This document shows positions 1 through 34,448 of a stretch of DNA of 34,448 nucleotides, one piece after another. How positions within the stretch are numbered: position 1 is the first letter of the stretch; every line of letters starts with the position of its first letter. The notes below the pieces were generated by a model, which did not search any database, was not told the DNA's origin, and saw only the letters and a program-made list of their open reading frames with translations. This DNA is from a virus: the IMG/VR virus record IMGVR_UViG_3300027746_000535, positions 1 through 34,448 of that record; one strand, 5' to 3'. The translations under genes and the position numbers were made by a program.

Positions 1-146
1 TCATCCAGCGGGGCAGGAATGCTCTTGTTCACCAGTTCCTAAAAACACCTTGCACCCACTTGCTGTTTATTGACGCAGACATTAAGTTTGATGCCAATGA
101 CATCCCCCCCATGATTCATGCTGACAAAGGCATCATCTGCGGCATC
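1..146. repeat. Terminal direct repeat, left copy
   Basis: These 146 bases are repeated at 34303..34448. The only difference is T at position 20 against C at 34322, a silent change (Asn codon AAT/AAC) in the gene that crosses the join. The glycosyltransferase frame continues unbroken from the right copy into base 147. This is what an assembler leaves when it closes a circular or circularly permuted genome. A true short terminal repeat of a linear phage genome would look the same. Confidence 0.95.
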
Positions 147-599
147 TACCCTAAGAAAGAGATTAACTGGCAAGGCGTAGAGAAGGCAGTCCACGAAGGT
201 ACAGATTGGAAAGAACTGCCAAAGCGTACCGGCTCCCTAGTGGTCAACCTTGTAGGCTACGAAGGTGCAGTGACTGTGCCTATAGACAAGCCTGTAGAAA
301 TATGGGCAGGCGGCACTGGATTTATGCTTATCAAGCGTGAAGTCTTTGATGACCTTAAAGACAAGGTATCTAGCTACAAGAACGATGTAACCATCCTTGC
401 CGGTGACTTAGGCCAAGAACCTATCATTGAATACTTTGCTTGCAGCATAGAGCCAGATACAGAGCGGCTGCTGTCAGAGGACTATCACTTCTGCCGGGTA
501 GCAAGGCTTAACGGGCATAAGATTTACGCAGCACCTTGGGTACGTTTAGGCCATTTTGGAACCTATCTATTTGAGGGTGGCTTACTGCCAGCGCCATAA
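1..599 (+). CDS. GT-A type glycosyltransferase, C-terminal part (cut by contig end)
   Basis: The frame is open from base 3 to the TAA at 597..599. It is the continuation of the gene that starts at 34128, and joining across the 146-base repeat gives a 257-residue protein. The DxD motif (DAD, residues 83-85 of the joined protein) follows the hydrophobic strand HLLFI, as in GT-A nucleotide-sugar transferases, where it binds the metal and UDP/GDP sugar. Downstream blocks GGTGFMLIKREVF and SEDYHFCRVAR resemble the acceptor-side and catalytic region of phage GT2-like enzymes. The acceptor (virion protein, host glycan or DNA) cannot be told. The stop overlaps the next start (TAATG), so the two genes are coupled. 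Confidence 0.8.
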   Translation, partial: IQRGRNALVHQFLKTPCTHLLFIDADIKFDANDIPPMIHADKGIICGIYPKKEINWQGVEKAVHEGTDWKELPKRTGSLVVNLVGYEGAVTVPIDKPVEIWAGGTGFMLIKREVFDDLKDKVSSYKNDVTILAGDLGQEPIIEYFACSIEPDTERLLSEDYHFCRVARLNGHKIYAAPWVRLGHFGTYLFEGGLLPAP

Positions 600-1156
600 T
601 GAAATTCAGTCAAGATTGGTTTACTAACACCATCCCTAACTTCCAGTACATCCAAAAGAAGCTGCCTTCTAATGAGGCATTCCTAGAAATAGGAAGTTTT
701 GAGGGTAGGTCAACGTGCTGGATGCTTCAGAATCTGCTTTCGTTTGATGGCACTCTTGTATGCGTGGATACCTTTGAAGGTGGAGAGGAACACGCAGCAC
801 TTGACCTGACAGACCTGAGAAAGACCTTTGATGCCAATGTAGCGGAAGTAAAGGGAACAGACCAAGCTGTTGAGGTAGTTGCCAAGACATCTTGGGAGGC
901 CTTGAGCGAGTTGGTGTACTTGGACTTTACGTTTGATTTCATTTATGTGGATGGCAACCACCAGACCCCAGAGGTGCTGCTGGATGCTTGTCTCGCGTTT
1001 AAGTTATTGGAGCCTGACGGCGTGATGCTGTTTGATGACTACGGCGGCGGTGCTGGCGTAGGCGCAGCGGTAGATGCCTTTCTCAAGGCATATAGTGGTC
1101 AGCTAAAGATAGTTGTTAAGAACTACCAGTTAGGTGTTCAGAAAGTCAGCGTTTAG
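599..1156 (+). CDS. Class I SAM-dependent methyltransferase
   Basis: 185 residues. The glycine-rich SAM-binding motif I is seen as EIGSFEGRST (residues 30-39), followed by the acidic strand-2 residue in LVCVDTFEG (Asp57). The strand-4 block FIYVDGNHQTPEVLLDA and strand-5 block GVMLFDDYGGG complete a Rossmann fold of the Methyltransf_24 kind. This family methylates sugars or small molecules, and here it follows a glycosyltransferase with a 1-base overlap, so modification of the same glycan is a reasonable inference. It is the last gene of the plus arm, and its 3' end overlaps the convergent gene at 1146..1289 by 11 bases. The substrate is unknown. Confidence 0.75.
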   Translation: MKFSQDWFTNTIPNFQYIQKKLPSNEAFLEIGSFEGRSTCWMLQNLLSFDGTLVCVDTFEGGEEHAALDLTDLRKTFDANVAEVKGTDQAVEVVAKTSWEALSELVYLDFTFDFIYVDGNHQTPEVLLDACLAFKLLEPDGVMLFDDYGGGAGVGAAVDAFLKAYSGQLKIVVKNYQLGVQKVSV

Positions 1157-1289
1157 CTGTCTTGGCTGCTTTGCGGAAAGATGCGGAAGTAGGGTAACCT
1201 TTCTGTCCGGGTCTTTTTGCAGGCAGGCCAGCTTTCCTGCGCTTGTTGATGTTGTAGTACAACCCACGTTTAGCTTTTGGTGTTTTCAT
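1146..1289 (-). CDS. 47-residue lysine/arginine-rich protein
   Basis: The product starts MKTPKAKRGLYYNINKRRKA and ends ASFRKAAKTAKR, with 16 Lys/Arg in 47 residues. The ATG overlaps the stop of the preceding gene (ATGA at 1286..1289), which supports translation. Small proteins of this type with a GLYxNIxxKRRK...GxPTxxxFRxxAKTAK pattern recur in freshwater phages near the end of the late region; that is from memory. The role is unknown; nucleic-acid binding is suggested only by charge. It is the last gene of the minus arm, and its end overlaps the opposing methyltransferase gene. Confidence 0.7.
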   Translation of the reverse strand: MKTPKAKRGLYYNINKRRKAGLPAKRPGQKGYPTSASFRKAAKTAKR

Positions 1290-1516
1290 CTGCAACCCCA
1301 TCTCTTTCTTGCTGCTTTGCCCCGCTCACCTGTCCAACTCTTAGACCGGGCGCAGAACGATTTATGACGGGGGCCAGACTTGGTAGGTGCTTTTAGGTTA
1401 CTACCAGTAGCCCTATTAGCCTTTGCCCTACCCTTGGCGGTCAGACCACCACCCTTCTTGACAGATAACTTCTCGCCTCTACCAACAGAAAGGTTGGGAA
1501 ACTTTTTCTTAGGCAT
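1286..1516 (-). CDS. 76-residue basic protein, phage small-protein family
   Basis: The chosen ATG (1514..1516) overlaps the end of the endolysin gene by 8 bases; a longer frame upstream would run into that gene. The product begins MPKKKFPNLSVGRGEKL and contains NRATGSNLKAP and KSFCARSKSWTGERGKAARK. The ATGSNLKAP...SFCARS pattern is familiar from short phage proteins next to lysis genes (DUF6321-like, from memory). It is strongly basic and Gly-rich, with no membrane segment. The function is unknown. ATGA overlap with the following 47-residue gene suggests the two are made together. Confidence 0.7.
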   Translation of the reverse strand: MPKKKFPNLSVGRGEKLSVKKGGGLTAKGRAKANRATGSNLKAPTKSGPRHKSFCARSKSWTGERGKAARKRWGCR

Positions 1517-1937
1517 ACAAACGTGTACCTTTCTTATCAATTATAAGCACCTGACCTCTAGGCTTTGCATTTTCTTCATTGGGAATAGAGATGTGCGTCC
1601 AGCGGTCAAACTCACGGATTAGCTGGTCAAAAGGTAGACCGGCAGCAATGATTGCCTTCACCACTTCATCAGGGGTCATGCCGGGTACACGGATGTCCGC
1701 AGCGCAACCAAGCCTGTGCTGGCTGGTGTCCTTGCTTCCTACTGCGTCATTTACTTCTTTGCACCGAAATGCGCTGTTGACCATGATTGGTACGCCACCC
1801 AAAACGCTTTTAACTTGTTCCAGAAGGTTTGCCAGACGGAGAAGATTTTCTGTTTCATCATAGTCAGGTTCATTGTCAAACTCTCGGTGGTCTGTGATGG
1901 TCAGTTCTTCAAGGGTGAAATTCTTGGTCAGGTTCAT
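1509..1937 (-). CDS. Endolysin: M15 family D,D-peptidase
   Basis: 142 residues. Zinc-ligand pattern of Peptidase_M15_3: SxH at His74 in SQHRLGCAADIRV, with Asp81 as second ligand, and His115 in WTHISI. The segment VNSAFRCKEVNDAVGS (about 53-68) is the usual substrate-side motif. These enzymes cut peptide cross-links of peptidoglycan, and in a phage the job is host lysis. No signal peptide is visible, so export would depend on the holins encoded just upstream (ATGA overlap with the 74-residue membrane protein). The length is that of a bare catalytic domain without a wall-binding domain, usual for Gram-negative hosts. Confidence 0.88.
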   Translation of the reverse strand: MNLTKNFTLEELTITDHREFDNEPDYDETENLLRLANLLEQVKSVLGGVPIMVNSAFRCKEVNDAVGSKDTSQHRLGCAADIRVPGMTPDEVVKAIIAAGLPFDQLIREFDRWTHISIPNEENAKPRGQVLIIDKKGTRLYA

Positions 1938-2158
1938 TTAAGACTCTCTTCACCGTGGGACAGCTTCACCCCAGCCAGCAAGCCGATAAACCCACCCACA
2001 ATGGTTTGAAATGCGGGGGAAATAAGTTTGAATATTTCGGCATTGTCCACAAGGGGGTCAAACAAACCCGCCATCAGCACAGCCACCATACCGATGATGA
2101 CTACGCACAAAGTGAAGCTGACCATCAGGGTAACAAGAAAGGTAAGTTTTGCTTTCAT
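1934..2158 (-). CDS. Small two-helix membrane protein, holin-like
   Basis: 74 residues with two predicted membrane segments: LTFLVTLMVSFTLCVVIIGMV (about 5-25) and IVGGFIGLLAGVKL (about 53-66). It has a short charged tail. It lies between the 3TM holin and the endolysin, overlapping both by 4 bases (ATGA), so it is part of the lysis cassette. Size and topology fit a class II holin or an antiholin partner, but the sequence alone does not say which. Confidence 0.7.
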   Translation of the reverse strand: MKAKLTFLVTLMVSFTLCVVIIGMVAVLMAGLFDPLVDNAEIFKLISPAFQTIVGGFIGLLAGVKLSHGEESLK

Positions 2159-2559
2159 TTTGCCGCCTTATCTGCCAGCTTCTCCGCAGTACGCAAACCA
2201 CCCAAGCCAAGCATACCTAAGAGCAGAGGCATCATCGTGCCGGTATCCATCTGCGGAAACTTGACGGGGTGGCCTGCCAACGTAGAACCCCACTCAGCCA
2301 ACGGGCCAATCACAAATTGAACTGCAAAGCCTGCGCCGCACACCCATCCGATAGCTGGCCTCCAGCCGCTCACAAACAAAGAAGAACTTGCTGCCTCAAC
2401 CTTATTGATGTCCATCTGACCCGTAATCTGGGCTAACTCGCCGTTCTGTTGGAGTTTCATTAACTCCAGCTTGGCAGCGGCCTGCTGTGCAGGGTCAGGC
2501 AGAATTCGGTCTAAGACTTTGCTGCCAACTTCAAAAATAGCGGATACAGGGTCAAGCAT
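2155..2559 (-). CDS. Holin of the 3TM / GTA-holin family
   Basis: 134 residues. The N-terminus is amphipathic and Gln/Ala-rich (PDPAQQAAAKLELMKLQQ), then comes the family-typical block SGWRPAIGWVCGAGFAVQFV (64-83) and a second hydrophobic stretch MMPLLLGMLGLGGLRTAEK (109-127). This arrangement (helix, SxWRPxxGW, GLGGLRTxEK) is the hallmark of the GTA_holin_3TM family that forms lysis pores. The ATG at 2559 is preceded by AAGG. It is translationally coupled to the next membrane protein. Confidence 0.85.
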   Translation of the reverse strand: MLDPVSAIFEVGSKVLDRILPDPAQQAAAKLELMKLQQNGELAQITGQMDINKVEAASSSLFVSGWRPAIGWVCGAGFAVQFVIGPLAEWGSTLAGHPVKFPQMDTGTMMPLLLGMLGLGGLRTAEKLADKAAK

Positions 2560-2569
2560 AGGTTACACC

Positions 2570-2920
2570 TTAGACACCCTCACCGGGGGTAAAGTAGCAT
2601 TCAGAAGCTGCTGCACCAATAAACGCAATGTACAAAGGGCTAGAGCCAAACTGAGTAGGCACAGTAAAGACCCTAATGCTTGCTGGAACAGAAACAAGTG
2701 CGTACTGCGGAGAACCGTTAGCTGGCGCTGCAATAGTAGCGCTAGAGTTGGAACTCACATAAAAATACACCGGCTGTCCAGTAGTTCCAGCAGGCTGGTG
2801 GTTAGCCACCATTAGCTGATTGCAAGGGCTATCAGCGGTAATGCTGATAATCTGGGAAGCCGTAGTAGCGTTAGCCCTATACGTCTTTCCCTGTGCTTGG
2901 AAAGCAATATTGTTAGCCAT
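2570..2920 (-). CDS. Small beta-rich virion protein (paralogue of 11119..11451)
   Basis: 116 residues, rich in Ala, Ser, Thr and Val. The segment FTVPTQFGSSPLYIAFIGAAASECYFTPGEGV at the C-terminus matches in layout the end of the protein at 11119..11451 (FQPNAYFTGLTSTSTAVVYVTPGDGS). Both have a Q-rich strand YFYV or YRVL in the middle, so they look like diverged copies of one small beta-sandwich. Such proteins in phages serve as capsid decoration or tail-tip parts; that is inference. The start overlaps the stop of the upstream gene (TAATG). Confidence 0.6.
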   Translation of the reverse strand: MANNIAFQAQGKTYRANATTASQIISITADSPCNQLMVANHQPAGTTGQPVYFYVSSNSSATIAAPANGSPQYALVSVPASIRVFTVPTQFGSSPLYIAFIGAAASECYFTPGEGV

Positions 2921-3129
2921 TAGTACACCTTGCAGCCACCGCCTTCAGTGGGGCTTTTCTTAGTGTCATAGGTGGGTGTGCCTGAGAAATCAAACACAGA
3001 GCGAAAACCTCCTTTGGGAAGTTGACCCGGCTGCCAACGCTCCATATCCTTGCTGCCATCACGGGGCAACTGAGGACGGGTTGATTTAGCTATCTGCTGA
3101 TTTATGTCGTGAGGACGTTGTACTGACAT
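2920..3129 (-). CDS. Hypothetical 69-residue protein
   Basis: The ATG is preceded by AGGAG at a good distance. The product is polar and Pro/Gly-rich (PQLPRDGSKDMERWQPGQLPKGGFRSVFDFSGTP), probably mostly extended or disordered, ending in GGGCKVY. No family recognised. Its 5' end overlaps the 3' end of the small membrane protein by 44 bases, unusual here, where most overlaps are 4 bases. It sits between the internal virion protein genes and the lysis cassette. Confidence 0.55.
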   Translation of the reverse strand: MSVQRPHDINQQIAKSTRPQLPRDGSKDMERWQPGQLPKGGFRSVFDFSGTPTYDTKKSPTEGGGCKVY

Positions 3130-3319
3130 TACTCTTCTCCTTTGAGGTTACTACAAGATACGCGAAAACTACATAAATTGCTAGTGCTGAGACACGCTCC
3201 CATCCCAGACCCCACATTGTCCAGCATCCGAGGCCAAACGAAGTTAAGAGTGCGAGTATAGTTATTAGACGGTCTGATATGACACCTAACGCTATGCGGA
3301 CTACTGCGGTTGCATCCAT
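3086..3319 (-). CDS. Small membrane protein
   Basis: 77 residues. Hydrophobic segments lie at about 17-38 (RLITILALLTSFGLGCWTMWGL) and 43-58 (VSALAIYVVFAYLVVTS), followed by a polar Ser/Lys-rich tail. The start is supported by AGAGGG about 8 bases upstream. A competing 81-residue frame at 3129..3374 has no such signal and no membrane pattern. It could be a second holin, an antiholin or a spanin-like accessory, lying just upstream of the lysis genes. No specific family recognised. Confidence 0.55.
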   Translation of the reverse strand: MDATAVVRIALGVISDRLITILALLTSFGLGCWTMWGLGWERVSALAIYVVFAYLVVTSKEKSNVSTTSSRHKSADS

Positions 3320-3357
3320 GATAAATACCCTCTTTCTGTTGAGAAGTAATCATGTTA

Positions 3358-3564
3358 TCACTTCTCTTCATCATCGTCTAACCCAAACCCGCTACCCCAC
3401 TCGGAATCTGAGTCTTTCAACTTCAATTGTTCCAGCTTTAAAGCACGGTCAATCACCCGCATTTTGTCTGTAATAGAGGCGGTAGGGTCATTGGTAACGG
3501 AGTCCATCAGGTTATTGATGGCCTTCTCCAACTCAGGATTGATGCCTTTTTGCTTCTTGCTCAT
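3358..3564 (-). CDS. Hypothetical 68-residue protein with acidic tail
   Basis: Starts MSKKQKGINPELEKAINNLM and ends WGSGFGLDDDEEK. A helical middle (ASITDKMRVIDRALKLEQLKLKDSD) is followed by an acidic C-terminus. ATG at 3562..3564 lies 2 bases beyond the upstream stop; a TTG at 3570 that overlaps that stop (TTGA) is the other possible start and adds two residues. Short proteins with the same order (helix, DKxxVIDRALKLxxLK, DxEWGxGF) are common beside internal virion genes in related phages, from memory. The role is unknown; it may be a small chaperone or DNA-packaging accessory. Confidence 0.6.
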   Translation of the reverse strand: MSKKQKGINPELEKAINNLMDSVTNDPTASITDKMRVIDRALKLEQLKLKDSDSEWGSGFGLDDDEEK

Positions 3565-3566
3565 GG

Positions 3567-4940
3567 TCAATTTTGTCGTTTTGCTGGCAAAAGAGTATTT
3601 GCTTGCAAGTATTGTTGGGCAGGGGCAAGGGTCTGGGCAGTAGCGGCAAGGCCAGCCCCTCTCATTGGAACGCTGCGCTGCATAATTGTTCCTAATCCTT
3701 TTGACAACGGGTTTTCTGTTGCAGATGCTAAAGCAGCACTTAAACCACCTGTAGGCTTGATGACTTGGGATTTTAAGATGTCGCCAAGTTCTCCCAAGTC
3801 TTTATACAACGGGTTAGCAGCCGCTCTACCACCTGTTCTGCGCGTAATCTCATCAAGCAACTTTTCTGGGTTAACTTGACCAGAAGCAGTGATGCCTGTC
3901 TTGCCTTCCAACTGAATCAAGTCACTGATAGCAGACCAAGAGTTGTATTTCTTTCTCCATGCGTCATACTGCTTTGCTTCAGCGCCTGTAAGATTTTTAG
4001 AGGCAAGTTCTTCTAGGGCATCTTTTAAGTCATGCAAAACTTTTGCCTGTGGGCCTTTTGCACCAGACAACGCTGAATTAACTTGAGTGATTGCTCCTCG
4101 CAAGTCTTCAGCTTTGAACTGAGGACTTAAAAGTTCACCACCAGCACGTTGACCACCAATGTTTTTTTCAATAATTGTCCTAGCAGTGTTTCCTTGTTGA
4201 CCAAAAATGCCTTCAGCTTCATTGACAATATCTTGTATTTTTTGTGGAAAACCCGGCTTTGATGTAAATATTTTGCCAGCAAACAAACGTCCTACTTCAT
4301 TGCCAAGTTCAGCTTGCGTCTGTTCTACCCATGCCGCATTAACATTAGCTGTTCGTTTTCCAGCCCGTGCAGTAGCCTCTTCAGTAAATTTATCAAGGTT
4401 TCTAATGGCGCTTTGTGGAGTGCCACCAGAGCCGTATTTCATGCCTTGCGTAGCTTTTGCACCATAGTCAATTTCATAACCCAAGTTTTTTGCTTTTTTA
4501 GATAAAGCAGCAAGAGGCTTTTGAATGTACCCAAGAGTCCTGCCTAAAACATCCGCAGTTCCTTGACCAACACCACCACCAACAATTTCTGCAAGTGGTT
4601 GATATTCCTCAGGAACTCCAATTTCTTCAGCCGCTTGACCTAATGTTGTTGCTCCTACAAAACCAAGAGCAGAAGGAATGCCACCAGTAAAAGGAGCAGA
4701 GGCTAAAGCATAAGGAAGGTTACGCGCTGCCCTACGGGTAAGTCTTTCTGGAAAAGTTTTAGGTTTTGGTAAATCAAAACTTTCTGCAATTTTTTCACCA
4801 GTAAAAGGAATTGACTCTGCAAATCCTCTTGCAGCAGCACCCACACCACCTTTTAACCCACTAGGCGCTTTTAGTGGTGCTAGTAGTTCTACTCCGTCAG
4901 CAGACCTTGGGGGAGGCAATAACTCTATTTCATCAGCCAT
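3567..4940 (-). CDS. Internal virion (ejection) protein candidate, 457 residues
   Basis: Predicted mostly helical. The N-terminal third is Ala/Gly/Pro-rich with weakly hydrophobic stretches (LPYALASAPFTGGIPSALGFVGATTLGQAAEEI). The middle carries charged helices (NLDKFTEEATARAGKRTANVNAAWVEQ; LSGAKGPQAKVLHDLKDALEELASK). It is one of four large helical proteins encoded in a row between the tail fibre and lysis genes, the place of internal core or ejection proteins in podoviruses. No enzymatic motif is visible. The function rests on position and composition only. Confidence 0.55.
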   Translation of the reverse strand: MADEIELLPPPRSADGVELLAPLKAPSGLKGGVGAAARGFAESIPFTGEKIAESFDLPKPKTFPERLTRRAARNLPYALASAPFTGGIPSALGFVGATTLGQAAEEIGVPEEYQPLAEIVGGGVGQGTADVLGRTLGYIQKPLAALSKKAKNLGYEIDYGAKATQGMKYGSGGTPQSAIRNLDKFTEEATARAGKRTANVNAAWVEQTQAELGNEVGRLFAGKIFTSKPGFPQKIQDIVNEAEGIFGQQGNTARTIIEKNIGGQRAGGELLSPQFKAEDLRGAITQVNSALSGAKGPQAKVLHDLKDALEELASKNLTGAEAKQYDAWRKKYNSWSAISDLIQLEGKTGITASGQVNPEKLLDEITRRTGGRAAANPLYKDLGELGDILKSQVIKPTGGLSAALASATENPLSKGLGTIMQRSVPMRGAGLAATAQTLAPAQQYLQANTLLPAKRQN

Positions 4941-4942
4941 AG

Positions 4943-6544
4943 TTACTCCTGTACTTCTTTAACTATACCGCCATAAACACGATATGTTTTGCCGCCAGCC
5001 CTTGCGCCTGTTCCATCAGGTTTACCTTTTAAAGCCGTTTCAATGTTTTCTGGTACACCAGACTTAGGCGCTCTCTCTTTGATGTAATCCGTTGTTGACT
5101 TTGCTTCCATCAAAGGAAACAACTCTGGGTTGTTATGACGCTCTACATTTAACTTGTAAACACGCAAGTTTCTGTTGTTCTCTTCTGCACGTTCTTTGAT
5201 GATGTTTATCAAAGTGTCTTGGCGAGATGCTTGGTCATATAAGTTTTGGAACTGTCTATCCAAATAAACAGAGCCTCTTTGACCAGAACCACGAACATCA
5301 GCTAACGCTAAACCAAACAATTTCTTTTGCAAGATTTTTGCTGATTCTGCATCATCTTTGTTAACACTTCCAGATTGAACAGCCCTATCAATTGCAGCAT
5401 CAACTGCTTGTGATTTTTCCACCGCAGCAGCACCTTCATCTTCATTCTTGATGCTTTTGATAGCATCCATCTTGATAAAGTTTTTGATAGCAGCCATAGC
5501 ACCAACTGCTTTAGGATTCTTTGCTATGAAGTCAGCAACTTGTTCTGACTCTTCTACCGCACGATAAGAGCCTTGAACAATTTTCTTGTCTTCAGTAGAA
5601 GCGCCAACAAGTTTGTCAGCAGAACCTTCTGCGTAGTTTTCTGCAATGTTTCTTAGAGCAGGGCCAATAGCTTGCAATGCTTTCTCATCTCTACGTCCTT
5701 GAGCCGCAGTTAAAATAGCTAAACGCATTCTTTCTCTTGCAGCCATATCTTCACGATGACGCTGTGCATCTGCTATAACTTTGTCTGCCGCCAATTTACG
5801 GGTTGCTGCTTTATCTTGCTCATTTAACACAAGTTTGAGCGCAGCTTCACGGCCTTGCACAGTGTCGTTTAAAGTTTCTAGTGCGCGGATAATCTCACCC
5901 CTGTCCACCATAGCTTTGATAATTGGACTTCCAGCTTCTACCGCCGCCATTTTTGCGTTTGCTAGACCAGCCTCTTTGTCAACAGCAGCCAGCTTTACCG
6001 CATCTTCCATTTTCTTGCGAAACTCTTCATGCTTCTTAATCATAGACTTAAAGTTCTTGTCAAACTCCGTAGCCTGTTTTTTGTATAAATCAGCACGGCC
6101 TTTTTGGTGACCTTCCAACATTCCGTTCATGGCGCTCAAGGCTTGCATAGCATTTAGCTTGCCGCCACCACCAAGCAACATACCCATCACGCTAACCATA
6201 GAAAACAGTCCTGCAATGTCTTTTGCAGATTCTTTGTCTGGCACAAAAGCAGGAAGCGGCTCTGCTATTAATTGGCTCTGGTATGTGTCTTCTGCGCCTC
6301 TTATGTCTTCAGCTTGCTTCTTTGTAGCTGCTACTTCACCTTTGGCAGAAACCAACTCTTTTTGTTGTTTGGCCTGTTCTACTGCTAAATCAGCGCCAGA
6401 CAACTTTTCTTGCAATACACGTTTCTTAGGCGTAAAGGGTTCTCTAACACCCAATACGTCTTGCATAGTGAGTTCTCCTGCCTTGGGAACTTTAGGCAGA
6501 GGTGTGTATTCACCAGTGTCAAGAGTTGAGAATGTATCAGCCAT
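4943..6544 (-). CDS. Internal virion protein candidate, coiled-coil rich, 533 residues
   Basis: Long charged helices dominate. Residues about 40-85 (LSGADLAVEQAKQQKELVSAKGEVAATKKQ) and 140-310 (KKHEEFRKKMEDAVKLAAVDKEAG and ARERMRLAILTAAQGRRDEKALQ) are coiled-coil-like. A short hydrophobic Gly-rich patch (IAGLFSMVSVMGMLLGGGGKLNAMQAL, about 109-135) interrupts them. The C-terminus ends in a beta-like GGKTYRVYGGIVKEVQE. Spacing to both neighbours is 2 bases. Size, composition and place fit an internal core protein ejected with the DNA. No lytic domain is recognised. Confidence 0.55.
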   Translation of the reverse strand: MADTFSTLDTGEYTPLPKVPKAGELTMQDVLGVREPFTPKKRVLQEKLSGADLAVEQAKQQKELVSAKGEVAATKKQAEDIRGAEDTYQSQLIAEPLPAFVPDKESAKDIAGLFSMVSVMGMLLGGGGKLNAMQALSAMNGMLEGHQKGRADLYKKQATEFDKNFKSMIKKHEEFRKKMEDAVKLAAVDKEAGLANAKMAAVEAGSPIIKAMVDRGEIIRALETLNDTVQGREAALKLVLNEQDKAATRKLAADKVIADAQRHREDMAARERMRLAILTAAQGRRDEKALQAIGPALRNIAENYAEGSADKLVGASTEDKKIVQGSYRAVEESEQVADFIAKNPKAVGAMAAIKNFIKMDAIKSIKNEDEGAAAVEKSQAVDAAIDRAVQSGSVNKDDAESAKILQKKLFGLALADVRGSGQRGSVYLDRQFQNLYDQASRQDTLINIIKERAEENNRNLRVYKLNVERHNNPELFPLMEAKSTTDYIKERAPKSGVPENIETALKGKPDGTGARAGGKTYRVYGGIVKEVQE

Positions 6545-6546
6545 GA

Positions 6547-7575
6547 TTACGCTCCCGTAGTAACTTTGTCTGGAACACCAGCCATTATCCTAGCCATGTT
6601 TCCAAAGTAGTCTGTTGTCAACTTGCTCACATACTGGTCAGCTTGCAGTCCTGTTTTGATAGCACCAGTGATGATGTTATCCGCAATACCAGACAGCTTC
6701 AGACCGTAGTCATACTGACCTTGCAACAACTGTTGTCGGAAGGCTTCTACCTGTGCCATAGACTGTTGTGCGCCTACACCGCCACGGCGCTCTGCACCCT
6801 GCGCTGCCTGTGCTTGCACTGCTTGCAATTGCTGTTGTCCAACAGGCGTAAGTTCTCCACGCTGTGCTTTGCCAATCATTTCTTGTGCTTGCTGCTTGTA
6901 AGGTGCAGCCAGAGCAGACAGTTCTTGTTTACCAGCTTGCCCAGCTTCTTGTGCTTTGTTGGCCTGATAAGCGCCCACTAATCCCTGTATTCCAGAGATA
7001 CCTAATTTTTTCAAAGTCTCTTCACTAAAACCTGTTTTCTCTGACAATTGACCTAACAAACTTTTATCTGTTTTTGTAGTTACTGGAGAAGTAGGTATTT
7101 CACCAAACGCACCGTACTGAGTTGGCGTTGCAGCGTCACCTCCGTATAGGGCAGGCTGGGTGGCAAACGTAGGCATAGATACATCAGGCGTAGATACATT
7201 AGACGTAGCAACGTCTGGGCCAGCCGGTCTTATAGTGTCTACGCCGGAAGACATAACAGAAGCATTAAATTGTGTTGGATTTAATGGTGTTAAATCAGGG
7301 GCAGCAACTTCTGACTCAGGTGTAAACCGAGCGGGAGGATTGATGTAGTCCTCTTCCGTGTATTGATAAGCATCACCTATACCTGATTCATCAAAAGATG
7401 GAATACCAGTGTCTTCATGTGGTTGACCAGAGCCTCCACGTTCTTTCAGCAAATCTGCTTCCTCTTGGTTGATGTACGCCAACATGTGACCGGGCGGGGC
7501 TTTTTTCTGTAGAAGCCTCGCTATCTTGCGTATATCGCCGCCAACACTGGTAATTTGTCTTACTGCTGATGCCAT
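6547..7575 (-). CDS. Internal virion protein candidate, 342 residues
   Basis: The N-terminal segment (IARLLQKKAPPGHMLAYINQEEADLLKERGGSG, about 18-50) is of a type I remember in short-tailed freshwater phages. A disordered Pro/Thr-rich linker follows (about 70-160). Residues 200-300 form a Gln/Ala-rich helical part (LQAVQAQAAQGAERRGG; EAFRQQLLQGQYDYGLKLSGIADNIITGAIKTG). Neighbours on both sides are other large helical proteins, 2 bases apart. The product is probably part of the ejected core or the tail hub. No catalytic motif seen. Confidence 0.55.
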   Translation of the reverse strand: MASAVRQITSVGGDIRKIARLLQKKAPPGHMLAYINQEEADLLKERGGSGQPHEDTGIPSFDESGIGDAYQYTEEDYINPPARFTPESEVAAPDLTPLNPTQFNASVMSSGVDTIRPAGPDVATSNVSTPDVSMPTFATQPALYGGDAATPTQYGAFGEIPTSPVTTKTDKSLLGQLSEKTGFSEETLKKLGISGIQGLVGAYQANKAQEAGQAGKQELSALAAPYKQQAQEMIGKAQRGELTPVGQQQLQAVQAQAAQGAERRGGVGAQQSMAQVEAFRQQLLQGQYDYGLKLSGIADNIITGAIKTGLQADQYVSKLTTDYFGNMARIMAGVPDKVTTGA

Positions 7576-7577
7576 GA

Positions 7578-8765
7578 TTACACTCCTAGAGCGTCTTTAA
7601 GACGCAAGGTTTCCTCGTTCCAAACTTTTTTACGCTTCTTACCCGTGGACGGGCCTTCAATTTCACCAGCCCCACGGGATGATGTCAACCCTGTTGTTGT
7701 ACCTAAAGCCTGACCTAAAACAGTAGTGGAGGTAGGCTTAGTGGGTGCTTTCGGTTGCTTGCCGCCAAGGATAAACAGGTTTGGCTTGTAAGGCTTGTCT
7801 TCTGCTGGCTTTTCCTCTGGCTTTTCTTCTGCTACTGCTGCTGGTTCTTCCACTGCCGCAGGCTTTTCTACTTCCGCAACATTTAAAGGTGTCTCTTCTC
7901 TCTTATTAGTAATAGTTACATCATCTAGCTGGACAGGTGTATCAATAATATCTGTGCTTGTAATTTCTAGTGGCGGTCTTTGTGCAGTAACTACAACATC
8001 CTGTAACTTAGGATTACCAGCATCGGATACCACACCAGTATCTAACGAAGCGTACTGAACACCACCCGCCATTGAAGCATCTTCAGATTTAAGAGGAATA
8101 CCTCTTAAAGTGTCTGAAACATCTGCTTTTGCTTGACTGCCTAATTCTCCTGCTGCTCCAGCAAGCGCACCTGTAACTCCACCTGTTACTCCACCAGCAA
8201 CAGCAGAGCCTAAGACTCTTCCTGTTGAACGTGTGTAATCTTCTCCACCCAATTGATACGCAGAAGATGCAGCAGAGCCTGCTAACGCCCCTGTCATGTT
8301 GTTGATAATGTCTTGTTCTGTTCCACCTGCCGCAGCAGTTTTTAACGCAGAAGCACCAGCAGATGTAATCATGTCTGACACGGCTGGATTACCAATAACG
8401 GCATTGATTTCTTTTGCAGCAGCAGGAGAATACCCGCTTACTGTTGCAGTTACTATAGAATTTTTAAGAGCTTGTTCGATTGGTACACCTTGAGCCACTT
8501 GAGCAGCCGTGCTTGCAATAGCAGTTCCAATGTACGTTGCTGCCGCTTCACCAGTAACAATACCCGCTGCCATCAATTGACTACCTATAGCAGAACCAAT
8601 ACCAGGCAAAGCAACAGACAATGCAACAGCCGCAATTACTGCGGCATTTTTATTTACAAATTTTTCAACAGGTTGGAAAATATCCGTTAATGTTTTGGAT
8701 ATGGCTTTTTCTACAGGTTGGAAAATTTCTGTAGCAGCATCTTCTAATTTTTTAAGTGCGCCCAT
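7578..8765 (-). CDS. Internal virion protein with Gly/Ala-rich hydrophobic core, 395 residues
   Basis: Residues 40-215 are nearly all small hydrophobic residues (for example AAVIAAVALSVALPGIGSAIG at 41-61; VLGSAVAGGVTGGVTGALAGAAG at 184-206), which suggests insertion into or across a membrane during DNA ejection. The N-terminus holds a 15-residue repeat (TEIFQPVEK at 12-20, TDIFQPVEK at 27-35). Two short motifs, LQDVVVTAQR (254-263) and LDDVTITNKRE (280-290), resemble the plug motif of TonB-dependent receptors. A Glu/Pro/Ala-rich linker and a basic C-terminus (TGKKRKKVW) follow. Role inferred from composition and location. Confidence 0.55.
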   Translation of the reverse strand: MGALKKLEDAATEIFQPVEKAISKTLTDIFQPVEKFVNKNAAVIAAVALSVALPGIGSAIGSQLMAAGIVTGEAAATYIGTAIASTAAQVAQGVPIEQALKNSIVTATVSGYSPAAAKEINAVIGNPAVSDMITSAGASALKTAAAGGTEQDIINNMTGALAGSAASSAYQLGGEDYTRSTGRVLGSAVAGGVTGGVTGALAGAAGELGSQAKADVSDTLRGIPLKSEDASMAGGVQYASLDTGVVSDAGNPKLQDVVVTAQRPPLEITSTDIIDTPVQLDDVTITNKREETPLNVAEVEKPAAVEEPAAVAEEKPEEKPAEDKPYKPNLFILGGKQPKAPTKPTSTTVLGQALGTTTGLTSSRGAGEIEGPSTGKKRKKVWNEETLRLKDALGV

Positions 8766-8767
8766 TT

Positions 8768-9163
8768 TTAACCTTTCAAGTCAAAAGTCATTTCGTATGT
8801 ACGGTCTATACCTTGGTCTATCTTTTTGACATTTGCAGGTACAGGAGAATACTTAGCTAATTCATTGATTTTGGGGTTGTCATAGTGTGTTACAGCACCC
8901 TTAACTTTGCCCCGCAATTTGGTCAAAAACTCAGTCAAACTTGTAGTTAAATCTTCTCCGCTGCCACCGTTGACCGTATGAAACTCAATTGTTCCGTCTT
9001 GCAAAGGGCGAAAAATGATTAAAACTTTTCCAATAACAGTGTGCAATCCACCTTGTTTTACATACATATCAAAGTTTTGCTTTACTTTATCAATAGAGAT
9101 ATTCCTACCCGCATTGTTTTTTGCGTTGTCAGCATCAATAATTTGTGCAATGTTGGCATCCAT
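8768..9163 (-). CDS. Hypothetical 131-residue protein in the virion cluster
   Basis: A mixed alpha/beta protein. The centre (KVLIIFRPLQDGTIEFHTVNGGSGEDLTTSLTEFLTKLRGK, about 46-86) alternates strands with a helix and recalls the small GNAT-like protein found near internal core genes of T7-type phages. I do not see a clear acetyl-CoA loop, so this is only a suggestion. It is 2 bases downstream of the 112-residue gene and 2 bases upstream of the Gly/Ala-rich virion protein gene. Possibly an assembly factor. Confidence 0.55.
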   Translation of the reverse strand: MDANIAQIIDADNAKNNAGRNISIDKVKQNFDMYVKQGGLHTVIGKVLIIFRPLQDGTIEFHTVNGGSGEDLTTSLTEFLTKLRGKVKGAVTHYDNPKINELAKYSPVPANVKKIDQGIDRTYEMTFDLKG

Positions 9164-9164
9164 A

Positions 9165-9497
9165 TTAAACTCCTAAGGCGGCTGCTATTTGTTCGTGAAT
9201 AGATAGGTGTACACCTAACCAATCATAGAAGTCTTCTTCTACATTCCAATCAGCATCTAACAACTGAAACGGATTGTCAAGCGTCAGGATAGAAGCTAGA
9301 GACTCATGCTCTTGGTTATGCACAAACAGCCAGTCATCAAGGTTTTCGGGGCTGGCATCTGTTATAGGATACTTAGGGTAGGTCACTCCCGTATCAGTAA
9401 TAATCTGGTGAAACAAACGATGCTGCACACCGTTCTCAAACAGCATCTCCGCAAGGCCATCTTTGTCGCCAAACTTGACGTAACTTAAAACATCCAT
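9165..9497 (-). CDS. Hypothetical 110-residue acidic protein
   Basis: Preferred start ATG at 9495..9497; a TTG at 9503 overlapping the upstream TGA would add two residues. The product is acidic, aromatic and helical, with two His-containing stretches, HNQEHESLASIL and LSIHEQIAAAL, near the C-terminal half. I remember similar proteins beside internal virion genes but no named function. Co-directional and tightly packed with its neighbours. Confidence 0.55.
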   Translation of the reverse strand: MDVLSYVKFGDKDGLAEMLFENGVQHRLFHQIITDTGVTYPKYPITDASPENLDDWLFVHNQEHESLASILTLDNPFQLLDADWNVEEDFYDWLGVHLSIHEQIAAALGV

Positions 9498-9499
9498 GT

Positions 9500-9679
9500 T
9501 CAAGGTTCGTCCCCACCTTTTCTGAAGAACTCATTACGGATAAGAATGTAAATCTTTAGCACGGTAAAGATGAGAGTAGCCCACACCATCAAGTCATACG
9601 ATGTAAAGTGACTTGCAATAGTCCCTGCCCAAATAATGAGCAAGTCTACAAAAGATGTGTTATTAGTGTCTTGTTCCAT
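9500..9679 (-). CDS. 59-residue single- or double-pass membrane protein
   Basis: Found by reading the gap between annotated-size frames. It starts MEQDTNNTSFVDLLIIWAGT and ends IRNEFFRKGGDEP. Hydrophobic stretches are at about 11-25 and 30-48 (LMVWATLIFTVLKIYILI), with a basic C-terminal end. The ATG lies directly after the upstream tail gene's reading direction begins (9681 is that gene's last base), and its stop overlaps the TTG alternative start of the next gene. The function is unknown; a holin-like or virion membrane protein is possible. Confidence 0.6.
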   Translation of the reverse strand: MEQDTNNTSFVDLLIIWAGTIASHFTSYDLMVWATLIFTVLKIYILIRNEFFRKGGDEP

Positions 9680-9680
9680 G

Positions 9681-10625
9681 TCAAACAGCGTAGTAAGGCA
9701 CTTTTACTACTGTGCCGTTAAGGTCAAAACTAAAGAATCCAGCAGGCACTAGCAACAAGCTAGACGTTGCAAATGTTGCACTAGAAGACGTAGTGCTTGT
9801 GAAGTTGGTAGTCTGTGCATTTACGTTACCGCCAGTGATAGTCACACTGGTAGAGTTTTGCAAAGCCATGTTGCCAAGGCCTGTGACGTTGGCGTTGGGT
9901 ACGTTGGCTAGTGAGATGGTAACGTTAGCAGACAGGTTGCCACCACCAGTAAGCAGTCCTCCTGCTATCACATTGACCGTGTTGGGTACTGCGCTAGGCA
10001 CATTTGCAATAGGAACAGTGGTAAGACCTATGGTTACGTTGCTAGAGAGGTTGCCACCGCCTGTTAACAATCCACTTGCAATGATGTTTACAGTGTTGGG
10101 AACAGCACTAGGAACATTGGCTATGGGTACGGTAGTCAACCCGATAGTCACATTGCTGGTAAGTGGGCCACCACCAGTAAGGAGTCCAGAGGTTAAGACG
10201 TTGACAGTATTAGGCACAGCACCCGGCACATTAGCCACAGGTACGCTGGTAAGACCTAGTGTTACGTTAGCATTTAGCCTACCACCACCAGTAAGTAAAC
10301 CACTGGATAAGACATAGGTAGTGTTGGCAGTAGCGCCTACACTGTTGGCATCTAGAACAACAATACCCGTCTGACCATTGACAGACTGCACAGCATCTGT
10401 GTTGTCAATCTTTTGCCATACAGTACCGTTGAATACGGCAAGGTCACCTATCTGCCAATCGGTGATGCCGTTAAGGTTAGTGCTACCAGCTACAGAAACG
10501 TAGTAGTAGTCACCCTTGTTTCCAACACTAGAGGTAAGCGTAGGCGTGTTAGAGCTGGCATCCCAAGTCCCTTTATAGACAAGAGCGCCAACAAGATTAC
10601 CTAGACCGCTTACCGTCTTTAACAT
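9681..10625 (-). CDS. Tail fibre / appendage protein with 38-residue repeats
   Basis: 314 residues. After an N-terminal part with YKGTWDASSNTPTL and WQIGDLAVFNGTVWQKID (a carbohydrate-binding-like or fibre-head pattern) and the segment VQSVNGQTGIVVLDA common in phage fibres, residues 109-249 are a near-perfect 38-residue repeat beginning GLLTGGG. The C-terminus is Ser/Thr-rich and ends VPYYAV. Repeated beta structure of this type forms trimeric shafts. A 16-base palindrome covers its start codon (10618..10633), and the oppositely oriented HNH gene begins 36 bases upstream. Confidence 0.7.
   Translation of the reverse strand: MLKTVSGLGNLVGALVYKGTWDASSNTPTLTSSVGNKGDYYYVSVAGSTNLNGITDWQIGDLAVFNGTVWQKIDNTDAVQSVNGQTGIVVLDANSVGATANTTYVLSSGLLTGGGRLNANVTLGLTSVPVANVPGAVPNTVNVLTSGLLTGGGPLTSNVTIGLTTVPIANVPSAVPNTVNIIASGLLTGGGNLSSNVTIGLTTVPIANVPSAVPNTVNVIAGGLLTGGGNLSANVTISLANVPNANVTGLGNMALQNSTSVTITGGNVNAQTTNFTSTTSSSATFATSSLLLVPAGFFSFDLNGTVVKVPYYAV
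9879..10301 (-). repeat. Tandem repeat encoding 38-residue fibre units
   Basis: Four copies of GLLTGGG start at residues 109, 147, 185 and 223 of the tail protein, a constant 38-residue (114-base) period; the fourth unit is partial. Each unit has the plan GLLTGGGxLxxNVTIGLTxVPIANVPxAVPNTVN. The middle two units are most alike, a sign of recent duplication or gene conversion. Confidence 0.85.
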
Positions 10626-10660
10626 GTGTTAAACTCCATCTACCGATGAAAGGATTTTGT

Positions 10661-11116
10661 ATGAATAAAGTTTGCAACTGGTGTCATCAAACAAAACCAA
10701 TTGATAGTTTTTCAAGACATCCATATATGACTGACGGTTATTTGCATCAATGCAAGTCATGCCGTAACGAATGCGTAAAAAAACATAGACAAAAACCCGA
10801 AGTAAAACTACGAAGAAAACTTGAAAAACAAAATCCAGAAGTAAAAAAACGCTACAAAAAAACTGAAAAAGGCCGCATAGCAAACGCAAGATACAAGCCT
10901 CCAAAAGAAAAAATGGCTGCAAAAAACGCAATAAACTACGCTTTAAGAACTGGAAAAATTGCAAGGCAACCATGTTTTCTTTGCGGAGAGAAGGCTCAAG
11001 CACATCATTCTTCTTATGCTCCAGACATGAGGCTTGATGTGACATGGCTTTGTCAAGACCATCACAACCAGCTTCACATTGAACATGAGAATAAAAAATC
11101 ATGGGTTAATACCTAG
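10661..11116 (+). CDS. HNH endonuclease (probable free-standing homing endonuclease)
   Basis: 151 residues from the ATG at 10661, which has AAAGGA at good spacing; an ATG at 10646 is less well placed. The N-terminal zinc module has Cys5, Cys8, Cys31 and Cys34. A Lys/Arg-rich linker follows (about 40-90), then an HNH core: CFLCGE (Cys105, Cys108), AHHSSYAPDMRLDVTWLC with His115/His116, and CQDHHNQLH (Cys131, His134, His139). It is the only plus-strand gene inside the 25-kb minus arm and is visibly richer in A than its neighbours, both signs of an inserted selfish gene. It converges on the gene ending at 11119. Confidence 0.85.
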   Translation: MNKVCNWCHQTKPIDSFSRHPYMTDGYLHQCKSCRNECVKKHRQKPEVKLRRKLEKQNPEVKKRYKKTEKGRIANARYKPPKEKMAAKNAINYALRTGKIARQPCFLCGEKAQAHHSSYAPDMRLDVTWLCQDHHNQLHIEHENKKSWVNT

Positions 11117-11118
11117 TA

Positions 11119-11451
11119 TCACGAGCCGTCGCCGGGGGTCACATACACCACAGCCGTGCTAGTGCTTGTCAGGCCTGTGAAGTAAGCGTTGGGTTGAAAG
11201 GTAAGGATTTCGTCTGTACCCGCAAGTAGAGGAATACTGTTACCCGTACTGGTGACAGCAACCGCACTATTGCCTGCTTGTGCAGAGGTAGTACCTACAC
11301 CCATAAACACAGTCACAGAGCCTGCGTTAAGAACACGGTACTGGTTACCGCCTAACGTGCTAGATAAGGCCTGCACAGGCGTAGGAACGCTAGTGGCTGC
11401 GGTAAACGCAACTGTGTTACCAGATGGACAAAAAGGTGCATTTACGCTCAT
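11119..11451 (-). CDS. Small beta-rich virion protein (paralogue of 2570..2920)
   Basis: 110 residues from an ATG that overlaps the upstream stop (ATGA at 11448..11451); a start 12 bases earlier is less likely. Alternating Thr/Val/Ala strands suggest a small beta-sandwich: NQYRVLNAGSVTVFMGVGTT, then a C-terminal STAVVYVTPGDGS. The C-terminus and strand order resemble the 116-residue protein at 2570..2920. Likely a tail-tip or decoration protein. Its 3' end faces the HNH gene with 2 bases between the stops. Confidence 0.6.
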   Translation of the reverse strand: MSVNAPFCPSGNTVAFTAATSVPTPVQALSSTLGGNQYRVLNAGSVTVFMGVGTTSAQAGNSAVAVTSTGNSIPLLAGTDEILTFQPNAYFTGLTSTSTAVVYVTPGDGS

Positions 11452-11777
11452 GCTTGACTCCAAGGTAGTGCCAGTGAAACCACAGGCGGGTTTATCAAAT
11501 CAGCAATCTTGAGTTTTACTTTTGCCTCTACATCGCTCTTCTCTACACTGCTAGACCACACCCAAGCAAGTACATCATCAGGCGTGAGGTCTTTGTACTC
11601 TACAAAGTTACCGCCTTTGTAGACAAACTCACATACACCAAAGTCAGAGGCAGAGTAAGTCTGGTCATCTTGCTCTTGTTCAACAGAACATATCCAGTGA
11701 ACCTCTGTAACAACACTTGTCCTACCTTCTGTTTGTGGAAGGCACTTCATTTGATTGATTGACCAAGTAGTGTTCAT
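11448..11777 (-). CDS. Hypothetical 109-residue phage protein
   Basis: It begins MNTTWSINQMKCLPQTEGRTS followed by VVTEVHWICSVEQEQ, then FGVCEFVYKGGNFVEYKDLTPDDVLAWVWSS, and ends NPPVVSLALPWSQA. I recall this order (VxxVHWxxS, TPExVLxWVW, PPxxxxxLPW) as a common phage protein family found with tail fibre genes (a DUF7936-like protein, from memory). The function is unknown; tail assembly is suggested by context. ATGA overlaps join it to both neighbours. Confidence 0.7.
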   Translation of the reverse strand: MNTTWSINQMKCLPQTEGRTSVVTEVHWICSVEQEQDDQTYSASDFGVCEFVYKGGNFVEYKDLTPDDVLAWVWSSSVEKSDVEAKVKLKIADLINPPVVSLALPWSQA

Positions 11778-11830
11778 CGTGCTTCCAGCGCCGCAATGCG
11801 GTCAGTGAGGGATGTGATGAGGGAGTTCAT
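11774..11830 (-). CDS. 18-residue coiled-coil micro-ORF
   Basis: Sequence MNSLITSLTDRIAALEAR. The ATG overlaps the TAA of the preceding gene (TAATG at 11828..11832) and its TGA overlaps the next ATG (ATGA at 11774..11777). The gap between those two genes is thus filled exactly by this frame. The heptad pattern (L-I--L-DRI-ALEAR) is that of a short leucine coiled coil. It may be a real peptide or simply a translational bridge. I cannot tell from sequence. Confidence 0.5.
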   Translation of the reverse strand: MNSLITSLTDRIAALEAR

Positions 11831-12015
11831 TACCACCCTGCTAAGTCTGTGTACTTCTGACCATCCGCACCACAGTCAGCAAGAAACTCATCCTTCTGCT
11901 CGGCAGAGTAGTTGCGGCACTTAACGCGCTTGAGTTCCGTTTCCGTTTCCTCTAGCCATGTGGCTTCAAGCGTGTTTGATTTAATATCGTGACACACTGC
12001 TGCTAAATAACTCAT
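11830..12015 (-). CDS. Hypothetical 61-residue protein
   Basis: Starts MSYLAAVCHDIKSNTLEATWL and ends GADGQKYTDLAGW. It is coupled by ATGA overlap to the tail fibre gene upstream. The segments ATWxE..ExxxVKCRNYSxEQKDEFxADxG are familiar from short proteins placed after fibre genes in freshwater phages, from memory. Probably an alpha/beta mini-protein; function unknown. It may help fibre folding or attachment. Confidence 0.65.
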   Translation of the reverse strand: MSYLAAVCHDIKSNTLEATWLEETETELKRVKCRNYSAEQKDEFLADCGADGQKYTDLAGW

Positions 12016-12992
12016 GATGTTGCTCCTTTGATGATTGCGAAGTTGATTAATAATGCTTCAGATAATGAACCTGCGGTAGTATTTTTTACAGCAATAATTG
12101 CGCTTCCTGATGCCACTAAATCAACAAAAATTTGATAACTTTGATTACTGCTGCCCGTATTGTTTTTTGTGACAATAAGACTATCAGTGGTTGAAATTAA
12201 GCTGTTATTAAAATTAAAATAAACGGTTGTGTTTGTTGCCAAAGCCGCATTGTTCATCGTAATTTGACCAGTAGGCTTATTTAAAGTAACTGAAGTTGAC
12301 TTGCTTGTAGCCTGTGTAACAGTACCACCTGAGCCTGTGCCGTAGCCAAGACCGGCAGCGGAAGTGACAAGTACGTTACCGCTGGAGTCGATACGCATGC
12401 GTTCTGTGGCTCCGACTTCAAAAGCAAGTGCGCCAACACTAGCAGGTATAACAACACCCGCGCTGTTTACACCTGTTTGTGCCAACCCAATGCGGGTGGC
12501 AGTACCACTTGCGGTTACAACATCCAACCTAGTAGTTAGCCCACTACCAGCACCCGGAGAACTCGTCCCTATCCCTACGTTCTGGCTTGCGTCTATATAG
12601 ACAGCGTTTATTCCTGCCGTAGAGATGCCTACAGAGTTGGTAGCAGGCAAGTACATCCCGTTACCCGTTACGCTAGTGCCAGTGGGGATAAGTTTTGCAG
12701 CCGTTGCCGTGCCTGTTACAGTGGTGTTGCCCTGCACAGTCTCATTGCCAGTAACAATCAGCGTCACTACGTTTGCAGTAGTTACGTTTGCAGTAGTTAT
12801 AGTTACGTTTGTTAACGTGACATTGCCGCTGCTGATAGTGACGTTAGCAAGCGTCATGTTGTTAAGCGTAGTCACGGTGTTACCCAACTGGATAGCCGTG
12901 TTGCCTAACGTGATAACGGTAGCAAAATTGCTGTCAAGCTGCGACAACGGAATAGACGATGTTGCCGTACCGAATGTATATGGGACTGCCAT
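12012..12992 (-). CDS. Tail fibre protein
   Basis: 326 residues. The N-terminal block MAVPYTFGTATSSIPLSQLDSNF is the common attachment segment of phage fibres. Asn/Thr/Val repeats (LANVTISSGNVTLTNVTITTANVTTANVV, about 48-76) follow, then the shaft motifs AVYIDASQNVGIGTSSP (about 129-145) and ATERMRIDSSGNVLV (about 194-208), which recur in trimeric beta-helical fibres and precede chaperone-type ends. The C-terminus is a beta-rich head. No chaperone self-cleavage domain is visible. The protein probably binds the host surface. Confidence 0.75.
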   Translation of the reverse strand: MAVPYTFGTATSSIPLSQLDSNFATVITLGNTAIQLGNTVTTLNNMTLANVTISSGNVTLTNVTITTANVTTANVVTLIVTGNETVQGNTTVTGTATAAKLIPTGTSVTGNGMYLPATNSVGISTAGINAVYIDASQNVGIGTSSPGAGSGLTTRLDVVTASGTATRIGLAQTGVNSAGVVIPASVGALAFEVGATERMRIDSSGNVLVTSAAGLGYGTGSGGTVTQATSKSTSVTLNKPTGQITMNNAALATNTTVYFNFNNSLISTTDSLIVTKNNTGSSNQSYQIFVDLVASGSAIIAVKNTTAGSLSEALLINFAIIKGATS

Positions 12993-15002
12993 TTAGAACC
13001 TCACTCTCAATTCATGTTCAAACTCAAACGTGTTGTACACAAAGCTGGCGCTGTTACTTGTGATGGTCAAGCCTAAATACTTGCCGTATTGCTGCGCGTC
13101 ACTCTTGTACAGGGCGTAACCGTTGGACGTAAGCCAACCAATAATTGCACTGCTGTTATTTATCCAAGGTATAGCTGCACCGCTATTGTTATACCAAATA
13201 ACACTGTTGTCTAGCGTGTAAACCGGGCTAGAACCTTTCTCACTATCTACGGTTACGTTGATAGATGCTGCGTTGGCAAGTGTGGCCTCTATGCCAAACT
13301 TCAAAGCCTGCTTGGTACGGATGGGGTCATCCATAGGCATTAAGGCCGTGCGGATGGTGCTAGACACATTGCCAGTGGCATCACTGTAGAGCCGGTATAG
13401 GTCTGTGCCGGTAGTGCCGTACAGGTTAATTAGCCCGGACAAGGGAACAGACGTAATGTAAGTCAGGCTTCCTTGGCTAGAAATAAACCACTTCTTCTCA
13501 AAGAACACTGCCTGTATAGAGCGAGGGCTAGATAGCGGGTCATTGTAGGTAAAGGAAAAAGCTGCACACAGGATGTTGTTCAGCAGAACCTGACCGGCAG
13601 ACACAGGCTTTGTGAAGTCTATGTACGGAAAGATACCGTCTAGCTGGTCAGAAATCTTGCTAGTAGTAGAGCCAACCAGAGCGTAAATGCCGTAATCGTT
13701 CATGAACAAAACGGAACGGAAGTACGGGAAGATGGCGTAAATACGTTTTGTACCTACGCTGGCGCTGACGTTGGTATTGGTGAATAAGGTTGCACCACTG
13801 GTGGTAACCCGCAAATCCGAGAACACGTTAATGCTGTCATCACCAAAGATGTACAAGAAGTTATTGGCAGAAAGCAGGCCTTTAATGTTGCCGTGCAGCG
13901 TAGAGTCTGTCAGAACTAGAGAACCAGCAGACACAGATGTAAAGTCACTGTAGCTTCCAGCCGCAGAGTAATACACAGTACGTCCAGCCGCTACCCATGC
14001 CCTGCCAGAGAAGGTAGCAACATCAACTATCTGGTCAAGGTTGATTACTCCAGTAGCAGTAGCACCAGAGCCGGGTGAACCGCTGCTGTCGGCAATAATT
14101 ACAGCTACGTTGGAGGTAGAGGTGTATCCAGCGCCGGGGTTGGACATCAAAATTTGGGTAATCAGACCTCCGCTAACAATAGCGTTGGCAGTTGCCCGTG
14201 TTGTCCAGCCGCTTGCATCTCCAATAGTGATTGTGACGTTAGCAGAGTTGGTGTATCCCGTGCCAGATGTGTTCATCACTACCGACACTGTACCTGTTTT
14301 AAACGTGACTAGAGAGGCAATAGCAGTAGCACTGGTAGTTGCTCCACCACCAGAGATAGTTACGGTAGGAGGTAGCGTATATCCTTGACCAGCATTTGTC
14401 AGAGTAATTGTGCTTATTACATTGGCTAAGACAGTAGCTGTAGCTGTTGCTTGCACATTGCCGGTAGTCTCTTGCGGGGCAGAAAGGGTAACGCTAGGGG
14501 TTGAGGTATATCCAGCACCAGCACTTCTAACTCCTATAAAGCCTACAGCGCCTATGCTGGAGACATTGGCTCCATCCCAAGTAAACAAACCCTTATCCGG
14601 GTCACCAATGATGACGCGCTGGTTCTTGTACTGGGCAGCAGATACATTGCCAGAAGAGAACGTACCCGCAGCGGCTACATTTCCTATGTTAGCAGTACCG
14701 CTGGTGTCTAGCTTGACGTACTGTGACCTACCATTAGTCTCAAACCCCAAGATGTAGTCATTGACATCAATGTTGGCAGAGGTAAGAAAACTGACCGTGT
14801 TTGCAAAAGCAATGACGTTGTTGCTGGCATCTTTGACGGTAGATTGAGCGGGGATAACTTTAATGTTGCCGTGACCAATCGGCATTGCGTTCTCAATCCA
14901 CGCGAACTCATCTTCCTTTATCGCCGTTCTATTAGCCTTTGTGTTTAGGCTAGTAAAGTTCTTGACGACAGCATACGACTTTTTTTGCTCTGCTGCTGCC
15001 AT
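12993..15002 (-). CDS. Tail nozzle / tubular-B-like protein
   Basis: 669 residues. N-terminal FTSLNTKANRTAIKEDEFAWIENAMPIGHGNIKVIPAQ (about 16-53) is characteristic of podovirus stabilisation/nozzle proteins of the T7 gp12 or P22 gp10 type. Beta-propeller-like strands follow (FLYIFGDDSINVFSDLR; VLFMNDYGIYALVGSTTSKISDQLDGIFPYID). Residues about 155-320 carry an inserted run of four GYT repeats. The C-terminus FVYNTFEFEHELRVRF is a typical nozzle end. Preceded by the adaptor gene, as expected for the neck and tail. Confidence 0.75.
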   Translation of the reverse strand: MAAAEQKKSYAVVKNFTSLNTKANRTAIKEDEFAWIENAMPIGHGNIKVIPAQSTVKDASNNVIAFANTVSFLTSANIDVNDYILGFETNGRSQYVKLDTSGTANIGNVAAAGTFSSGNVSAAQYKNQRVIIGDPDKGLFTWDGANVSSIGAVGFIGVRSAGAGYTSTPSVTLSAPQETTGNVQATATATVLANVISTITLTNAGQGYTLPPTVTISGGGATTSATAIASLVTFKTGTVSVVMNTSGTGYTNSANVTITIGDASGWTTRATANAIVSGGLITQILMSNPGAGYTSTSNVAVIIADSSGSPGSGATATGVINLDQIVDVATFSGRAWVAAGRTVYYSAAGSYSDFTSVSAGSLVLTDSTLHGNIKGLLSANNFLYIFGDDSINVFSDLRVTTSGATLFTNTNVSASVGTKRIYAIFPYFRSVLFMNDYGIYALVGSTTSKISDQLDGIFPYIDFTKPVSAGQVLLNNILCAAFSFTYNDPLSSPRSIQAVFFEKKWFISSQGSLTYITSVPLSGLINLYGTTGTDLYRLYSDATGNVSSTIRTALMPMDDPIRTKQALKFGIEATLANAASINVTVDSEKGSSPVYTLDNSVIWYNNSGAAIPWINNSSAIIGWLTSNGYALYKSDAQQYGKYLGLTITSNSASFVYNTFEFEHELRVRF
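14043..14540 (-). repeat. Four GYT repeats inside the nozzle protein
   Basis: The tripeptide GYT occurs at residues 164, 208, 249 and 292 of the nozzle protein, 44, 41 and 43 residues apart. Each copy has the plan (I/V)xxxSGGxI(T)xIxLxNxGxGYTxxxxVTI(T/S)xxx. The same unit is widespread in phage neck, fibre and baseplate proteins. Here it forms a separate beta domain inserted between the start and the propeller-like part. Confidence 0.8.
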
Positions 15003-15004
15003 GA

Positions 15005-15850
15005 TTAGTACGGGCTAGAGTAAGGGTCAGGAATGCGGCGCGTGAATACGGAGTTCTGCACAGCATTGACTTGCTTGCTGTACTCTTGTTTGTAGATTTC
15101 AGCCTCTCCATAGCTTTGTTCTTTGTACTTGGCTTTGTAGGCTGCGTAGAAAGCTACAGGGCCAGTGTACGGAGCAACAATAGTGTCAGTAACGCTAGGT
15201 GCAGAAGTCTGCAATGGCGTAGGCATGATTACCGTATCTAGTTCTATGTAATAGCTTTGGTCTGGAATAGGAGAGATGTAAATCTGACCTTGACCATACG
15301 TTGAGAAACAAATAGGCCTGCCAATATAGTTCTGCCAGTAACGCAGTTGGGCATTGAAGTTAGTCCACGGCAAGTAGCGTAGCGGAATGCGGCTATTGCC
15401 CCAATACAAGTTGACATTCATGATGTCTAGCGTGTACTGACCGTTAGGCATGGCAGCGTAAGTAATTATTTCCGCATTGCTAGAGTATTGCAGCGTTGCC
15501 GTACCGTTGGTAAACGGGGCAGTAGGAGGAAACGTATAGCCAGATGCAGGGTAAGGCGGGGCAGAAGTGTCAGTTGTTCCGCTACTAATTACTTCATAGA
15601 TGAAGATGTTAGAAAACAAGAACTGACCGGCTGTTACAGGTGTGCTTGCCGCCCACGCAGTTGCCGCTACTCCCGTTGTAGATAACGGGGTTTGCGTAAT
15701 TTGTAGAGTGCGTAAGCACCCTGTGTCTCTGACTACTCGCTCACGCGCACTATTGATATAGTCCGTTAACTCAGCATCATCCCAGAAATTGCCGTTGGCA
15801 TCGTGTAGGAGCCTGCGGACTTCCGATATGTAGGAAGTAAGTGTTGCCAT
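15005..15850 (-). CDS. Head-tail adaptor protein (tail tubular A-like)
   Basis: 281 residues. The start MATLTSYISEVRRLLHDANGNFWDDAELTDYINSARERVVRDTGC is the classic helical adaptor pattern of gp6/SU10-type connector proteins (LLxDxxxxxWxDxELxxYIxxAxxRV). Middle and end are beta-rich with a conserved block GQGQIYISPIPDQSYYIELDTVIMPTPL and a helical tail (YKAKYKEQSYGEAEIYKQEYSKQ). It links portal and nozzle. It precedes the nozzle gene with 2 bases between them. Confidence 0.8.
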   Translation of the reverse strand: MATLTSYISEVRRLLHDANGNFWDDAELTDYINSARERVVRDTGCLRTLQITQTPLSTTGVAATAWAASTPVTAGQFLFSNIFIYEVISSGTTDTSAPPYPASGYTFPPTAPFTNGTATLQYSSNAEIITYAAMPNGQYTLDIMNVNLYWGNSRIPLRYLPWTNFNAQLRYWQNYIGRPICFSTYGQGQIYISPIPDQSYYIELDTVIMPTPLQTSAPSVTDTIVAPYTGPVAFYAAYKAKYKEQSYGEAEIYKQEYSKQVNAVQNSVFTRRIPDPYSSPY

Positions 15851-15862
15851 GTTGCTTCCATT

Positions 15863-16204
15863 TTATGCTGCCCTTTGGGTAACTTTTCCCCCTACGGATT
15901 TCTCAATCCGCAGAGGTACTACGCTAACCGCCGAGGGTAACGAGCGGTGCTGTTCGGGAGCCTGAGTAGTTATTTCAAACTTGCTCAGTCTTTCAATCCC
16001 AGAATTTAGTTCTGAATGAGAACGTATCCAACCCAACCGGGCCAGATACGGTTCTTTATCCTCTGCACCGTAACCAAACACATGCTTTGCAACATGCACA
16101 GGAACTTCTATGGGCTTACCCTTGAGAAATTCATAGAATACGCCACTGTACCCATCTGTGAGTGCAGTGTCGGTTCTGTTGGTTACGAATACAGTTTCGG
16201 TCAT
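15863..16204 (-). CDS. Hypothetical 113-residue neck-region protein
   Basis: It begins MTETVFVTNRTDTALTDGYSG and includes FLKGKPIEVPVHVAKHVFGYGAEDKEPYLARLGW, then a polar, probably flexible C-terminal part. The VxVTNRT...DxYxGxxYxFxxxxPVxVPxxxAxHIFGY pattern is known to me from a family placed between capsid and adaptor genes in short-tailed phages, without assigned function. It overlaps the upstream gene by 4 bases. A capsid-stabilising or completion role is inferred. Confidence 0.65.
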   Translation of the reverse strand: MTETVFVTNRTDTALTDGYSGVFYEFLKGKPIEVPVHVAKHVFGYGAEDKEPYLARLGWIRSHSELNSGIERLSKFEITTQAPEQHRSLPSAVSVVPLRIEKSVGGKVTQRAA

Positions 16205-16605
16205 AGGTTCACAATGTCACCGTACACCGTAACTTCACAAGTTGCATCATTAGCGGTAGTTACTTTTACCCACAGAGCGCCAGACGAGTACACGTTAGAA
16301 ACGGCATTCGCAGTAGGTGCAATGTCTTGGAAAGTACTTGTGCTTGTGATGTTTGCAAGTTTAGTGGTAGCAAATACAGCGTTAGCAGCGTTGCCATCGC
16401 TAGACGTAAGAATACTTACGTTAGCGGTAGCAGCAGTTGCGTTTGCATTTGAGATGGTGACACGGCGAACTATGAAGCTAGTGCCAACCACAGACATCAC
16501 AGCAGCAGCATTACTTACCGCATTTAGCGGAACTGGTGTTGCTGTGGCAATAGCAAAATTGCCAAACGAGTCTGGGTAGCGAGCGCCTACATTGTTTGCG
16601 TTCAT
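16201..16605 (-). CDS. Capsid-associated beta protein (decoration candidate)
   Basis: 134 residues, almost all Ala, Asn, Thr, Ser and Val in alternating strands (FIVRRVTISNANATAATANVSILTSSDGNAANAVFATTKL). The C-terminus ALWVKVTTANDATCEVTVYGDIVNL reads as two final beta strands. It lies two genes after the capsid protein. Size, composition and place fit a head decoration or head-fibre protein. No specific family is visible. Confidence 0.6.
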   Translation of the reverse strand: MNANNVGARYPDSFGNFAIATATPVPLNAVSNAAAVMSVVGTSFIVRRVTISNANATAATANVSILTSSDGNAANAVFATTKLANITSTSTFQDIAPTANAVSNVYSSGALWVKVTTANDATCEVTVYGDIVNL

Positions 16606-16614
16606 GTCAACTCC

Positions 16615-16989
16615 TTAACTTGAGTAAGTGCCGGGAGCGTTGTTACCACCATTAGAGGTGTACAGAGTCAAAGACTGAGTGCTGGTAGTTGCGTTTGCAC
16701 GAACATTCCAACCGTCAGAAATAACAGTACCGCCTGTATTGGCTGCGACATACGTTGTCCAAGCATTAGCACCAGCAGCAGTGTAAGCATTCACTTCAAT
16801 AATCACGTTGTTCGTGGTTTGAGGAAGAATGTAAGCACCAGCAGGAACAAACTGAGCGGACGATGTGCCAGCGTTCATCAAGGTTGTATTGCCAATACCG
16901 ATAGAGGTAATGGTGATGCCTTGGAGATACGCACCAGCCGTGTTAGTGGCTGCATTGGCAAGAAGGATTTTATTTAGAGACAATGACAT
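16615..16989 (-). CDS. Capsid-associated beta protein (decoration candidate)
   Basis: 124 residues following the capsid gene. It starts MSLSLNKILLANAATNTAGAY and continues with beta strands ITITSIGIGNTTLMNAG, AQFVPAGAYILPQTTNNVIIEVNAY and a Ser/Thr-rich C-terminus. Charged residues are very few, as in many phage decoration proteins. It resembles the next gene in composition, and the two may form one surface layer. Start supported by GGAG upstream of the ATG at 16989. Confidence 0.6.
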   Translation of the reverse strand: MSLSLNKILLANAATNTAGAYLQGITITSIGIGNTTLMNAGTSSAQFVPAGAYILPQTTNNVIIEVNAYTAAGANAWTTYVAANTGGTVISDGWNVRANATTSTQSLTLYTSNGGNNAPGTYSS

Positions 16990-17001
16990 GTTCTATGCTC
17001 C

Positions 17002-18012
17002 TTACAGCGAGAGGTAGTTGTAACCTGTCACCTTGGTCATCGACTTAGGCTTGACGTTCACCAACTCGGCAATCATCAGAACCGCACCGACATAACCAAT
17101 TTGCCAGTTAGGAAGCGTAGATTCAAAACCTGTGAACACAAACGAACCTTGCTCATGGATGTAGAGCGAGAGATAGTTAGTGTTGAGGAAGTAAACCGTA
17201 CCTTCTGGGCAGTATGGGTCTGGGTAGATAGGTACACCAGCAACCATCAATGCGCGGAAAGCAGCTTGTGGGCCGTTGTTGTCGCCATCAAATCCCGAAC
17301 CGGGGGTAATGACATATTGCTCTTGACCTACAAAGTCTTGAGCCAACAGAGTCCATGTACCAAAACCACAAACACCAAAGCTAGGCATTTCAGCACCGTT
17401 CTTCACAGTACCAGAGATGTATTGCAAGATGTTCTGACGGGTTGGGTTAACCGAGCCAGCAGCGTACTGCTTGGACTTCCACCATGTGTAGGTATTACGG
17501 TTAATGTTTCCGTAAGTAGCAAGAGTTGTACCGTCATCCACAGCACCGGGCAGTCCGATGAACTGTTGGGTGTTAGTAGTGTTGTTGTACAAAGCCGTAG
17601 CCATTGCGTCCATCATCACGTTGGTGGCATCGTTCATACGAGCCTCAATCAACGGGATAATTGCTGCATCTTGTTGAACTGCGCCTTCCATACCGAGGAA
17701 CGGCACGGGAGAAATCATCAGTTTCAAGTCAAATTCAGCGTTGTAAGCACCTTGTTGAACTGACGGTTGGGCAAAAGAGCCGCTGTAGTCAGACCACTGA
17801 GCATTTACAAACTGAGCGCCCTGTACGGGAACAGTTACAGAAGATACACCGCCACTGGCTTGCTGACTATTACTAATCAGTGCTGCCAACAAAGGTGTCG
17901 AGTTATAAAGCTGGACAACCAGCTTAGGGATAAAGGCTCTACGAGTTACATAAGTCAGTTCAGTAAACTGATTCGACCCTGTAGCTGGTAGGATGCCGCC
18001 GCCAATAGCCAT
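17002..18012 (-). CDS. Major capsid protein
   Basis: 336 residues with an excellent ribosome site (AAGGAGG). The N-arm (ATGSNQFTELTYVTRRAFIPKLVVQLYNSTPLLAALI, about 10-46) and the central block FDLKLMISPVPFLGMEGAVQQDAAIIPLIEARMNDATNVMMDAMATALYNN (about 93-143, the long spine helix) are those of HK97-fold capsid proteins of phages such as those with TerL/portal pairs of this type. AGVPIYPDPYCPEGTVYFLNTNYLSLYIH near residue 252-280 is the P-domain strand region. It is preceded by a scaffold gene, as usual. Confidence 0.85.
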   Translation of the reverse strand: MAIGGGILPATGSNQFTELTYVTRRAFIPKLVVQLYNSTPLLAALISNSQQASGGVSSVTVPVQGAQFVNAQWSDYSGSFAQPSVQQGAYNAEFDLKLMISPVPFLGMEGAVQQDAAIIPLIEARMNDATNVMMDAMATALYNNTTNTQQFIGLPGAVDDGTTLATYGNINRNTYTWWKSKQYAAGSVNPTRQNILQYISGTVKNGAEMPSFGVCGFGTWTLLAQDFVGQEQYVITPGSGFDGDNNGPQAAFRALMVAGVPIYPDPYCPEGTVYFLNTNYLSLYIHEQGSFVFTGFESTLPNWQIGYVGAVLMIAELVNVKPKSMTKVTGYNYLSL

Positions 18013-18053
18013 AAGGCCTCCTTACGTCACGATAGACAAAATAATACCCTCTT

Positions 18054-18584
18054 TTACAAACCGATAGGGCGAGTGGGCTTACGCAAATCACTCAATGCCC
18101 TTGCTGCTTCTTCACGCGCAGCACCGACAGGGTTCTTCCAATACTTGTTAAGGTCAAACTGTTTAACAGGTGACGGGTTGTATCCAGAAGATGTTGGTAC
18201 TGCTGCTTGTTTCATCCAGTTGTGATACTGGGCTGCTGTCTCATGGTTGGTGATACCTTGCTCCAGCATAATCTTTTCTACGTCTTTGACCTCTGCTTCA
18301 GAAGAGATAAGACCCTTCTTAACCAGAGAGTTACGGCGACTTTGCAATTCTGCAATTGCATCACGCTCACGCAACTTTGCTTCCAAGGCTTGTACACGCT
18401 GTTCTGACTGATTGACAGCGTTGCGCGTATAGTCTTCCATATCTAATTCTGGAATAGGAAGGTCAGGCTTAACCTTCTTGGTCATCCGCAAGAACTCTTT
18501 ACGAGTTTCGGGATTCTCAGCCAGCATTTGAGACAGGGAAGCCAGTTCATCACGGGCTTCTAAGGAGACATTTTCTAATGACAT
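18054..18584 (-). CDS. Scaffold protein candidate
   Basis: 176 residues, very polar and helical: LEARDELASLSQMLAENPETRKEFLRMTKKVKPDLPIPELDMED, then a coiled coil QSEQRVQALEAKLRERDAIAELQSRRNSL (about 60-88), and EVKDVEKIMLEQGITNHETAAQYHNWMKQ. No globular enzyme motif is present. The gene lies immediately before the major capsid gene, where internal scaffolds are encoded. The C-terminal basic patch (LSDLRKPTRPIGL) could bind capsid or DNA. Confidence 0.7.
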   Translation of the reverse strand: MSLENVSLEARDELASLSQMLAENPETRKEFLRMTKKVKPDLPIPELDMEDYTRNAVNQSEQRVQALEAKLRERDAIAELQSRRNSLVKKGLISSEAEVKDVEKIMLEQGITNHETAAQYHNWMKQAAVPTSSGYNPSPVKQFDLNKYWKNPVGAAREEAARALSDLRKPTRPIGL

Positions 18585-18605
18585 AGTGTTACCCTCTTTA
18601 TACGA

Positions 18606-18788
18606 TTAGATTACTTTTTTACCGTCAGCAGGCTTTTGCACCGCCATACCAGCTTTGCCAACTTTACCGGGGCTGTTGAGGCCACCAAGCTGAGAAAAAC
18701 GGGGGGTGTTAACCATAACGCCATTGTTCTGATTGTTGTCAGTAGGACGGCGGGGGGCTGCTGCGCCACGGGGCTTAAACAAATCCAT
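18606..18788 (-). CDS. 60-residue basic disordered protein
   Basis: The chosen ATG at 18786..18788 is preceded by AAGGAG; a longer frame upstream only shadows the neighbouring gene. Sequence opens MDLFKPRGAAAPRRPTDNN and continues with GVMVNTPRFSQLGGLNSPGKVGKAGM, rich in Pro, Gly, Arg and Lys and probably unstructured. It lies between portal-side accessory and scaffold genes. Role unknown; a virion internal peptide is possible. Confidence 0.6.
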   Translation of the reverse strand: MDLFKPRGAAAPRRPTDNNQNNGVMVNTPRFSQLGGLNSPGKVGKAGMAVQKPADGKKVI

Positions 18789-18798
18789 GATGGACTCC

Positions 18799-19269
18799 TT
18801 ACATTGGGGGTGGTTGTGGTGCGCCGGGTGAGGGCATACCGGGAATCGGCGCGCTTGCCATTGCTTTTCCCTCTGGGCTTGCGCCACCAGCTTGAGGTAG
18901 AGTTTGCAACATTTGCAGAATCTCAGACTGCTGCAACTCATTAGTTTTGTTCTTGCGTGGCCCCATAAGGCCGGTCAAGGAACGAATAGCTGCAAGAGCC
19001 TTTTGCCCTTCTACTGACTCAGACCCAAGGGCGGGGAGCGATTGTTCTAGCAAATCCATTGCCATGCCAACATTAATCATGGCAGCTTCTTTGCTACCCA
19101 TCTTTGGCTCTGGTGTGGACATGGGGCTGGACATCGGAGGGGTTTCCGCATCCGACATAGCGGGAGAGCCGGGTGAACCACCGAGGTCTGGGGAAGGAGC
19201 GGGGGTTGCTGCGCCAGCAGAACGACTGCCTCGCATTAACTCCATCAATTTATCTGAGGGTACACCCAT
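18799..19269 (-). CDS. Hypothetical 156-residue Pro/Gly-rich protein before scaffold
   Basis: Start MGVPSDKLMELMRGSRSAGA chosen because AAAGGAG precedes the ATG at 19269. The N-terminal half is disordered (PAPSPDLGGSPGSPAMSDAETPPMSSPMS). A helical segment follows (EAAMINVGMAMDLLEQSLPALGSESVEGQKALAAIRSLTGLMG, about 59-101), and the C-terminus is Pro-rich again. Proteins with this plan often sit between portal and scaffold genes in podophages (scaffold accessory or portal chaperone, inferred). A good promoter stands just upstream. Confidence 0.6.
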   Translation of the reverse strand: MGVPSDKLMELMRGSRSAGAATPAPSPDLGGSPGSPAMSDAETPPMSSPMSTPEPKMGSKEAAMINVGMAMDLLEQSLPALGSESVEGQKALAAIRSLTGLMGPRKNKTNELQQSEILQMLQTLPQAGGASPEGKAMASAPIPGMPSPGAPQPPPM

Positions 19270-19288
19270 AACTAACTCCTTTGGCGCG

Positions 19289-19316
19289 TTTGTAACACAT
19301 ACAAACAATTTGTCAA
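19289..19316 (-). promoter_or_regulatory. Sigma70-type promoter for the capsid operon
   Basis: On the minus strand: -35 TTGACA (19311..19316, perfect), 16-base spacer, -10 TACAAA (19289..19294, 4 of 6) with an extended TGT just before it. Transcription would begin near 19282 and the ribosome site AAAGGAG follows at once, giving a very short leader before the ATG at 19269. It would raise expression of scaffold and capsid independently of the terminase/portal genes. Confidence 0.5.
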
Positions 19317-19386
19317 TAGGTGGCAGTTAGTTATCATCCAACTACCAATGATGCGCTGCTCTAGGCAACCAAGGTTTTACCCTTGA

Positions 19387-19425
19387 TTACTTGCGAGACT
19401 TACGTCCTTTACGACCTTTACGCAT
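19387..19425 (-). CDS. 12-residue basic peptide gene
   Basis: Encodes MRKGRKGRKSRK (TAA stop). AAGGAG stands 6 bases before the ATG, as good as the site of any large gene here. An upstream in-frame ATG at 19440 would give 17 residues (prefix MKERI) but would have to use a poorer site. Eight of 12 residues are Lys or Arg, so it should bind nucleic acid or acidic protein surfaces. It is the last reading frame before the capsid-operon promoter. Confidence 0.5.
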   Translation of the reverse strand: MRKGRKGRKSRK

Positions 19426-19496
19426 AATGCGCTCCTTCATAGAGGCGGCCACTTACTTACTAGGGGAAGCAGCCATACCCTTTTCCTGACGGAAAC

Positions 19497-19538
19497 TTAC
19501 CGGCGAGTCTTACGACCGCGCTTGTGTGCTTTGTACAT
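19497..19538 (-). CDS. 13-residue basic peptide gene
   Basis: Encodes MYKAHKRGRKTRR (TAA stop). AGGAG lies 6 bases before the ATG. It has the same character as the 12-residue peptide 70 bases downstream (GRKxRK-like core). Two such frames in a row, each with a near-optimal ribosome site and each ending at once after a basic run, are hard to explain as chance. Confidence 0.5.
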   Translation of the reverse strand: MYKAHKRGRKTRR

Positions 19539-19554
19539 GAGAAACTCCTGTTGG

Positions 19555-19725
19555 TCAACGCCGAGCATAGTCCCTTTGACTTCGCCCACCGCTAGTTTTA
19601 TATCCAACTTGGCGATATGTCAAGTTGGGGCTGGATTCTCCCCTCTGTAGGGTGGGAGTATTTACTCTTGGCTGGTCTGCACGGGGTTGAGTAACCCCTG
19701 CTTTTGGTGAACCGGGTGTTGCCAT
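19555..19725 (-). CDS. 56-residue basic, Pro/Ser-rich protein after portal
   Basis: The ATG overlaps the portal stop (TAATG at 19723..19727) and has AAGGAG 6 bases upstream. It begins MATPGSPKAGVTQPRADQPR and ends GGRSQRDYARR. Low complexity, net positive, probably disordered. Bases 19604..19628 within it form a perfect 8-base inverted repeat. It starts the run of small basic products between portal and scaffold. Confidence 0.6.
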   Translation of the reverse strand: MATPGSPKAGVTQPRADQPRVNTPTLQRGESSPNLTYRQVGYKTSGGRSQRDYARR

Positions 19726-21344
19726 TATTGCTCCTTGGGGGGTGCTTTTTCTTTAGGTGGTGGCTGCTGCGCCGCCTTCTCTGCCTGCTTTTGCTCCATG
19801 ACTTTCAACCTATCCTTAAGCAACTGCTTCATAGGAGGTTCTAGCAAGTCAAGCAGGGATTCTTTGTCAATAACCTGTGCTTTGAACAAATTGAATGCCA
19901 GTTGGCGCAAATCTTCCATAAAGATGGGCGAGTTACTGTGAGCATCAACTTTGACCACAAAATCCTTGGTGAACTGCTCTGCAATGAACTTATTGCCCTT
20001 GACATCTTTAAAGTGCGTGTTGTCATAGACTTGCATACACTTGAGATACAAGGTTGCCAACTTCTCTAGGCTGTCTTCAATAACCAGCGCCCGTTTCTTA
20101 GCCCTGCTGCTTCCAAGACGGGCAAGTTGACTTGCATGACCAGTAGAGCGCACCCCAGATTCACCTTTGCCTTGCAGGATAGAAGAGATACCAGATGCCT
20201 CTTCAAACATGGCATCAATCTCACCAATCTCTTTAAACAAGTCAGGCGGGATAGTAGGCGCTAACTTTTCCACCTTGGCATTAGGCATGTCAGTTGCCAG
20301 CAGGCCACCAGCCCGGTTAAGAGCAAAGTTCTTTTCATCCAAGATGCCAGTAAAGCCAATCAGGGCGGTAGGAGGTGATACCTGTTTACTCAGCAAATCT
20401 AAAATTTCAGCCATACGCTTAGTGCGTAGCTGCTGCAAATAAATTAGACGGGAAACTTCAGACGTACCCCAATAGTAATCGTATTGAGGATTAGGACAAA
20501 TCTGAATGAAGGGCAGTTCACCTTTTAGGAAGATGGATTCACCGCTGCGGTCATAAACGATGATGTCCGGGTCTGCCTTGGTAACTACTTGGTAATCACT
20601 GGTGTCATCGTTCCACACCCATAACTCGGTCATCTCTACTGTCTCTTCTGCAACAACAGCCTTGTATTTGTTGAGGCCTGACAAGTCCAGATTGACGTTT
20701 CCGTACATGGTTGGGTTGCTGGCAGAGAGAATAATTTTCTCTACGCCATTTGCAATTTCTGTTCTCTCATGCTGAGTGGCGCTGACACGTTTGACAATCT
20801 GTTCCCGCTTGGGGTGGGAGTACAGACGGGCATACAACTCTGACTTGGTGATGTAGTACGTCTGGACAATAGCTTCTTGTCTGTCAGTGTAAGGACTGTC
20901 CTCACGCAGCACACCCATGCAGGCAGGCTCCACCATGTAGGGGTGAATACCGTTATTGATAATCAGTTTTACAAAGGTGGAGGCGTAACACAGCGACCAC
21001 GAGACTGCTTGCGAGAAAACTTGGTCAGCATTGGAGTTGAGCCACTCATCGTTGAGCGCACGAGTGAGAACAGGAATCTTGGTGTGTTCTGCTTCGTCCA
21101 CCGCCGCGCCGATATTGATGCTAAACCGGGTTGTCTCTGCTGAGTAGAGGAACGAGGTTAGTTGGTCAATGTGCGGATAGATTTTGTTGTAGATGGCGGG
21201 AGTCTCACTAGGCCCGTTGCCAAACAAATAATAACTTCTCAACCCCGCATAGTCGGGCTTGCGGTCTTCCCTTGACACTAGACACTTCTGTATCAAGTCA
21301 AGGTAGAAAATTTCCCTTTCAATTGGGGCTGATGGAATTTTCAT
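19725..21344 (-). CDS. Portal protein
   Basis: 539 residues. Wing and stem pattern of podovirus-type portals: N-terminal YAGLRSYYLFGNGPSETPAIYNKIYPHIDQLTSFLYSAETTRFSI, mid region ELPFIQICPNPQYDYYWGTSEVSRLIYLQQLRTKRMAEILDLLSKQ (about 276-321), then the crown/stem helix part FEEASGISSILQGKGESGVRSTGHASQLARLGSSRAKKRALVIEDSLEKLATLYLKC (about 375-431). The C-terminus is a coiled coil with a Lys/Glu/Pro tail. It forms the dodecameric DNA channel and docks the terminase. It overlaps the upstream gene by 1 base. Confidence 0.85.
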   Translation of the reverse strand: MKIPSAPIEREIFYLDLIQKCLVSREDRKPDYAGLRSYYLFGNGPSETPAIYNKIYPHIDQLTSFLYSAETTRFSINIGAAVDEAEHTKIPVLTRALNDEWLNSNADQVFSQAVSWSLCYASTFVKLIINNGIHPYMVEPACMGVLREDSPYTDRQEAIVQTYYITKSELYARLYSHPKREQIVKRVSATQHERTEIANGVEKIILSASNPTMYGNVNLDLSGLNKYKAVVAEETVEMTELWVWNDDTSDYQVVTKADPDIIVYDRSGESIFLKGELPFIQICPNPQYDYYWGTSEVSRLIYLQQLRTKRMAEILDLLSKQVSPPTALIGFTGILDEKNFALNRAGGLLATDMPNAKVEKLAPTIPPDLFKEIGEIDAMFEEASGISSILQGKGESGVRSTGHASQLARLGSSRAKKRALVIEDSLEKLATLYLKCMQVYDNTHFKDVKGNKFIAEQFTKDFVVKVDAHSNSPIFMEDLRQLAFNLFKAQVIDKESLLDLLEPPMKQLLKDRLKVMEQKQAEKAAQQPPPKEKAPPKEQ

Positions 21345-21850
21345 TATTTAGGAACCGTTAAGTTTTCATGGTCTGGAATATAAGACGCAGGTTTTGGCCC
21401 TGTCAAGTTCCCCGCTTCTTTGGGATTGATGCCTACAGATTCTCCCATGACGGACTTAAATTGTCCACCAAGGACGGATTTCATAGAGATGTTACCCCCA
21501 TTTCCCCAGATTGCGGAGTCACCAGCCCGTCCTTCTTTGGGTTTTTGGCTCTCAAAGTGCTCACTAGCGGCTGTAGCCTCGGCATATTGTTTGTCAGTTA
21601 GCTTGTTGTTGCGCTTGAGATAGCCTGTTTGGTGTTCACCCTCTTTGGTGGACTTGATGTCGGTCATCTGAAAGTCATTGGCTAATCCTTGCAGTGTTTT
21701 ATCCGTTTTTGCTGTCTTTGCAGACCTTGTACCCACTGGTTTAAGGTGTACAACAGAAATAGCAGCCTTGCATAGCTTCATAGGGCAGTCAGGCTCCCAT
21801 GCCTCAAAGATGCCGTGTGATTCGCAGTAGTAGTCTCTCAAGATAGCCAT
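21344..21850 (-). CDS. Zinc-finger-like protein between terminase and portal
   Basis: 168 residues. The N-terminus has a CxH...CxxxxC pattern, YYCESHGIFEAWEPDCPMKLC, with Cys9, His12 and two later Cys residues, likely binding zinc. The remainder is polar (KTDKTLQGLANDFQMTDIKSTKEGEHQTGYLKRNN) with Gly-rich stretches. The same short N-terminal module recurs in related phages at this place, from memory. Function unknown. Could assist packaging. Start preceded by GAGGGTAACT. Confidence 0.65.
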   Translation of the reverse strand: MAILRDYYCESHGIFEAWEPDCPMKLCKAAISVVHLKPVGTRSAKTAKTDKTLQGLANDFQMTDIKSTKEGEHQTGYLKRNNKLTDKQYAEATAASEHFESQKPKEGRAGDSAIWGNGGNISMKSVLGGQFKSVMGESVGINPKEAGNLTGPKPASYIPDHENLTVPK

Positions 21851-21852
21851 AG

Positions 21853-22242
21853 TTACCCTCTAAGTGCTTCGTTAAGGTCAGTTTCACTGTAATCATGGCG
21901 GTTGACCATTCCCACCCTGATTTTTATCCCGTCAGAGGTAACTTTTAGCCCCATACCCGCCATCATGGGGGGTTCTGGTGTCTTCTTGTACTCCACATAC
22001 CGAGTTAAATCCCTGCGCCTCATTACCTTGACATTGCCTGCCTTCCACTGCGTATAGGCTTTGTTGACCCGCATCTGGATGTATTCGGTAAGCGGTTCAC
22101 ACTGACGGATAAAAACATCTCGGAAATGCTCCTTGTGTATCCCCGCTAACTCGCAAAACAGGGGGATAGAGATGCCTCTTTCCTTGTCAGCACAAAACTT
22201 TTGCATCTGCCGCAGCAGTTCTTTCTTAGTTAGGATAATCAT
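21853..22242 (-). CDS. HTH-like protein, terminase small subunit candidate
   Basis: 129 residues. The N-terminal half reads as a helix-turn-helix: KKELLRQMQKFCADKERGISIPLFCELAGIHKEHFRDVFIRQ (about 6-47), then a basic segment KAYTQWKAGNVKVMRRRDLTRYVEYKK. It overlaps the terminase large subunit gene by 4 bases. DNA-binding character and position suit a small terminase subunit, though small subunits usually precede the large one; a regulatory role is the alternative. Confidence 0.5.
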   Translation of the reverse strand: MIILTKKELLRQMQKFCADKERGISIPLFCELAGIHKEHFRDVFIRQCEPLTEYIQMRVNKAYTQWKAGNVKVMRRRDLTRYVEYKKTPEPPMMAGMGLKVTSDGIKIRVGMVNRHDYSETDLNEALRG

Positions 22243-23993
22243 GAGCCGTACATTCCTATCTTTTTAAGGTAGTCACTGACGTTTCTGCCAACAGAGAGTT
22301 GTTCTGCTGTGTAGTCTTCCTGTGATTTACTCACCTCACGGGTAATCCTAGCGGCTATCAGGCGGGGCTGTACTTGCTCTGCAAAGGCTACCACTGCCAA
22401 GGCAGAGGCTATCACCCGGTCATCTTTGGCTCTACCCGGCGCTCCTATAAACCCGTCCTCACGCACGATGGTCTTCATCTCTTCTAGTAAGTCCATGCTC
22501 ATGACGTTCATCATCTCACGCTCAAAGAAGTCTTTCATGTAAGCCAGCATCCGCTCTTTGGTAGAACTGGTTGTCAGAAAGCCTATGCTCATGCTTGGCC
22601 CACCAAGAGAGTCATTACGCCGCCAAAGGTAGTTGGACATGTTGCCAAGTACGTCCATCAGGTCAGACCCCATCTTGTTACCCATGCTCACTGCCATGCG
22701 CTTCAAGGTTCTAATCTCATTGATGACAGCCTGACCGGGGCCGTTGATTTCTAAGTTGAGTGTAGAGTTTTTGTAGGCTCCTGCCAAGTGCGCTATCACC
22801 CACGCAAACTGATAGGTGTTCATCTCAGCAGTAGCAAACTCAGCCACTTGGTCTAACCCGTTAGCATACGCCCTGTAGACCTGTATACAGAACCTGTCTG
22901 CCCAATCACTGCTGCCGTAAGCAGGGTCAGCACCTATGACGTAGTAGGCAGTGTCAACAGGCTCTTCCCAGACCTTCAGAGTACCCAGACGCTCAGTAGA
23001 CTTCAGTACCTCTGTGTCTTGGAAGGATTGACCAAAGACATAGCGGTAGCAGTCCGGCAATTGTTTCTTGGCAACCTTGGCAGACTCTGTACAACGGCTG
23101 TGCGAGAAAAAGCTAGTGCCGGTCATCACAAAGGCGTAGTCCTCTGTAGGAGGAAACTCTTGGTACATCAGGGACTCATCCTTAATACCTTCACTTAGCT
23201 TCCAACGCCACCATGCCATCTGCCGGGAGTTAATCTCTACGCCGTAGAGTTTCTTAATGTCTTTTGTCCACTCCTTCTCTTCTGGGGTGAGCCTGCCATC
23301 CCAGTAGACTTTGTAGATGTTGCTGCTGGCATCTACGGAGTAGTATTCGTTACGCCACCAGCCGCAGAAGATTGCCCTCTGAGTCTTGGCAGACTTGGCT
23401 ACTTTGTACAAATCGTGAAACATGTTAAAGCCCTGCGCTGTGCTTTCAAACATGTACAGACGTTCTGGGTTCTTCTCTGCTAGAGAGGCTATGAGAGATG
23501 CTAGTCCCTCCTCATTGCCCCAACTAGCAGTCTCAGTACCGTGAAGGTAAGTGATAGCCTTGCCTTGCCCTAGCCTACTCTTGTTGCCAGCAATCTGATA
23601 GAAGATACGGCTCCTGTTTTTCAGAACCATCTGGTTACGGTTATGGGCTATCAGGGGTATCTTGTACTCTTTGGGTAACCCGTCCATGTACATAGCTAAC
23701 GTAGAGCGGAACATATCTCTGTTCTCTTCTGAGTCAGCCACCAGAGTCCCCTGCCAACCGGGGTGAGTGAACTGCCAGTAGAGGTCAAGGGCAAGACTTA
23801 CGGTAGTGATACCTAGCTGCCTGCCTTTTAGGATAACAAAGAAATGGATGTCCTCTGCTAGACCTTTCTGTATTTCCTGCATGACGTACTTCTGCGTACC
23901 TAGGAGGTTGCCCATCTTCTTTAGGCCTTCCTCCTTAGTCTCAATCTTGAGTTCGCTACAGAACTTGTAGAAGTGTTCTAAGTTAAAGTTCAT
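22239..23993 (-). CDS. Terminase large subunit
   Basis: 584 residues. ATPase: Walker-A-like KGRQLGITT (56-64), acidic Walker-B-like region around TYLHGTETAS (148-156), coupling motif FESTAQG (182-188). Nuclease (RNase H fold): Asp356 in YVIGADPAYG, Glu415 in LNLEINGPG, and Asp524/Asp525 in GRAKDDRVIAS. It pumps DNA through the portal and cuts it. It is downstream of the two glycosyltransferase genes, with a 4-base overlap. The KGRQxGxTT form of Walker A is normal for phage terminases. Confidence 0.9.
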   Translation of the reverse strand: MNFNLEHFYKFCSELKIETKEEGLKKMGNLLGTQKYVMQEIQKGLAEDIHFFVILKGRQLGITTVSLALDLYWQFTHPGWQGTLVADSEENRDMFRSTLAMYMDGLPKEYKIPLIAHNRNQMVLKNRSRIFYQIAGNKSRLGQGKAITYLHGTETASWGNEEGLASLIASLAEKNPERLYMFESTAQGFNMFHDLYKVAKSAKTQRAIFCGWWRNEYYSVDASSNIYKVYWDGRLTPEEKEWTKDIKKLYGVEINSRQMAWWRWKLSEGIKDESLMYQEFPPTEDYAFVMTGTSFFSHSRCTESAKVAKKQLPDCYRYVFGQSFQDTEVLKSTERLGTLKVWEEPVDTAYYVIGADPAYGSSDWADRFCIQVYRAYANGLDQVAEFATAEMNTYQFAWVIAHLAGAYKNSTLNLEINGPGQAVINEIRTLKRMAVSMGNKMGSDLMDVLGNMSNYLWRRNDSLGGPSMSIGFLTTSSTKERMLAYMKDFFEREMMNVMSMDLLEEMKTIVREDGFIGAPGRAKDDRVIASALAVVAFAEQVQPRLIAARITREVSKSQEDYTAEQLSVGRNVSDYLKKIGMYGS

Positions 23994-24670
23994 GGAACAA
24001 TCTTGCCGTGAAAGGGAAGGCGGCTGTCTATCATGTGTTCTGTGCTGAACCTGTTGTTGACAATATCATCACAGCGGTTGACAAACATCTGCACGTTCTT
24101 CTCAAAACGTCCTTGGTAAAGGTGATAGACACCTTCCTCAAAATGAGTGCCTATGCCGTACAGCCCGTAAGTATGCAGCCGCCACACACCCTCTTCTGGT
24201 ATGGCTGTCCAGTGGGTAGGGTACAGGGTCTTGTAGCGTATGCCTGCCATCTCTGCTGCGTAGCTTACGTTCTCTGCTACGTCTGCTACAGGAGTCTCTG
24301 AGAAGGTAGGACGCTGCATAGCCTTCCAAGTCTTACGCCAGATAAAAAAGAAAGCGGGAGCAGCAAAGATATGGGACTTAGGAAGAATGTGATTACTGGC
24401 TTGGGCAATGCCGACAAAGGACTTGTTCTCTGCTGCGTAGGCAATAGCATCGTCTACTACTTGTCTGTTGGTAGGTACACAGTCAATATCTAGGAAACCC
24501 ACCACATCAGCAGCACTGTTAGCAAGGATGTTGTCCATCCACTGCCCGTGCGGAGTCTGCTGGATAGCGTAGCCCACCTGTAGCCCTAGATGGCGACAGA
24601 CATTACTGTGGGACTTGAGCATATCAACATGGGTAGCAGGCCATGCTAGGGTGTGTATCTCTACGTTCAT
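23990..24670 (-). CDS. Glycosyltransferase-like protein (GT-A fold)
   Basis: 226 residues. DxD motif in VVGFLDIDCVPTN (about 56-68) after a hydrophobic strand, and N-terminal EIHTLAWPATHVDMLKSHSNVCRHLG in place of the nucleotide-binding helix. Later segments APAFFFIWRKTW and EEGVWRLHTYGLYGIGTHFEEGVYHLYQGR suggest an acceptor side. It overlaps the terminase gene (ATGA) and another glycosyltransferase gene. Probably transfers sugar to a virion protein, host surface or DNA base; the sequence does not decide. Confidence 0.65.
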   Translation of the reverse strand: MNVEIHTLAWPATHVDMLKSHSNVCRHLGLQVGYAIQQTPHGQWMDNILANSAADVVGFLDIDCVPTNRQVVDDAIAYAAENKSFVGIAQASNHILPKSHIFAAPAFFFIWRKTWKAMQRPTFSETPVADVAENVSYAAEMAGIRYKTLYPTHWTAIPEEGVWRLHTYGLYGIGTHFEEGVYHLYQGRFEKNVQMFVNRCDDIVNNRFSTEHMIDSRLPFHGKIVP

Positions 24671-25377
24671 ACTTCTGTCTTTCCTGTTAACTCTTTATAT
24701 TGAGAGTATGTTCTCATTGTCAACTCCCCATCTATCTGCATGATTACTTTAGTGTCATCAGGGATAGGCTCTTTGTTCTGACTGTAGTGAAAGGCAAAGC
24801 TGGTAGGGTAGTTCACAGTGGGAACACCTGACCTAGCTATCTTTAACCCACTGTCCTTTACTGTTGCCCAGAACACCCGGTCATCAATGATGCACAGCTT
24901 CTTATCTTTTAACCCCCATGCTGCCAACAAATGAAAAGCATCTCTGCGAATAAGGTAGCAGTTAGTGTCATTGAAGGCAATACCATCTGACTCACTGTCA
25001 ACACACATGTAGCTACCGTTTGTCCTGTACAGGTTTCTAGGGCATGTAACAACAGGAGCATCCTCACGCTGCATGACCTTCACCATCTGCTGAATATGCC
25101 CCTTCTCTAGCCAGCAATCAGCATCCAGCAAAAGGATAGCGTCTGCTCCCTGTGCATCTGCTATGGCGCAACCAACTAATCTGGGGGTATCTCCGTAGTC
25201 ATCACATCTGGGTAGTTCCACGTGAAACTGTAAGTCACGCAACTCATCACGGGGATGCCCGTCTGCCAGCATGTAGTGCCGCACATCCGGGTAAGTCTGG
25301 GCAAACACACTGCTCCTGCAACGTATCAAAACATGCAAAGCCTCCCTGTAGTAAGGAGTTATAACCGCTACCCTCAT
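24667..25377 (-). CDS. Family 2 glycosyltransferase
   Basis: 236 residues. Classic GT2 start MRVAVITPYYREALHVLIRC, then a strand with DAILLLDADCW (DxD motif at about 82-88), RRDAFHLLAAWGLKDKKLCIIDDRVFW (with the general-base ED/DD position, about 148-170). The C-terminus lacks membrane helices, so the enzyme is soluble. It overlaps both neighbours by 4 bases. Together with the 226-residue protein it forms a glycosyltransferase pair at the head of the packaging genes. Confidence 0.8.
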   Translation of the reverse strand: MRVAVITPYYREALHVLIRCRSSVFAQTYPDVRHYMLADGHPRDELRDLQFHVELPRCDDYGDTPRLVGCAIADAQGADAILLLDADCWLEKGHIQQMVKVMQREDAPVVTCPRNLYRTNGSYMCVDSESDGIAFNDTNCYLIRRDAFHLLAAWGLKDKKLCIIDDRVFWATVKDSGLKIARSGVPTVNYPTSFAFHYSQNKEPIPDDTKVIMQIDGELTMRTYSQYKELTGKTEV

Positions 25378-25586
25378 ACATCCTCCAGTATTTCCGTATT
25401 CACCACCACCCGCATGTATTGCTTCAACCTGTCATCAGACTTCTTGCCATAGACTTTTTCTAACTTCTTCAACTGTTTGGCAAGGAACCTATTAGCCTGC
25501 ACAGCCCCGTAGGTACGCTTGGCAGCAAAGTAACTTGCCACCAACATCCTAGCCTCTGCCATCTCCAGTTGAACTCTGTCAGACAT
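25374..25586 (-). CDS. Hypothetical 70-residue helical protein
   Basis: MSDRVQLEMAEARMLVASYFAAKRTYGAVQANRFLAKQLKKLEKVYGKK and a short acidic C-terminus, with 14 basic residues. Largely helical and amphipathic. No family recognised. It lies between two small early minus-arm genes and the glycosyltransferases, 4-base overlap with the latter. Confidence 0.6.
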   Translation of the reverse strand: MSDRVQLEMAEARMLVASYFAAKRTYGAVQANRFLAKQLKKLEKVYGKKSDDRLKQYMRVVVNTEILEDV

Positions 25587-25763
25587 TTACTCACCTGTAG
25601 GCACTTTCATCCAATCTAGGATGGTCTGGCAAGCATCAGCTATCCCCGGATTGTCTTCCCATTGCAGCATCTCATCCCGAATGTCAAACAACCTAGCCCT
25701 CAATAGCTGGTCAACAAGGTCAGCAGAAGTAGTCTTCTGGTTAACGGTAATCAATACTTTCAT
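25587..25763 (-). CDS. Hypothetical 58-residue protein
   Basis: Start MKVLITVNQKTTSADLVDQLL chosen because the ATG overlaps the upstream TGA (ATGA at 25760..25763). The second half (ARLFDIRDEMLQWEDNPGIADACQTILDWM) is helical and acidic. No family recognised. The stop is followed directly by the 70-residue gene. Confidence 0.6.
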   Translation of the reverse strand: MKVLITVNQKTTSADLVDQLLRARLFDIRDEMLQWEDNPGIADACQTILDWMKVPTGE

Positions 25764-25978
25764 GCTTGCCTCCACACCCTTATGTTGTCACCCTCTGTCC
25801 TAGCTATAAACACCCTCTGTAACCGCTTACCCGCCCTGTAGTTGGCGTTCAACACCTTGGCCCTAGCCGCTACCGGCACTACAAACGAATCCCCCACCTC
25901 CATGTCCTCGTAAGGGTAAGCGTACACAACCCTCGCAGCAGGAATTGCATAACCGCTCTCTCTCTTTATCTCTAACAT
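25760..25978 (-). CDS. Hypothetical 72-residue protein, first gene of the minus arm
   Basis: Contains PYEDMEVGDSFVVPVAARAKVLNANYRAGKRLQRVFIARTEGDNIRVWRQA. The pattern (Y)PxExMxVGDSFxVP...(A)...RxFxxRxxGxxxRVWR is widespread in phage small proteins of unknown function, from memory. AGGAGA stands 8 bases before the ATG. It is the first gene left of the divergent control region. Confidence 0.65.
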   Translation of the reverse strand: MLEIKRESGYAIPAARVVYAYPYEDMEVGDSFVVPVAARAKVLNANYRAGKRLQRVFIARTEGDNIRVWRQA

Positions 25979-26384
25979 ATCTTAATCTCCTGTCTACCAA
26001 TAACTACATACTAGCATACTTATGCCGTAGCCAGAAACCTAAATTTTTATGGGGGGGACGGTATGTGGAGGTCACACCACACAGGATATGAAACCCATCT
26101 TACATGGCCACGCAGGCGCAGTGCGGAGAGCGATAACCTAGGCTATTGACCAAACCCATAGCGCAGAGAGAGGGAGAGAGGGAGAGCACTACATAGCGGA
26201 GAGCGGAGAGTGTAGGCTAGTCCCAAGTCCCATTCTAGGAATGGAGAGACTACCTACATATAAAACACATAGGATGTTTATAGACTTTACAGTCTAAGTA
26301 TAACCTAGGTAGCTATCTAGTACAAAGGGTGTTTTCAAGGCATAAAGCTATGCAACATCGGCATAACTATTTGATGTAAGGCTA

Positions 26385-26413
26385 TTGATAAACGTAAGAA
26401 TTGCACCGATAAT
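26385..26413 (+). promoter_or_regulatory. Early plus-strand promoter
   Basis: -35 TTGATA (26385..26390, 5 of 6), 17-base spacer, -10 GATAAT (26408..26413, 5 of 6). The start of transcription would be about 26420, directly in front of an inverted repeat and 42 bases before the first plus-arm gene. It reads as a host sigma70 promoter. Confidence 0.65.
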
Positions 26414-26420
26414 CCTATTA

Positions 26421-26437
26421 CCTACTAACCTAGTAGG
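26421..26437 (+). promoter_or_regulatory. Perfect inverted repeat at the early transcription start
   Basis: CCTACTA-ACC-TAGTAGG, 7-base arms with a 3-base centre, beginning 8 bases after the -10 box. In RNA it would be a hairpin at the 5' end of the early message; in DNA it would be an operator overlapping +1. No T-run typical of a terminator follows beyond CTTTT. Confidence 0.55.
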
Positions 26438-26461
26438 CATCTTTTAAAGGGTAGTACCATC

Positions 26462-26695
26462 ATGCAAGGCAAAGTAAACCGCGACGAATACATCCAGTTC
26501 TTCACCAATTGGGTGTTTTACCAGTTCGACAGGCCGTCTAATCGTATGCATAACATCCTAGTCATTAGAGAGGCGGCAAAGATAGTCACCGATGATGAAG
26601 AGGCCGCATATTGGGGAGGCCGTGATTGTTGGACAATGCACGACATGGCTAACAAAGCCCTACAAAGCCGTGCCATTGTCGCCATCGAAGCATAG
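26462..26695 (+). CDS. Hypothetical 77-residue early protein
   Basis: First gene of the plus arm. It reads MQGKVNRDEYIQFFTNWVFYQ then ILVIREAAKIVTDDEEAAYWGGRDCWTMHDMANKALQ. Helical and slightly acidic; no known domain. The leader TTTAAAGGGTAGTACC directly before the ATG belongs to the motif found before the next three genes. First-expressed small proteins of phages often inhibit host functions, but nothing in this sequence shows a target. Confidence 0.6.
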   Translation: MQGKVNRDEYIQFFTNWVFYQFDRPSNRMHNILVIREAAKIVTDDEEAAYWGGRDCWTMHDMANKALQSRAIVAIEA

Positions 26696-26702
26696 GGGCA
26701 GT

Positions 26703-26726
26703 CTATGCCCTCACTAGAGGGTATAG
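26703..26726 (+). other. Intercistronic hairpin 1
   Basis: CTATGCCCTC-ACTA-GAGGGTATAG: 10-base stem with one G-U pair and a 4-base loop, 7 bases after the stop of the first early gene. No T-run follows, so it is not an intrinsic terminator; it may protect or process the message. Two similar elements follow the next genes. Confidence 0.55.
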
Positions 26727-26766
26727 GCGGCAGATTGTGCCGATATTGTTTAAAGGATGTTCCACT

Positions 26767-27552
26767 ATGACAAACACTAACATTAGTTGGTCTGCTCTAC
26801 TCTCAGATGCAGTTAACCAGCCCGGCATTCTCAGCAGTGCCTATTCCACGTTTTATCAATACAGCATAGGCAATCAGATGATGGCCTACTCTCAACTGGT
26901 AGGCAGGGGAGAGCAGTTATCCCCTATAGCTACTTATGCCAAGTGGCAAGCACTAGGCCGTCAAGTTAAGAAAGGCGCGAAGGCTATCCAATTGTGTATG
27001 CCTGTCACTATCAATAAAAAGGATGATGCCGGGGCTAAGACAGGGGAAGCCTTCCAGCTATTCATTGTTAAGAATAACTGGTTTTCTATGTCTCAAACTG
27101 AAGGCGCAGACTACCAACATGAGCAGGCCACTGCTGAATGGTCTAAGGCCTTGGCACTGCCTGCCCTTGGCATTACTGAAGTGGCATTTGCAATGATGGA
27201 TGGCAATTGCCAAGGATACGCTACTGGTAAGAATATCGCTGTAAACCCTGTCGCTATCCTGCCGCATAAAACTAGATTTCACGAATTAGCCCATATTGTT
27301 TTAGGCCATACGTTAGAGCATACGATGTCAGATAGTGAGCAGACACCTAAAAGCATTAAGGAAGTGGAAGCGGAGTCAGTGGCATATATCTGCTGCTCTA
27401 TCCTTGGCCTTGATGGTCTGGTAGAGAGCAGGGGCTACATTCAGAATTGGCTGCAAGGCAATGAAATTAGCGATAAGACAGCACAAAAGATATTCGGTGC
27501 AGCAGAGAAAATACTGAAGGCAGGCAAAGCAAAGGCAGAGCAGGCAGAGTAA
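26767..27552 (+). CDS. ArdC-like antirestriction protein (ssDNA-binding plus metalloprotease domain)
   Basis: 261 residues from the ATG at 26767, preceded by TTTAAAGGATGTTCC. The N-terminal half matches the ArdC single-strand-binding domain: NQMMAYSQLVGRGEQLSPIATYAKWQALGRQVKKGAKAIQLCMPV (36-80) and FIVKNNWFSMSQTEG. The C-terminal half has the zinc protease motif HELAH (172-176) and a downstream EVEAESVAYICC that supplies the third ligand. ArdC proteins carried by plasmids shield incoming DNA from host restriction. As an early gene it would act at the start of infection. Active-site residues look intact. Confidence 0.8.
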   Translation: MTNTNISWSALLSDAVNQPGILSSAYSTFYQYSIGNQMMAYSQLVGRGEQLSPIATYAKWQALGRQVKKGAKAIQLCMPVTINKKDDAGAKTGEAFQLFIVKNNWFSMSQTEGADYQHEQATAEWSKALALPALGITEVAFAMMDGNCQGYATGKNIAVNPVAILPHKTRFHELAHIVLGHTLEHTMSDSEQTPKSIKEVEAESVAYICCSILGLDGLVESRGYIQNWLQGNEISDKTAQKIFGAAEKILKAGKAKAEQAE

Positions 27553-27557
27553 CACCT

Positions 27558-27582
27558 AGCTAGGCAGTGACAGTGCCTAGCT
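27558..27582 (+). other. Intercistronic hairpin 2
   Basis: AGCTAGGCA-GTGACAG-TGCCTAGCT: perfect 9-base stem, 7-base loop, 5 bases after the ArdC-like gene. The stem continues with a wobble and another pair. No T-run follows. It is placed as hairpin 1 is, between a stop codon and the next leader motif. Confidence 0.6.
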
Positions 27583-27623
27583 GGATTGTTATCCGACAAT
27601 CATAACTTTATAGGATGTTCCAA

Positions 27624-27890
27624 ATGAAATACACGATAGACCAGTTCCAAGCAGACTTAGACCAACCTTATGCTTGGCCCGGCGGGTATCCCCGCTATTT
27701 CATAACTTCAGACGGGGCTGCACTGTCATTCAAGTCTGCATTGCATAACTCACATTTGATAATTGACTCTATACGGGAAAATTCTAATGACGGTTGGCAA
27801 GTAGTTGCTTGCGAAGTCAATTGGGAGGATGCAGGCCTGTATTGTGACGATACGGGAGAACGTATAGAGTCTGCATACGCTGAAGCATAG
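27624..27890 (+). CDS. Hypothetical 88-residue early protein
   Basis: Start MKYTIDQFQADLDQPYAWPGG chosen because leader TTTATAGGATGTTCC stands before the ATG at 27624. The rest includes PRYFITSDGAALSFKSALHNSHLIIDSIRENSNDGWQVVACEVNWEDAGLYCDDTGERIESAYAE, a mixed alpha/beta protein with acidic C-terminus. The pattern WQVxxxxVNWEDxxLxCDxxGxxIESAY is familiar from phage early regions and plasmids, without function. Confidence 0.65.
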   Translation: MKYTIDQFQADLDQPYAWPGGYPRYFITSDGAALSFKSALHNSHLIIDSIRENSNDGWQVVACEVNWEDAGLYCDDTGERIESAYAEA

Positions 27891-27898
27891 CGCACTCT

Positions 27899-27922
27899 CT
27901 ATGCGTCTATTTGGGCGCATAG
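27899..27922 (+). other. Intercistronic hairpin 3
   Basis: CTATGCG-(10 bases)-CGCATAG: perfect 7-base stem, 9 bases after the stop. It begins with the same CTATGC as hairpin 1. Followed 20 bases later by the CATAACTTTATAGG leader of the next gene. Confidence 0.55.
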
Positions 27923-27966
27923 GGGTTTGCACTGTTGCAGGCCATAACTTTATAGGTTGTACCGCT

Positions 27967-28218
27967 ATGAACATATCAGAACATGCTCGCATTCTTTCTG
28001 CCTATTTGAGCAGGCTTACCAGAAAAGATTTAGAGGCCATCATGGAAGCGGAAGCCCGTTGGCATCATGCTGCTTGGAACCATGACAGCAGTGAGGCCAT
28101 AGCCCTGCAAAATCAGTTTAATGGTGTAGTCTTGGAGGCCGTAGGTAATTTACTTACCTATGACAGAAATAACATTACCAGTATTGTCACCAAAATAGTA
28201 AATCGGGGGGCAGCATGA
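27967..28218 (+). CDS. Hypothetical 83-residue early protein
   Basis: Start MNISEHARILSAYLSRLTRKD chosen at 27967 behind the leader TTTATAGGTTGTACC; a longer frame from 27901 would include the hairpin and leader. Almost entirely helical (DLEAIMEAEARWHHAAWNHDSSEAIALQNQFNGVVLEAVGNLLTYD). No family recognised. ATGA overlap with the next gene. Confidence 0.6.
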   Translation: MNISEHARILSAYLSRLTRKDLEAIMEAEARWHHAAWNHDSSEAIALQNQFNGVVLEAVGNLLTYDRNNITSIVTKIVNRGAA

Positions 28219-28463
28219 CATTTGAACAGTGGATGAATCGTCCCGTATACAAGGCCCAAGTGCATACCGCCAAGACACTAGGACATTTATTAGGCCTACC
28301 AGATGGCCCTATCGCTACCATTGGAGAACATCCTTTTATGTATTTCAGAGTGGTGCAGGCCTATCGCTGCTCTAAGTCATTAGCCCTACGAAAAGTAGTA
28401 GCTGATAAAGTACGGGAAACCCGCAAGAATGGAACTTATCAATTAAAAGAGGTGACACCATGA
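28215..28463 (+). CDS. Hypothetical 82-residue early protein
   Basis: MTFEQWMNRPVYKAQVHTAKT then LGHLLGLPDGPIATIGEHPFMYFRVVQAYRCSKSLALRKVVADKVRETRKNG. Basic, helical; the middle could be an HTH, but I see no convincing signature. GGGGG before the ATG is a strong ribosome site. Overlaps neighbours by 4 bases on both sides. Confidence 0.6.
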   Translation: MTFEQWMNRPVYKAQVHTAKTLGHLLGLPDGPIATIGEHPFMYFRVVQAYRCSKSLALRKVVADKVRETRKNGTYQLKEVTP

Positions 28464-28672
28464 ATTGCTGCGACTACTCATGCACTGGAGGGGCTAACTG
28501 CCCCATAAGGGTAAACCCTACCCATAGGCGCTACCCTCGCACATTGCTAGAGGCATTCCCCCGTTATCCTGCCCCTGACTTTGTAGAGGAAGGGCAGGAC
28601 TACCATAAGGCCCTAGAAGTGGCCTTAATAGCCCTTTTAGTGGCCTTGCCGGTCATTCTGTGGCTGCGATAA
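28460..28672 (+). CDS. 70-residue protein with Cys-rich start and C-terminal membrane helix
   Basis: The N-terminus MNCCDYSCTGGANCPIR has four Cys in 14 residues, possibly a metal-binding cluster. The C-terminus ALEVALIALLVALPVILWLR is one clear membrane helix. ATGA overlap with the preceding gene and GAGGTG upstream support the start. The same plan (short Cys cluster, polar middle, tail anchor) is seen in other phage early proteins. Function unknown. Confidence 0.65.
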   Translation: MNCCDYSCTGGANCPIRVNPTHRRYPRTLLEAFPRYPAPDFVEEGQDYHKALEVALIALLVALPVILWLR

Positions 28673-28857
28673 CCCCCTGCGAGGGGCTAGGGGTCTGTCA
28701 GCGAAAGGCTACCCCTTGCTGGAATTGTCCTGTGCTATTAAAAAGGAAGCAGAGGAAGATGCCCTCGCGCACCCCTGCGCCTAGTCTCTCGCCCATGACC
28801 ATCATGGTGCAGGCCTTAACAACTCCCAAAGGTAACAAAAATGGAGCAATTAAATGA
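28660..28857 (+). CDS. Possible 65-residue Cys-rich protein
   Basis: Open from a GTG at 28660, overlapping the preceding gene by 13 bases and the methyltransferase gene by 17. It reads MAAITPCEGLGVCQRKATPCWNC, so Cys7, Cys13, Cys20 and Cys23 could form a zinc site, then a basic Ser/Pro-rich tail. It fills an otherwise empty 168-base gap, but the GTG start without clear ribosome site keeps confidence low. Confidence 0.35.
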   Translation: MAAITPCEGLGVCQRKATPCWNCPVLLKRKQRKMPSRTPAPSLSPMTIMVQALTTPKGNKNGAIK

Positions 28858-29593
28858 GTTGGCTCTTTTCGCAGGCGCTGGTGGAGGAATACTTGCCGGA
28901 AAGCTGCTCGGATGGAGAACAGTCTGCGCCGTTGAGTGGGAGCCGTACCCAGCAAGCGTACTGTGCGCCCGACAAAATGACGGATTTCTCGCGCCTTTCC
29001 CAATTTGGGATGACGTACAAACCTTTGACGGAAAGCCGTGGAGAGGCATTGTTGACGTTGTATCTGGCGGATTTCCTTGCCAAGACATCAGCGCAGCAGG
29101 AAAAGGCGCAGGAATTGACGGAGAACGAAGCGGAATGTGGGGAGAAATGGCGCGCATCATTTGCGAGGTACGACCCCGCTACGCATTCATTGAGAACTCC
29201 CCAATGCTCACTATTCGAGGACTCGACAGAGTATTGTGCGACCTTGCCCGCATGGGGTTTGATGCGAGATGGGGAGTGTTGGGAGCAGCGGACGTTGGAG
29301 CGCCGCATCAGAGGGACAGGATATGGATTGTTGCAACAAACATGGCCTACTCCAAATGCGGGGATGTACAGAAACTTAAATTACAACAAAGAACTTTGTT
29401 TCAAAAGGGCAGAGAAACATCAGACCGATTTAGCGATGGTATCGGTAATGCAGTTTGGTGGGCAACTGAACGTGGCGTGGGCCGAGTGGCTAATGGGCTG
29501 GCCGGTGCAGTGGACAGAATTAAAGCCATTGGCAATGGACAGGTCCCCCTCTGTGCAGCAACAGCTTGGAAAGTGTTGACAAGGGATTTATGA
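28841..29593 (+). CDS. dcm: DNA cytosine-5 methyltransferase
   Basis: 250 residues, AAAGG before the ATG. Ordered motifs: I FAGAGGG (10-16), acidic VEWEPYP of motif II, IV GGFPCQDIS with catalytic Cys80, VI ENS at 118-120 (usual form ENV), VIII QRDRIWIVA (157-165), X GNGQVP (231-236). The target-recognition stretch between VIII and X is short, about 65 residues, typical of compact phage enzymes. It methylates cytosine in DNA to block host restriction. Bases 28854..29579 are at the same time open in another frame that encodes a known-looking companion protein (see that entry). Confidence 0.85.
   Translation: MEQLNELALFAGAGGGILAGKLLGWRTVCAVEWEPYPASVLCARQNDGFLAPFPIWDDVQTFDGKPWRGIVDVVSGGFPCQDISAAGKGAGIDGERSGMWGEMARIICEVRPRYAFIENSPMLTIRGLDRVLCDLARMGFDARWGVLGAADVGAPHQRDRIWIVATNMAYSKCGDVQKLKLQQRTLFQKGRETSDRFSDGIGNAVWWATERGVGRVANGLAGAVDRIKAIGNGQVPLCAATAWKVLTRDL
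28854..29579 (+). CDS. Overlapping companion protein in the +1 frame of the methyltransferase gene
   Basis: 241 residues, nested in the methyltransferase gene. Its ATG has GGAG 7 bases upstream, made of the first codons of the other gene. It starts MSWLFSQALVEEYLPESCSD and has MTDFSRLSQFGMTYKPLT (about 42-59), TSAQQEKAQELTENE (77-91), WPTPNAGM (162-169), and AWAEWLMGWPVQWTELKPL near the end. I recall phage proteins with the same series of blocks (MxWLFSxALVEEY; FSRLSRFGMTxxxLT; KTSAQPE; WPTPxA; WVEWLMGWPxGWTxLK) encoded as separate genes. Their C-terminal motif is exactly what the methyltransferase motif VANGLAG-VDRIKAIGNG gives when read one base over. Function unknown. Confidence 0.6.
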   Translation: MSWLFSQALVEEYLPESCSDGEQSAPLSGSRTQQAYCAPDKMTDFSRLSQFGMTYKPLTESRGEALLTLYLADFLAKTSAQQEKAQELTENEAECGEKWRASFARYDPATHSLRTPQCSLFEDSTEYCATLPAWGLMRDGECWEQRTLERRIRGTGYGLLQQTWPTPNAGMYRNLNYNKELCFKRAEKHQTDLAMVSVMQFGGQLNVAWAEWLMGWPVQWTELKPLAMDRSPSVQQQLGKC

Positions 29594-29605
29594 TTGTGAT
29601 AGAGT
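29576..29605 (+). promoter_or_regulatory. Promoter in front of the structured RNA
   Basis: -35 TTGACA (29576..29581, perfect) in the end of the methyltransferase gene, 18-base spacer, -10 TAGAGT (29600..29605, 4 of 6). Predicted start near 29612, just before the first arm of the pseudoknot. Confidence 0.4.
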
Positions 29606-29611
29606 AGTGGT

Positions 29612-29705
29612 GTTGTCGTAGTGGTCAACGATTGAAAGCCGTTTACACATGCCTCGCCCCGTCTCTGGGGAACCACTACGGGGCAGTTGTAAGCGGCTTT
29701 TTTAT
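29612..29705 (+). ncRNA. Candidate small RNA with H-type pseudoknot
   Basis: Two long stems interleave. Stem A: CGTAGTGGT (29617..29625) with ACCACTACG (29672..29680), 9 perfect pairs. Stem B: AAAGCCGTTTACA (29635..29647) with TGTAAGCGGCTTT (29688..29700), 13 pairs with one U-G. The order A B A' B' is a pseudoknot. Between B and A' lies hairpin CCCC-GTCTCT-GGGG (29657..29670), which competes with GCCCCGT/ACGGGGC (29656..29662, 29678..29684). A T-run follows stem B. With the promoter at 29576 this would be a transcript of about 94 bases. Its role (regulator, anti-host RNA, packaging signal) is unknown. Confidence 0.45.
29635..29705 (+). terminator. Rho-independent terminator (shares stem B)
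   Basis: The 13-base stem 29635..29647 / 29688..29700 runs directly into TTTTTTATT. It would end transcripts coming from the early genes and methyltransferase. The long loop (40 bases) is unusual for a simple terminator, and stem A can pair into it, so termination may be adjustable. Confidence 0.55.
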
Positions 29706-29921
29706 TGTCCACGCGCAACCGCCTAGCTGTCGGTGACCCATACGGCAGGGCTAGGGGATAGGTGACTACTGTGGGTAAGCGTTGAGATAGTCACAGGGGC
29801 GGCGAAGATAGAACCCCTACGCGAACGTCTGTCGGGTATGTGCGGCTCCGTCCAGCATTGAAGGCCTTTCCCTTTCAGTAGGGAGGGCTAGGTTTTGCTC
29901 ACCGTCTAGCATGAGGGGTTT
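29706..29921 (+). other. Noncoding stretch with further hairpins
   Basis: No gene is supported. Stems seen: CCTAGC/GCTAGG plus TGTCG/CGGCA (29722..29755, two-base bulge); GTGACTA/TAGTCAC (29762..29768, 29788..29794); AGGGG/CCCCT (29795..29799, 29814..29818). Together with the pseudoknot upstream and iterons downstream this makes about 390 bases of structured, gene-free DNA, a place for an origin of replication or a longer RNA. Confidence 0.45.
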
Positions 29922-29965
29922 TAGAGTAGGTTAAGGTCTAGAGTAGGTAAGAGATTAGAGTAGGT
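29922..29965 (+). repeat. Three 17-base iterons
   Basis: TAGAGTAGGT occurs at 29922..29931, 29939..29948 and 29956..29965, exactly 17 bases apart, with differing 7-base fillers. An eight-T run follows, then a weaker relative (TAGAGGGTAAC, 29980..29990) that also acts as ribosome site for the next gene. Regular spacing of 1.6 turns suggests a protein that binds side by side, for example a replication initiator or a repressor. Confidence 0.65.
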
Positions 29966-29993
29966 AACATTCTTTTTTTTAGAGGGTAACTAT

Positions 29994-30092
29994 ATGGATA
30001 AAGACTTTATGACTTTTAGAGGTTTGATAACATTCCTCATTATTATTTCTGGCTTAGTGCTGCTTACCTATGCGGTGTGGGGGAAGCTATGA
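29994..30092 (+). CDS. 32-residue membrane peptide
   Basis: Reads MDKDFMTFRGLITFLIIISG then LVLLTYAVWGKL: a charged start and one membrane helix. Start preceded by AGAGGGTAAC. Its TGA overlaps the next ATG (ATGA at 30089..30092). First of a chain of five tiny genes joined by ATGA overlaps. Function unknown. Confidence 0.6.
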   Translation: MDKDFMTFRGLITFLIIISGLVLLTYAVWGKL

Positions 30093-30313
30093 CTGAAGCT
30101 GAAATTATTTTTGCAGCAAGCGATTCGGGCTTGACCTACTACGGCATGGGTAAAGACAGAGCCAAGTTTCTGCATCACTTAGAAGCCTTTGCAGAATTGG
30201 TAGCAGCACATGAGCGTGAGGCGTGTGCCAAGTTAGCAGAACAATGGCTTGGCCCTACTAAAGACAGAGAATTACATATTGCAAAAGCTATCCGCGCAAG
30301 GGGGACAACATGA
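30089..30313 (+). CDS. Hypothetical 74-residue protein
   Basis: Start MTEAEIIFAASDSGLTYYGMG at the ATGA overlap. The segment LHHLEAFAELVAAHEREACAKLAEQW is a common phage motif (FAxLVAAxEREACAK), found in many short early proteins of unknown role. Ends AIRARGTT. ATGA overlaps at both ends. Confidence 0.7.
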   Translation: MTEAEIIFAASDSGLTYYGMGKDRAKFLHHLEAFAELVAAHEREACAKLAEQWLGPTKDRELHIAKAIRARGTT

Positions 30314-30387
30314 CTACATATTACTGTGTTCATTGCAAACGCCCAGTTTGGACAATCTTAATTAAATGTAGGAGTTGCGGGAAATGA
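30310..30387 (+). CDS. 25-residue zinc-ribbon micro-protein
   Basis: Too short for usual gene callers. CVHC at residues 6-9 and CRSC at 20-23 with 10 residues between form a complete four-Cys zinc ribbon. Starts MTTYYCVHCKRP and ends SCGK. ATGA overlaps join it to the genes on both sides (30310..30313 and 30384..30387), so its frame is well supported. It may bind nucleic acid or a host protein. Confidence 0.6.
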   Translation: MTTYYCVHCKRPVWTILIKCRSCGK

Positions 30388-30539
30388 CCAAAGAAGAAGC
30401 ACTAAACCTAATCAAGCTGCTGTCTGCACTAGAGTCGTGGGCATTCAGTACAAAAAATATGTTACCTGACTATTTGCATGATGACCTGTGCGTGTCCATA
30501 AAAAAGCTAGAAGCAATCGTGTTAAAGGAGCAGACATGA
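30384..30539 (+). CDS. Hypothetical 51-residue protein
   Basis: Reads MTKEEALNLIKLLSALESWA, continuing FSTKNMLPDYLHDDLCVSIKKLEAIVLKEQT. Two helices, amphipathic. I remember many phage mini-proteins of this type (xxLLSALESWxxSxxxxxPDYLxDxLxxxxxxLExxIL), with no function known. ATGA overlap on both sides; the next gene's ribosome site AAAGGAG is inside its last codons. Confidence 0.65.
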   Translation: MTKEEALNLIKLLSALESWAFSTKNMLPDYLHDDLCVSIKKLEAIVLKEQT

Positions 30540-30847
30540 CAGGATTTAAAAGCAAACGCGCTGCGGCGCTAGACGAGGACGGGATGTACCTTGTGCACCA
30601 AACAAACCATAGTGATGACAACCCTATACATGAGGCCATGCTTGCCTATTGGGGTGAGCGATGCCCCGACCACCATCAGGAATGCGTGTGCTGCCAAGCA
30701 TGGGAGCAGTACGATGGCAAGAAATCAGCACAGCGCCCGTGGGTTGACTTGACACCGCAAGACCTCAACGAAATATTCGCAGTGGCAAGCACAGGGGAAC
30801 ACGCTGTTAACCTTGCCGCAGACAAGCTCAAGGAGAAGAACACTTGA
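30536..30847 (+). CDS. Hypothetical 103-residue protein with Cys/His cluster
   Basis: Start MTGFKSKRAAALDEDGMYLVH at the ATGA overlap, with AAAGGAG upstream. Cluster CPDHHQECVCC (about 43-53) could bind zinc. The C-terminal PWVDLTPQDLNEIFAVASTGEHAVNLAADKLKEKN fits the WxxLTxxDxxEI motif found in many phage proteins. End of the tiny-gene chain. Confidence 0.65.
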   Translation: MTGFKSKRAAALDEDGMYLVHQTNHSDDNPIHEAMLAYWGERCPDHHQECVCCQAWEQYDGKKSAQRPWVDLTPQDLNEIFAVASTGEHAVNLAADKLKEKNT

Positions 30848-30894
30848 CCTGTATCTTTTCTGCACAACTTTACAAACTATTTTTAAGAAAGGGA

Positions 30895-30945
30895 TAGACA
30901 ACACATAACTTAATAGGCTTATAATCGTTCCCGTGGGAAGTTCCC
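30895..30945 (+). promoter_or_regulatory. Promoter with overlapping operator-like repeats for the recombination genes
   Basis: -10 TATAAT (30920..30925, perfect). The best -35 is TAGACA (30895..30900) at a long 19-base spacing. The CATAACTT-AATAGG leader motif (30904..) fills the spacer. Just downstream, TTCCC-GT-GGGAA (30928..30939) and GGGAA-G-TTCCC (30935..30945) overlap at the transcription start, a typical place for a repressor. Drives the gene at 30969 and the recombination block. Confidence 0.5.
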
Positions 30946-30968
30946 CACTGTTAAATGAAAGTTTCACC

Positions 30969-31184
30969 ATGAATAAATACTGTGTAAATTGCATTCACTT
31001 TTCTCCCAAGGCTGATGACCCTCATCACCTCTATGCCCGTTGTTCTGGCGGCGTTCTCCCCCTTCCCCTTTCCCTAGTCACTGGACTGCCCAAATATGGG
31101 TCAGAACTGCAATACGCAGAGACACGGCGTATGCCCAGTGGAACCTGTGGCCCAGATGGTAACCAATACGAGGAGAACATCTAA
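30969..31184 (+). CDS. Hypothetical 71-residue Cys-containing protein
   Basis: Start MNKYCVNCIHFSPKADDPHHL preferred over a frame extension at 30933, which would include the operator repeats. CxxC with His and later Cys residues (ARCSG, TCGPDGNQYE) suggests one zinc site. The pattern YCxNCxHFxxxxxxxxxxxCxxxxxxxxxVxGxxxYxxxxxxR..GxCGPxGxxYE is common in phage recombination clusters, from memory. TAATG overlap with the exonuclease gene. Confidence 0.7.
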   Translation: MNKYCVNCIHFSPKADDPHHLYARCSGGVLPLPLSLVTGLPKYGSELQYAETRRMPSGTCGPDGNQYEENI

Positions 31185-32080
31185 TGTCTGACTTTTCACC
31201 AGAAACCCGCAACAGTGCATGGTGGTCAGGCGATAGCCGCCTAGCCGCCCAAGGCCGTGCTAACGAAGCTATCTTGCAAAAGCAGGGAAAGATGGAGCGC
31301 CCTGACCTATCCAACGTGGAAGCTGTCCAGATGGGTCACATCATGGAACCAGTTATAGGCAAGCTGGCTCAACAGAAGTTACAGGTAGAACTTCACAAGA
31401 TAGAAGAGGCTCTGACTCACCCCAAGGAATCTTGGCTGCGTTCTCATTTTGACTTTGCAGGAACTGAAAATGGTAAAACAATTCTGGTTGAGGCTAAGAA
31501 CTACAACGCAGCGACACGCAGTAAATTTGACGCTGACACTGGACTACTACCGGCTGCGGATATGGCTCAACTTGTCCACGAGGCCACGGTCTTTGGTGTT
31601 GAGAAGGTTTACTTGGCTGTGCTATTCGGTGGTCAAGAGTTTGTCCTCATACCTCAAACAATTACTGAGGATATGAAGACAAAACACATACAGGAAATGG
31701 CTGTACTGTGGGCGCATGTCGCATCTGGTACTGCTCTCCCCCCGGAGACTGTTGACCAAGCTAGAGCCTTGTACCCTGTAAGCATGGAAAGCACCCGTTT
31801 AGCGTCTGCAAGCGTAGAGGAGGCAGTCAGGTATCTCTATGCCATAAAGAAGGAAATAAAGGCATTAGAAGAGCGGGAAGACCAGTTCCAAACCCTTGTC
31901 CAAGGATACATGGAAGACAAGGCTACGCTGGCAAGCATAGATGGCAACGTCCTAGCTACTTGGAAGTCTGCCAAGGCATCTATGAAGTTTGATGCAAAGC
32001 TGTTCCAAGAGGCGATGCCTGACATCTACAAGCAGTTTGTGCGAGAGATGCCCGGTTCTCGGAGGTTCTTAATCAAATGA
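31184..32080 (+). CDS. YqaJ-like recombination exonuclease
   Basis: 298 residues. Lambda-exonuclease-type PD-(D/E)xK core: MGHIMEPVIGKLAQ (Glu55), SHFDFAG (Asp90), ILVEAKNY (Glu103, Lys105), and AAADMAQLVHEA-like Gln129 motif (seen as PAADMAQLVHEATVFGV). The N-terminal RNSAWWSGDSRLAAQ part binds DNA in this family. It resects double strands 5' to 3' and hands the single strand to the RecT protein encoded 280 bases downstream. The C-terminal coiled coil (RYLYAIKKEIKALEEREDQF) is usual. Confidence 0.8.
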   Translation: MSDFSPETRNSAWWSGDSRLAAQGRANEAILQKQGKMERPDLSNVEAVQMGHIMEPVIGKLAQQKLQVELHKIEEALTHPKESWLRSHFDFAGTENGKTILVEAKNYNAATRSKFDADTGLLPAADMAQLVHEATVFGVEKVYLAVLFGGQEFVLIPQTITEDMKTKHIQEMAVLWAHVASGTALPPETVDQARALYPVSMESTRLASASVEEAVRYLYAIKKEIKALEEREDQFQTLVQGYMEDKATLASIDGNVLATWKSAKASMKFDAKLFQEAMPDIYKQFVREMPGSRRFLIK

Positions 32081-32289
32081 AAGCCTATCCTTACCAACAC
32101 CGACACCCTACTACTGGTGTAACAAGCAGTTCAGAAGGTATGGACTTGCGAGACTACTTTGCGGGGCTGGCTATGCAAGGCCTGCTTGCCTCTGATGTTG
32201 CAGACGCTATGGAAGTGTTTGCAACAACCTCATACCAAATTGCAGACTTACTGCTAAAAGCTAGGGAGCCTAAAGATGAACAGTCTTGA
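32077..32289 (+). CDS. Hypothetical 70-residue protein
   Basis: Reads MKAYPYQHRHPTTGVTSSSE then GMDLRDYFAGLAMQGLLASDVADAMEVFATTSYQIADLLLKARE. The GMDLRDYFAAxAMQ(A)LL...xxxxxxxYxxADxxLKxRE motif is very common in phages and prophages next to recombination genes. It has no assigned role. ATGA overlap with the exonuclease gene. Confidence 0.75.
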   Translation: MKAYPYQHRHPTTGVTSSSEGMDLRDYFAGLAMQGLLASDVADAMEVFATTSYQIADLLLKAREPKDEQS

Positions 32290-32362
32290 CCTAGCCGTGT
32301 ACGTCATGGCAATCAGCAGCGTCATTGATACAGCAATCACACTTATGGAGAAGTTCTTATGA
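32276..32362 (+). CDS. 28-residue hydrophobic micro-protein
   Basis: MNSLDLAVYVMAISSVIDTA and then ITLMEKFL. It overlaps the preceding gene by 14 bases and the RecT start by 4 (ATGA at 32359..32362). One hydrophobic helix with acidic ends. It fills the gap between two well-supported genes. It may be a peptide of its own or a coupling frame for RecT. Confidence 0.45.
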   Translation: MNSLDLAVYVMAISSVIDTAITLMEKFL

Positions 32363-33210
32363 GCAACATCATTCCCTACAACGACATGCAGCAGATGGCA
32401 GAAGTAGCTGCAAGTAGCAAGATGTTTGGGTTCAAGAATTCGCAGGAAGCACTAGCTATCATGCTGCTGTGCCAAGGCGAAGGACTGCACCCTGCTATCG
32501 CTATGCGTGACTACCATGTGATACAAGGTAGGCCTGCACTAAAGGCAGATGCCATGCTTGCACGTTTCCAGCAAGCCGGTGGTGCGGTGAAGTGGGATGT
32601 CTACACAGACCAAGAGGTAACAGGTACGTTCTCTCACCCGTCTGGTGGTAGCTTGGCAGTTACTTGGCTTCTCTCTCATGCCAAACAAATAGGCATTGCA
32701 AGCAAAGATAACTGGAAGAACTACCCTAGAGCCATGCTACGGGCTAGGTGTATCTCAGAAGGTATCCGTGCAGTCTATCCCGGCTGCGTGGTAGGTGTGT
32801 ACACCCCGGAAGAAGTACAAGACTTCCAGCCAGCCCCGTCTAACAAAGACATGGGTATGGTGGAGGAAGTGCAGTTACCAGCAGTACCGCAGGAACCTGA
32901 CGGGGCTTTTGCTCTCTACGTTCCCGGCAATGACCAACCCTACAATCGTTTTCACACTGTAGAGGGATGGCTACAGGGATACGTTGACATGATTGCGCGC
33001 ATTCATAACAGCACCAAGATGCCTGACCTTCTCAAAGCTGAGAAGATAGACAGCCTCAAGGTCTGCAACATGGACATGCTGGACTCTCTTGATAGCTTTC
33101 AGAAAATCAAGATTAAGTCTTTCATGGTGCAAGCAGGAGTACCTGTAACCCCAAAGCAGGATACGCCCCCACTAAGTCCCGAAGTGGTACACAGCGAGAC
33201 AATATCCTAA
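32359..33210 (+). CDS. recT: RecT-family single-strand annealing protein
   Basis: 283 residues. The N-terminal helix bundle MQQMAEVAASSKMFGFKNSQEALAIMLLCQGEGLHPAIAMRDYHVIQGRPALKADAML (about 10-69) and the conserved PRAMLRARCISEGIRAVYPGCVVGVYTPEEVQDF (about 124-158) mark a RecT/Bet annealase. It pairs complementary single strands made by the exonuclease. The C-terminal 40 residues are variable. Within them lies a possible -1 frameshift site (33135..33156) that would replace the last 17 residues with a 77-residue HTH domain. Confidence 0.85.
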   Translation: MSNIIPYNDMQQMAEVAASSKMFGFKNSQEALAIMLLCQGEGLHPAIAMRDYHVIQGRPALKADAMLARFQQAGGAVKWDVYTDQEVTGTFSHPSGGSLAVTWLLSHAKQIGIASKDNWKNYPRAMLRARCISEGIRAVYPGCVVGVYTPEEVQDFQPAPSNKDMGMVEEVQLPAVPQEPDGAFALYVPGNDQPYNRFHTVEGWLQGYVDMIARIHNSTKMPDLLKAEKIDSLKVCNMDMLDSLDSFQKIKIKSFMVQAGVPVTPKQDTPPLSPEVVHSETIS

Positions 33211-33389
33211 AGCACTTAGAAGCAGGCAAGTCTTTAACACCACTGGAAGCATTAAATGAATATGGTAGTTTCAGGCTTGCTGCCCATATCGAAGTTCTTA
33301 GGAAAGAGGGATACAACATCTTTACAAAGATGGTTAAGCAACACGGCAAAGAATACGCCAGTTACTCATTACAGAAAGGAAGAGAGTAG
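33117..33389 (+). CDS. HTH domain frame without start codon (frameshift extension of RecT?)
   Basis: From the stop at 33114 to TAG at 33387..33389 the frame has no ATG, GTG or TTG before its domain. It encodes RDNILKHLEAGKSLTPLEALNEYGSFRLAAHIEVLRKEGYNI, a clear winged-helix HTH (the Helix-turn-helix_5 type of phages), then FTKMVKQHGKEYASYSLQKGRE. It can be reached from RecT by a -1 shift at CCCAAAG (33150..33156), which gives a 343-residue fusion: 266 residues of RecT and 77 new ones. Alternatives: a rare start codon, or a gene that lost its start. Confidence 0.55.
   Translation, partial: VFHGASRSTCNPKAGYAPTKSRSGTQRDNILKHLEAGKSLTPLEALNEYGSFRLAAHIEVLRKEGYNIFTKMVKQHGKEYASYSLQKGRE
33135..33156 (+). 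promoter_or_regulatory. Candidate -1 ribosomal frameshift signal
   Basis: Heptamer C-CCA-AAG (33150..33156) is in the RecT frame and fits the X-XXY-YYZ slippery pattern (Pro-Lys codons re-paired one base back). AGGAG (33135..33139) lies 10 bases upstream, the distance of the stimulatory ribosome-site sequence in E. coli dnaX. A 5-base stem CCACT/AGTGG (33169..33187) lies 12 bases downstream, a bit far. The heptamer is not among the strongest known in bacteria. Confidence 0.4.
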
Positions 33390-33390
33390 T

Positions 33391-33717
33391 ATGAACAATC
33401 AACATCGAGAGATGCCCGGTAGCGGAGTAGCGTTTTTTGAAGAGGAAAAGAAGTCAGATAAAGGCCCAGACTTCAAAGGATTTATAGTCCTAGAGATGGA
33501 CTACAAAGCAGGCGAGAAGATGAAGTTTGCTGTCTGGCAACGTCCTACTAGCAAAGGCACTAGCCTGCTGTCTTTCAAAGAAGACAACTGGACTAAGCGC
33601 AAGAAGATGGAAGAGCGTGATGCTTATCAGGCTGAAGTAGTAGAGGTAACCCCTGCCTACAAGAAGCCACGGGTTGACCCCCGCATCCGCGAAGATGATG
33701 ACGAAATTCCCTTCTGA
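33391..33717 (+). CDS. SSB-like protein with acidic tail
   Basis: 108 residues. Start at 33391 follows GGAAGAGAG; a longer frame upstream only shadows the HTH segment. The core MPGSGVAFFEEEKKSDKGPDFKGFIVLEMDYKAGEKMKFAVWQRPTSKG has the strand order of small phage ssDNA-binding OB folds. The C-terminus REDDDEIPF is the acid-aromatic tail by which SSB recruits partners. It follows RecT and the exonuclease, as expected for recombination. Confidence 0.6.
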   Translation: MNNQHREMPGSGVAFFEEEKKSDKGPDFKGFIVLEMDYKAGEKMKFAVWQRPTSKGTSLLSFKEDNWTKRKKMEERDAYQAEVVEVTPAYKKPRVDPRIREDDDEIPF

Positions 33718-34037
33718 TGGCAAAGGAATCACCCACCAGTAGGACACTAGCAGTCTTGCGAGAGCAAGGCTACACAGTGGCTATCGTTGAGAAGTGGAAC
33801 CCTCATGCAAGGATACGGCAAGACCTGTTTGGGTTTATCGACATCCTTGCTATCAAGAGGGACGAAACATTAGCGGTGCAGGCCACTGCGTCCGGGGTGA
33901 GTGACAGGATAAAGAAGATTATGGCTAGTGAACTATTACCGAAAGTGAGGGAAGCAGGATGGAAGATACAAGTATGGGGCTGGCGCAAGTCAGCGAAGAC
34001 AAAGAAGTATGTCCTGAGGATAGAGGACATCTCGTAG
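33717..34037 (+). CDS. Nuclease-like protein, resolvase / PD-(D/E)xK type
   Basis: 106 residues. GYTVAIVEKWNPHARIRQDLFGFIDILAIKRDETLAVQATASG holds Asp42 and Gln55 spaced like the D and (E/Q)xK/T positions of small PD-(D/E)xK enzymes; the usual Lys is replaced (VQAT), so activity is uncertain. The C-terminus KIQVWGWRKSAKTKKYVLRIEDI is a beta hairpin. This form (DLFGFIDIxxxxxxxxxxVQxT) is frequent in phages. It overlaps the SSB-like stop by 1 base. Confidence 0.6.
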   Translation: MAKESPTSRTLAVLREQGYTVAIVEKWNPHARIRQDLFGFIDILAIKRDETLAVQATASGVSDRIKKIMASELLPKVREAGWKIQVWGWRKSAKTKKYVLRIEDIS

Positions 34038-34126
34038 AACTTATAAACATGTCTCTACAGCAACTGTGGGACTTGGCTTATGAAGCTGGTTTTAAAGATG
34101 GCATGAGTTTTATTTCAAAGGATTAA
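33974..34126 (+). CDS. Hypothetical 50-residue protein
   Basis: MGLAQVSEDKEVCPEDRGHL, then VELINMSLQQLWDLAYEAGFKDGMSFISKD. It overlaps the nuclease-like gene by 64 bases. A second ATG at 34049 would give just the C-terminal 25 residues (MSLQQLWDLAYEAGFKDGMS), a helical peptide. Neither start has a strong ribosome site. The frame ends 1 base before the glycosyltransferase start at 34128. Confidence 0.45.
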   Translation: MGLAQVSEDKEVCPEDRGHLVELINMSLQQLWDLAYEAGFKDGMSFISKD

Positions 34127-34127
34127 C

Positions 34128-34448
34128 ATGGACGAAGTTATTAATGTAGAAGCAAAAGAGGTTAAGCCGCATATCTTTGTGGCTACTCCTATGTACGGCG
34201 GCATGTGTACTGGTTACTTTACAAATAGCCTCATTGCTATGACCAACGTGATGAAGAACTGCGGGTGGGATATGTCCTTCTCCAGCATGTTTAACGAAAG
34301 TCTCATCCAGCGGGGCAGGAACGCTCTTGTTCACCAGTTCCTAAAAACACCTTGCACCCACTTGCTGTTTATTGACGCAGACATTAAGTTTGATGCCAAT
34401 GACATCCCCCCCATGATTCATGCTGACAAAGGCATCATCTGCGGCATC
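34128..34448 (+). CDS. GT-A type glycosyltransferase, N-terminal part (continues at base 147)
   Basis: Starts MDEVINVEAKEVKPHIFVAT, after a short acidic leader the GT-like TPMYGGMCTGYFTNSLIAMTNVMKNCGWDMSFSSMFNESLIQRGRNALVHQFL (20-72), then the DxD motif FIDADIKF. 107 codons reach the contig end in frame, and the same frame continues at base 147 of the window to make 257 residues. The NESLIxRxRNxLVxxFL block is typical of this phage glycosyltransferase kind. Ribosome site AAAGGA precedes the ATG by 7 bases. Confidence 0.8.
   Translation, partial: MDEVINVEAKEVKPHIFVATPMYGGMCTGYFTNSLIAMTNVMKNCGWDMSFSSMFNESLIQRGRNALVHQFLKTPCTHLLFIDADIKFDANDIPPMIHADKGIICGI
34303..34448. repeat. Terminal direct repeat, right copy
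   Basis: Copy of bases 1..146 with one difference (C at 34322). Removing one copy gives a circle of 34,302 bases. Confidence 0.95.

Follow-up and report, generated by a model that had tools for sequence, protein, structure and literature searches.

The small β subunit of M.EcoHK31I (176 aa) is nested within the gene of its α subunit (309 aa), in another reading frame. The large subunit contains motifs I–VIII and X of the DNA cytosine-C5 methyltransferases and the small subunit contains motif IX (PMC3404938). In M.AquI, which acts on CYCGRG, the catalytic half and the half with the recognition domain and motif IX are also carried on two polypeptides (PMC3404938). C5-methyltransferases in general possess a recognition domain and a motif IX (PMC3404938). 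The TL motif of their recognition domains has the core P(STCA)PT(ILV)(TASV) and sits 10–50 residues ahead of motif IX (PMC2413257).

The DNA analysed here is a viral stretch of 34,448 nucleotides (IMG/VR record IMGVR_UViG_3300027746_000535), hereafter the window, which is a tailed-phage genome with genes for a terminase, a portal and a major head protein. A dcm ORF and an ORF in its +1 frame occupy the same DNA in the window, and both are under selection. The shared DNA most probably codes in two frames for a DNA cytosine-C5 methyltransferase of two subunits, with the dcm frame encoding a catalytic subunit (α) and the companion frame a subunit for recognition and motif IX (β).

The closest known enzyme is M.EcoHK31I: the window pair divides the motifs alike, with I–VIII and X in α and IX in β, and β lies inside α in another frame in both cases. 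The two differ in that the predicted target-recognition domain of M.EcoHK31I is in the large subunit whereas the window has a TL-like motif in β, and in that M.EcoHK31I (YGGCCR) belongs to a restriction-modification system whereas the window pair is a phage gene; no restriction enzyme partner was recognised among the window genes scanned. From its motif layout and nesting, the pair is placed as probably working like M.EcoHK31I and not as a member of its group. The second polypeptide of M.AquI also contains motif X, which in the window is in α, so that M.AquI resembles the staggered genes gp92/gp91 of Mycobacterium phage Blue7, unlike the window. The two-polypeptide reading has natural precedents in M.EcoHK31I and M.AquI (PMC3404938). 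In PHROGs, phrog_363 and phrog_1008 are two families, both named 'DNA methyltransferase', and the window frames match one each; the search output carries no remark linking them as the two readings of a single gene. No earlier report of a phage-wide overlap of this kind was found in open-access papers. What appears to be new is its breadth, covering at least two phage dcm families and many phyla, and the recognition motif in β.

Organization of the overlapping genes

The features of the locus are as follows.

26737–27552, + strand: anti-restriction-protein-like gene, upstream (phrog_7245, E=2.7e-16)
28828–28832, + strand: AAAGG, ribosome-binding-site-like, 8 nt 5' of the α start (read from sequence)
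28841–29593, + strand: α (dcm), catalytic C5-cytosine methyltransferase frame, 250 aa, with motifs I–VIII and X, without motif IX or TL motif
28843–28846, + strand: GGAG, ribosome-binding-site-like, 7 nt 5' of the β start, within α codons 1–2 (read from sequence)
28851–28853, + strand: TAA in the β frame, abutting the β ATG on its 5' side
28854–29579, + strand: β, +1-frame companion of the phrog_1008 family, 241 aa, with TL-like recognition motif and motif IX
28868–28888, + strand: α motif I, FAGAGGG (AdoMet binding)
29066–29086, + strand: α motif IV, GGFPCQD (catalytic cysteine)
29192–29209, + strand: α motif VI, ENSPML
29309–29332, + strand: α motif VIII, QRDRIWIV
29343–29360, + strand: β TL-like recognition motif, WPTPNA
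29466–29513, + strand: β motif IX, LNVAWAEWLMGWPVQW
29525–29548, + strand: α motif X, AIGNGQVP

Both ORFs agree in position, length and frame with those given in a sequence-only reading of this DNA, and the GGAG site that it had placed 7 bases ahead of the second ATG is present. The α and β starts are 13 nt apart in the window, and the ribosome site of β lies inside the first dcm codons. The layout of a stop followed by ATG at the β start is common to most relatives. Most relatives have ATGA or GTGA before the companion ATG and starts 4 nt apart; a minority show the spacing of the window (13 nt) or another one, with the second ribosome site again inside the first dcm codons. Where the starts are 4 nt apart, one ribosome site may be common to both.

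The α frame matches Pfam PF00145 (E=2.4e-30) and phrog_363 (E=1.8e-66), and its similarity to M.HhaI is limited to residues 6–165. It contains the motifs that define a C5-cytosine DNA methyltransferase, namely I, IV (PCQ), VI (EN), VIII and X. The sequence-only reading had credited it with all main motifs of these enzymes. This detail was wrong: α has those five, but the +1 frame holds motif IX and the recognition domain. The 64 residues between motifs VIII and X of α contain neither motif IX nor a TL motif in frame, so α alone lacks the motif IX and target-recognition domain that lie between VIII and X in one chain. Motif IX is likewise absent from 202/217 distinct dcm ORFs.

Both reading frames are open and constrained

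Any conserved gene read in a shifted frame yields some similarity, and the +1 ORF could in principle be a shadow that mirrors the conserved dcm protein and its codon usage and is not translated. This explanation is considered extremely improbable in view of several tests. In 75/75 distinct IMG/VR relatives picked by dcm similarity only, the +1 frame contained 0 stops between dcm residues 8 and 235, against 4.7 expected per sequence when synonymous dcm codons are shuffled; the +2 frame of the same relatives contained a mean of 16. Among 32 disjoint pairs drawn from companion-selected loci, α-synonymous changes creating a β stop were realised 14 times vs 137 expected, an approximately tenfold depletion. 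The dSN/dSS ratio was 0.30, with simulations giving 1.0 under dcm-only constraint and 0.4–0.5 under dual coding. The best control was internal and was provided by single genes whose companion begins part way, in which codons before and within the overlap were compared for pairs 20–30% apart: differences at codon positions 1/2/3 were.184/.134/.457 outside the overlap vs.301/.176/.315 inside, the pattern changing exactly at the overlap start. For equal nucleotide divergence, companions were also more alike in identity than in the dcm-only simulation, a result that is model-dependent. The dNN/dNS ratio (0.67) was no lower than in dcm-only simulations (0.62–0.65), as a shadow ORF would predict, and was dropped as support for dual coding. 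Against the shadow ORF stand also the motifs of the +1 frame, which are exactly those absent from dcm and are in frame in single-chain relatives (see below).

Both frames are thus open across relatives and each is constrained beyond what the other frame requires. The second conserved protein that the sequence-only reading had proposed inside dcm is borne out by the openness and selection tests, and the two comparisons it had pointed to, of synonymous sites in both frames and of codon-position variation, show constraint on both frames and a shift at the overlap start, respectively. A full-length open +1 companion was present in 78/80 loci kept from at least 599 companion-encoding IMG/VR stretches, and β or α was broken in a few relatives (L020 and L036; L018/L164).

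The companion frame carries a recognition motif and motif IX

The search of the 241-residue protein against phage proteins returned phrog_1008 (E=1.2e-20). In β, WPTPNA is followed by LNVAWAEWLMGWPVQW, with approximately 40 residues from PTP to LN, giving a motif IX of the pattern LNxxWxEWLMGWPxxW after a PTP-type TL motif. The PTPN of the window is a loose fit to the TL consensus. Across nested or staggered loci, the strict motif, P(STCA)PT, was found in 107/224 companions (+1) vs 0/224 dcm frames, and it was in frame 0 of 14/17 single-chain enzymes. The companions (L001–L348) contain 0–5 PTP-type motifs each, mostly 1–2; by analogy with multispecific phage methyltransferases, multiple PTP motifs might represent several recognition modules.

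The assignment of the companion as a recognition and motif IX subunit is made mainly because motif IX and the TL motif complement the dcm frame: they are missing in α and present in β. Among 80 viral loci selected by the catalytic half, the companion was in +1 at 79/80. Motif IX was assigned to +1 at 60 of these loci and to frame 0 at 16; 4 were undecided, and no locus had it in both frames, the looser cases having been read by eye. The frame-0 cases are single-chain actinophage enzymes, as in Gordonia phage Phinally, where the catalytic frame runs on through PTP repeats, RLxxxFxEWMMGxPxGWVTD and motif X. The single-chain motif IX aligns with that of the companion (hhalign P=92.6%, E=4.6e-7), and the model of the one single chain predicted has a pLDDT of about 95 at IX–X and matches M.HhaI. 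In Mycobacterium phage Blue7, gp92 (I–VIII) and gp91 (+1: PTP, motif IX and X) are staggered genes and, judged from their motifs, this pair is an open split of the parts of the window pair. At one further locus (L336), an apparent indel puts part of the companion in +1 and the rest in +2.

The C-terminal WLMGWP-WT of β had been interpreted as motif X and its approach read one base over. The single-chain alignment points instead to the motif IX of the enzyme, which in the single-chain relatives is in the frame of motif X. Accordingly, RVANG..RVDR ahead of X in dcm is more likely to be a shadow of motif IX than motif IX a shadow of it.

It is also conceivable that the +1 frame encodes a genuine overprinted protein whose role is not that of a methyltransferase subunit, such as a regulator or a host-takeover or anti-restriction factor. 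C5-methyltransferases contain nothing equivalent to the N-terminal ~100 residues of β, Pfam and NCBIfam searches with the companion gave no domain match, and an anti-restriction gene lies upstream, all of which would suit such a role. This is nonetheless judged unlikely, as the complementarity of motif IX and TL with α, the in-frame fusion in single-chain enzymes and the Blue7-type split all point to a methyltransferase subunit. On the other side, two results count against the two-subunit reading. Searches of PDB sequences with the β profile and the motif-IX segment gave chance matches or none and found no solved methyltransferase. AlphaFold2 modelling of β alone gave a pLDDT of 59 and a model with no fold match in the PDB; the poor model is compatible with an obligate partner, yet is not evidence for one.

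A further possibility is that programmed frameshifting fuses N-terminal α to C-terminal β, either replacing separate initiation or occurring alongside it. The single-chain relatives are examples of a working fusion, and their +1 ORF retains a match to the central part of the companion. However, β in the window and its close relatives has its own ATG right after a stop, with an SD-like site, and motif X is in the α frame, so that a chain fused past motif VIII would be without X, making frameshifting very unlikely. The +1 ORF kept in the single-chain loci (L277–L298; L176:1757–2191) matches companion positions ~96–208 and may be a relic of a nested state or a sign of frameshifting.

In the preferred two-subunit reading, the dcm frame would give α, with AdoMet binding, the catalytic Cys and motifs I–VIII and X, and a second start 13 nt downstream on the same mRNA would give, in the +1 frame, the smaller β, which would carry the small DNA-recognition domain with its TL-type recognition motif and motif IX. 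Either subunit alone is expected to be inactive, and together they would make one C5-methyltransferase. We infer that β is translated and associates with α, and that the pair is active, has a target site and plays an anti-restriction role.

Distribution and annotation of the overlapping pair

The two-frame arrangement proved widespread among phages and prophages. Relatives of the companion were found in at least 599 IMG/VR stretches. Among bacterial and archaeal loci matching the companion profile, 77/80 overlap dcm in +1 and the other 3/80 have both parts within one frame-shifted ORF. These loci come from Pseudomonadota, Verrucomicrobiota, Actinomycetota, Planctomycetota, Spirochaetota, Gemmatimonadota, Nitrospirota, candidate phyla and archaea. 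About 3% of 369 genomes in a gammaproteobacterial sample were positive, all with overlapping frames, and 4 plasmid records were matched when searched with the single window protein. In the genome of the actinomycete Lentzea albidocapillata (G002, L352), six companion-profile matches lie at about five places.

Profile searches of genome contigs, the gammaproteobacterial sample and viral contigs yielded no stand-alone companion gene. A companion that existed as a separate gene and moved into dcm was rejected, as no free copy was found. The sequence-only reading had assigned the blocks of the 241-residue protein to separate phage genes, which did not hold, given the +1 overlap at 77/80 genome loci and 79/80 viral loci; genes that look separate are this overlap with a single frame annotated. 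Public records mostly annotate one frame, usually dcm, which probably explains that assignment. The records of Vibrio phage 1.236.O, Pseudomonas phage phPA-G and Mycobacterium phage XFactor instead have the companion, under the name 'hypothetical protein', and both frames are annotated in Paenibacillus phage Toothless. The matches of phrog_1008 include Blue7 gp91, Toothless_54, XFactor gp67 and the C-terminus of the single-chain Phinally gp5.

A second phage dcm family, of the AYYNEIDPxAAxWLRNLI type, is present in Escherichia phage XY2, Klebsiella phage LASTA and Edwardsiella phage PVN06. Its +1 ORF contains a motif like TPT/PTPTxxDWKD and has xxLMGxPxEW at its motif-IX end. The overlap layout is the same as in the window, whereas the catalytic family is distant and the β proteins align weakly (E 1e-10 to 1e-17 at genome loci). 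In one dcm ORF of this family (L362, 105–2132), an intein-like insertion is located at the catalytic PCQ motif, upstream of the +1 companion, starting with CFPEGTLVLTKRG and ending with VHN before CQPF.

Origin of the nested arrangement

As a motif IX and a recognition domain are common to C5-methyltransferases (PMC3404938), the companion frame probably predates dcm in the 3' half, where the dcm sequence from VIII to X, with RVANG..RVDR ahead of X, is probably the later of the two readings. For the 5' half the order is probably the opposite, dcm being older than the companion. Two compensating frame changes flanking the recognition domain would give the nested layout. A broader proposal, to which we give about an even chance, is that at least two large families of phage C5-methyltransferases are normally dual-coding, each frame being ancestral in one half as a result of two such changes. 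The dcm frame would then be ancestral in I–VIII and X and the companion in the recognition domain and IX, the companion N-terminus and the dcm stretch VIII–X having arisen by de novo overprinting. Exchange and selection of recognition modules, of which a companion often has several as PTP units, would take place in one frame, and the catalytic chain would have to tolerate the other frame's reading of the exchanged modules.

In a tree of catalytic domains, the single-chain enzymes and the staggered actinophage genes are placed within lineages of the nested type, suggesting that they are later rearrangements, on a root that is only a midpoint. It had been suggested that the companion arose as an overprinted gene inside dcm and that this phage retains the ancestral overlapping state. 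The companion is indeed genuine, conserved and widespread, but de novo overprinting explains at most its N-terminal part; the nested state looks old on the tree, but a midpoint root is not proof that it is ancestral.

Genome context and significance

RecE/RecT-like genes lie downstream of the overlap locus, and the anti-restriction-protein-like gene lies upstream. Elsewhere in the window are a second, different DNA methyltransferase-like ORF (599–1156, + strand; phrog_2675, E=6e-13) and, in the late region (3567–8765, − strand), four long ORFs (342–533 aa) without a PHROG match. The phage probably methylates its own DNA with the α–β pair against host restriction, a likely self-protecting and restriction-evading role.

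To our knowledge, the overlap of ~240 codons would rank among the most widespread long same-strand overlaps in double-stranded DNA phages. As a consequence of one-frame annotation, the same gene is a 'DNA methyltransferase' in one phage and a 'hypothetical protein' in another, and an enzyme cloned with the dcm frame alone preserved is expected to be inactive. The overlap would come with a stated function for both frames, and cultivable laboratory phages allow it to be tested.
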